A DNA stretch of 42,356 nucleotides, from positions 1-42,356 of the forward strand of contig JASJDS010000041.1 of assembly GCA_030065055.1 (NCBI GenBank), read 5' to 3'. Numbering within the stretch: the stretch's first letter is position 1; each line of letters opens with the position of its first letter. A program made the translations under genes and the position numbers. The notes under the pieces were generated by a model. The model did no database searches. It was not told where the DNA came from and saw only the letters and a program-made list of their open reading frames with translations. Positions 1-42,356 of this stretch are shown one piece after another. Source of the stretch: Calothrix sp. MO_192.B10. Its GTDB lineage: Bacteria > Cyanobacteriota > Cyanobacteriia > Cyanobacteriales > Nostocaceae.

Positions 1-174
1 AATGGTGATTGGTTTAGGGGCTTTGACGGGTACAGGTGTAATGCTGATTTCAATGCTGCTAGAAATATAGGTCAATGGATCGGTTTTTCATGCCCTTTGG
101 ATCTTCAAAAAGCTGTATCTGCAATGGATATGGTCGATACAAAGGGTGGGGTCAATGACAGTCCCTATAACTAG
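1..174 (+). CDS. IS200/IS605-family TnpB (OrfB) transposase, C-terminal end only
   Basis: The first reading frame is open from the window edge to a TAG at 172-174 and gives about 57 residues. It contains the segment ADFNAARNIGQW followed by GFSCPLDLQKA. This matches my knowledge of the end of the RuvC-like/zinc-ribbon region and the tail of cyanobacterial OrfB/TnpB proteins. TnpB is the RNA-guided nuclease that accompanies IS200/IS605 elements. The rest of the gene lies upstream of the window, so whether it is intact cannot be judged. Two hairpins typical of an IS605-type right end follow directly (183-215 and 227-247). Identification rests on recognition of the tail only. Confidence 0.72.
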   Translation, partial: NGDWFRGFDGYRCNADFNAARNIGQWIGFSCPLDLQKAVSAMDMVDTKGGVNDSPYN

Positions 175-254
175 TGTGAACCGTCTAATCGGGTGGATTT
201 ATCCCCCGATTAGACATCCCTAGAATCCCCGTCAATTTATTGCGGGGAGTGTCA
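1..254 (+). mobile_element. Right part of an IS200/IS605-type element
   Basis: The element comprises the TnpB tail plus two downstream stem-loops. The first is a perfect 11-bp stem, 183-193 with 205-215 (arm GTCTAATCGGG). The second pairs CCCCG at 227-231 with CGGGG at 243-247 and is followed by AGTGTCAA at 248-255. The second hairpin with its flanks (GAATCCCC, loop, GGGGAG then GTCAA) has a close counterpart at 24645-24680 on the minus strand, which supports reading it as an element end. The exact boundary at about 254 is inferred. Confidence 0.6.
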
Positions 255-726
255 ATCAACTGATGCCATCTGATGCCATGTCCAGAACTACGTAGGGGCA
301 CGGCATCTACTGACTTTTTCCCATACCAGAATCTGAATCTCGCCGTGCCCAACGGCATCCACTTTTTCCCATACCAGAATCTGAATCTCGCCGTGCCCAA
401 CGGCATCCACTTTTTCCCATACCAGAATCTGAATCTCGCCGTGCCCAACGGTATCCACTTTGTCTCATTCCAGAATCTGAATCTCGCCGTGCCCAACGGC
501 ATCCACTTTGTCTCATTCCAGAATCTGAATCTCGCCGTGCCCAACGGCATCCACTTTTTCCCATACCAGAATCTGAATCTCGCCGTGCCCACAACCCATT
601 GGTTTCCCCAAATGTAATCCCGTCCCTCTCACTGTGTTCAAATATTCATGGTGAGGGCACGGCGTATTGGGTGAGCGAAAAAGACTGTGGTCATCCAATT
701 TTGGATTTTGGATTTTGGATTGACAT
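175..726. other. Intergenic region: IS right end, tandem array, short repeats
   Basis: Beyond the IS end and the 48-bp array, this stretch holds a further GGGCACGGC motif at 656-664 and a TTTTGGA heptamer repeat at about 701-721. Neither open frame over the array looks like a real gene. Confidence 0.7.
303..590. repeat. 48-bp tandem repeat array, six copies
   Basis: A unit of exactly 48 bp is repeated six times (6 x 48 = 288). Units 1-3 and 6 carry TTTTTCCCATACCAG, while units 4 and 5 carry TTTGTCTCATTCCAG. The rest of the unit is almost invariant, including CTGAATCTCGCCGTGCCC. The 48-bp period is a multiple of three, so several frames stay open and encode a 16-residue repeat. I see no ribosome site or coding bias and treat the array as non-coding. 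It is bracketed by GGGCACGGCAT at 297-307 and by GCCGTGCCC at 582-590, the same arms as the dispersed element at 4364, 15704 and 42278. Confidence 0.9.
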
Positions 727-912
727 TTAATTTTCTTTATTGTTACCGAAGTAGAAACCTAAAGCAAAACTGAGTAAAGTAACCTGGGGTGTAATAGGCA
801 CTGAAATCAGGTCTTTTATTTCAGCTTTTTTAGCATTAGGGTGAACACTTGTAATTAGTATTAACAAAAAGCTAGCACCCAATGAAAATCCGAAGATTTT
901 AGTCAAGCGCAT
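727..912 (-). CDS. Small membrane protein, unknown function
   Basis: A 61-residue frame starts with ATG at 912 (MRLTKIF). Residues about 7-23 are strongly hydrophobic (FGFSLGASFLLILIT) and residues about 45-56 form a second hydrophobic, aromatic stretch (TLLSFALGFYFG). A protein with two short membrane segments or a signal anchor is plausible. I recognise no family, and no clear Shine-Dalgarno sequence precedes the start. It lies 236 bp from the His-rich gene on the same strand. It could be a spurious ORF, but its composition is protein-like and nothing overlaps it. Confidence 0.45.
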   Translation of the reverse strand: MRLTKIFGFSLGASFLLILITSVHPNAKKAEIKDLISVPITPQVTLLSFALGFYFGNNKEN

Positions 913-1148
913 TTATCTGAAAGTAGAACGCTTAACCGCGTTGACTTTCACTTATAAATAAAATGTCCTCATCGCGCAACTAAGTGCCATAAGAACAAAA
1001 ATTAATTGGGCGGCGAAACTAGAAGAATTTCGTCAGACATCCCTCTCATTAATAAGGAGAGGGAAAGATTTTTACGCAGTAAAAAGCGAGGGTGAGGTTC
1101 AATTATAGAGCAAGCATATTATTTAATTTACCTCCCTAAATTTAGTTG

Positions 1149-1610
1149 CTATTTTTGAACTGATACTTCAATAATTTCCGTATCTTTGATTAACTTTCCA
1201 TTGTGAGCCAGAGGATTATGCTTGTTAGCATTTAAACTTATAGTTACTTTATTTTTTCCAGAAGGAAGACTTTCCAAATAATACCAAGAACCATAAATAC
1301 GGGTGATTTTTTGACCATTTATATATAAATGACCATGACCTTCACCAGGTTTATGATCTTTATTTATATTCTCTGGTGCGAACTTGAAATTAGTAACTTT
1401 AGCTTCTAAATTCCATCCTTTTTTCGTATCTTTATGTACTACCAAGTCAACTGATGGTATAGCTTGTTCATTGGTAATTTCAATTGGTTTATGGGAGTGG
1501 CTGGTATGATTATGATGGTGATTATTTTTATCAGCGATCGCATAACTGCCAAGTCCTAATATACTCAAACCAGCCAATCCACTAATAACCAAGAAAAATT
1601 TTTTCAGCAT
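1149..1610 (-). CDS. Secreted histidine-rich protein, possible metal-binding
   Basis: The 153-residue product begins with a typical signal peptide: two lysines, then hydrophobic residues 5-25 ending near AIA. The mature protein starts with a histidine cluster (NNHHHNHTSHSHKP, about residues 29-42). A compact domain follows with GHGHLYINGQKITR, a YGSWYYLESLPSG segment and a VTISLNANKHNPLAHNG segment. The last two resemble beta-sandwich domains of periplasmic metal-handling or DUF4399-like proteins in which His residues face a ligand. A role in binding copper or zinc in the periplasm is inferred from the His content and export signal only. It is divergent from the M28 peptidase gene, with 116 bp between the starts. 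A HIP1 octamer lies inside the gene near 1528. Confidence 0.75.
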   Translation of the reverse strand: MLKKFFLVISGLAGLSILGLGSYAIADKNNHHHNHTSHSHKPIEITNEQAIPSVDLVVHKDTKKGWNLEAKVTNFKFAPENINKDHKPGEGHGHLYINGQKITRIYGSWYYLESLPSGKNKVTISLNANKHNPLAHNGKLIKDTEIIEVSVQK

Positions 1611-1726
1611 TACAGATATGAAATGTTTTTTATAGGGAACTTTATGTCAAGTTGTCCCTTCAGTCAAAAGACGAGTCGTCATACTTGGTATAGAGGAAAG
1701 TACGATACTCACTCAGCAAGCCACGG

Positions 1727-2821
1727 ATGCATCAAATGAAAAAATGGATTTGGTTGGTATTTTTAACTTTAGCTGTAGCCACAGTGACTATTATTAGCGG
1801 CTTTTGGCAACAGCCAGAAAAACCATCTGTCATGGCATCCAGCCAAGTAGAAACCCCAAAACCTCAGCCAACAGTTTCCCCCAGGGTCAATGATCAGGTT
1901 AATATATTCCCAGTATCTAGCGATCGCTTATTCTCCCACATTCAAAATTTAAACTTTCGACGCTACACTAATAGGGAGCGATGGCGTACTCGTACCTACA
2001 TTACCAAAGAATTACAAAAAATCGGTTGGCAACCCAAGCTACAAAATTTTGACCGAGGTATTAATATATTTGCCGAACGCACAGGTAGCAACAAAGATGC
2101 AGGAGCGATTCTCCTAGGTGCCCATTATGATACCGTTGCCCAATCCCCCGGTTCTGATGATAATGCCACCGGTATTGCCGTAATTTTAGAAATTGCTCGG
2201 CTGCTCGGTTCTCAAACAACTCCCCGCACCCTACAATTGGCTTTTTTTGACAAAGAAGAATCGGGACTATGGGGTAGTAAGGCTTTTGTCGCTAAAGAAG
2301 CAAATTTAAATAATCTCCAAGGTGTAATAGTCATGGATATGCTTGGTTATGCCTGTTATACCCCTGGATGCCAAAAATATCCCCAGGGTTTACCTGTAAC
2401 TCCACCTAGCGATAAAGGAGATTTTCTCACCATAGTTGGGGATACGGAACATTTGCCCTTGCTTTATGCATTTGAAAACTCACAACCCAAAAGACCTCTA
2501 GGAAAGCCCCTTGCAGAACGTCTAAAAAGCTCAAATACCAAAACATCCCCACCACCAATATTTGCCTTGCCAGTACCCCTTAAAGGCCTGCTCATACCAG
2601 ATACTTTACGCAGTGATCATGCTCCATTCTGGTTCCAGGGAGTGGGAGCAGTATTAATTACAGATACTGGCAATTTGCGTACACCCCATTACCATCAGCC
2701 AAGCGATACACCTACTAATATTCAGCGGCAATTTTTTACAGGCTCGGCGCAAATTATTGCCAATGCTACTGCCAAGTTGTTGAATAGTAGTGATTCTTTA
2801 GGAACAGCAGTGAGGGAGTGA
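1727..2821 (+). CDS. M28-family zinc aminopeptidase, exported
   Basis: The 364-residue protein has an N-terminal membrane or signal segment (residues about 6-26) and a Pro/Thr-rich linker to about residue 55. The catalytic domain shows the M28 co-catalytic zinc site: GAHYDT (H133, D135), PGSDDNATG (D144/D145), FFDKEESG (catalytic E177 and zinc-ligand E178), VMDMLGY (D204) and HYHQPSDT (H321 or H323 as last ligand). Such enzymes remove N-terminal residues from peptides outside the cytoplasm. ATG at 1727 is taken, but ATG at 1736 (MKKWIW) is equally plausible. The stop and last residues (AVRE) lie inside a GAGGGAGT octamer repeat, so the C-terminus may have been reset by repeat expansion. Substrate unknown. 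Confidence 0.88.
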   Translation: MHQMKKWIWLVFLTLAVATVTIISGFWQQPEKPSVMASSQVETPKPQPTVSPRVNDQVNIFPVSSDRLFSHIQNLNFRRYTNRERWRTRTYITKELQKIGWQPKLQNFDRGINIFAERTGSNKDAGAILLGAHYDTVAQSPGSDDNATGIAVILEIARLLGSQTTPRTLQLAFFDKEESGLWGSKAFVAKEANLNNLQGVIVMDMLGYACYTPGCQKYPQGLPVTPPSDKGDFLTIVGDTEHLPLLYAFENSQPKRPLGKPLAERLKSSNTKTSPPPIFALPVPLKGLLIPDTLRSDHAPFWFQGVGAVLITDTGNLRTPHYHQPSDTPTNIQRQFFTGSAQIIANATAKLLNSSDSLGTAVRE

Positions 2822-2857
2822 GGGAGTGAGGGAGTGAGGGAGTGAAGGAGTGAGGAG
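2810..2857 (+). repeat. GAGGGAGT octamer tandem repeat
   Basis: About five consecutive 8-bp units (GTGAGGGA, later GTGAAGGA) span the TGA stop of the M28 peptidase gene. The same octamer family occurs at 31080-31150 and, on the other strand, at about 29200-29228. Confidence 0.9.
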
Positions 2858-2951
2858 TAGGGGCACTGCGGCTTGCGCCCTAGAAGGATTGTTCGCTGAT
2901 AAAATTGATCAAAATAGGGTTGTTTTCTGGTATACACTAAATTCAGAGTGT

Positions 2952-2957
2952 GAGGAG
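2952..2957 (+). promoter_or_regulatory. Shine-Dalgarno site fixing the CapA-family start
   Basis: GAGGAG sits 7 nt before ATG at 2965. A GTG at 2950 in the same frame overlaps this site and is therefore a less likely start. Confidence 0.6.
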
Positions 2958-2964
2958 TGCATCC

Positions 2965-4134
2965 ATGTTCGATAGACGATTAGGACAACTGCTATCTTTC
3001 AGTTTGCTCAGTTGTTTTTGTATGGGTATCGGCATAGGGGTGTTTCTCCGTTTTGGTCAAATAGAGTCATCAAATGCAGCCCCTACCCCTAGCAAACTTG
3101 CCAAAGGACCTAAACTATTACCAGATTTCCATAATTTACCTCCTTTTGAATCAAACATCACTATCCAAGCAGTTGGAGATATTGTTCCAGGAACTAATTT
3201 TCCTAATTACAGGCTTCCCCGTAATAAAAATCGATTAATACCTCGGTCAGTGAGAGCATATTTACAAAGAGCAGATTTATTATTTGGTAACTTTGAAAGC
3301 ACCCTGACTAACCATCCCTACACCCGTAAAAATATCAGTACCGGTCGAGCATTTGCGTTTCGCTCCCCACCAAGATATGCCAAGTTATTCGCTGATGTGG
3401 GTTTTGATGTATTCAATATAGCTAACAATCATGCTTTCGACTTTGGCAAGGTCGGATTTCGGGATACAATGGGTAATCTTGACAAGGTTGGCATTCAAAC
3501 AGTTGGTCATAAAAATCAAATTCTTTTTTTAGAGAAGAAAAATATAACCATTGCCATGATTGGTTTTGCTCCTTATACCAGGTACAATTCCATCCATGAT
3601 TTACAAACTGCCGCAGCATTGGTAAAGGAAGCAAAAAGTAGGGCAAATATTGTGGTGGTATCTATGCATGCAGGAGCGGAAGGAAGAAAAGCACTGTATG
3701 TGCAAAATAAAACTGAATATTTTTATGGGGAAAATCGGGGTAATAGTATTAAGTTTGCCAGAACTATGATTGATGCGGGAGCAGATTTAGTACTGGGACA
3801 TGGTCCCCATGTACCAAGAGCAATGGAGATTTATCAGGATAAACTTATTGCCTATTCTTTGGGAAATTTTTTAGGATACCGCACCTTATCCACCAAGGCA
3901 CAAGCTAGTTATTCCATGATTTTAGAGGTTAAACTCAATCAGTGGGGTGATTTAATTGGCGGTAAAATTATACCGATGCGGATGACTCGCAGAGGTATAC
4001 CTTATATTGACCAACGTTTTCGGACTGTGGGATTATTGCGCTATTTGAATAGAAAAGCGTTTCCTCATAAGCAGTTCAAAATCAATCAATTAGGTGAAAT
4101 TATTGTTAATCAATCTAGTGCTTTGTCCCATTAA
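2965..4134 (+). CDS. CapA-family (poly-gamma-glutamate capsule type) metallophosphatase-like protein
   Basis: From ATG 2965 the product is 389 residues; the frame also allows GTG at 2950. A hydrophobic N-terminal segment (about residues 8-27) suggests export or membrane anchoring. The calcineurin-like CapA fold is shown by AVGDIVPG, LLFGNFESTLT, FDVFNIANNHAFDFG, VVVSMHAGAEG and LVLGHGPHVPRAMEIYQDKLIAYSLGNFLG (shown as consecutive pieces). These carry the Asp, Asn and His residues expected at the metal site. CapA is needed for poly-gamma-glutamate export or anchoring in Bacillus, but most cyanobacterial homologues are untested and no capB/capC is nearby. The stop TAA lies inside a dispersed repeat (4129-4190). 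It follows the M28 gene on the same strand, 143 bp downstream. Confidence 0.88.
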   Translation: MFDRRLGQLLSFSLLSCFCMGIGIGVFLRFGQIESSNAAPTPSKLAKGPKLLPDFHNLPPFESNITIQAVGDIVPGTNFPNYRLPRNKNRLIPRSVRAYLQRADLLFGNFESTLTNHPYTRKNISTGRAFAFRSPPRYAKLFADVGFDVFNIANNHAFDFGKVGFRDTMGNLDKVGIQTVGHKNQILFLEKKNITIAMIGFAPYTRYNSIHDLQTAAALVKEAKSRANIVVVSMHAGAEGRKALYVQNKTEYFYGENRGNSIKFARTMIDAGADLVLGHGPHVPRAMEIYQDKLIAYSLGNFLGYRTLSTKAQASYSMILEVKLNQWGDLIGGKIIPMRMTRRGIPYIDQRFRTVGLLRYLNRKAFPHKQFKINQLGEIIVNQSSALSH

Positions 4135-4158
4135 TTTTGACGAGTCGCGGGTGCGAGC

Positions 4159-4189
4159 GATCCCCGACTTCTTGGAGAAGTCGGGGATC
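4159..4189. terminator. Strong hairpin, possible terminator after the CapA-family gene
   Basis: A perfect 14-bp stem pairs GATCCCCGACTTCT (4159-4172) with 4176-4189 around a 3-nt loop. Only a weak T-rich tail follows. The hairpin is a dispersed repeat; a second copy lies at 4738-4768. Confidence 0.55.
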
Positions 4190-4363
4190 TGTTATCTCTC
4201 GTGTTTATACCAATTCATATCGTTTCCGTTTGTATCGGAATTATTTAAATTTCCTCTCTCTTCCTCTGACTCTGCGTTCTCTGCGCCTCTGTGGTTTTTT
4301 TATCATTCCGGTGTAACCGGATTTGATATCAAATAATGTTTGCGACACATACATGATTCGTCA

Positions 4364-4418
4364 GGGCACGGCATCCACAATCTTTTGGTGTATAAAATTA
4401 TCACTCTGATGCCGTGCC
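4364..4418. repeat. MITE-like element with GGGCACGGCA terminal inverted repeats, copy A
   Basis: The left arm GGGCACGGCAT (4364-4374) and the right arm ATGCCGTGCC (4409-4418) are inverted repeats around an AT-rich middle. The outer size is close to copies B (15704-15759) and C (42278-42333), but the interior is diverged. Confidence 0.65.
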
Positions 4419-4737
4419 TCTACCCATCTACCCATCTATTACTTCACCACATTAATTTTGCGATCTAAATGAATATCTCTATTTATCTTCTCTCCCTCTG
4501 ACTTTGCGTACTTTGCGCCTTTGTGGTTTCTTCCTCTACCCCTCATAACTAATGCGATGAACCACTATTACTCGACCACATTAATTTTGCAGGGTAAACC
4601 AAATTCTAGACTTCTCCTCTCCTTCTCTCCCTCTGTGTTCTCTGCGCCTCTGCGGTTCCTTCCTCTACCCCTCATAACTAATGTGGTGAAACACTATTAA
4701 TCTATCCCATTAATTTTGACGAGTCGCGGGTGTGAAC

Positions 4738-4768
4738 GATCCCCGACTTCTCCAAGAAGTCGGGGATC
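4738..4768. terminator. Second copy of the hairpin, terminator-like, between convergent genes
   Basis: The same 14-bp stem (4738-4751 with 4755-4768) has loop CCA and is followed on the plus strand by TTTT. That fits an intrinsic terminator for plus-strand transcription and also lies just beyond the stop of the minus-strand flavoprotein gene. Confidence 0.6.
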
Positions 4769-4788
4769 TTTTACCTAGCCCTCAGAAC

Positions 4789-6144
4789 TTATGTGGTCAA
4801 AATTTTCTGTTCTAAAAGACCCTGAAGTGCTTCAATAACTCGGTAGGCAGATATTTGCCGATCGCTTTGGGCAAGAAATTGAGCAACTACATGACTAGCG
4901 TTTTTTGAGGGATTACACAATTGGCATAGCAGTTGTAAATCCTTGGGAGGTAAGTACATGTTCAGTCGTCTTAAAGCACTGGGGATTTGAGGAAATTCTG
5001 GGAAAAAGATGGGTTGTGCAGGGGATAAGCTTACCCTGCCTCTTCTTAATCGCCAAAAAGGCGATTTATTCCAGCGTTTTTCTTGGTCATAGTATTTGAT
5101 CCGGTCTTGCAAATAAACTTCAAACTGATGCCGAGTTTCCAACTCGTATGTAGTCAGAGCATTGCCATTACCGGCAAAATAAAGAGCGATCGCTTCACCT
5201 GCTTTTATGCCAGATTGTAAAGCCTTGTAAATACCCGCAGAAGCAAGTGGATCTAAGGTACAGGCTGCATCCCCCACAGCTAGCCAGCCATCACCTGTCA
5301 TTTGGTCTAAATATTGGGAGGTGGCGGGTTGAATCAACAGCCTGGATTGCTTAGTAGCATCATGGGTTAACTTCTGAATATGCTGGGTTTGTTGCAAATA
5401 GGTAGTCCAGTTTTTGGCTTGCAATAACCCATATTTTTGCAGCAAATTGCTATCACTCATAAAAGTAGCGATCGCTTGCCCATGAGGTAGTCGAGCAGCA
5501 TACCACCACCCCAATTCTGTGGTCTCTACTAAGGTATAGTAATCCTCAGGAGCATTCTTGTCCCAAGTAAATACGGAAGCCACAGCAATGAGACTGTCCA
5601 TACGGACTTTATTTGCCCCTTGCCAGGTAGCAAATAAACTGCGATTACCAGTAGCATCAACTACAAAGGAGGTTTTAAGATGGAACTGAGAACCATCTTT
5701 AGCTCTCAGTTTAAGCCTCCATTGACCATCAGCAAGTTGATTGCCTCCCAAGGCAGTTGTCTCCCACATTACCATGACACCCCGTTTCTGGGCTGCCCTA
5801 GTCAGGGAAGCATCAAACTGTGAGCGATTCAGATGCCAACCTTGTCCCCCTGGATAGAAAAAGAAGTCTTGGAAGCCCAATTGACTCCCACCCCAGGCAG
5901 AGCAATTTCCCCAAGAGCGAAGATGTTCATCTTCGGTCAAAACATCATACACCCCCAATTGCTCTAAAACAGGCGGAACACTGGGGGGAAGAGTTTCACC
6001 AATTCGGAAGTTATCCTGGCGGGTTTTTTCTAGGATGGCAACGCGCTTTTCTCCTTGATTTTTCAGAGCAAGTGCTGTTGCCACCCCTGCAGGACCACCA
6101 CCGATAATTACTACATCAATTTCCGGTGGTAGGTTGTTATTCAT
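4789..6144 (-). CDS. LodB-like FAD-dependent oxidoreductase (maturase of the adjacent quinoprotein)
   Basis: The 451-residue flavoprotein has the dinucleotide-binding motif VVIIGGGPAG (residues 11-20), an RIGETLPP segment typical of the halogenase/LodB-type branch, and the second FAD motif VGDAACTLDPLASAGIYKAL. I see no WxWxIP halogenase signature. Its start overlaps the 3' end of the LodA-like gene by 8 nt, so the two are translationally coupled. In Marinomonas mediterranea, LodB is required to form the cysteine tryptophylquinone (CTQ) of LodA. The same role is inferred here from family and position. The reaction on the precursor (probably hydroxylation of the cofactor Trp) is known only for the family. 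It is the last gene of a three-gene operon, ending near the hairpin at 4738-4768. Confidence 0.82.
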   Translation of the reverse strand: MNNNLPPEIDVVIIGGGPAGVATALALKNQGEKRVAILEKTRQDNFRIGETLPPSVPPVLEQLGVYDVLTEDEHLRSWGNCSAWGGSQLGFQDFFFYPGGQGWHLNRSQFDASLTRAAQKRGVMVMWETTALGGNQLADGQWRLKLRAKDGSQFHLKTSFVVDATGNRSLFATWQGANKVRMDSLIAVASVFTWDKNAPEDYYTLVETTELGWWYAARLPHGQAIATFMSDSNLLQKYGLLQAKNWTTYLQQTQHIQKLTHDATKQSRLLIQPATSQYLDQMTGDGWLAVGDAACTLDPLASAGIYKALQSGIKAGEAIALYFAGNGNALTTYELETRHQFEVYLQDRIKYYDQEKRWNKSPFWRLRRGRVSLSPAQPIFFPEFPQIPSALRRLNMYLPPKDLQLLCQLCNPSKNASHVVAQFLAQSDRQISAYRVIEALQGLLEQKILTT

Positions 6145-7957
6145 CGCGGGGCAAGGTTCTGTCTACTTCAGCGTAATAAGATCCTTCCCAACCCTTTTGG
6201 GCTAAAGCTGGCTTATATTCGTCAAATTCTGAGATATCAATAATGAATCCCAGTTTATCCCACTTCTCAACCATATCTACATCATCAGGAAACATAATGT
6301 AATTGGGAGCTGTCTGATCGTAATCAATGCCAATCCAAGGAACTTGTTCGTCTTTAATCCTTTCATCAGGAACTGCTGCCCTTAACATTTCTGGTTGTGG
6401 GGGTGGCAAATAGACAAATTCCGGTCGTTGGGCTGGCCACCACCAAACATAACGACCTTGGAGGGGTTGGCTGGAACATTCATTAAAGTCTGCTTGCCAA
6501 GGTAAAGCCATGTATTTGGAGAGATCCCCTGGTTCTAGACCTTCTTCCAAGTTCATTTCTAAACTGAGTTGAGCATTTGGCTCTAAGGGTTTATGCTTGA
6601 CGCGGAATGGTTCGGTATATATCTCGGGATTGCGGCAAATCCAAGTGATTTCAATCCCCGGAGAAAAAGCACCACCTACACAGTTTTCTAAAGTAGCACG
6701 GGTTAGTTGGTCTCCAGGTTGTTCCGGTTCAGCAGAAGCACCGTTGGTAAAGTTACCATTTGCCCACTGCTGTAACAGAAAATATTGAGTCTGGGTCAAA
6801 GTCAGAAATTGAGCTGATTTCTGGCTACTACCCGTGGCATCATCCCCCGCTAAATAGGGCATCATGGGATAGCCTGTTGTGGAAGATTTTAAGTCATTTT
6901 GCTGATTTGGTGGTCGGATTTGGGTAAAAACGTATTGCCGCAGACCATTGTATTCAGGGTCGGTATTGCCCAAAAGGTCAAAGTTAAAGGTGTGAGCTTT
7001 CGGAGGTATGGCAGTAACCCAAGGAAATGCAGAACCACGCTCCAAGATTGGTTGAATTTCCTGCTGGAAGTCTGGTTGATAATTCTGGTTCCAAAAACTA
7101 TTTTCATAGATATCTGGACGGTATCCCATTTGCCGCACCGCCACATCAAATATGGTGTCGTAAAGGGAGACCAGATTGAGAACCTGCGGGGCATAAGCTG
7201 GAGGTGCTACTATCACCCAAGCAGGCTCTGCTTCCTCAGGTGTACCCCCCAAAGTCACTTGTGCTGTAACTGAACCATCGGAGATGTCATCCCACCAGTT
7301 ATCGTTATTGGCATACTCAGTAATTACAGGATTAGACTCTTTGGAACCAGAATGACCAAATCCCCCAACTACAATCAACCGCCCCTGTTCATCTGTATAT
7401 ATTTCCCCTAGGGTGTCGATATCATTGCCAGGAGGTGTTAAGCTCGCAGGGGGGAATGTAGGAGTATATCCATTTACAGGAGTTCGGTCAAAAGATGCAG
7501 ATTGCACGGGATTCTCTGTGGTAGCTGTTACAGTTCTGCTACCCGGATCAATAATCAGCTGATATCTTTCGGTAGGATCAGTAATACTACTGTTGCGTAA
7601 AGGATGGTTAGAAGCATAGCCCTCTTCCCCATTGCAAGTTTGAAACTGATACCAGCTAGCTTTTTTATTGGCTAAACGAACAGTCCATTGAATTGCTGTG
7701 ACCTGACTGCCGCCAATACTCGCTCCTAGGGTAACTTCTTGCTGGTTACCCGAGTTGTCGTAATAAATACGAAACCTGGCTCCTTGGCGACGTAGCTTTT
7801 GATCACCAGCTCGGAAATCAGTAGGTTGAAACTCGGTCTGATCCAACTTAATGGGAAGTCCCCCAGCCTCTTCTGGAGCTAAATAATACTCAGTACTATT
7901 ACCAACACGGGAAATGCCTATGGAAGGATAAATTTTAAAAGTGTAAGTCTCTGTCAT
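6137..7957 (-). CDS. LodA/GoxA-like CTQ-dependent amino-acid oxidase
   Basis: The 606-residue protein begins with KIYPSIGISRVGNS, a hallmark of the LodA/GoxA family (L-lysine epsilon-oxidase, glycine oxidase). The C-terminal half holds the two conserved cofactor segments. C426 lies in ENCVGGAFSPGIE and W487 in MALPWQADFNEC; they are 61 residues apart, close to the 65 between Cys516 and Trp581 of LodA. These would form cysteine tryptophylquinone after maturation by the LodB-like product encoded downstream. Known members deaminate free amino acids and release H2O2 and ammonia, which can be antibacterial. The substrate cannot be read from the sequence. No signal peptide is evident. The gene lies downstream of the ferritin-like gene (53 bp from its stop) and overlaps the flavoprotein gene by 8 nt. 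Confidence 0.85.
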   Translation of the reverse strand: MTETYTFKIYPSIGISRVGNSTEYYLAPEEAGGLPIKLDQTEFQPTDFRAGDQKLRRQGARFRIYYDNSGNQQEVTLGASIGGSQVTAIQWTVRLANKKASWYQFQTCNGEEGYASNHPLRNSSITDPTERYQLIIDPGSRTVTATTENPVQSASFDRTPVNGYTPTFPPASLTPPGNDIDTLGEIYTDEQGRLIVVGGFGHSGSKESNPVITEYANNDNWWDDISDGSVTAQVTLGGTPEEAEPAWVIVAPPAYAPQVLNLVSLYDTIFDVAVRQMGYRPDIYENSFWNQNYQPDFQQEIQPILERGSAFPWVTAIPPKAHTFNFDLLGNTDPEYNGLRQYVFTQIRPPNQQNDLKSSTTGYPMMPYLAGDDATGSSQKSAQFLTLTQTQYFLLQQWANGNFTNGASAEPEQPGDQLTRATLENCVGGAFSPGIEITWICRNPEIYTEPFRVKHKPLEPNAQLSLEMNLEEGLEPGDLSKYMALPWQADFNECSSQPLQGRYVWWWPAQRPEFVYLPPPQPEMLRAAVPDERIKDEQVPWIGIDYDQTAPNYIMFPDDVDMVEKWDKLGFIIDISEFDEYKPALAQKGWEGSYYAEVDRTLPRDE

Positions 7958-8010
7958 GAAATCTACCTGATTTTGATTGTGTCAACTGTATTTTTCCTGT
8001 ACTCAAGGGG

Positions 8011-9252
8011 TTATAAAAGCGTCCTCAGGTTGCGGTCTGCTGTTTGTCCGCTGATGTCTTCCAGGGTTTGATAAACTGTGTTCACATTCGCGGCGAGGGA
8101 TTGTAACGTAGGATCTGCGGTAGCCGCAGCTTGTAAATCGTTGTTCAATTGTTGAGCTTGGGTAACTAACTGTTCCAAAGAAGTATCCACATATTGAAAA
8201 CAAGGTCCTGCATTGGGACCAACATTTGGATCGCTATCTGCTAATACGGGAAGTTGCATTAACTGGGTGGCTAATACAGGAAAGACGCTCTGCATCAGAG
8301 GCACAATCACTGTAAAGTAGGGGTCTGGTTCTGTTTGGGTACCAAAGAGTGCTTGTAAGGTTTTAACTAAGAGTCCGTAACAGCCGTCGAACAGATCTGC
8401 CAGTTCTCTCGTCCAAGGACTGGTAAACTTGTCTGGAGAGGGATTTGGCAGCATGGGATAGGTATCGCCAATGGGAATAGTCCCATCTGCTAAGTCTTTG
8501 AATTTAAAGTAGTGAGATAAGTCAAAGGGAGTTCCCAGAATCGGGCCATAGGTATCATCACTACGCTTTCCGTAGTAGTTATAGGCTCCCCATTGTTGTT
8601 TTTGATATAACCTCTGATCTGGTGGTAGGGCGCCTTCTCCCTGTTGCATGATTTCATTAATTGCCTGTTTCGCAGTCTCTAGGCTATTGACATAGATAGC
8701 TTTTCCCCCACCACTGCCAAAATATAAGTCCGTTCGCTGCAATCCAGTATCATTATCGAAAATATTCGGATCTTCTGCTACACACTGCTCAAACAACAGT
8801 TCAATGGCTTTATAGAATTGCCCAATTGTCATCGGATCTTCCAACTGTGGAGGTGCATCAGAGGGTGCAGGCTGTTCAATTGCCATAAAAATATCCTGCA
8901 ACACTTCTGGAGATGCAGCCATTAGTTGCACATATGGACCACTTGGGGGATTTATATTAAAGATATAGGTGGGATAGTCAGGAACTAAGCCAATAAATTG
9001 GGGAGAACCCCCAATCGAATTCATTAAATTGCTCGCCAAGTTCAGGTGGAGCATTTCTTCCAATATGACGCTCCTGAGGGTCTGAAAAGCTTGAGAAGTT
9101 TTATCTTGAATTGAATACAGAGCTGTCAGGTAAGGGGGAATGGTAGAAAACTCTAGAAGGGCAGCTTTTTGAAGTGCTTCTATGAGTTTTCCCCGATTAT
9201 CAGTGCTGCTAAATTTGAGCTTAATTCGTGCTTGGCTTCTAGTAAGAGTCAT
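8011..9252 (-). CDS. Ferritin-like (VioB N-terminal / iminophenyl-pyruvate dimer synthase type) protein
   Basis: The N-terminal half shows a ferritin-like four-helix pattern with LLEFSTIPPYLTALYSI and VILEEMLHLNLASNLMNSIGG; the Glu and E-x2-H residues are the expected metal ligands. This matches the domain found in VioB/RebD-type enzymes that handle amino-acid-derived imines. The C-terminal part (about residue 240 on) is family-poor, with a predicted helical end. The frame can begin at a TTG at 9288, but AAGGAG at 9260-9265 sits 7 nt before ATG 9252, so 413 residues from there is preferred. As first gene of the operon with LodA- and LodB-like genes, it may protect against or use the peroxide or imine made by the oxidase. 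That role is inference. Confidence 0.78.
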   Translation of the reverse strand: MTLTRSQARIKLKFSSTDNRGKLIEALQKAALLEFSTIPPYLTALYSIQDKTSQAFQTLRSVILEEMLHLNLASNLMNSIGGSPQFIGLVPDYPTYIFNINPPSGPYVQLMAASPEVLQDIFMAIEQPAPSDAPPQLEDPMTIGQFYKAIELLFEQCVAEDPNIFDNDTGLQRTDLYFGSGGGKAIYVNSLETAKQAINEIMQQGEGALPPDQRLYQKQQWGAYNYYGKRSDDTYGPILGTPFDLSHYFKFKDLADGTIPIGDTYPMLPNPSPDKFTSPWTRELADLFDGCYGLLVKTLQALFGTQTEPDPYFTVIVPLMQSVFPVLATQLMQLPVLADSDPNVGPNAGPCFQYVDTSLEQLVTQAQQLNNDLQAAATADPTLQSLAANVNTVYQTLEDISGQTADRNLRTLL

Positions 9253-9259
9253 TCCATTG

Positions 9260-9265
9260 CTCCTT
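9260..9265 (-). promoter_or_regulatory. Shine-Dalgarno site fixing the start of the ferritin-like gene
   Basis: AAGGAG on the minus strand lies 7 nt before ATG at 9252 and supports this start over the upstream TTG and ATG codons at 9288-9270. Confidence 0.6.
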
Positions 9266-9766
9266 GGCATTGATGACATTGATGACAAAATCTCTAGGAA
9301 ATATTACCTTTCGGTAATATTTGTTTCGCGATCGCCAAATTTTGCTATGGGTAATTTTGAGCGATCGCCATCGCCTGAAAGCCTTGTCTGGCAAGAGCTA
9401 ATCATCATCAAATTACTGTTCATGCACCAGATTACAACCTAGTGAATTCACTGCCATAACTGTGTAATATTTATTTTTTTTATGATAATTTTGTTTACTT
9501 GATAATATTTTTGAAAATAACTTTGAAAAAATAATATTTTGCGTTTTCAACTGTTTGATATGATACTAAGTTGCATTCAAAGATAGTACCCAGTCATTGC
9601 GACGTAAGGAAGCAATCTCATTGACTCGAAGGCGTTGCTGAATTGAAGTATGAAATTGAAAAATGGAATAATTAAAACTCTTATTCTCTGCGCCTTTGCG
9701 CTTGGAGTGACTAACTCTTCAAGGGCGCACGCAATGCGCCCCTACAAACTTCGCGCTGATTAACCA

Positions 9767-10235
9767 TTTTCAAGCTAGCCCCACTCTGCGAGAAGCCGCG
9801 CTTCGCGCGTCTACATGAACGTTTGTACACAACCAATCATGAAAATAATTCCCTCACTCTGGGCGGGGAAACCCCGCCCCTACTCCTGAACTCCGAACTC
9901 CGAACTCCGAACTCCCTATTTTCAAGTTAGCCCCTCATGGACAATATTTTGTCCACAACCTGCCTATGAAAATGCTTTGTGACTAACTCTTCAAGGGCGC
10001 ACGCAATGCGCCCCTACTTCGCGCTGATTAACCATTTTCAAGCTAGTCCCCCACGAACGTTTGTACACAACCAATCATGAAAATATCTTCAGTGCGGCTC
10101 CCACACCTAAGCTGTCAACTAACAACTAACAACTAACAACTAACAACTATTTTCAAGTTAGCCCCTCATGAACATTTGTACACAACCAATCATGAAAATA
10201 CCTCTTACCTGTTAAGAGTTCCCTATTTTCAAGTT
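9767..10235. repeat. Degenerate tandem array of dispersed repeats (about 75-150 bp units)
   Basis: TTTTCAAG(T/C)TAG recurs at about 9767, 9919, 10035, 10150 and 10226. It is usually followed by GCCCC and by CGAACGTTTGTACACAACC-type text ending in ATGAAAAT (9814-9846, 10052-10084, 10167-10199; a diverged version at 9936-9972). A GAACTCC heptamer repeat (about 9893-9915) and an AACTAAC heptamer repeat (about 10118-10149) are embedded. The hairpin GGGCGCACGCAATGCGCCC (9995-10013) lies inside; another copy is at 9723-9741. Confidence 0.8.
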
Positions 10236-10299
10236 AGAGGGAAGAAGGGAAGAGAATTTGACTTGTTTGTTGCATTCATAGCGAAGGGATTTAATTCTT

Positions 10300-10341
10300 T
10301 ATTACTTATTACTTATTACTTATTACTTATTACTTATTACT
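10300..10341. repeat. TTATTAC heptamer repeat spanning a stop codon
   Basis: About six 7-bp units TTATTAC overlap the end of the glycosyltransferase gene. Its last two residues and stop (AAT AAG TAA on the minus strand) are part of the repeat. A second array of the same heptamer, in reverse orientation, lies at about 11569-11592 upstream of the gene. Confidence 0.88.
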
Positions 10342-11478
10342 AGTTAACTGGACTTGCTGCTTACCTAAAACCTCTTCATAAAGCAGTTCCAACTGAGTAA
10401 TATTATTGCTGAGGGTATAGCGTTCAATTACCCTTTGTCTGGCTTTTTGCCCCAATAAGGTAGTAATTTCTGGATGATCTTGAAATAAAGGTAAAAGGGT
10501 TCTCAGTTGCGATCGCGTACCTCTTGTATCTAAAACTACCCCTGCGCCACTCTCTAATACTTCCCCATCTGCCCCCACATCCGTGGCTAAACAAGCTATC
10601 CCACAAGCCATTGCTTCTAATAGAGATAGGGATAATCCTTCAACTAATGAAGGTAAAATAAATACATCTGCTCCCCGTAATATTTCGATGCGTCGATTCT
10701 CGTCAGCAATAAATCCTAACCAAATTACTCCATGTTCCGGACCATAAAAAGGTTCCAAAGAAGGCTTGAGAGGACCATTACCAACTATCAGTAATTTACT
10801 ACCTTCAGACATTCCCGCCTGTTTCCAGGCACGTAGCAAAGACTCGACATTTTTTTCCGGCGCAATCCTTCCTTGGTAAACAAACAAGCGTTCTGCCTGA
10901 AATTTTGCTTTCACACTGGAAATACCAGGGGAATATTTAATTGCATCCACACCATTGGGGATGACGGCAATTTGAGGTTCTGGTACCCCCAAACGTGCTA
11001 GTAGTTCTCGTTGAATTTGGGAAAATACGATGACGCGATCGTAATGACCTAAAAAGGGTGCATAAAGTTGGTAAGCTAAAAACTGGGTTCCAGATACTAG
11101 TTTTACCCCTTTGACTGCAAATGGTGGATGGAAAGTAGCAATTAGGGGAATATTCAGTTCTTCACAAATCTCTGGCAGTCGAAAGTCCAAGGGAGATAGG
11201 GTTAAAGATGCATGAACTATATCTGGCTTGAGATTACATAAGGACTGGGTTAATACCTTAGTCGCTTTTAAGCTGGGAATAGTGTATACTTGGGATTTGT
11301 ATATAAATGGTAGGGACACTTCCGGACAGTTGGGCCAGTTATCTACTTGAGATTCTTCTTGGGCGAAGTGAAGAAAGCTAACTTGATGTCCTCTATCGAG
11401 CAGGGAATTAGTAATTTCTCGACTGTAGGTGACGTTACCGCAAAAAGGTGACTTTTTTCCAATCCAGGCTATATGCAT
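10330..11478 (-). CDS. GT4-family glycosyltransferase
   Basis: The 382-residue protein has the two-domain GT-B layout. The N-terminal acceptor domain begins MHIAWIGKKSPFCGNVTYSR, and the C-terminal donor domain includes YQGRIAPEKNVESLL (R204 and K209, which contact the nucleotide-sugar phosphates) and the EX7E motif VEGLSLSLLEAMACG (E280, E288). This is a retaining transferase of family 4, acting in the cytosol on a lipid or polysaccharide acceptor. The sugar and acceptor cannot be told. No signal peptide or membrane span is seen. It appears monocistronic, with 650 bp to the upstream MFS gene. Both flanks carry TTATTAC heptamer repeats, and the C-terminal end is encoded by the downstream one. 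Confidence 0.85.
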   Translation of the reverse strand: MHIAWIGKKSPFCGNVTYSREITNSLLDRGHQVSFLHFAQEESQVDNWPNCPEVSLPFIYKSQVYTIPSLKATKVLTQSLCNLKPDIVHASLTLSPLDFRLPEICEELNIPLIATFHPPFAVKGVKLVSGTQFLAYQLYAPFLGHYDRVIVFSQIQRELLARLGVPEPQIAVIPNGVDAIKYSPGISSVKAKFQAERLFVYQGRIAPEKNVESLLRAWKQAGMSEGSKLLIVGNGPLKPSLEPFYGPEHGVIWLGFIADENRRIEILRGADVFILPSLVEGLSLSLLEAMACGIACLATDVGADGEVLESGAGVVLDTRGTRSQLRTLLPLFQDHPEITTLLGQKARQRVIERYTLSNNITQLELLYEEVLGKQQVQLTSNK

Positions 11479-12131
11479 TCTGAGAGGTTGTTTACTGGGA
11501 AAGTGGGCTAAGTTCGGAGGGGATGGTATGTCTGATTGCTATGGTTTGGATATATAGCGCTACGCGCAAGTAATAAGTAATAAGTAATAAGTTTACTGTT
11601 CATAGGTTTGGTGCATTTAACAATGTCCGCGCCCTAATTGCGTAGTCTATAATTGCACATACTGATTATTTACTCATCAATAAAAGCTGCCATAACCCAC
11701 TTAATAAATATATATATGATGTTTTTACACAATGGTTGATGAGATTGATTTTGGTTTGTTTATTGATGAGATATCCTAGTTTTTTATATGTACCGCATCC
11801 AAATTAAGTAATATATTATGGTGAAGTATTCAATTAAATTTATGCTCCCTAGTACCTCTGTGCGGAATTCAAAATTCAAAATTCAAAAGTGAGCCATTGC
11901 GGTGGACGGGTTCCCCGGCATAAAGCAAATGGCGAACTCCGAAGGAGTCAAAAGTCAAAATTAGTGTGTCCTCTGGCTTTGACGTTTTATAAATGGTTGG
12001 TTTATTTCCACCGAAGTGTACTAGTAGAGAGATAAAATTTTATTCGTAGATTAATAGTAGCATAAATTTGTACAAATTTTCCTGGGATAATAATATTTAA
12101 ACCCTGAACAATAGGTATTTTTAGTTGATAA
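11479..12131. other. Intergenic region with repeats, no gene seen
   Basis: It contains a TTATTAC-type heptamer array (11569-11592), an AT-rich stretch (11690-11840), an AAAATTC heptamer repeat (about 11869-11888) and one copy of the dispersed module with core GGACGGGTTCCCCGGCATAA (11899-11926). The leader of the glycosyltransferase gene lies at its left end. Confidence 0.65.
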
Positions 12132-13757
12132 TTAACTGCGGGAGTTGTACCAAGTAAATAGACCTCCTGATAACACCATAAAGGCTAATGCTAAAAAGAC
12201 TGCTTTTAATCCAATTAGGGTTTCAGCTATTCCCACTAATGCTAGGGGTAAGGAAAGGGCAATATTAATTACATTGTTTTGCAATCCAAAAACTTTACCC
12301 CGCATTTCTGAAGGGGTTTCCATTTGGATGGCGGTTTGCATGGGGATTCCTACTAATGCTCCCCCTACTCCCAACAAGGCTACTAACATCAGAATTATCC
12401 AGAGTTGTTTGCTTAATAATGATAGTCCCACTAGGGATGCAGTCATGGCAACACAACCAAATAAGTTTAAGCGAGTATGGGAAAAACGCTGACCAAATTG
12501 ACCGAGAATTGCTGCTCCCAGGGCAATGCCAATGCCACCTGATGCTAACAAAAAGCCAAATTGTTCTGCTCTTAAACTAGGAATTACTTCTGCTATGCGT
12601 ACCGCCAACACGGTTAAGGCTGCGAATACGGAAAACAGAATTGTCAGTTGAATGAGGGCATTACGTACCTTAAAATTAGCTTTGAGATAGCGCAAACCAT
12701 CCCGGAGATCGGCAAAAATATGGGGTTCTTCTTTGGTTCTATTTTTTACTTTTTCCTGGGTATTCAAGAGTAGTAAAATTAATCCAGCGATCGCATAACT
12801 ACCACCGACAATAATTTCTTTGCCTAGCCCCGGACTCCCGCCTATTCTTGACCACAGGCTATCGGCGGCGGCTAATACAGGTTCTCCAATGGCAAAACCA
12901 ACTATTACGGATGCCATCATGGTGGTGGTATAAAGTGAGTTTGCCGATAGTAGGTGATTTTCTTCTACAATTAAAGGAATTGTCGCCTGTTCTGCGGGGG
13001 CAAAAAACTGAGTCAAGGTAGAAACTAAAAAAGTCACCACCAAAATCATCATAAAACCCACTGGTAATAATCCCACAGGTTGCCAATCATGGGTAAACCA
13101 CAACAATGAAGGAATTGCTAAAACCAAAATTCCTCGCCAGATGTTTGTGGCTACCAGCACGGTTTTTTTCGACCACCTATCCACAAATACCCCAGCCAAG
13201 GAACCAAAGAGGACGGCGGGAATGGTAAAGGCAATCATCAGTGCGGATACCCAACCACTAATGGTTTGTCCCCCGGATTGAAATTGATTGTCAATCAAGG
13301 CAATCATCAACACCAAATACACTTTATCTGCCAGCTGACAAAAAACTTGTCCTCCCCACAGTGATAAAAAATTAGGGTTTCTCAGCACTGGCAAAAATCC
13401 CTTTTCCGGTGAACCACCAGAGGGGGTTTTTCCATTACCATCGCCAGCATCCATATCTGGTTTTGTCTGGGCCCCAGAGTCGGGTTTACTATCCCCAGGT
13501 ATGTCACCATTCCTATCTATTTCACTGTCAGGGGATATTTCTTTGATTTGCTGTTCTGACTGGCTAGAAATATGTTTAACTTCTGGAATTTCGGATGTAG
13601 TTTCGGCACTGTTAAGAGAAACATCTGGGGCGGGTGTTTCTGGGTTCTGGATGCCGTCAGATGTGCTGCTAGGAAATGAATGGAGATAATTTGTCTTTGG
13701 CTGTGTGCTGGGCTTACGCGGTAGGATATTGGTATTTAGTTCGGGGGGTTGCATCAT
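12132..13757 (-). CDS. MFS transporter with long disordered N-terminal extension
   Basis: The 541-residue protein has a hydrophilic, Pro/Ser/Thr/Asp-rich first 118 residues. The MFS core follows, starting at [16 protein letters not shown], with about 12 hydrophobic segments. It includes the inter-helix motif [14 protein letters not shown] (the RhaT/MFS_3 type motif A) and a soluble loop near [14 protein letters not shown]. It is probably an efflux permease of the MFS_3 (EntS-like) type; the substrate is unknown. ATG 13757 forms an ATGA overlap with the recO stop, so translation is coupled. The long acidic N-terminus is unusual for this family; an internal start is possible but would lose coupling. 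It ends at TAA 12132 with no obvious terminator. Confidence 0.8.
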
Positions 13758-14665
13758 AATTTAGGAGCGAAATAAGAATCTATCAAGGCAGCAGAGCGAA
13801 TGGGACGGCCAAAATGATGTTGAACATATTGACGCAAGACTTTTTCTACAAATAGCCAGCTATCATTTTTAGTTATATTTTCTAGTATTATCTCTGGTTG
13901 TAACAACTGCTGAAATGTGGCAAGTTGTTGGGCATTAAGATGATGGGAGAGTTTGGGTATCTCTGGGAGATGGAGGATAGTTTCGTAGTCCAGGGAAGTA
14001 GGCTTATTTGCAGATGTAGCGGCATAATTTCCTCCAGTTTCCATTGCCACCTTTGCCATTTGTTTTGAGGCTTGTGCTTTTAAATTTTCCCATGCTTGTA
14101 GACAAATAGTACCCCCAGAATTGATACTAAATCCTACCCGCCAGTGGGGGTTATTAAATTCTGGTATTAATGGACGGTGGGTGAGACAACAAGCTTGGAT
14201 TTGGGGGGTGAATCCGGCAAAGGCGAGGAGTTGAAATATACCGTGGGCTAAATAAGCTGGAATTATGGGAGATTCATCCTTCGATAAACCTTGCAAGCGG
14301 TGAAGATGCACGTTGAGTAGCTCATACAGCTCTACTTGGGGTTGTTCGCTTAATGCCTGTAACAGAGCTATCTCAGCTAAATACTGGCTGGCTGCTAATT
14401 TACCTAAATCCTGCGCCAAACCTGGGTAAGATTTTATAGTTTGTGCTTGAGTAATTCTATCAAGCGATCGCCCTTTAGAAATTAGTAATTCATTCACCAC
14501 AAACATCCCACTTCTACCTCCGAGGCTGGAAAGATGCTTACGCGCTCCAGGAGCGATGACGCGAATCAGACCTAATTCTTGGGTCAAAATTGTCACAATC
14601 CGATCTGATTCACCAAATACCTGAGTCTTGAGATTAATTCCAGTTACCTTATAAGTTTTACCCAT
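13754..14665 (-). CDS. recO: DNA repair protein RecO
   Basis: The 303-residue protein opens with [20 protein letters not shown] and [17 protein letters not shown], the OB-fold N-terminus of RecO. The helical domain contains [15 protein letters not shown] and the C-terminal segment [11 protein letters not shown]. RecO works with RecF and RecR in loading RecA on SSB-coated single-stranded DNA during recombinational repair. Length is in the family range (240-300). The stop overlaps the start of the MFS gene by 4 nt. The upstream deoC stop is 110 bp away on the same strand, with a TTTTGGA heptamer repeat between, so deoC-recO-MFS may form one transcription unit. Confidence 0.92.
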
Positions 14666-14775
14666 AGGTTATTTGTGATTGCTCATCCATCCCTGTTTAT
14701 CATTTGTTCGTCATTCAATTTTGGATTTTGGATTTTGGATTTTGGATTGACTTTTGACTGACACTCAGCGGTTGA

Positions 14776-15456
14776 CTACTCTCCCTTTTCCAGAGTATCG
14801 CGTTGGCGGATCAAATCTACACTGCGAGATGTACCCAATCTAGTGGCACCAGCCATAATTAGGTCAAAGGCTTGCCCGATAGTGCGAATACCTCCGGAAG
14901 CTTTAATACCTATGGTGTCTTTTACCACATTTTTGAGCAGTGTGACATCAGCAACGGTAGCGCCACCATGCCAACCCGTACTAGTTTTGATCAATGCTGC
15001 TCCTGCGTCCATACTAATTTCTGCTGCCAGTTTTTTTTCGGCATTTGTCAGTAAATTAGTTTCCAAAATCACCTTTACCGTTTTCCCCGTTTCCTGGCAA
15101 ATTTCTGCTATTTCTCGATGCACCTCACTGGTTTTCCCTGTTTTTAACCAGCCCAAGTTAATCACTACATCTAACTCCTGGGCACCATTTTCCACTGCTT
15201 CCTGTGCTTCGTAAAGCTTGACGTTGGGAGTTGTTGCTCCAGTAGGAAAGCCAATTACTGTACAAACTTGAGGTTCCCTGCCGTGGAGCAGTTCTGCTGC
15301 TTGCTTGACATAAATAGGGTAGACGCAAACTGCGGCAAAGTGAAATCTGTCTGCTTCTGCACACCATTGTTCGACTTGCTCTGGTGTGGCTGTTGGGTTT
15401 AGTAGGGCATGATCGATAAATGGGGCAATATCAATATCCGGATAGTCCGCTGCCAT
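14776..15456 (-). CDS. deoC: Deoxyribose-phosphate aldolase
   Basis: The 226-residue TIM-barrel enzyme carries the class I aldolase residues. D96 lies in ELDVVINLG, the Schiff-base lysine K157 in [10 protein letters not shown], and K185 in IKASGGIRT; these match D102, K167 and K201 of the Escherichia coli enzyme. It splits 2-deoxyribose-5-phosphate into glyceraldehyde-3-phosphate and acetaldehyde in deoxynucleoside salvage, in the cytosol. The length is standard. Start ATG 15456 is followed by [18 protein letters not shown]. It leads a minus-strand gene group with recO and the MFS transporter. No deo regulator or other salvage gene lies in the window. Confidence 0.95.
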
Positions 15457-16016
15457 TATTCTCTTTAATAGCGGTAATTAATTACCAAATTTTATTAAAT
15501 TTTAATATGCTTTGTATAGCCTAAATTTATGTATTTTGAACTTTTTTGTTTAAAGATGGGCTAAATTCAGATATTGCAGCAAGTTGATAGGTAAAGATAT
15601 ATAGCCCTACGGTTTTAGGTTAGGACATATTTTAAACCTCATCCATCTTGAGAACTGAAGTTTTCCGTTCAAGGGAAATACCAAAAAATCAATTATCCTG
15701 TAGGGGCACGGCACCCACAATATTCTTTCATAGGTTATAAGCTGACTGATGCCGTGCCCACTTCACCCGAATTTGTGAAAATGTCCGCGCCCTAATTGTG
15801 TAATGCTATACTAGCCCAAATGTCCGCCTAGGAATTTATTCCTAGGCTCAAAGACCAAGTCTGATAAATCAGACGCTTGTAAGGCGTGCAGTGCATTTTA
15901 ACTAATAACTTGCACCATTCAAGGGCAAGAGCCAGAGGCTCTATATTCTAGTTACCAGGCTTAGCCTGGTAACGAGGGGAAAGGAGGCGGAGCCTCCTTG
16001 GTACAAGTTGTTAGTT
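15457..16016. other. Intergenic region with MITE copy and hairpin cluster
   Basis: Apart from copy B and the hairpin cluster, I see the deoC leader (15457-15560, AT-rich) and a GTCCGCGCCCTAATTG segment at about 15783-15798 that also occurs at about 11624-11639. No coding frame is supported. Confidence 0.65.
15681..15760. repeat. MITE-like GGGCACGGCA element, copy B
   Basis: The arms GGGCACGGCA (15704) and TGCCGTGCCC (ending 15759) enclose a middle containing TAGGTTATAAGCTGACTGA. A flanking tract CCAAAAAATCAATTATCC (15681-15698) is also shared with copy C at 42278-42356, which is inverted relative to this one. Confidence 0.85.
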
Positions 16017-16019
16017 TTA
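15826..16019. repeat. Cluster of short hairpins (multi-stem dispersed element)
   Basis: Five small stem-loops follow each other: GCCTAGGAA/TTCCTAGGC (15826-15847), GTCTGAT/ATCAGAC (15859-15874), AGAGCC/GGCTCT (15928-15942), GTTACCAGGC/GCCTGGTAAC (15951-15973) and AAGGAGGC/GCCTCCTT (15981-15999). An outer imperfect stem (TTAACTAATAACTTG at about 15898 with CAAGTTGTTAGTTTT at 16004) encloses the last three. It ends at the stop of the GTPase gene and might act as its terminator or RNA-stabilising 3' end. Confidence 0.7.
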
Positions 16020-17474
16020 ACCAAGTGTTATGAGTTCGCCTCCAGAAGTTTCTGGTAATAAACGCTTCACTCCTTGTTTAACAAAGCCTTGCATCAATGC
16101 AATCTGCTGGTTTTGCTCAAAGACATTTTGCAAAGTTTGGCGCAACTTATCAATATTTAACCCTGCACCAGCATCTACAGCTATGTCTTGCTGTTGGAAA
16201 TATTCCACCAAACTTAAACCTGCTAATCGGGTGAGGTATGCTGCACTTAATCCTTCCACTAAACCACCTGCAACGAAGGTAATGGCATTAGTTTTAAGTA
16301 CGGTGGTAATTGCCTTAGTAGAAAGTTCTACTAAACCCAGCTTCAACATCAAACCTCCCATTTCCCCAGCTACGGTTTTTGCTTGTTCCAAGGAGAATTT
16401 CTGTTGATAAATACCACCCAAATCCACCACCATTTGACCACTAATTGCTGCGGTTGCCACAATATCCAGTGCGGGTATGGGGTTAGCAAAGGCAGCTGCG
16501 GCAGCTATCCACTGATACTGTTCTATGATAGGCTGGGAGCGATCGCGTCTAATTCCATTCAAGCAATCTTTCGCTTCAGTTTGCAACAATACTGCTTTTC
16601 TCATCACAGTTGACCATACCAACTGTTGTCCTCGCTGGGCAATCATTTCCCCTAATTGTTGGGTTAATTGCTGCATATCTGGTGCTGGTTGTTCCATCCA
16701 CTCTTGCACCGAACCATCATCATTGTGCTTGCGGACTTTTATTGGTTGGGGAGATGGTGCGACTGCAACCACTGCACAACACATCCTTTGTTGTAAGGAT
16801 TGTAATATGCTGGCGCGTTCCTCTGGCAAATATTGGTCTTGTTTGCTAAAAACCAACATCAGTCTTTGTGCTGCGGCTTTTAGTTGCTGTAGGGTTTGAA
16901 ATTCCGTATCAGTTAAATCCCCATTTGTCAGAAAGAGGACATAATCAGCACCATTAGCATTGGTTAATATGGCTGTATCCGATGTTGCTGACCCTTCTAC
17001 AAACAAAGGTGATGTCTCTTGCAATATTACCTGTTTACCATTCTCTTGCCGCCATTGGGACTCTAAAACCTGAATTAAGGAAGTTTTCCCCACCGACTTT
17101 CCACCAGTGACAGCTAAGTTAATGGTTTGTCTATCTAACTCACTATATAACTGGGGAACCTGTTCCTTCAGAGATGAGAGGTAGGATTCATCTACATGAT
17201 TCTCTGCTGACTGTGACAAACAATGGATGACAACTTCCGTTTTCGCGATCGCATTTTCTACAGTTTGGCGATCGCCTGGTAAACTATCTGTAACATCATC
17301 ATGTTGGGGGTGCTTGCGCTTCCAGAACCACAAACCACCGCTAACTACCAAAAGACTCAGGAGACTAAATTCCCCCATCTGCACTATGGAATCGTGCCAA
17401 CTTTGTAATATCCACAAAGAAAATGATAATGCCAATCCTCCTACTAAGATTGGTCGTCGCAACTTCACAACCAT
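16017..17474 (-). CDS. Membrane-associated GTPase with DUF697-type C-terminal domain
   Basis: The 485-residue protein has two N-terminal membrane segments (about residues 9-25 and 36-51), then a linker and a P-loop GTPase domain with AVTGGKSVGKTSLI (GGKSVGKT at 124-131). A FSKQD segment acts as the likely NKxD-type guanine-specificity motif. The C-terminal half (about 320-450) is rich in Gly/Ala hydrophobic helices (FANPIPALDIVATAAISGQM, ELSTKAITTVLKTN), as in DUF697 proteins. The role is unknown; such GTPases are widespread in cyanobacteria and thought to act at membranes. It is single on the minus strand. Its stop sits at the edge of a hairpin cluster. Confidence 0.8.
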   Translation of the reverse strand: MVVKLRRPILVGGLALSFSLWILQSWHDSIVQMGEFSLLSLLVVSGGLWFWKRKHPQHDDVTDSLPGDRQTVENAIAKTEVVIHCLSQSAENHVDESYLSSLKEQVPQLYSELDRQTINLAVTGGKSVGKTSLIQVLESQWRQENGKQVILQETSPLFVEGSATSDTAILTNANGADYVLFLTNGDLTDTEFQTLQQLKAAAQRLMLVFSKQDQYLPEERASILQSLQQRMCCAVVAVAPSPQPIKVRKHNDDGSVQEWMEQPAPDMQQLTQQLGEMIAQRGQQLVWSTVMRKAVLLQTEAKDCLNGIRRDRSQPIIEQYQWIAAAAAFANPIPALDIVATAAISGQMVVDLGGIYQQKFSLEQAKTVAGEMGGLMLKLGLVELSTKAITTVLKTNAITFVAGGLVEGLSAAYLTRLAGLSLVEYFQQQDIAVDAGAGLNIDKLRQTLQNVFEQNQQIALMQGFVKQGVKRLLPETSGGELITLG

Positions 17475-18067
17475 GATTCACTGCACTTTTTGGATGGTTT
17501 ATTCCAGAATATCTCAAAAACTTGAGAATTTGAGATTTTGGATGTGAGATTTTGGATTGGTGTAGGCGATACCTGTGAAAAGAAGAGGTGTTTGGCATAA
17601 CTGAATCGCCCGAATCTGATATTGGATTGTGGATATGATAAAGATATTGCGCCCCTTGTAACATTCTGTCTAAATACGCAGTCTATCTAACTCTTCGTGT
17701 AAATTAAATTTGTGAGTAGCAAGATTAGCAAGATTATAGTGATTTTCAACTCAACAGAGTACACCTCACCCTTTTTCCCTATTTTGCCCAAGTCATCGCA
17801 TAGGCAGTTAAGTAATGTTAGTGAGTTGAGATTTCAGGGAAATATATAACTAACCCTCTTTAATCATTTTCGCCAGATAAAAATCTAGAATCCTAACTTC
17901 CTAAAAAGAGGGCTCAAAACCAAATCTGGTTAATCAGGCTCTTTATCCTATAGTCACTGCAAACTTTGTTGCTATGGCTTACAGTCACGAGGGACAAAAA
18001 GGTTGCTACAACCCATTTGGTTATCTTTTACTTGTTAATTCCATTAACGTCGAATTTAAAGTTCAAT
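17475..18067. other. Intergenic region, no gene seen
   Basis: It contains short TTTTGGA-type repeats near 17532-17556 and otherwise unremarkable AT-rich DNA. A frame open from 17966 leads into the McrB-like pseudogene but has no protein-like start before 18068. Confidence 0.6.
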
Positions 18068-18957
18068 ATGCCATCTACCATAAATAATCATAATAACCAT
18101 CCCAGTCCTATTCAGAAAATTATTTTCGGAAGCCCTGGAACAGGGAAAAGCTTCAAAGTTAGTCAGGAAATAATTAAATAACAGTTAAAAATAACTGATT
18201 TAAAAAATATTATCAGCACAGTTTTTCATCCCGAATATACATATGGGGATTTTATGGTAAAACTGGTGCCAATCACAAAAGGCAACAGTGTACGTTACCA
18301 TTTTTATGAAGGCCATTTTTTAAGAGCATTGACATATGCTTATAACAATATTATTGAAAAATATAGAGATCCTAATAAAGATAAAGAATTTAAAAATTTG
18401 TCCGATGCAGAAAAGCGGCTTAGAATTGATCAAAACTGGAAACTAGCGTGTAATAATGCTGCTAACGTCGCTTTGATTATAGATGAGATTAACCGAGGGA
18501 ATTCCTCTGCAATTTTCGGAACAGTTTTTCAACTTTTGGATAGAGAGGATGATGGATGGTCTTCCTACCCAATTAATATTACAGAAATTGAGTTGCTAAC
18601 AATTCTAAGATTAATTGGTGTCAAGGAAAAACCTTTAGCTGATAATCAATTTGAATATAGGTTTCGTGATGGAGATTGGGTTAAAGACTACTTGACTTCT
18701 TTTCAAAAGAAAGTTGATGGCTTGCAAATTATTCTTAAAGATAGGTCTATAAAAATTCCTCCTAATCTTTCTATTATCGGAACCATGAACACCTCAGATA
18801 ACTCTATTTACTTTATGGACAGTGCCTTTAAGCGGCGTTGGGATTGGGAATTTGTTGACTGGGATAATAATAGTCGTCCTCCTGCTGCAACATATGGGCA
18901 AAAAGGAACATTAAACAAACTAAATATTTCTACAATAATCTATTTTACGACTTAGGA
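18068..18957 (+). pseudogene. McrB-like AAA+ restriction ATPase, disrupted
   Basis: A frame from ATG 18068 encodes QKIIFGSPGTGKSFKV (Walker A) and is cut by TAA at 18179-18181. The same frame then continues with STVFHPEYTYGDFMVKLVPI, the Walker B region ALIIDEINRGNSSAIFGTVF and the sensor region SIIGTMNTSDNSIYFMDSAF, ending KRRWDWEFVDW. These motifs match the dynein-related McrB/LlaJI-type AAA family, which powers modification-dependent or type II-like restriction. After about 18880 the frame loses similarity and stops at 18957. With one nonsense codon and a damaged 3' end it should be inactive, unless the TAA is a sequencing error. It stands alone and looks like the remnant of a defence locus. 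Confidence 0.8.
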
Positions 18958-19212
18958 GAGAGGGATGCTGATGGTAAACTGAAGCATACAATGAAGTGGG
19001 GTATTACTTTTGATGAAGAATGCACCCCCATTAAAGTTGGATGGATTAGTCCAAAATTTAATAGACTTCAAAGTGAAGCACGTCCACGGTATGAGAATAA
19101 GACAGGTCATCCGTATAGAAAATATGGCACTATAGATATTAATGGAACACCTATTTTCTATTATCTTCATTTTACAATCCAAGAAATATTGGATGTTGTT
19201 AAAAAAGTCTAG
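18926..19212 (+). pseudogene. Truncated C-terminal fragment of unknown protein, possibly the tail of the McrB-like gene or its partner
   Basis: A second frame, shifted against the ATPase frame, is open from before 18926 to TAG 19210-19212. It reads YFYNNLFYDLGERDADGK, then MKWGITFDEECTP, KTGHPYRKYGTIDINGTPIF and a final helix IQEILDVVKKV. An ATG at 18991 exists, but the protein-like sequence begins before it, so the fragment is 5'-truncated. It is either the frameshifted end of the ATPase gene or the 3' part of a second gene joined to it by deletion. I do not recognise the domain. Confidence 0.5.
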
Positions 19213-19504
19213 TTAAACTATTCTAAATTATGCAATGCCAATTAAATTAACGTCCGGGCATCAATTGATACATCTATTTCTAGTGGAAGTAGATTATACA
19301 TTCTGAAATTAGTCGTATAGGTTTACATCTTGCTAAACCTCAAATTTTCCGTAAGAGGACTAAAACATAACAATTAAGGCACGCAAGATAAAGAGAAAAA
19401 CTCCATATCCTGCGCGCCTCCTCTTCGGTGCTTTTGACTTTTAGATTGCTTCGCTTCGCTCGCAACGCTTCGCGCTTTTGACTTTTGACTTCCGCCAAGC
19501 AGTA
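19213..19504. other. Spacer with SDR-type repeat
   Basis: The segment 19440-19475 (GCTTCGCTTCGCTCGC and GCTTCGCGC) is a GC-rich small dispersed repeat typical of Nostocales. A TTTTGACT heptamer/octamer repeat flanks it. It contains no gene. Confidence 0.55.
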
Positions 19505-20725
19505 CTAAGGAGCAAGAGCATTACCGCGAATCAAACTACCAATGGTTTTAGCAGTAATCTTCAACTGGGTAATGGGATTTGCCGGTACAACGGTTTTATA
19601 CAAATAGCTGTCAAAGGTCAGACGTTGCACATCCAAATCATCGCACATCTCTACAAAGGCTTCCCTAGTAGCATCAGAACGATAGAAAACTGTTTGCAGA
19701 ATATCTAACACCTTATAGGTAAGTCCGTATTTCTTATCCCAACGCTTGATATAAATTTTAATTTCATCTTCCGTGGGAATACGGCTACCAGCATTGGAAA
19801 CTTCCACAATGGTTTCCGCACACATACGTCCAGACTTAGCAGCAAAGTAAATGCCCTCTCCCGAAGACTTGGTAACATAACCCGCAGCATCACCCACCAA
19901 AGCGATACGTCCAACTACCCGACGGGGACGGGGATGCTCAGGAATGGGATGGGCTTCTACCTTAATTATCTTACCGCCTTCCAACTTTCTGGCAGCACGG
20001 GCGCGAATACCAGCTTGCAACTGCTTAATACTGGCTTTATTCACATGCATTGTACCCGTACCCACCGCTACGTGGTCATATTTAGGGAATACCCAAGCAT
20101 AGAAATCTGTAGAAACGTCATCACCGACATACATTTCTGCCAGATCGTTGTAAAATGCCATTTTATCATCAGGCAAACGAATTCGCTCTTGAAAAGCGAT
20201 CGCATAATTATAATCCCCTGCATCCATCTCCTTGGCAATACGGGAGTTGGCACCATCTGCACCGATAATTAAATCAACCTTCAGAGTTTTGGCAATTCCC
20301 TGGGCACCACCTTCGGTGTGGTCTACATAATGGATGGTATAAGGATCTGTATTATTTGTGGGAATATTAACTTTATGAACGGTGGCATTAATTAAATTTG
20401 CCCCTAATTTTGCCGCCCGATTCCGCAGGAAGCCATCTAATACCTCCCGACGGCACATTCCAATATATTCTTCTTCATTGACTAAATTAATATCCACCTC
20501 GCGGTTGGAGGGAGATATCATCTTCATCTTCCGCACCCGGCGATCGATAATATCTTGAGGCAAATCAAACTCATCCACCATACACAGGGGAATAGCACCG
20601 CCACAAGGCTTGGCATTATCTAACTTGCGCTCAAATAAATAGGTTTCAATCCCAGCCTTTGCCAGTGTTTCAGCGGCTGATGAGCCAGCTGGACCTGAGC
20701 CAACAACAGCAACCCTTAGTGTCAA
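19505..20725 (-). CDS. chlP: Geranylgeranyl reductase
   Basis: The 406-residue flavoprotein starts TLRVAVVGSGPAGSSAAE (FAD-binding motif, residues 7-19), with CGGAIPLCMVDEFDLP and the second FAD motif RIALVGDAAGYVTKSSGEGI (in that order). These are diagnostic of ChlP, which uses NADPH to reduce geranylgeranyl-diphosphate or geranylgeranyl-chlorophyllide to the phytyl form for chlorophyll, tocopherol and phylloquinone. Length matches cyanobacterial ChlP (about 406). It is monocistronic here, with a 412-bp upstream region before the divergent TetR gene. The 3' side has dispersed repeats, so no clear intrinsic terminator is seen. Confidence 0.96.
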   Translation of the reverse strand: MTLRVAVVGSGPAGSSAAETLAKAGIETYLFERKLDNAKPCGGAIPLCMVDEFDLPQDIIDRRVRKMKMISPSNREVDINLVNEEEYIGMCRREVLDGFLRNRAAKLGANLINATVHKVNIPTNNTDPYTIHYVDHTEGGAQGIAKTLKVDLIIGADGANSRIAKEMDAGDYNYAIAFQERIRLPDDKMAFYNDLAEMYVGDDVSTDFYAWVFPKYDHVAVGTGTMHVNKASIKQLQAGIRARAARKLEGGKIIKVEAHPIPEHPRPRRVVGRIALVGDAAGYVTKSSGEGIYFAAKSGRMCAETIVEVSNAGSRIPTEDEIKIYIKRWDKKYGLTYKVLDILQTVFYRSDATREAFVEMCDDLDVQRLTFDSYLYKTVVPANPITQLKITAKTIGSLIRGNALAP

Positions 20726-21137
20726 AGGTCTTCTCCCAATCTAGACATTTACCGAAAGCATCGTACCACGTAGATTTGGCTGATTTACCCTTCTAACCGC
20801 CAGATAGGTGGTAAATGCAATATTCCTTAATATTTCGTCGTAAATTCCTTGGTTAACCATAAATAATAAGTAATAAATAATAAGTAATATGGCGGCACCT
20901 ACAGGTTGTACCAGCAGACAGAATTGTTAAGCTTTTCAGCATAAATGCAGTTACAAGATAGCCCCTAGAGCATAAATTCAGGCAATTATGGACTATTAAG
21001 TCAAAAATAAGATAATATTTTAAGGGACTTCCAGATAAAAAAACATCCCATAGTTATCAAGCAACAAAACATGTAAACTTCACCGTCAACCGTCAACCGT
21101 CAACTGTCAACAATCAATTCTTGAATGAGAAACAATC
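20726..21137. other. Divergent chlP / TetR promoter region
   Basis: It contains the leaders of both genes, an AATAAGT heptamer repeat (about 20860-20890) and a CCGTCAA heptamer repeat (21083-21111) directly before the TetR gene. I see no palindrome like those at 22122 and 22162. Confidence 0.6.
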
Positions 21138-21719
21138 GTGGCAGGAAGAAAATTAGAATTTGACCGAGAACAAGCCCTAGAAAAAGCAATGGAATTATTC
21201 TGGCTTCAAGGTTACAACGCAACAGGGCTAAATGACCTATTAAAACATATGGGCATTCAACGCCAGAGCCTTTACAATGCCTTCGGCAGCAAACACGAAC
21301 TATTTATTGAAGCTATTACGCACTATGGTAAAACCATTATACGACAAGTTGAAGAAGCCTTGAATGCACCAGGCTCGCCCCTAGAAAATATTCGTAATTT
21401 TTTGGCTAATATTGCCACAAAGGCAGCAAATCCCAACTATAGAGGCTGTTTTGTGGCAAACTCTATGATGGAGTTAGCACCACACGATCCTGCGGTGGAA
21501 GAAGTGACTGGAATGTTGGCAAGACGAGTGGAACAAGCCCTGGAACGGGCATTGGAAAGAGCGGTGATTACGGGAGAATTAACTGAGAAAACTAACACCA
21601 GGGAAGTCGCTCGTTTCCTTTACAACACTATCTTGGGTTTAAATGTCCGAGGTAAGGCTAGTCTCGCCCGTACATCTATTGATGACATATTGCAGGTGGC
21701 ACTATCTGTACTTAAATAG
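21138..21719 (+). CDS. TetR/AcrR-family transcriptional regulator
   Basis: The 193-residue protein starts at GTG 21138 (AGRKLEFDREQALEKAMELF). The N-terminal helix-turn-helix is plain: LFWLQGYNATGLNDLLKHMG followed by IQRQSLYNAFGSKHELFIEA. The C-terminal ligand domain has the segment RGCFVANSMMELAPHD, like the YcdC/TetR_C group found in regulators next to thiol-peroxidase or reductase genes. Probably a repressor released by a small electrophile or oxidant. The likely target is the peroxiredoxin-like gene 485 bp downstream, which has two matching palindromes in its leader. No strong Shine-Dalgarno precedes the GTG, so the start has moderate certainty. Confidence 0.88.
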   Translation: MAGRKLEFDREQALEKAMELFWLQGYNATGLNDLLKHMGIQRQSLYNAFGSKHELFIEAITHYGKTIIRQVEEALNAPGSPLENIRNFLANIATKAANPNYRGCFVANSMMELAPHDPAVEEVTGMLARRVEQALERALERAVITGELTEKTNTREVARFLYNTILGLNVRGKASLARTSIDDILQVALSVLK

Positions 21720-22121
21720 CCCCTGAAACTGATATCTTGCACCTATACCCTGGAAGGGTGAACGGCAGTTTGCTTATGCCGGGGAACCCTTTCGGTAGTT
21801 GTTCATGGGGGAAACCCCCAAGACCACACTACCTCACCACCGCAACTGCCTCGGCTATACGTAGACGCGTAGCGGCTTCGGTGCAGGGTACAAAGCCTGC
21901 CTACGCAGGCTAGGAAATGCTAATTTATCGTGTTGTTGATAAAAAAATATGTTTATTGCAGACAATTTAAATCCGTATTAATACGAGGCTTGCAAGATGT
22001 AAACCTCCGACTACCGCAATTTTCGTGCTAACAACAAATGAAAGAAACACTTCCTTCCTCTTACCCTGTTCCCTGTGTTAGTTAGGAGTGAAACCATCAA
22101 GGATTTTTTTATGCCCAAAAC

Positions 22122-22137
22122 TTGACCACTCAGTCAA
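22122..22137. promoter_or_regulatory. Operator-like palindrome 1 upstream of the peroxiredoxin gene
   Basis: TTGACCACTCAGTCAA is an imperfect inverted repeat with half-site TTGAC(T). It lies 40 bp before a second copy, start to start. Its left half also reads as a possible -35 hexamer (TTGACC). Confidence 0.6.
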
Positions 22138-22161
22138 AAATATTGTAACCTACAAATATAG

Positions 22162-22177
22162 TTGACTGATAAGTCAA
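22162..22177. promoter_or_regulatory. Operator-like palindrome 2 upstream of the peroxiredoxin gene
   Basis: TTGACTGATAAGTCAA is a palindrome with half-sites TTGACT/AGTCAA and spacer GATA, 27 nt before the ATG. The pattern fits binding sites of TetR dimers and the encoded TetR protein is the natural candidate. Confidence 0.65.
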
Positions 22178-22204
22178 AAAAAATGCCAGCATCAGGTAAA
22201 TAAA

Positions 22205-22870
22205 ATGACTAATATAACTTCTTCCCCATCTCTAGCCGAGCAGCTAGCCGAGCAAAAAGCCAAGGTAGTTCAAAACTTATCTCCAGAGATAGTAGATGTA
22301 TTGCTACAAAAAACGGCTGAATTAGAAAACTCTGGGATTACTGCAAACAGCTTGGGTGTGGGCGATAGTGCCCCCGATTTTCAACTTCCTGATGCTGTGG
22401 GTAACATTGTCCAATTGCAAGAACTACTAGCAAAAGGTCCAGTGGTGCTAACATTTTACCGTGGTGGTTGGTGTCCTTACTGTAACTTGGAGTTAAGAGC
22501 ATTACAGCGATCGCTACCTGAATTAGAACAATACAATGCTTCCCTAGTGGCTGTATCTCCAGAAACTCCAGATAATTCCCTAACTACAGCCGAGAAAAAT
22601 CAACTGGAATTTGCAGTTCTGAGCGATAGGGGACTGAATGTCGCACGCCAATATGGTTTAGTGTTTACCCTAGACTCAGAGTTACGTCCAATTTATGAGC
22701 AATTAGGCATTGACTTACCAAAGCATAATGGTGACGAAAGTTACGAGCTACCCATTGCAGCAACTTACGTAATTGACAAAGAAGGCGTAATTCGCTATGC
22801 CTACGTGAATACAGACTATACCCAAAGAGCCGAGCCTAAGGAAGTAATTGCAGCTGTCGTTCAACTCTGA
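22205..22870 (+). CDS. Peroxiredoxin-like (AhpC/TSA) thiol protein
   Basis: The 221-residue protein has the thioredoxin-fold core APDFQLPDAVGN (residues 56-67) and VVLTFYRGGWCPYCNLELRA, with C90 and C93 as a CxxC pair. This is the Prx-like-2 / AhpC-TSA type in which the first Cys attacks peroxide or alkyl hydroperoxide. An extra helical N-terminus (residues 1-45) is typical of this branch. It is cytosolic, with no signal peptide. It is probably repressed by the neighbouring TetR protein through the two palindromes at 22122 and 22162. The stop TGA starts a TGAGGTGA-type octamer repeat (22868-22899). Start ATG 22205 follows AAATAAA with no clear Shine-Dalgarno. Confidence 0.88.
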   Translation: MTNITSSPSLAEQLAEQKAKVVQNLSPEIVDVLLQKTAELENSGITANSLGVGDSAPDFQLPDAVGNIVQLQELLAKGPVVLTFYRGGWCPYCNLELRALQRSLPELEQYNASLVAVSPETPDNSLTTAEKNQLEFAVLSDRGLNVARQYGLVFTLDSELRPIYEQLGIDLPKHNGDESYELPIAATYVIDKEGVIRYAYVNTDYTQRAEPKEVIAAVVQL

Positions 22871-22920
22871 TGAGGTGATGAGGTGATGGGGTGATGAAGT
22901 AATAAGTAATAAGTAATAAA
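22868..22920 (+). repeat. TGAGGTGA octamer and AATAAGT heptamer repeats after the peroxiredoxin gene
   Basis: TGATGAGG-type octamers overlap the stop codon and pass into AAGTAATAAGTAATAAG. A CCTTGTC heptamer repeat (about 22932-22958) and the palindrome GGGCGGGGAAACCCCGCCC (22968-22986) follow before crtD. Confidence 0.85.
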
Positions 22921-23087
22921 GAGAAATTTGTCCCCTTGTCCCCTTGTCTCCTTGTCTCCTTCACTCCGGGCGGGGAAACCCCGCCCCTACTCCTTCACTC
23001 CATCACTCCTCCCCTACTCCCCTGGTGCGCTTATTCCTAAAAGTTGTAAAATAATAAGAAATGTTAAGAAAATTAAAATAAATATCA

Positions 23088-24599
23088 ATGCCAAATCAGA
23101 GTATTGGCGCAGAGAAATCTCGTGTCATAGTTATTGGTGCTGGGATTGGGGGACTTACAACTGGGGCACTATTAGCCCGTAGAGGTTACGATGTTTTAAT
23201 GTTGGATGCAGCCATTGTCCCTGGAGGTTGTGCATCCACCTTCAAACGGCGAGGCTTTACCTTTGACGTGGGAGCAACCCAGGTAGCAGGTTTAGAGAAG
23301 GGAGGCATTCACCACCGTATTTTTACTGAATTAGACATAGATTTACCGCCAGCTACACCTTGCGATCCTGCTTGTGCGGTATATTTGCCTGGAGAATCTG
23401 CACCAATCAACGTTTGGCGCGATCCGCAAAAATGGCGGCAGGAAAGGCAGAAACAGTTCCCTGGTAGCGAGCCTTTCTGGAAATTGCTAGCAAATTTATT
23501 TCAGGCTAGTTGGGAATTTCAAGGGCGTGACCCAGTACTTCCACCCCGTAGTATGTGGGATTTATTACAACTAGCTAAGGCAGTACGTCCGAGTACATTT
23601 ATTACCATTCCTTACACCTTGTTTACCGTGGGTGATGCCTTACGCTTGTGTGGGTTGGGAGGCGATCGCCGCCTACGGACTTTTCTCGATTTACAGTTAA
23701 AATTATACTCCCAGGTTAATGCCGAGGAGACAGCCTTACTATATGCTGCTACAGCCTTGGGGGTATCCCAAGAGCCACAGGGATTGTATCACCTCCAAGG
23801 TAGTATGCAAGTGTTGAGCGATCGCCTAGCAGCGACTTTAGAAAGGGATGGTGGTAAGTTATTGATGCGCCACACTGTAGAAAGTATTGGGGTTGATGGT
23901 GGTAAAGCCACAGGGGTAGTCATTCGCAACCAAAAAACTGGAGAAGTTTGGACGGAAACAGCAGACCATATAGTAGCCAATGTAACGGCTCAAGACTTAG
24001 TAAGATTACTTGGGGATAAAGCTCCGGTTGGGTATAAAAAGCGAGTCTCCAATCTTCCAACCGCATCCGGCGCATTTGTAGTGTATTTGGGTGTAGATGC
24101 CAGTGCCATTCCCTCTGATTGTCCACCACACCTACAATTTATGTATGATGCTGATGGACCCATTGGAGAAAACAACTCCCTGTTTGTCTCCGTTAGCCAT
24201 CCTGGGGATGGACGCGCTCCCGAAGGCAAAGCAACAATTATTGCTTCTTCTTTCGTAGATACAGAACCTTGGTGGCAGATGAATGATTATGAAGGAATGA
24301 AACGCCGGTATACAGAAGATGGAATTTCTCGTCTCGCCCAATTTTTCCATCTCACACCAGAAACAATTATCCATCAAGAAGCAGCCACACCCCTCACCTT
24401 TGCCAGATTTACAGCCAGGAATCGAGGTATAGTTGGAGGTATCGGTCAAAGACTATCTACCTTTGGACCCTTTGGTTTTGCCAATCGCACCCCCATTAAT
24501 GGGTTGTGGTTAGTTGGTGATTCTACCCATCCCGGTGAAGGTACTGCTGGGGTAAGTTACTCAGCTTTGACTGTAGTCAGGCAAATTGATAATTCGTAA
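23088..24599 (+). CDS. crtD: C-3',4' carotenoid desaturase CrtD
   Basis: The 503-residue amine-oxidase-type flavoprotein has the FAD motif VIVIGAGIGGLTTGALLARRG (shown from V13; GAGIGG at 17-22), then PGGCASTFKRRGFTFDVGA, and the C-terminal FAD segment GLWLVGDSTHPGEGTAGVSY. This layout fits the CrtI/CrtISO superfamily, and the length plus the GATQVAGLEKGG region fits cyanobacterial CrtD. CrtD introduces the 3',4' double bond of myxol-type carotenoid glycosides in the thylakoid or outer membranes. It is 217 bp downstream of the peroxiredoxin gene, in the same direction, so stress-linked co-expression is possible but unproven. The stop lies in an AATTCGT heptamer repeat. It could instead be a close CrtI-type paralogue. 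Confidence 0.87.
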   Translation: MPNQSIGAEKSRVIVIGAGIGGLTTGALLARRGYDVLMLDAAIVPGGCASTFKRRGFTFDVGATQVAGLEKGGIHHRIFTELDIDLPPATPCDPACAVYLPGESAPINVWRDPQKWRQERQKQFPGSEPFWKLLANLFQASWEFQGRDPVLPPRSMWDLLQLAKAVRPSTFITIPYTLFTVGDALRLCGLGGDRRLRTFLDLQLKLYSQVNAEETALLYAATALGVSQEPQGLYHLQGSMQVLSDRLAATLERDGGKLLMRHTVESIGVDGGKATGVVIRNQKTGEVWTETADHIVANVTAQDLVRLLGDKAPVGYKKRVSNLPTASGAFVVYLGVDASAIPSDCPPHLQFMYDADGPIGENNSLFVSVSHPGDGRAPEGKATIIASSFVDTEPWWQMNDYEGMKRRYTEDGISRLAQFFHLTPETIIHQEAATPLTFARFTARNRGIVGGIGQRLSTFGPFGFANRTPINGLWLVGDSTHPGEGTAGVSYSALTVVRQIDNS

Positions 24600-24623
24600 T
24601 TCATAATTCGTAATTCGTAATTA
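24588..24623 (+). repeat. AATTCGT heptamer repeat spanning the crtD stop
   Basis: About five 7-bp units (AATTCGT/AATTCAT) begin inside the last codons of crtD and provide its TAA stop. Confidence 0.85.
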
Positions 24624-25319
24624 AACCTCATCTAACTTAAGAACTTTGACATACTCCCCTTGTTGAAACAAAGGGGATTCAAAAAGGTTGTTCCAAAACG
24701 GACTAAAGTCACGTTTTTTCACCTTTTCTTCCTGTCTCTTAGGCTTTTAACTAGACGTTCAACCTATGGCCTCACGCCCCCGTCAGATCGCCTCCACAGG
24801 CATTTTGTTTAACGTTCAGGAAGTGCCCCTCCCCAAACAGGTCTGAATTCTTATCTGGAACAGTTACTCTACCTTCAAATGGCTCTATCGTGCAGGTCGC
24901 GTCACCCTTCGGGTATCTCCTTCGGAGACGCTCCGCGAACGTCAGTCGCTTTATGCCGGGGAACCCGTCCACCGCGCTGACTCACCGTTACTGGTTTCTT
25001 GGGTGATATTTGTCTCGACGATCCATGATGGGGCTGAGTTGCCCGGTAATAGTTGAGTGCGCTTTACCGCTAACGCCATTGTATCATCACGCTTTTGAAA
25101 CACGGGGATAAATCCCCTTGAGTTGTGTTTCATCCCCTGTCTAAAGACTAGGGGTTCTCACACTCCCACTATGTTTTGATAGTTTTGTAAGATGATTTTG
25201 GGATTGCTTCCTGATAATTAGAAACTCCAGATTTTAACATGAACGAGTTTTAATAGGACTATGGGTGGGTCAATCCACAATCTAAAATCTAAAATCTAAA
25301 ATCTAAAATCCAAAATTGT
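24600..25319. other. Intergenic region occupied by the IS remnant
   Basis: Outside the IS remnant, the end of the AATTCGT repeat is on the left and an ATCTAAA heptamer repeat (about 25277-25316) runs to within a few bases of the next start codon. Confidence 0.65.
24645..25170 (-). mobile_element. Internally deleted IS200/IS605-type element (non-autonomous)
   Basis: Read on the minus strand, the left end GGGAGTGTGAGAACCCCTAG folds into an imperfect CCCCT/AGGGG hairpin (25134-25154). A second hairpin arm GGGGATTTATCCCC lies at about 25105-25118. The right end GAATCCCC, loop, AAGGGGAG then GTCAA (24645-24680) matches the IS right end at 222-254. Only about 525 bp lie between, too short for a TnpB gene. 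Two short frames remain, one starting near 25080 (ALAVKRTQLLPGNSAPSW) that resembles the tail of cyanobacterial transposases. A dispersed repeat (24903-24975) is nested inside. Confidence 0.65.
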
Positions 25320-25793
25320 ATGGCTGAAACTGGAAGAATCAGGGTTGCTAGGGATAAAGCTGAATTAGTTAAAGCTTTGACTTCAGGGGATGGGTGTACT
25401 GGTCCTTTTGCAACTTTTGCTGATGTCATAGTTTTTGCTGCTGCCTTGGGTGCAAAGCATAATAAGCGGGTTCCTGTCAGAGATATATCAAAGCGGGAAC
25501 CATCGCCAATTAGGTTAGAAACTTTTGTCGCAATTGGGCATGATTGGGTAATTAAATTACTAGGAATTACTGAAACTCAAGATATAGATATACTATCCCT
25601 GACGCTTGAGGAAAATGAAGTTCAGCGTAACCATATTTTTGAAGAGTATGCCAATGGGGGGTTAGAAATATTACAAACAGAATTACGGGGAGCCATTGAC
25701 TATTCAGAGAGAATTTTATTAATGCTCAGTTCACAGAGGTTTAGGACAGAACAGCAAGAAGAAGAGTTTGATTTAAGTAAATTCCTCTCGTAA
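25320..25793 (+). CDS. DNA phosphorothioation-associated protein 4 (Dnd-associated), orphan
   Basis: The 157-residue protein reads ETGRIRVARDKAELVKALTS, then GPFATFADVIVFAAALGAKH, then SKREPSPIRLETF and EEYANGGLEILQTELRGAID. I recognise this as the dnd system-associated protein 4 family, small cytosolic proteins encoded with Dnd phosphorothioation or restriction genes. Its biochemical role is not established. No dndA-E or dptFGH gene lies in the window, so it is either an orphan or a relic of a lost cluster. The start codon lies just after an ATCTAAA heptamer repeat with no ribosome site. An IS remnant lies 150 bp upstream, which hints at local rearrangement. Confidence 0.78.
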   Translation: MAETGRIRVARDKAELVKALTSGDGCTGPFATFADVIVFAAALGAKHNKRVPVRDISKREPSPIRLETFVAIGHDWVIKLLGITETQDIDILSLTLEENEVQRNHIFEEYANGGLEILQTELRGAIDYSERILLMLSSQRFRTEQQEEEFDLSKFLS

Positions 25794-25963
25794 CCAAGAA
25801 CAGGATATGGGGTGTGGGGTGTACCGAAAGAATAAATGCCCTCTAAATACTTAAACCCTTTGACAACCTGCTGTTCACTGTTCCTTGTTCCCTGTTAAGA
25901 GTTCCCTAGCGCGTAGTGCTATAAAATTTCTTTTTTGGAGTTGCCTTAAATAATAGTAGAGTG

Positions 25964-26311
25964 TTAACTGGCAAAACTTTCAATCAAATGCCAGTGACGA
26001 CAATTTTCGATCGCTTGTTTAATATACATGAAAATTTGCCGACAGTGGTTGTCTACTTGGAGTGGCAGTTCTTCATTTTTAACCACCATAGTCATCCTGG
26101 TTTCCGTTTCCGTGGCTGTGGATTTATCAATTAAAAGTTCTGCAATTGCTAACTTGGAAAAGGTAACTTGACCAAGAACCTCACGAGCCATAATATAATC
26201 GGAGGTATAGTAAACCACATCCAAACCACAATCTTGCAGCAGTTCGATCAATAATGGCTGGAGATGTTCAAAAGGGATAGAAAGAGTAAAAGAGCACGTA
26301 TACCGAGCCAT
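25964..26311 (-). CDS. Conserved hypothetical protein, cyanobacterial
   Basis: The 115-residue protein (MARYTCSFTLSIPFEHLQPL) has no signal peptide or membrane span. Alternating hydrophobic patterns suggest an alpha/beta fold: strand TCSFTLSI, helix LQPLLIELLQDCGL, strand DVVYYTSDYIMAREV, strands around ETRMTMVVKNEE and a C-terminal helix CRQIFMYIKQAIENC. It resembles small cytosolic cyanobacterial proteins of unknown role. It is single on the minus strand; the start at ATG 26311 is unambiguous in its frame. No function is proposed. Confidence 0.7.
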   Translation of the reverse strand: MARYTCSFTLSIPFEHLQPLLIELLQDCGLDVVYYTSDYIMAREVLGQVTFSKLAIAELLIDKSTATETETRMTMVVKNEELPLQVDNHCRQIFMYIKQAIENCRHWHLIESFAS

Positions 26312-26732
26312 ATTAGCCCCACCAAGTCTTGCAACACTCTGTCCATCCTATAATAACTAAACAGTGAATTGACAAGTCTTTGCACATTCAATACGTAATA
26401 GCGATCGCCACACAATAAACTAAAATAAAATCATTAGACCTCAGGGCTACAATATGCCCGACTTCTGAATCAATATCCCCACATCTTAGGGATTTCTCGG
26501 ATGGAAGTCAATTTCAAAAAAGAATGAGACAAATAGATTCTTGTAGAGACGTAGCAATGTTACGTCTCTACCGAGGGATGTGTTGCGATAATTTATTAAA
26601 TCGGTATAATTATGGCAGAAATTTGTTGATAAATAACTGATAGCTAGAGAATTAAACCAAATTCAAGGTAATCTAAAAGCCGGTGTTCCTGAAAAGAACG
26701 CAAAATCAATCGGGTTTTGGGTAGAGATATTT
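26312..26732. other. Intergenic region, hairpin repeat
   Basis: It holds a HIP1 octamer (about 26401) and the hairpin GTAGAGACGTA / TACGTCTCTAC (26543-26553 with 26561-26571), a dispersed repeat type known from Anabaena-like genomes. No gene is seen. Confidence 0.65.
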
Positions 26733-27659
26733 ATGAAAATTGCAATTACAGGAGCAACAGGATTTGTTGGTAGCCGCCTAGTTGCTAGATTACAGGAAGA
26801 AGGGCATCAAGCGATCGCTTTAACCCGCAATATATCTTATGCTCGTAAAGTATTCCCATCCTCAGCTTTTCCCAATATAGAAATAGTTGCCTATACACCC
26901 ACTGCTCTTGGCTCTTGGCAAGAAGCCATATCAGGATGTGATGGTGTGGTAAATTTAGCTGGAGAATCCATAGCCGAAGGACGTTGGACGGCAGAAAAAA
27001 AGCAGGAAATTCTCAATAGCCGTCAGCTTTCCACACAAAATATTGTCGCAGCCATAGCCAATGCCGAACACAAACCCAATGTCTTAATTAATGCTTCTGC
27101 CATTGGTTACTACGGGACTAGTGAAACTGCCAGCTTTACCGAAGATAGTCCCTCAAGCAATGATTTTTTGGCAGAGGTTTGTCAAGCCTGGGAAGCAGAA
27201 GCGCGAAAAGTGAGTGATGCCGGCGTGAGACTGGTAATTTTACGCTTAGGGATTGTTTTAGATGCTGGTGGTGGAGCACTAGCAAAAATGATTACCCCCT
27301 TCAAAATGTTCGCTGGTGGTCCTATTGGTAGCGGCAATCAATGGTTTTCTTGGATTCATCGAGATGATTTAGTTAACTTGATTCTCCAAGCTCTAACTAA
27401 TTCAACCATGTCAGGTGTATATAATGCCACCGCTCCTAACCCTGTGCGGATGAACGAACTTTCTCAAACTATGGGTGCGGTTATGAATCGTCCCTCTTGG
27501 CTTCCTGTACCCAGCTTTGCCATTGAAGCCCTTTTAGGAGATGGAGCAATTGTAGTATTGGAAGGTCAACAGGTATTACCCCAGCGCACCCTCGATAGTG
27601 GTTTTAAATACAAGTATCATAATTTACGAAGTGCTTTGGTAGAAATATTGAATAAATAG
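26733..27659 (+). CDS. TIGR01777-family NAD(P)-binding epimerase/dehydratase-like protein
   Basis: The 308-residue protein starts MKIAITGATGFVGSRLVARL (Rossmann motif GxxGxxG, residues 7-13), with DGVVNLAGESIAEGRWTAEK and INASAIGYYGTSETASFTED (the Y-containing catalytic region of extended SDRs). The C-terminal DUF1731-like segment is SWLPVPSFAIEALLGDGAIV. The family (YfcH, human SDR39U1, often misnamed cell-division inhibitor SulA) has no settled function. It acts in the cytosol. It is a single gene on the plus strand, convergent with a small membrane-protein gene. A repeat of GATAACT heptamers lies just beyond its stop. Confidence 0.9.
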   Translation: MKIAITGATGFVGSRLVARLQEEGHQAIALTRNISYARKVFPSSAFPNIEIVAYTPTALGSWQEAISGCDGVVNLAGESIAEGRWTAEKKQEILNSRQLSTQNIVAAIANAEHKPNVLINASAIGYYGTSETASFTEDSPSSNDFLAEVCQAWEAEARKVSDAGVRLVILRLGIVLDAGGGALAKMITPFKMFAGGPIGSGNQWFSWIHRDDLVNLILQALTNSTMSGVYNATAPNPVRMNELSQTMGAVMNRPSWLPVPSFAIEALLGDGAIVVLEGQQVLPQRTLDSGFKYKYHNLRSALVEILNK

Positions 27660-27738
27660 AGCGATCACCATGACTGTGCTTAGGTTGTCGGTGGGTAATT
27701 CCTGCTGATAACTGATAATTGATAACTGATAACTGAAA

Positions 27739-27984
27739 TTACCGATCGCTGGAAAATTTGCGCCCAACCCAGCTAATTATGCCACTGAGGATCGCACCAC
27801 CCATGAGGATGCCAATGGCTGGGTTAAATAGAGGTTGCCAGAGGCTATGCCACACATCCAAGCCTAGGGGTACTCCCATAGCCTTACCTATTGATGCGAT
27901 CGCTAACCAGGCAAACCCCAAAATTACTAGAAATACATCTGCCACCAATACTAGGTTGAGCCAATTGACAATTTTCTCTTTCAT
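27739..27984 (-). CDS. Small conserved membrane protein
   Basis: The 81-residue protein has two clear membrane segments: VLVADVFLVILGFAWLAIAS (about residues 12-31) and NPAIGILMGGAILSGIISWV (54-73). A short amphipathic loop (GVPLGLDVWHSLWQPLF) joins them. I know no function. It is 88 bp from the TPR gene on the same strand and may be co-transcribed with it. Its stop lies next to a CTGATAA-type heptamer repeat (27706-27735). Confidence 0.75.
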   Translation of the reverse strand: MKEKIVNWLNLVLVADVFLVILGFAWLAIASIGKAMGVPLGLDVWHSLWQPLFNPAIGILMGGAILSGIISWVGRKFSSDR

Positions 27985-28072
27985 CGGTTCTTGATTTTTC
28001 TATTTGCACCAAAGTTTGAGGTTGGGAATGGGTAACTAAGATTACCAGTTACCCATCACCGATCGCCAGTAA

Positions 28073-28495
28073 TTATTCTTCAAAAATCCATTTCTTGACT
28101 TTTGTTAAACTCTGCCAATCAGGTTTTCTGCTGAATCCATCCTCAATACTTTTTTTAATTTCCTCCTCCCACTCTGAGTTAACAAATATTAACTGTTGGG
28201 CGAGTTCTATGTGCTGTCGCAAACCCTTGTGGTTGGTTTCTAGCATAGCCACAGCCAAGTTAACCCGAGCTTGGGGGTCTTGGGGATTAAGCTTTACAGC
28301 CTTCTGTGCTGCTTTGTAAGCCAGATTAGGTTTATTATCCAATAAATATAGCCATGCCAAGCAAGTCCAAGCGGCACTACTTTTAGGAGCGCGATCGCAA
28401 ACTTCCTTAAATGCGGGGATCAATTCAGATGCAGGTTCTCCAGCTTTATATCTTTCCAAACCCTTGTCAAAAAGGGTGTCAACAGTTTTAGTCAT
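28073..28495 (-). CDS. TPR-repeat protein
   Basis: The 140-residue protein contains at least two tetratricopeptide units: SSAAWTCLAWLYLLDNKPNL (about residues 39-58) and AYKAAQKAVKLNPQDPQARV (59-78), followed by NLAVAMLETN. TPRs mediate protein-protein contact, and no partner can be named. It has no signal peptide. The C-terminal helix (EWEEEIKKSIEDGF) is acidic. It is upstream of, and probably in a transcript with, the small membrane protein gene. Confidence 0.85.
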   Translation of the reverse strand: MTKTVDTLFDKGLERYKAGEPASELIPAFKEVCDRAPKSSAAWTCLAWLYLLDNKPNLAYKAAQKAVKLNPQDPQARVNLAVAMLETNHKGLRQHIELAQQLIFVNSEWEEEIKKSIEDGFSRKPDWQSLTKVKKWIFEE

Positions 28496-28653
28496 TAGTC
28501 ATGGGTCATTGTTATAAGTCATTAGTCATTCGTCCTCAGTCAGTAGTTTGCCACAAATGACAAAGGACAAATAACAAAAGACAATATTACCAAAAACAAT
28601 GTGTTTGCCGAATTTGTGGGTGAAGAATCCTCACGGCTTTAATTTGAGGAGTA

Positions 28654-29013
28654 TCAAACTCCAAAGGATTTACCGCAACCACAGGTTTGACTAGCATTGG
28701 GATTGGTAAACTGGAAACCACCACCAATCATGGCATTACTGTAATCAAGCATCAAACCGTAGAGATATAAAAGGCTCTTGCGATCGCAAACAATTTTAAA
28801 GCCATCGTAATCAAAAACTTCATCAGATTCAGGAGAAATCTGACTAATTTGCTCAAAATCCATCATGTAGGACATTCCAGAGCAGCCACCTTGACGGACT
28901 CCCACCCTTAAGCACAGGTCTGAGCCTTGCTGATCCCGTAATAGTTTTACCTGTTTTAATGCGGCTTCGCTCAACAGAATACCTTTTTGCTGAGACTGGG
29001 TTGCTTGTGTCAT
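28654..29013 (-). CDS. IscA/SufA/HesB-type iron-sulfur cluster assembly protein
   Basis: The 119-residue A-type carrier has the family's three cysteines: C44 in [10 protein letters not shown], and C111 and C113 in the C-terminal CGCGKSF. The fold start is [20 protein letters not shown]-type proteins accept and pass Fe-S clusters or iron to apo-proteins in the cytosol. Several paralogues exist per cyanobacterium and this one is not next to suf or nif genes, so I do not assign a symbol. The start is ATG 29013, and the gene stands 158 bp upstream of the TPR gene on the same strand. Confidence 0.93.
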
Positions 29014-29495
29014 TTGCTGTTTGAACTCCTAGTATTGTCTCGAACTATTACCTAATATCAAAATATATTTGGGATTAAGAACCCGATAGTTTTTGTATTT
29101 ATTCTAGCGACATTCTAGGCAGACCTGATGAAAAATTTTTCAGCCCTCAGGGTAGACTACGCCTTTTTCTAATGCCCCTTCCCCCTTCCCTCACTCCTTC
29201 ACTCCTTCACTCCCTCACTCCCTCACTCTGGGCGGGGAAACCCCGCCCCTACTCCTGAACTCCGAACTCCGAACTCCGAACTCCCTATTGTCAAGCTATA
29301 AATTGTCAACTTATAAATACTTGTTCCACAGCACCCAGAGATTTTTATTCTAAAATTGAGAAACTCGGTGTTTTTAAAGATTCGGTGTTTTTGCTGTTTT
29401 ATGCTTTGAGCAAATACCCCTCGGACTTTGAATCTACAATTCCTCCTGACTCGATAAATTACCGTCCTCCTTGCTGCTTCTAGTTAAATTACTCT
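29014..29495. repeat. Divergent spacer with repeat block
   Basis: It holds CACTCCTT/CACTCCCT octamers (about 29199-29228), the palindrome GGGCGGGGAAACCCCGCCC (29230-29248) and GAACTCC heptamers (about 29263-29284). The whole block 29226-29300 is nearly identical to 9856-9930, in the same orientation. No gene is seen. Confidence 0.8.
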
Positions 29496-31103
29496 ATGAC
29501 AACCTTTAATCGCTCTACCAGCCGCAGACTGAAGAAATTAAATCAAATTCCTTCTATATGGGAGGGCGATCGCCGTCCATTATCATCATCACCCTCTACC
29601 TCCCATGAATCCGAGGCTAGAGGTGAATGTATTCTTTGGGTAGATGGTTCTCAAGGTATTGTCCGAGGCATGGATGTAGTTCCTAAAGACACTGGACCAG
29701 AAGCAATTGTGCGTACATTAATGCGGGCGATGGAAAATCCCCACAATCCAGCCAAACCAGCCCGTCCTCAAAAAATAGTTGTCAAAGACCGAGAAATTCA
29801 ATTCTACCTGCGGGGGGTACTGCAAGATTTAGATATAAATATTGATTATGCTCCAGAATTACCGTTAATTGACGAACTATTTCGCGGATTTGCCGAAGTC
29901 CTCGATAATCAAATTCCCGATTTACCACCCCAGTATGCTCAAAATTTAAGGGAGAAAGCCTTTGCCATTTGGCAAGCAGCACCTTGGGAATTCCTAGAAG
30001 AACAGCAAATTATATCCATAGAACTTAATCAGTGGGATGTGGGTACCCTCTATGTCTCAATCATGGGGATGTTAGGCATGGAGTATGGCATCTTGTTATA
30101 TCGTTCAGAAGAGTCCCTGAGGCAATTTCGTTCCACAGTTTTAAGAGGTGACGAATCCCAAGAAGATTTGGAAGAAGCTTTCCTCAAACAAGATTGTCTA
30201 TTTTTAACCTTTGAAGCAATGGAAGGGGACGATGAATTAGAAGATTTAGCCAGCTTACCTTTATCCGCAATTGAACCTACCTTTGGCAATATTCATCCCT
30301 TAGAAGGATTGCGCTCCGTATTATATGACGAGGAAGCATTAGTGGTTTCAGTAGCACTGGAAGCATTACAGAGATTCTTCCGGGATCAACGCAGTCAATT
30401 CAACAGCGATTCCTTTCCCGAAATAACTCGTCGCTACCGTATTCCTGTACCCCAGGGTAATGAATCCATGAAATCGGTCAATGTCTCCCTGGCTACCATG
30501 CCTCAATTAGCAGATGAATTGGAAGCAATGGCAGATTTGGCTACAGAGGATGAATTTGGGGTGTTAATGCCCATGCTTCATTCTTTGCGAGATGACTTAA
30601 TTCCAGAAGATTCATTTCTCAGTTTGGGTGTAGTTTCTTGGGAAATGTTGGAATATCTACACAAAACAGTAAAGTGCCAAAAAGTCAAGCAAATTAAACC
30701 AGCAGGTGATGGGCTACCCGTAATTTTAATTCAAACCTCCCGTCCCAAAGGAAAAACGATAATTGAAAAAATCGAACAAGCTGGGGGACTCAAAGCAATT
30801 TGCTTTAACCCAGGTGCCGATCCCTTAGATGGAGAATCCTACGATTTAGGTTTATTGCAAACCGGCAATGATGAGTTGTTTTTATTTGGTGAATTTTTAG
30901 AAGCAGATCCGGTTCATGTAGAAGCCCGCAAAAAATGGAATCAACGCTGCAAAAAGACTAAGGGCTACTGCGGTTTGATTATTGCCAGAGGATTAACAGG
31001 AGCCTCCGGTGGCAACCCACAATTACGGGATATGATGGCTCTATTTGAAGTGCGATCGCTAGCCCCTGAGGATTTAAAAGGGAGTGAGGGAGTGAAGGAG
31101 TGA
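29496..31103 (+). CDS. Conserved cyanobacterial protein of unknown function, 535 aa
   Basis: The protein starts with a basic N-terminus (TTFNRSTSRRLKKLNQ), then a domain with ECILWVDGSQGIVRGMDVVP, PQKIVVKDREIQFYLRGVL and IDYAPELPLIDELFRGF. This looks like a cyanobacterial domain I associate, with low certainty, with DUF6930. The middle is acidic (EAMEGDDELEDLAS), and the C-terminal part has KKTKGYCGLIIARGLTGA. No signal peptide, membrane span or enzymatic motif is evident. Start ATG 29496 is clear. The last residues (GSEGVKE) and stop are encoded by an octamer repeat (31080-31150), so the native C-terminus was probably DLKG-like. It is a single gene. Confidence 0.75.
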   Translation: MTTFNRSTSRRLKKLNQIPSIWEGDRRPLSSSPSTSHESEARGECILWVDGSQGIVRGMDVVPKDTGPEAIVRTLMRAMENPHNPAKPARPQKIVVKDREIQFYLRGVLQDLDINIDYAPELPLIDELFRGFAEVLDNQIPDLPPQYAQNLREKAFAIWQAAPWEFLEEQQIISIELNQWDVGTLYVSIMGMLGMEYGILLYRSEESLRQFRSTVLRGDESQEDLEEAFLKQDCLFLTFEAMEGDDELEDLASLPLSAIEPTFGNIHPLEGLRSVLYDEEALVVSVALEALQRFFRDQRSQFNSDSFPEITRRYRIPVPQGNESMKSVNVSLATMPQLADELEAMADLATEDEFGVLMPMLHSLRDDLIPEDSFLSLGVVSWEMLEYLHKTVKCQKVKQIKPAGDGLPVILIQTSRPKGKTIIEKIEQAGGLKAICFNPGADPLDGESYDLGLLQTGNDELFLFGEFLEADPVHVEARKKWNQRCKKTKGYCGLIIARGLTGASGGNPQLRDMMALFEVRSLAPEDLKGSEGVKE

Positions 31104-31150
31104 AGGAGTGAGGGAGTGAGGGAGTGAAGGAGTGAGGGAGTGAGGGAGTG
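31080..31150 (+). repeat. GAGGGAGT/GAAGGAGT octamer repeat spanning a stop codon
   Basis: About nine 8-bp units overlap the 3' end of the 535-aa gene and supply its last seven residues and stop TGA. An ATCTAAA heptamer array (31158-31192) follows. Confidence 0.9.
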
Positions 31151-31251
31151 TTTTGTTTCTAAAATCTAAAATCTAAAATCTAAAATCCAAAATCCAACGA
31201 CCGCTTCAGTTGTAAACTACATTTACTAAAGTTAGTGAGGCGATCGAGGCG

Positions 31252-31806
31252 TTGGATAAGCTTCTAAGAATATCTAGATGGATTGATGCCTGCAATGAAC
31301 GTATAGGCAAACTCACCAGTTGGCTAGTACTGGTAATGGTAATTATTGGTGTATGGAATGTTATCGGTAGATACCTGGGGCGGATTATAGGTAGAGAATT
31401 AAGTTCCAATGCTTACCTGGAAGCCCAATGGTATATGTTCGATTTAGTTTTTTTCCTAGGGGCAGCTTACGTTCTCAAACATGATGAACACGTCCGCGTT
31501 GATATTTTTTATAGCCAATGTTCCCCTAAGAAAAAGGCACTAATTAATCTTTTGGGAACTGTATTATTTTTAATTCCGTTTTGCGTACTAGTAATTATTT
31601 TTTCTTGGGATACGGTTATTTACTCTTGGATCGATCAAGAAATATCCCCCGATCCTGGTGGTTTACCTCGTTACCCCATCAAAACCCTAATTCCTATTGC
31701 TTTTATTCTGCTTATTTTCCAAGGAATTTCGGAAACAATTAAAAATTTAGCCATTCTGACTAACAGATTAGAACCCCAGGAGGAACAGCATAATGGTGAG
31801 TTATGA
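31252..31806 (+). CDS. TRAP transporter small membrane subunit (DctQ-type)
   Basis: The 184-residue protein has four hydrophobic segments: LTSWLVLVMVIIGVWNVIG (about 22-40), WYMFDLVFFLGAAYVL (about 59-74), a GTVLFLIPFCVLVIIFSW segment, and LIPIAFILLIFQGI. The segment HDEHVRVDIFYSQCSPKKKA between spans 2 and 3 is the typical DctQ loop. With DctM it forms the membrane part of a sodium-driven periplasmic-protein-dependent importer of organic acids or amino acids. The only possible start in frame is TTG 31252 (stop upstream at 31213; next ATG is inside span 1). It overlaps the DctM gene by 14 bp. Confidence 0.86.
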   Translation: MDKLLRISRWIDACNERIGKLTSWLVLVMVIIGVWNVIGRYLGRIIGRELSSNAYLEAQWYMFDLVFFLGAAYVLKHDEHVRVDIFYSQCSPKKKALINLLGTVLFLIPFCVLVIIFSWDTVIYSWIDQEISPDPGGLPRYPIKTLIPIAFILLIFQGISETIKNLAILTNRLEPQEEQHNGEL

Positions 31807-33169
31807 TTGGCTCGGTCCAGCCATGTTCGCCGGGGCTTTATTACTGTTATCTTTCGGTTATTCAGTAGCTTTTTCCCTTGGCGGTGTATCTATCATATTT
31901 GGGTTAATTGGCATAGTCCTGCAAGAATTAAACCCAGACCAAGCAATATTTGATGTTGGTTTAGCCAGCTTAATGCCAGAAAGAATTTTTGGCGTTATGA
32001 ATAACATCACTCTCCTAGCTATTCCCTACTTTATTTTCATGGGAGCCATGTTGGAAAAAACGGGGATAGCAGAAAGGCTGTTAGAAACTATGGGGATTTT
32101 GCTTGGGCGTTTGCGTGGTGGACTTGCCCTGGCTGTAGTAATTGTGGGTGCCCTCCTAGCTGCAACCACGGGAGTAGTAGCTGCCACGGTGGTTGCTATG
32201 GGTTTAATTTCCCTGCCCATTATGTTGCGTTATGGCTACAACAAACAATTAGCCACTGGTGTCATTGCTGCGTCTGGCACCCTAGGACAAATTATCCCTC
32301 CCAGTGTAGTACTAGTAGTCTTAGGGGACCAGTTAGGAATCTCAGTGGGCGATCTATTCATTGGTTCCTTGATTCCTGGCTTAATGATGGCAAGTACATT
32401 TGCTCTCCATGTATTAATTGTTTCTTATATCAAGCCAGAAGTTGCTCCAGCCTTACCAATAGAAGTAAGAAATATTGCTGGGAGAGCATTGTGGAAGCGG
32501 GTTTTCCAGGTTATGTTACCGCCTTTACTTTTGATTTTACTGGTATTGGGTAGTATATTTTTTGGCATTGCCACCCCTACAGAAGCCGGTTCAGTGGGCT
32601 GTGTCGGAGCCATAGCTCTTGCCGCATTTAATGGTGAACTCCGCAAACAAACCTTACACCAAGTATGCGATGCAACCTTGCGGATCTCCAGTATGGTGAT
32701 TTTTATCCTTTTAGGTTCCACCGCCTTTAGTTTAGTTTTTCGGGGATTGAATGGGGATGTATTTATGTCTGATTTCCTCGCCAACCTTCCCGGAGGCAAA
32801 ATCGGCTTTTTAGCTGTGAGTATGTCCGTGGTACTGCTGCTGGGGTTCTTTATTGACTTTTTTGAGATTGCCTTCATTGTCATACCCTTGTTTGCTCCAG
32901 TGGCAAAACAACTCGGCATTGACATGATCTGGTATGGAATCATACTAGGGGCAAATTTACAAACATCTTTCCTCACACCCCCCTTTGGTTTTGCTCTGTT
33001 TTACCTCCGTGGTGTGTCACCTCCAGAAGTGACTACTGGTGACATTTATAGAGGTGTTATCCCGTTTATCATTTTACAATTGCTAGTGCTGGCATTAATT
33101 ATTACTTTTCCGGGAATTGTTACTTTCTTGCCTTCCTTAGCAACACCAGCATTGCCTGGTAGTTCTTGA
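31793..33169 (+). CDS. TRAP transporter large membrane subunit (DctM-type)
   Basis: The 458-residue protein has about 12 membrane segments and DctM signatures: LLAIPYFIFMGAMLEKTGIA, the ATTGVVAATVVAMGLISLP region, ASGTLGQIIPPSVVLVVLGD and FGIATPTEAGSVG, with LGFFIDFFEIAFIVIPLFAP late in the protein. A strong ribosome site AGGAGGA (31778-31784) lies 8 nt before ATG 31793. Synechocystis uses a similar TRAP system (GtrAB plus a binding protein) for glutamate. The substrate here is unknown, and no DctP-type binding-protein gene is in the window; the next gene is an MFS transporter 516 bp on. Confidence 0.9.
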   Translation: MVSYDWLGPAMFAGALLLLSFGYSVAFSLGGVSIIFGLIGIVLQELNPDQAIFDVGLASLMPERIFGVMNNITLLAIPYFIFMGAMLEKTGIAERLLETMGILLGRLRGGLALAVVIVGALLAATTGVVAATVVAMGLISLPIMLRYGYNKQLATGVIAASGTLGQIIPPSVVLVVLGDQLGISVGDLFIGSLIPGLMMASTFALHVLIVSYIKPEVAPALPIEVRNIAGRALWKRVFQVMLPPLLLILLVLGSIFFGIATPTEAGSVGCVGAIALAAFNGELRKQTLHQVCDATLRISSMVIFILLGSTAFSLVFRGLNGDVFMSDFLANLPGGKIGFLAVSMSVVLLLGFFIDFFEIAFIVIPLFAPVAKQLGIDMIWYGIILGANLQTSFLTPPFGFALFYLRGVSPPEVTTGDIYRGVIPFIILQLLVLALIITFPGIVTFLPSLATPALPGSS

Positions 33170-33685
33170 AAAAAGCAAGGAATATTTCCCTGCTGGCAAT
33201 CAGAAGGCAGGAGGCAGAGGGCAGGAGGGAAAAACTGACCAAATAGTAATCGGTATCAAGCCCCAAATTCTATTTGTGGAGGTGGAAAAAATTTTACCCT
33301 ACCCAAGCCCCTCGATTTATCGATGGGGAAACTGATAACTGATAGCTGATAACTGATAACTGAAATGACTATGCCTTCATTATTGCTTCTCAATTTTTCC
33401 TAACTTTTAACTGTAGTAATATCAAAAATACTTTGGTTGGAACTATTACAACCCAGTAGTCTGTCAAGTAAGAAGTAATAGACCTAATGTAGAGATATAC
33501 CTTTAATACAGGTATGCCTCTACCAATTTTTGATGATATACATATCTCTCGTAAAAATAGTTACTTATAAAGCTATGCAAAATGAGTGTAATTGTAAAAT
33601 CCTTGTAGGAAACTCACAACTACTGCTATGGTGACTATACTTCACAAAAAGATTTACAAAAATTAACTATTTTTTATATTTATCT
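33170..33685. other. Intergenic region with hairpins, no gene seen
   Basis: It contains a perfect short hairpin CCCCTCGAT/ATCGATGGGG (33308-33327), a CTGATAA heptamer repeat (33330-33363), and an imperfect 14-bp hairpin (33489-33523) followed by AATTTTT that could act as a terminator for the TRAP genes. The end is an AT-rich MFS leader. Confidence 0.6.
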
Positions 33686-34867
33686 ATGTCTCATGTTAGT
33701 TCTGCATCTCACAAGCAGATGCCCAAATTATTGGTATTAGTGGCAGGAGGATGTTTGACTTCTGTGGTTGGGGGTATAGTTTCTCCCGTACTTCCAGAAA
33801 TTGTCGAACAACTACAGCCAGATCCCCGTTGGGCTGGAATGTTAGCAGGTATGCATTGCCTAACCATCGCCATGTTTGCTCCTTTGATGGGCATCTTAGC
33901 GGATCGAATTGGCAAATTAAAGGTACTCATCCCATCCCTGATATTTTACGCTGTATTTGGTGTTGCTGGAGCATTAATGCCAGATTTTCTACCCTTGTTG
34001 CTCACCCGAGCTCTCTTGGGAGCAGCCACTGCTGGTATTGCTGCTGCTAGTATTGGCATCATCAGTAATATGTATGAGGGAGATGAGCGAGCGCGGGTAC
34101 TGGGTTATGCTTCCAGTATATTTGCAATTACCAGTATTTTCTTCCCCCTTTTGGGTGGATGGGTTGGTTCTTTTAATTGGCGATATGCCTTTTGTTTGTA
34201 TGCTGTAGGCTTGCCAATAGCTTTTTGTGCTACTTTATGGTTACGAGAAGAACCGAGCCAAAAGTCTGCCAATGTGCTGCCTGGTAAGCAAAAAGAACTA
34301 CTGCAAACACTGCAAGCTCCTAGTAATTTAACCCTATTTGTAGCCCTACTTTTAACATCAGGAATTTTTTACGTAGTAATTATTTATGCTCCCCTACATT
34401 TCAAAGCCGCCATCGGAGCCGACACCTTGCTTAACGGTATGATTTTAGCCTCACGGGCAATAGGAGCAGCAATTATCTCTGCTTTAGGTGCAAGTCGTTT
34501 AGCCAAGCGCTTGGGAGCCGCTCAAGCAATTTCCCTCGGATTTGTGTTAATGGCAGTAACATTAATCACTATTCCCCATGTAGAGCAAATTTACTTGATT
34601 TTTGCGATCGCTGTCACATTTGGTAGTGGCTTCGGCATTGTCATGCCCAATCTTTACAACGCTCTGGCTGAGGTAAATCAACCAGAAGTACGCTCTAGCG
34701 TTTTAGCGATCGGTAACGGTGCTAGTTACCTAGGGCAATTTCTCTCACCAGTTTTCCTGGGACCTCTGTGGAAACACGGAGGTATCACCGTATTTTATGT
34801 GGGTGCAGCAGTGTCAATCATCACAGCAATATTAGCTCTCAAGCAGGACAAAGCCTTACGGAATTGA
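33686..34867 (+). CDS. MFS transporter (DHA1-like)
   Basis: The 393-residue protein has about 12 membrane segments and the MFS motif A in GILADRIGKLKVLIPSL (between spans 2 and 3). It also has LLGAATAGIAAASIGIISNM (span 4 region, motif B-like) and YEGDERARVLGYASSIFA. The length and motif pattern fit drug/H+ antiporters or metabolite exporters of the DHA1 type; the substrate is unknown. It has a short soluble N-terminus (MSHVSSASHKQM). A 15-bp hairpin (34871-34936) follows the stop TGA by a few bases and separates it from the convergent beta-hydroxylase gene. Confidence 0.86.
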   Translation: MSHVSSASHKQMPKLLVLVAGGCLTSVVGGIVSPVLPEIVEQLQPDPRWAGMLAGMHCLTIAMFAPLMGILADRIGKLKVLIPSLIFYAVFGVAGALMPDFLPLLLTRALLGAATAGIAAASIGIISNMYEGDERARVLGYASSIFAITSIFFPLLGGWVGSFNWRYAFCLYAVGLPIAFCATLWLREEPSQKSANVLPGKQKELLQTLQAPSNLTLFVALLLTSGIFYVVIIYAPLHFKAAIGADTLLNGMILASRAIGAAIISALGASRLAKRLGAAQAISLGFVLMAVTLITIPHVEQIYLIFAIAVTFGSGFGIVMPNLYNALAEVNQPEVRSSVLAIGNGASYLGQFLSPVFLGPLWKHGGITVFYVGAAVSIITAILALKQDKALRN

Positions 34868-34870
34868 ATT

Positions 34871-34936
34871 AGATCCCCGACTTCTATCTTAGGAATTGCT
34901 ACGGTGTGCAGATATTTATTCAGAAGTCGGGGATCT
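34871..34936. terminator. Bidirectional terminator-like long hairpin
   Basis: AGATCCCCGACTTCT (34871-34885) pairs perfectly with 34922-34936 around a 36-nt loop and ends in TTT. The stem is the same family as the hairpins at 4159 and 4738, but with an expanded loop. It lies between convergent genes. Confidence 0.6.
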
Positions 34937-34941
34937 TTAGC

Positions 34942-35688
34942 CTACAATTTAACAGTATTTTCAAATCGTTGTTCCCATTGCTCATGATTGGCTTTTGCTT
35001 CCTGAATCACAGGCGATGCAGCAATGAGATTATTCACTAACCAATTGACAATAGACAGAGGAAAACGTAAGGGTCTAGCAATATCTAGAAATAAAACCAC
35101 GCGATAACCATCAGTTTCATTCCAGGCTTCGTGATAGAAAGTATCATCAAAAATCAAACTTTTGCCTTCTTCCCAATAAGCAACTTTATCGGCTATGCGA
35201 ATCCGACAAGCAGATTTGGGTTCTGGAACCATTAAACCCAAGTGATAGCGAATGATACCTTTATGCTTACCCCGATGCTCAGGAATGTGTTTACCGGGAG
35301 CGAGGATAGAAAAAAATGCCACCTTCATGCCCGGAATTTTTTCCAGGAGTTTTGTGGTTTGGGGACATCGTTGGCAATTTTTAGTAGCTTTAAAGCCAAA
35401 AGCATAAAAAAAGTAGGTTTTCCAGAGATTATCATTAGCAATGCGATATTGTCTGCTGGAAATATCTTGAAAATTGGGTAACTCGTCTACATCCTCAAGT
35501 ACTTGTTCTAGTTCTTGGCGAATTACCATCCAGTTAGCTTCTAGTTCTGCAACCCAGGGAAATTGCTCAGGCTCAAAAAAAACCGAATCACCAATTAAAG
35601 AATATTTCCCGACTAATTTCTCCAACCATGAATCTTTTAGTACAGCTTTTTCCAGATTTTTGACAATTATATTAATTAAGCTTTTCAT
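34942..35688 (-). CDS. Aspartyl/asparaginyl beta-hydroxylase-like Fe(II)/2-oxoglutarate enzyme
   Basis: The 248-residue protein shows the AspH/LpxO-type core: FSILAPGKHIPEHRGKHKG (H138, first iron ligand), GIIRYHLGL, RIADKVAYWEEGKSLIFDDT, and FYHEAWNETDGYRVVLFLDI (H186 second iron ligand; R196 for 2-oxoglutarate). The conserved spacing and the FDDTFxHE signature support an active enzyme. Such enzymes hydroxylate Asp/Asn residues or lipid A acyl chains; the substrate here is unknown. A C-terminal hydrophobic helix (PLSIVNWLVNNLIAA) suggests membrane contact. The start directly abuts the stop of the upstream membrane-protein gene (0 bp), so the two act together. Confidence 0.85.
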   Translation of the reverse strand: MKSLINIIVKNLEKAVLKDSWLEKLVGKYSLIGDSVFFEPEQFPWVAELEANWMVIRQELEQVLEDVDELPNFQDISSRQYRIANDNLWKTYFFYAFGFKATKNCQRCPQTTKLLEKIPGMKVAFFSILAPGKHIPEHRGKHKGIIRYHLGLMVPEPKSACRIRIADKVAYWEEGKSLIFDDTFYHEAWNETDGYRVVLFLDIARPLRFPLSIVNWLVNNLIAASPVIQEAKANHEQWEQRFENTVKL

Positions 35689-36582
35689 TTATCTAACAAT
35701 TAAATTAAAAATTGCTTGGGGTAATGTCATCCACAAGGGAATTAGTAAACATACCATCAGATAAGTAGCAAATTGCTCTTGCTGATTCATGGAACATTGA
35801 GCTAAACCAAGTATACATAGCATGGCTGCAAAACTATATACGGGTATCAGAGGGTAAGTTGTGACAATAAATAAAATTAGTAACCAATTGCGATTTTGAT
35901 CAAGCCACGTTGGTATAGGAGAGAGAAAAGCGACAGTAATCACACCCTCAATCAGCAAAGTCCAATAAGAAAAAACTATACTCAGGGAACTCATCAATGG
36001 ACTAGTTATAAGTTTTACTTGCTCGTTTGTAAACCCATTGGCTTGCATCGCTGCAAATGCTTCCCGGTTACTTTGCAAAACCTCTAAATCCAATCCTCCC
36101 AATAGAAAGGATCCCATCTCCAGTCTATTATCAAGTAAAAATGTGGCGTGTAAAAACGAACCATCTAAATATTCGCCAGAAATAAATTTCCAGACTGTGG
36201 AAAAAAAGAAACATAAGCTCAGCAAGAGTTTCGCATTCCAACTCATGACTTTCTCTGGCTGGGGACTGTAAATTGCCAACAGACAAACTAAACACCAATA
36301 AGTGATTAAATATTCATGGTTGACATAAAGGAACCAAAACCTGATGTTATTGACAACCAGAACCGCACAAAGAACAATCCACATCAACTTTTGAGTCAGC
36401 AGTCGAGGAAATAAGAGCATTAAGCCACTCAGAATCCTTTCTGGTAGTCTTGGCAGTTGAATTTCATCAATTCCATGTAGCAGTACCAATAGTAGCGTTA
36501 ATCGCACTATTAGAAGGTATCTCGGTTGCTGTATCAGCTTTACAAAAGCTTGACGACAACTATCAAGAACCTTGCGGATCAT
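35689..36582 (-). CDS. Polytopic membrane protein, HTTM/gamma-carboxylase-like
   Basis: The 297-residue protein has about seven hydrophobic spans, including LLIVRLTLLLVLLHGIDEIQ, WIVLCAVLVVNNIRFWFLYV, YLITYWCLVCLLAIYSPQP, LLLSLCFFFSTVWKFISGEY and LLILFIVTTYPLIPVYSFAA. The pattern of aromatic-rich helices with a WKFISGEYLDG segment and a lumenal loop recalls HTTM (vitamin K-dependent gamma-carboxylase-like) proteins, but I see no decisive motif, so the assignment is tentative. Its start overlaps the upstream 158-aa gene by 4 nt (ATGA) and its stop abuts the beta-hydroxylase start, giving a compact operon. Confidence 0.75.
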   Translation of the reverse strand: MIRKVLDSCRQAFVKLIQQPRYLLIVRLTLLLVLLHGIDEIQLPRLPERILSGLMLLFPRLLTQKLMWIVLCAVLVVNNIRFWFLYVNHEYLITYWCLVCLLAIYSPQPEKVMSWNAKLLLSLCFFFSTVWKFISGEYLDGSFLHATFLLDNRLEMGSFLLGGLDLEVLQSNREAFAAMQANGFTNEQVKLITSPLMSSLSIVFSYWTLLIEGVITVAFLSPIPTWLDQNRNWLLILFIVTTYPLIPVYSFAAMLCILGLAQCSMNQQEQFATYLMVCLLIPLWMTLPQAIFNLIVR

Positions 36583-37055
36583 CTTGTAGCCTCCACCCCT
36601 GGACTTAAAGCTTCATATCGGATGCTACTAGTTTCCCGGTTATGATGCAAGCGCCAGACTTGAACCTTGACTTTTTGCAAATTTGCAGGTATTGCTTGTT
36701 TAAGCCCTTGATTTTCACTTACATTTGATTGGGAATCTAGAACCTTTTGGGCAAATTTCTGTAGCAACTCTTTTCTAGGAAAAGTTCTGATTAAAATCAA
36801 ATCTCTATCGGAAAAAAGATAGTTAACAGATGTTGAATTTATCCTGATTAATTTTCCTTGGGTATCTGTTCCTTCAACTAAAATCAAGCGTCTTTCATCT
36901 CGATCCACAGAAGAAAACATTCCCCAACCACCTCCATGCCAAGGACTTAAACCTACGGTGTAAGCAAGTACCATTTGTCTTAGAGTTACCACAATAAGTA
37001 AAAACGGTACAGCCCATTTTTGTAAAAGCGATACTGTTAAGGATTTATTAAGCAT
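36579..37055 (-). CDS. Membrane-anchored protein with WGMFS motif, partner of the polytopic protein
   Basis: The 158-residue protein has one N-terminal membrane span (about residues 14-36, WAVPFLLIVVTLRQMVLAYT) followed by SPWHGGGWGMFSSVDRDERR and a soluble domain with ILVEGTDTQGKLIRINS. The W-G-M-F-S segment after a single span is what I know from proteins encoded beside HTTM-like membrane proteins. The soluble domain probably faces the periplasm. Start ATG 37055 is clear. It is the first gene of a three-gene operon (this, polytopic protein, beta-hydroxylase). Function unknown. Confidence 0.75.
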   Translation of the reverse strand: MLNKSLTVSLLQKWAVPFLLIVVTLRQMVLAYTVGLSPWHGGGWGMFSSVDRDERRLILVEGTDTQGKLIRINSTSVNYLFSDRDLILIRTFPRKELLQKFAQKVLDSQSNVSENQGLKQAIPANLQKVKVQVWRLHHNRETSSIRYEALSPGVEATR

Positions 37056-37427
37056 GATGGTTCAGGCAATCACTTTGCAGTTTTTGAGGCTCTGCCTCTT
37101 GTTGAAGGCGGCAGAGTCCTTGGGACTAATTGCTAGCTAGAAAATGGTTGTTAGTTGTTAGTTGTTAGTTGACAGCTTAGGTGTGGGAGCCGCAGTAGGG
37201 GCGCACGCAATGCGCCCTTGAGGAGTTGTCACAAAGCATTTTCATAGGCAGGTTGTGGGATTTGACCGTGGGGGACTAACTTAAAAATGGTTGTTAGTTG
37301 TTAGTTGTTAGTTGTTAGTTGTTAGTTGACCAAAAAATAGACTGGATACAAGCCCCCGGATTTATCCGTGGAGAGGAAAATGTTTTCCTTATTTCATTAG
37401 CCCTTCGATTCATCGATGGGGTAGTAA
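37056..37427. other. Intergenic region, composite repeat, no gene seen
   Basis: Besides the composite repeat, it holds a CTCTGCCTCTTGTTGAAGGCGG segment near 37085 (a small imperfect inverted repeat; only part shown here as AGGCTCTGCCTC) and the hairpin CCCTTCGAT/ATCGATGGGG (37399-37418), close to the one at 33308. Confidence 0.6.
37141..37330. repeat. Composite dispersed repeat, inverted partner of 9950-10145
   Basis: It contains TTGTTAG heptamer arrays, the text CAGCTTAGGTGTGGGAGC, the hairpin GGGCGCACGCAATGCGCCC (37198-37216) and AAAGCATTTTCATAGGCAGG. All recur, reverse-complemented, between 9959 and 10145. Confidence 0.8.
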
Positions 37428-39125
37428 TTAGACCAAGACATTTTCATCTGCGGGTAATCTTACTTCCCGTTGCACTGTAAGCCCAGCCAAAAATTGGCGA
37501 TTTTCGCTGATATGGGGGAATTTTAACTGAGAAGCAGGTATTCCTCTGTTTAAAAGACCCTGACGAACTTGAGCAAAGCTTCCAGGTGCTAAAATTCGCA
37601 ACCGAGGGCAGGGAACTCGATGATTTACCCGCTTATCTTGATAGGATCGGTTCGCCTGCTGTAATTTTTGATCGAACTGAGCCAAAAATGCTTGGGGATT
37701 ACTGAGCGTATAGCCGGGAACTAGCTCAATATTTAACAAGTAATGGGCTGGAATTTCTTTTTCTGAAAGGGTAATACAGAAGTTTTCTAAAGGTAAATCA
37801 AATTCCTGCTGTAATTGCTGCATTACCTGGGTGGCATGAAATTCATTTGTCTTTTCTGTTGTAGAAGATAATAAACCCCCTACCCGATGACGGAAGCTAA
37901 GTAGAGGTGTCTGGTTATAAAAACCTATCACCTCAACCACATCACCAATATCATAACGGTAGAAACCACTATAGTTAGTCACCAGAACTCGGTAATACTG
38001 CCCTACTTCCACCTCATGAGGTAAAAGGGTTTTGGGTTGCTCCACATCCCATTGTTCTGGGGGAATAAATTCAAAAAAGCCACTATCAATAGCTAAAATT
38101 GCACCATCGTTGTTGAAATCCTGATAAATACCGAAGGTAGCTTCCGCAGAGGCATAAATGCCACCAAATATGGGAGTGTCGCCAAAATAGCTGGGAAAAC
38201 GTTCAAAATAGAAGTTGGAAGTGCCGCCACGGGCTGTAATGATACAAGAGAGGTTCTGCCATGCCAGTTGGGGTGTGAGTCTACCTTCACTGTGCAAAAT
38301 CTCCTCAAGTTGCCTTGCACGTTTAGGTTCTGGGGAAAATTGTTGTTGTAGTTGCTCTCTTACTCCTGGTTCTAGTGTCAGCCCGGATGCGATTTCCCCT
38401 GTTTTTAAATCATGGAGCAATTCCTCAGCATAGGATTCTAAATATTGAGCTAGCTGTAAACCCAGTACTGGGAAATTAGCCCCAATTACCCTCATATCTG
38501 GATTTCTCAGGGCAAACAGCAAACACATATAGTGACGAGCTTTAGAATCTGCTGGTAGTAATGCTTCGTAGGGATGGGCAAATACTTGTTTGTAAAGGAG
38601 TTTATTTAAACGTAAGTCGCCAACACTGACAGGACCATAGGGAATACCGCCACTGCTGTGTCCCATGAATTGTACTGAACTTGTCAGTAGCATTTTACCA
38701 ATGGGTAGACCACGGCTTTGGGCAGCATCTGCAGCAAAACCAATACCTACCTGATTTGCCCGATTTAAAATTTGACGCGATCGCTTGGTGACGGGAATTA
38801 ACTTCTGCTTGCCCGTAGAACCACTGGTAAGATTTAGATAGATAACTTGATCGGGTGTGAGAATATTAGTCTCCCCAGCAGCAATTCGTTCAACATATGG
38901 TTCATAACTGCTGTAAGGTAATATTGGTAATCTAGTACGAAATTGTTCTATGGTTTGGATATCCCCTAATCCATATTTTTGACCCAGTTCTGTCCCTTGA
39001 TAAGCTTGGAGTAGCGATCGCAAAAACCTCTGTTGAAAAACATCAGGTTGGCGAGTTTTACGAACAAAATTTGCCCTGGCAATTTTACCAGCATTTGTCA
39101 ATATAGGTAGTACTAAATTTGTCAT
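37428..39125 (-). CDS. GH3-family acyl-adenylating enzyme
   Basis: The 565-residue protein carries the GH3 signature: QVIYLNLTSGSTGKQKLIPV with the ATP-binding SGSTGKQ at residues 101-107. Further along come GGTSNFYFERFPSYFG, ASAEATFGIY (adenylate-binding) and LVTNYSGFYRYDIGDVVEVI (hinge region). Plant GH3 enzymes conjugate amino acids to auxin or jasmonate via acyl-AMP; bacterial homologues probably activate other carboxylic acids. The cytosolic protein has the family's usual length (550-600). It is divergently transcribed from the DevC-like permease (178 bp between starts), so it may act on a molecule exported by that ABC system. That is inference only. Confidence 0.9.
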   Translation of the reverse strand: MTNLVLPILTNAGKIARANFVRKTRQPDVFQQRFLRSLLQAYQGTELGQKYGLGDIQTIEQFRTRLPILPYSSYEPYVERIAAGETNILTPDQVIYLNLTSGSTGKQKLIPVTKRSRQILNRANQVGIGFAADAAQSRGLPIGKMLLTSSVQFMGHSSGGIPYGPVSVGDLRLNKLLYKQVFAHPYEALLPADSKARHYMCLLFALRNPDMRVIGANFPVLGLQLAQYLESYAEELLHDLKTGEIASGLTLEPGVREQLQQQFSPEPKRARQLEEILHSEGRLTPQLAWQNLSCIITARGGTSNFYFERFPSYFGDTPIFGGIYASAEATFGIYQDFNNDGAILAIDSGFFEFIPPEQWDVEQPKTLLPHEVEVGQYYRVLVTNYSGFYRYDIGDVVEVIGFYNQTPLLSFRHRVGGLLSSTTEKTNEFHATQVMQQLQQEFDLPLENFCITLSEKEIPAHYLLNIELVPGYTLSNPQAFLAQFDQKLQQANRSYQDKRVNHRVPCPRLRILAPGSFAQVRQGLLNRGIPASQLKFPHISENRQFLAGLTVQREVRLPADENVLV

Positions 39126-39303
39126 TACTCCTCACACCAGTTTAGAAAAATTGGAATATACGATACTAACTTTTTGGTTAGCACAATCAAAACTTATGGT
39201 AACAAAGGAAAAGATTGCTACTCCTATTACAGTTTGAGTATATCTACTGGGGAACCCATACTTATGCTGCTCATCTAGATATTTAGATTCTTTACTGGTT
39301 TTA

Positions 39304-40560
39304 ATGGTGTCTATCGCTCGCAAAAATCTTTTAGAAGACATTCCCCGCTTTTTAGTTGCACAAGCAGGAATTATGTTTGCTGTTAGTCTTGTAACCATCC
39401 AAACGGGAATATTTCAGGGAGTAATTCGATCCACTGTATCATTAATCGAAGATTCCCCCGCCGACATTTGGATCAGTTCCAAGCGGATGGTACATCTGGA
39501 GTTAACAGAACCAATTTTGTTCGATAATGTTGTCAAAGCTAGAGAGGTGAAGGGCGTACAGCAAGCAGATGCCTTAATCAGAGGTTCGGTACGATGGTTA
39601 ATTCCCAATGGGGAATTAACCATAGTCAAAGTATTTGGATTTAATCCCAGTAAGCAACTTTTTGCACCTGGTAAGCTGACTCAGGGTAGTATAAATGACC
39701 TGGAAAAGCCCTATACCTTGATTGCTGATAGAACCAAATTAAAGTCTTTAAAGGTGAGGAAAATTGGGGATCAAGCTGAGATTGGCTCATTACCAGCCCA
39801 GATAGTTGGCATCACCCAAAACTCTCAATCCGTTGTTTCTGGCTCATTCGTCTTCGGTTCCCTAGAAACAGCCAATGCATACATTAACTCTCGCATTACC
39901 TCCAGTGTCAATTGTAGATGGGAAGCCGAAGAAGTTAAGTGTACTAATATTTACAAAAGAGCCGATCCAGCTGTTAAAGCTGAGGATGATCAGGTAAAAC
40001 CTATTCCTGAACCTATTGCCCTAAATACTCCCATTTCTTTTGTATTAGTTAAAGCACAGCCCGGTGAAAATCTGCAAAAACTGAAACAGCGATTAAAAAA
40101 ATTCTTACCGGGAACTGAGGTTTATACTAGGAGGGAAATGACTCAAAAAGTACAAACTTTCTGGGAAAGACGAACGGGGATTGGATTTATTCTCGGCTTG
40201 GGTGCAGCTGTAGGTGTGGTTGTGGGTATAGTTATTGTCGGTCAAATTCTTTACTCTTCAGTTTCTGACCATATCAAGGAATTTGGAACCCTCAAAGCAA
40301 TGGGTGCGTCTGATAATGTAATATATGGCATCATCTTGGAGCAAGCTTTCTGGATGGCTATTATTGGCTATATTCCAGGTATGTTATTGTGTTGGGGCTT
40401 AGGAATATGGACATTAACCACCCAGGGCATTGTCATATTAATTACACCAGCTACTGCGGTTGGTGTTTTTGGTATTACGGTGTTGATGTGTGTGAGTTCG
40501 GCTTTATTTGCCATCCAAAAAGTCAACCGCGTCGATCCAGCAATTGTATTTAAAGCATAG
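39304..40560 (+). CDS. DevC-like ABC transporter permease (MacB/FtsX type)
   Basis: The 418-residue protein has one N-terminal span (about residues 18-40), a large periplasmic domain to about residue 280 and three C-terminal spans (FILGLGAAVGVVVGIVIVGQ; AIIGYIPGMLLCWGLGIWTL; AVGVFGITVLMCVSSALFAI). The segment VSDHIKEFGTLKAMGASDNV is the conserved FtsX/DevC coupling motif. DevC with DevA and DevB exports heterocyst glycolipids in Anabaena, and paralogues export other envelope lipids or peptides. It is 429 bp before its probable ATPase gene. No DevB/HlyD-type fusion-protein gene is in the window. Divergent from a GH3-type gene. Confidence 0.88.
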   Translation: MVSIARKNLLEDIPRFLVAQAGIMFAVSLVTIQTGIFQGVIRSTVSLIEDSPADIWISSKRMVHLELTEPILFDNVVKAREVKGVQQADALIRGSVRWLIPNGELTIVKVFGFNPSKQLFAPGKLTQGSINDLEKPYTLIADRTKLKSLKVRKIGDQAEIGSLPAQIVGITQNSQSVVSGSFVFGSLETANAYINSRITSSVNCRWEAEEVKCTNIYKRADPAVKAEDDQVKPIPEPIALNTPISFVLVKAQPGENLQKLKQRLKKFLPGTEVYTRREMTQKVQTFWERRTGIGFILGLGAAVGVVVGIVIVGQILYSSVSDHIKEFGTLKAMGASDNVIYGIILEQAFWMAIIGYIPGMLLCWGLGIWTLTTQGIVILITPATAVGVFGITVLMCVSSALFAIQKVNRVDPAIVFKA

Positions 40561-40989
40561 CTAGATTACCGGTAAAACAAGGTGTTTGTTTTGTTGATCA
40601 GCATAAATATGGAGTGGATGTCCCCATTGAATTACAATTTTCAGTAATTATTCATCTGATTCTCATAATAAAAAATTATAAATAAACTTGAGCTATTTGA
40701 GTGCCATCGCCAACTGAATATATTGAATTAATTACAACAAATGACCTACAAGCAAGTCTGTGGATCAACTTCTCTTAGAATTTCTCCTATCTTTTGGTTA
40801 AAAAATTCCCTTGGTGGGCAATAACAAATTTTTTTGTAACTGAAATCCCTCACCACAGAGTCTATTAGGGGGAATAGATGAGCATAACTCGTCTTCTCTG
40901 AGAATATGTTACCAAAAGATAGGGACTGCTCAATTTATAAGTGGTGAGACTGATAACCAATAACCAATCACCCATAACTGATTAGTAAA
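40561..40989. other. Gap between permease and ATPase genes, no gene seen
   Basis: Mostly AT-rich sequence with the inverted repeat CCTATCTTTTGG (40786-40797) / CCAAAAGATAGG (40912-40923), 114 bp apart. Near 40950 there are ATAACCA-type short repeats. The gap is long for a DevCA operon and may hold a separate promoter. Confidence 0.5.
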
Positions 40990-41760
40990 ATGATCTCTTC
41001 TCAAGTTAGATTGATAAAGAATTCTATAATTCACAAATGGAAAACTTCTGAATCTATTGATGAATTAACTACTGTGAAAACCTGTGCCATCGCAGCCAGA
41101 GACATAAAAATGGTTTATAAATCTGGTTTTGCAAGTTTTGTGGCACTTAAGGGAATAGATCTAAAAATTCCTCAGGGTGCAATTCAATTGTTAATGGGAC
41201 CATCTGGCTCAGGCAAAACCACTTTACTATCAATTTTGGCAGGGATTTTAACTCCCACAAGTGGTAGCGTGCATTTGCTAGGTAAAAATATTACTAGTAT
41301 GTCTGGTAAAGAATTATCTAAATTTCGACGAGAGCGTCTAGGGTTTATATTTCAGGGTTTTAATCTGTTTCCCGCACTCACAGCAGCAGAAAATGTAGAA
41401 GTAGCATTGAATATTAAAGGCATTAAAGGAAAGCCAGCACGCCAACAATCTTTAGAACTATTAGATAAGGTGGGTTTAGCTAGTAAAGCAAATAGCCTAC
41501 CTCGCAACCTGTCTGGGGGTCAAAAACAAAGAATTGCGATCGCTCGTGCTTTAGCTGGCAATCCCCAGCTAATCATGGCTGATGAACCCACTGCGGCTCT
41601 TGATTCTCACACCGGACAAGTGATCATCGAATTGTTATGTCAATTGGCAAAACAATATGGCACCACTGTAGTGATTGTTACCCATGATGCTCGAATTAAA
41701 AATTTTGCTGACTATGTCACCTGTATGGAAGATGGATTAATTACCACGAATCCAATGTAA
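40990..41760 (+). CDS. DevA/LolD-like ABC transporter ATP-binding protein
   Basis: The 256-residue ATPase has every canonical motif: Walker A GPSGSGKT (70-77), Q-loop FQGFNLFP (Q122), signature LSGGQ (174-178), Walker B LIMADEP (194-200) and the H-loop VTHD (H232). It belongs to the MacB/LolD/DevA branch and should pair with the DevC-like permease upstream to power efflux of a lipid or peptide. The first about 30 residues before AIAARDIKMVYKSG extend beyond usual DevA starts, but no internal ATG lies before M41, so the full start is kept. No Shine-Dalgarno is evident. Confidence 0.92.
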   Translation: MISSQVRLIKNSIIHKWKTSESIDELTTVKTCAIAARDIKMVYKSGFASFVALKGIDLKIPQGAIQLLMGPSGSGKTTLLSILAGILTPTSGSVHLLGKNITSMSGKELSKFRRERLGFIFQGFNLFPALTAAENVEVALNIKGIKGKPARQQSLELLDKVGLASKANSLPRNLSGGQKQRIAIARALAGNPQLIMADEPTAALDSHTGQVIIELLCQLAKQYGTTVVIVTHDARIKNFADYVTCMEDGLITTNPM

Positions 41761-42277
41761 TATGCCACAAGACGGAAGGCATTAAGCTGGCGTGCATTCA
41801 AGATGCACAACAGCAAGGGAGGAGGCAGAAGGAGCAAGAGTATTAGCTAATACCAAATGGATATACAATTTAAATAGGTAATATCATGTCCGGTTAAACA
41901 CTTATAATTAAATGTAGGTTGGGTAGAACGAAGTGTAGACGCGCAGCGGCTTCTCGCAGAGTAACCCAACACAATAAGATTTTTGTTGGGTTTCGTCCCT
42001 CAAACGCCACTTCCTACAACGTAGGGAACCTCCCTCCGGGTTCAACACTTTGCTTATGCCGGGGAACCCGTCCACCGCAAGTGTTTCACCGCAACGGAGT
42101 GGCTCCCCAACCTACAACCCGTAATTTTATTATAAGTAATCATCAGGACTTGATATAACATTTTATGAGTGGGGGAAGAAGATTTGAATTGTTTCTTCCA
42201 TTCATCGCCAGGGGATTTAAACCACATCTACTTTGAAACCCATAGTTTTTGCTTACGAATATTCAATCGGTTGAGGT
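41761..42277. other. Downstream region with dispersed repeats
   Basis: It includes the inverted pair GTTGGGTAGAAC / AGTAACCCAAC (about 41919-41970), the SDR GTAGACGCGCAGCGGCTTCT (41935-41954), and a copy of the dispersed module (42052-42078). The 79-aa frame that covers them is built of repeats and is not a gene. Confidence 0.65.
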
Positions 42278-42356
42278 GGGCACGGCATCAGTCAGCTTAC
42301 AACCTATAGAAGAATATTGTAGGTGCCGTGCCCCGTAAGGATAATTGATTTTTTGG
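42278..42356. repeat. MITE-like GGGCACGGCA element, copy C (inverted relative to copy B)
   Basis: GGGCACGGCA starts at 42278 and TGCCGTGCCCC ends near 42334; the tract GGATAATTGATTTTTTGG runs to the window end. Reverse-complemented, it matches 15681-15760 almost base for base, including TAAGCTGACTGATGCCGTGC. Confidence 0.85.

Follow-up and report, generated by a model that had tools for sequence, protein, structure and literature searches.

A ferritin-like protein gene is linked to a LodA/GoxA-family oxidase gene and a LodB-like flavoprotein gene in a Calothrix operon

A three-gene operon in Calothrix sp. MO_192.B10 encodes a ferritin-like protein (Pfam accession PF12902), an oxidase of the LodA/GoxA family and a LodB-like flavoprotein. 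The ferritin-like protein is the usual partner of the oxidase in this LodA clade, and the pairing of the two is well supported. Judging from sequence motifs and from analogy to characterized systems, there is roughly an even chance that the operon is an oxidation module with its maturase, in which a cysteine tryptophylquinone (CTQ) amine oxidase would be matured by the LodB-like protein and the ferritin-like partner would act on the imine and/or peroxide produced.

The operon lies in the window, by which we mean the whole stretch of DNA analyzed (42,356 nucleotides of contig JASJDS010000041.1), from a source genome of 7.76 Mb in 330 contigs (Table 1). A first-pass annotation had described three co-directional genes, with a gap of 53 nt between the ferritin-like and LodA-like genes and an overlap of 8 nt between the LodA-like and LodB-like genes, and the ORF coordinates agree with it; its reading of the set as an operon is supported, and its family names are upheld by Pfam and NCBIfam matches. 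The ferritin-like ORF is listed with a TTG start at 9288 and has an in-frame ATG at 9252 with AGGAG a few bases 5' of it. Elsewhere in the window (185-617), a short peptide unit (GTARFRFW...) is repeated in overlapping ORFs on both strands, which marks a tandem DNA repeat.

Table 1. Operon genes and split LodA-like loci; the ends of the three minus-strand operon ORFs (8011, 6137 and 4789) are those of the ORF list.
Feature	Location	Strand	Basis
Ferritin-like protein gene (PF12902), 413 aa, first in operon	8011..9252	-	Pfam
LodA/GoxA-like quinoprotein oxidase gene, 606 aa	6137..7957	-	LodA_N + LodA_C
LodB/GoxB-like flavoprotein gene, 451 aa, probable CTQ maturase	4789..6144	-	NCBIfam, PDB matches
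Split LodA-like protein, radical SAM gene between halves (G382)	L015:7490-13716		
Split LodA-like protein, radical SAM gene between halves (G167)	L170:817-5759		

The LodA signature that had been read in the 606-aa oxidase is confirmed by Pfam, with matches to LodA_N at 1.6e-66 (224.8 bits against a cut-off of 26.3) and to LodA_C at 3.2e-47 (160.4 bits against 25), and these domains place the protein in the LodA/GoxA family. Its best NCBIfam match is LodA, at 402 bits against a cut-off of 600, and it scores 261 against 750 for GoxA. The oxidase is thus a family member that falls below the equivalog cut-offs for LodA (lysine 6-oxidase) and GoxA (glycine oxidase). Its predicted fold (pLDDT 81.2) best matches the LodA structure 3weu (E 3.6e-41).

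The published CTQ residues of LodA are C516 and W581 (PMC4417212). Alignment to 3weu, with positions counted by hand, pairs C516 (in WQADFFNC) with window C494 (in WQADFNEC) and W581 (in YWWPPQ) with window W507 (in VWWWPAQ), 13 residues from C494. The segment bearing W507 scores only about -0.8 bits alone in this alignment and has no significance of its own; we base the W507/W581 pairing on the WWP motif, which does not vary in either of two alignments, one of eight LodA rows and one of 25 closer relatives. C494, W506 and W507 are invariant in the eight-row alignment and, together with D490, in the 25-row one. D490 corresponds to LodA D512, near the probable CTQ residues, and C494, W507 and D490 are identical in rows with and without a ferritin-like partner (25-row alignment). 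By this sequence correspondence, C494 and W507 are probably the residues of a putative CTQ. The first-pass annotation had assigned the cofactor to C426 and W487, a pair ruled out by the same alignment, which puts the two LodA cofactor residues at C494 and W507 and pairs C426 with LodA C442 and W487 with LodA W509. C426 is alanine in two of the eight LodA rows and nearly invariant in the 25-row set.

The third protein matches Trp_halogenase/FAD_binding_3 in Pfam and LodB best in NCBIfam, at 309 bits against an equivalog cut-off of 400, which makes it LodB-like and not LodB proper; GoxB (242) and QhpG (187) also score below cut-off, and PDB matches include QhpG (7ctq). Its gene lies directly downstream of the LodA-like gene and overlaps it by 8 nt, which together with LodB as the top match sustains the earlier proposal that it is the probable maturase. 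LodB and GoxB are required for CTQ and act on hydroxylated tryptophan (PMC7876137). LodB-like genes on RefSeq plasmids are named tryptophan 7-halogenase (L016:7862-9037 and other plasmid records), a name that is probably misleading.

The first protein matches PF12902 at 4.8e-43 (148 bits against a gathering score of 22.3) over residues 27-227 of 413. Diiron ferritin-like enzymes usually bind their metal through four Glu and two His. We aligned 26 ferritin-LodA rows, the window protein included, with 17 rows from other contexts (three rows were left out) and found a diiron-type set of putative ligands, E34, E66, H69, E126, E206 and H247 (413-aa numbering), conserved in 26 of 26 ferritin-LodA rows and kept in 17 of 17 others, E206 being present in 16 with one gap. 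These conserved Glu and His residues make a catalytic role for the ferritin-like partner plausible. The AlphaFold model is helical (pLDDT 83.7), and the sole significant solved relative is Caulobacter CC_0557 (3hl1; 2.3e-11 by sequence, 1.1e-7 by Foldseek), which is about 20% identical to the window protein and titled just 'ferritin like protein'. 3hl1 is also the template reported for VioB (PMC9705886). The kinship with VioB claimed for this domain holds, in that PF12902 is part of the VioB-like protein encoded at a Chromobacterium vaccinii locus (L035).

When genome contigs were scanned with the eight-row LodA alignment, 539 relatives emerged among at least 584 candidates, and the best 80 of the 539 were kept; ferritin-like genes at these loci were called with profiles made from the retrieved sequences. 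At 25 of the best 80 loci, and at 20 of the top 21 by rank (L024-L044, 47-53% identity), the ORF directly upstream of LodA on the same strand encodes a ferritin-like protein. The sole miss among the 21, L031, belongs to a MAG in which PF12902 was not found. The other five positive loci are L072, L075, L079, L096 and L101; the count includes L033 and L079, where the LodA ORF start is over-extended, and L072, where both genes are fragments. The partial loci L072 (76% identity, fragments) and L046 (64%, contig beginning inside LodA) are closer in sequence to the window LodA. The expectation that the ferritin-like gene travels with LodA and LodB is borne out by these counts, though it is absent from the LodA loci of three rather close cyanobacterial relatives (L045, L047, L048). 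Altogether 55 of the best 80 loci, close cyanobacterial relatives included, have no upstream PF12902 gene, and most LodA loci examined have LodB without it. At L072:6394-8230 (Richelia UBA3308), the ferritin-like gene and the LodA gene (LodA 76% identical) are both present only as fragments, near a stretch of N at 8269-8379, a picture of decay or misassembly.

Carriers of the arrangement fall in six phyla: Pseudomonadota, Actinomycetota, Acidobacteriota, Bacteroidota, Planctomycetota and Cyanobacteriota. The ferritin-like gene is present in three of eight plasmid LodA neighborhoods (L016, L017, L022); an annotated Azospirillum brasilense plasmid has the same gene order, its third gene named tryptophan 7-halogenase, and an annotated Hymenobacter plasmid has the ferritin-like gene upstream of LodA with one small gene between. 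In a tree built from 86 of the 95 sources (three without usable LodA, four partial or broken and two near-copies were left out), 27 of 86 rows bear the ferritin-like label, with 5 label changes against a shuffled mean of 23; long branches make the grouping of L010 and L022 unsure. Pairwise distances correlate at 0.97 for ferritin-like/LodA, 0.87 for LodA/LodB and 0.85 for ferritin-like/LodB across 21 chosen loci (0.94, 0.88 and 0.89 across 18 main-clade loci), and none of 2000 permutations reached these values. Because shared ancestry is still in the distances, these correlations speak for co-inheritance and not for interaction. No match was found in the viral contigs searched. A fourth gene recurs near the ferritin-LodA-LodB set at 9 of 29 loci (L027, L029, L034, L035, L039, L040, L043, L079, L101), one of five scanned weakly matching the heme-binding barrel PF08768; it is absent beside the window operon.

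LodA_C occurs in 4 of 386 cyanobacterial genomes, the source genome included. The only other LodA_C match of the source genome lies on a second contig (C20), in a single ORF of 967 aa (L010:455-3358) that carries PF12902 at 57-284, LodA_N at 482-692 and LodA_C at 793-910 and overlaps a LodB-like gene. Each LodA_C match of this genome is thus partnered by PF12902, encoded upstream in one case and fused in the other, and since the arrangement also recurs in other phyla, the ferritin-like/LodA linkage is beyond chance. We searched with the C20 protein for further N-terminal ferritin-LodA fusions and saw none in 990 genomes (296 + 296 + 398) around members of three other phyla, in a search that scored at most two candidates per genome, left out four open frames of 1067-1086 aa and could miss rare fusions. 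Four long LodA proteins that were examined contain no PF12902 (L205 by custom profile only).

Two cyanobacterial genomes (G382/G167) show a split form, in which three genes encode, in order, a 557/603-aa protein, a radical SAM protein and a 597/598-aa PF12902 protein. The 557/603-aa proteins resemble the LodA N-terminal half by eye only and have no Pfam match, and the 597/598-aa proteins contain PWQHDFRDCACFYW, with PF12902 C-terminal to it; of the latter, one has a weak LodA_C match (8e-5, below cut-off), and none is reported for the other. A LodB-like flavoprotein gene is divergent from the set at L015. The split protein and radical SAM gene possibly represent a radical-SAM-linked tryptophylquinone enzyme.

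PF12902 also keeps other company. Plasmid records with a match number 166, and in 12 further neighborhoods hand-chosen among the matches listed (60), the gene immediately upstream encodes a GMC oxidoreductase in eight and a hypothetical protein of 587-675 aa in four. A profile of the latter matches the L035 VioB-like protein just before PF12902, at 27.7 bits (E-value for a single target). The 386 cyanobacterial genomes hold 29 PF12902 matches, and the 22 examined have as partners LodA (2), a split LodA-like protein (2), GMC oxidoreductases (8, counting L161, where other ORFs lie between), VioB-N-like proteins (2) and, in one case, a flavin amine oxidase beside a VioB-like protein; the other seven have no recognized oxidase neighbor, most being checked by five custom profiles only. 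We also considered whether a DyP peroxidase regularly belongs to the cyanobacterial GMC/ferritin-like cassettes and rejected the idea: L161 has one partial domain, and the L157 gene at about the same place encodes a TIM barrel. The source genome itself pairs a second oxidase class with PF12902, two GMC oxidoreductase genes preceding a ferritin-like gene on contig C116 (L012:5983-10873).

Several individual loci add to this variety. Among the genomes searched around a Bacteroidota member, one (G853) encodes a 1080-aa chain with PF12902, flavin amine oxidase and Rieske domains (L204:2577-5819). In a cyanobacterial genome (G300), genes for a flavin amine oxidase, a 1154-aa PF12902 protein with a VioB-like layout and an aromatic-ring hydroxylase are adjacent (L166:2630-9417), a set that looks like an indolocarbazole/violacein-type cluster. 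A 696-aa PF12902 protein gene adjoins an MbnB/TglH/ChrH-family (PF05114) gene at L168:2149-5202 (G382), and at L096 a flavin amine oxidase gene lies just upstream of the three-gene set. In Chromobacterium vaccinii (L035), about 0.7 kb separates the end of the ferritin-LodA-LodB set from three convergent genes, which we take to be vioD, vioC and vioB, the domain search having identified PF12902 alone.

From the families, cofactor motifs, ligand set, linkage and fusions, we infer a cofactor, a metal site, a complex, a substrate and a reaction. The LodB-like flavoprotein would help form the tryptophylquinone (C494-W507) in the LodA-like protein, which would then oxidize the primary amine of a substrate, probably an amino acid, to an imine or aldehyde and H2O2. 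The PF12902 protein, with a dinuclear metal site, would act on these products (imine and/or peroxide), much as VioB and RebD follow the flavin oxidases VioA and RebO. This step is modeled on the role of LodB/GoxB, on VioB, which has catalase activity and couples the imine that VioA produces (PMC9705886), and on RebD-type heme enzymes, which couple imines (PMC10851217). A quinoprotein counterpart of VioA/VioB is, by this analogy, the best explanation of the operon. The window protein bears no sign of heme and no VioB-type N-terminal part, which counts against the VioB analogy, as the 55 of the best 80 LodA loci lacking upstream PF12902 and the seven of 22 cyanobacterial PF12902 genes lacking a recognized oxidase neighbor count against the explanation as a whole. 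The fusion, the linkage and the conserved ligands support a working ferritin-like/LodA pair.

Such a pair could also serve to guard against peroxide, the ferritin-like protein removing H2O2 near the oxidase and so protecting it or the cell, with no further product. LodA-family enzymes do make H2O2, other LodA-like proteins bear N-terminal catalase-like or iron-enzyme domains (PMC4417212) and VioB has catalase activity (PMC9705886); yet many LodA loci do without a ferritin-like gene, and VioB and RebD, which contain or resemble PF12902, are coupling enzymes (PMC9705886, PMC10851217), so that we regard a pure guard as unlikely. Less probable again is a part in cofactor maturation ahead of LodB, by carrying out or aiding the first tryptophan hydroxylation or by delivering metal. 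That hydroxylation is thought to be autocatalytic in LodA/GoxA and copper-dependent in LodA (PMC7876137), which makes an assisting metalloprotein conceivable, and the ferritin-like gene does sit with a maturase gene, as PF12902 and a radical SAM gene accompany the split LodA-like protein in two genomes. Most LodA loci examined, however, have LodB and no upstream PF12902, the presence or absence of the partner makes no difference to C494, W507 and D490, and PF12902 also accompanies GMC and flavin amine oxidases, which lack tryptophylquinone. This last point argues against a purely CTQ-specific role and is why we rank maturation below action on the oxidase products. A scaffold or chaperone of the oxidase would fit the fusion and tight linkage too, as well as the bare 'ferritin like protein' title of 3hl1, the only solved relative, but all six putative ligands persist whether the context is LodA, GMC or VioB, and a non-catalytic partner seems very improbable.

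Action on the oxidase products extends to a broader proposal, which we offer tentatively and consider somewhat improbable as a whole: PF12902 may be a general oxidase-coupled diiron catalyst, and the operon and its one-chain C20 twin a quinoprotein-diiron pair that would pass CTQ-made imine and/or H2O2 straight to the diiron site for oxidative coupling or oxygenation. This pair, occurring in at least six bacterial phyla, would be a flavin-free VioA/VioB counterpart that makes new products. The pairing offers one hypothesis for why PF12902 accompanies LodA, GMC and flavin amine oxidases alike. LodA-type CTQ oxidases are known for making peroxide and for an operon of two genes, and a conserved ferritin-like partner, once fused in-chain, suggests that a whole LodA clade uses its product otherwise. 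The operon is also a small setting for testing the PF12902 domain of VioB, and the form split by a radical SAM gene in two cyanobacteria bears on the making of tryptophylquinones.

The closest characterized systems are the lod operon of Marinomonas mediterranea (LodA/LodB) and the gox operon (GoxA/GoxB), which likewise encode a LodA_N/LodA_C oxidase and then a LodB-type flavoprotein. They share the cofactor motifs of the window proteins, and LodA is the best fold match of the window oxidase; the window proteins differ in falling below the LodA, GoxA, LodB and GoxB cut-offs and in the presence of a ferritin-like gene, which the lod and gox operons as described do not have (PMC4417212). VioA/VioB, RebO/RebD and StaO/StaD resemble the window in combining an amine oxidase with a PF12902-type protein (PMC9705886, PMC10851217). 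Their oxidases are flavoproteins, whereas the window oxidase is predicted to be of the quinoprotein type. VioB and RebD are also described as long and heme-containing (PMC9705886, PMC10851217), and they have an additional N-terminal part that is missing from the window protein, in which PF12902 lies at 27-227, as against 530-762 in the L035 VioB-like protein. An extra redox domain is likewise present in the chain of LodA-like proteins that have an N-terminal pfam14518 or catalase-like domain (PMC4417212), and the PF12902 of the C20 protein is a different family from these.

The first-pass annotation had suggested that the three-part set could be undescribed, which overstates the case, as a PF12902-type gene close to lodA/lodB was reported in 2015 for the five fungal cases of group V (PMC4417212). 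These fungal loci hold the same three families close together, but by description lodB is in opposite orientation with the ferritin-like gene close by or between (PMC4417212), unlike the single co-directional ferritin-like > LodA > LodB operon of the window. The Results of that study make no mention of a bacterial PF12902 gene by lodA/lodB (PMC4417212), and we recognized no other report of the ferritin-like/LodA pairing in the open-licence PMC literature, supplements aside. The families are thus known; what looks new within that literature is the conservation of the operon in bacteria, the fusion into one chain and the pattern of a partner shared among oxidases.
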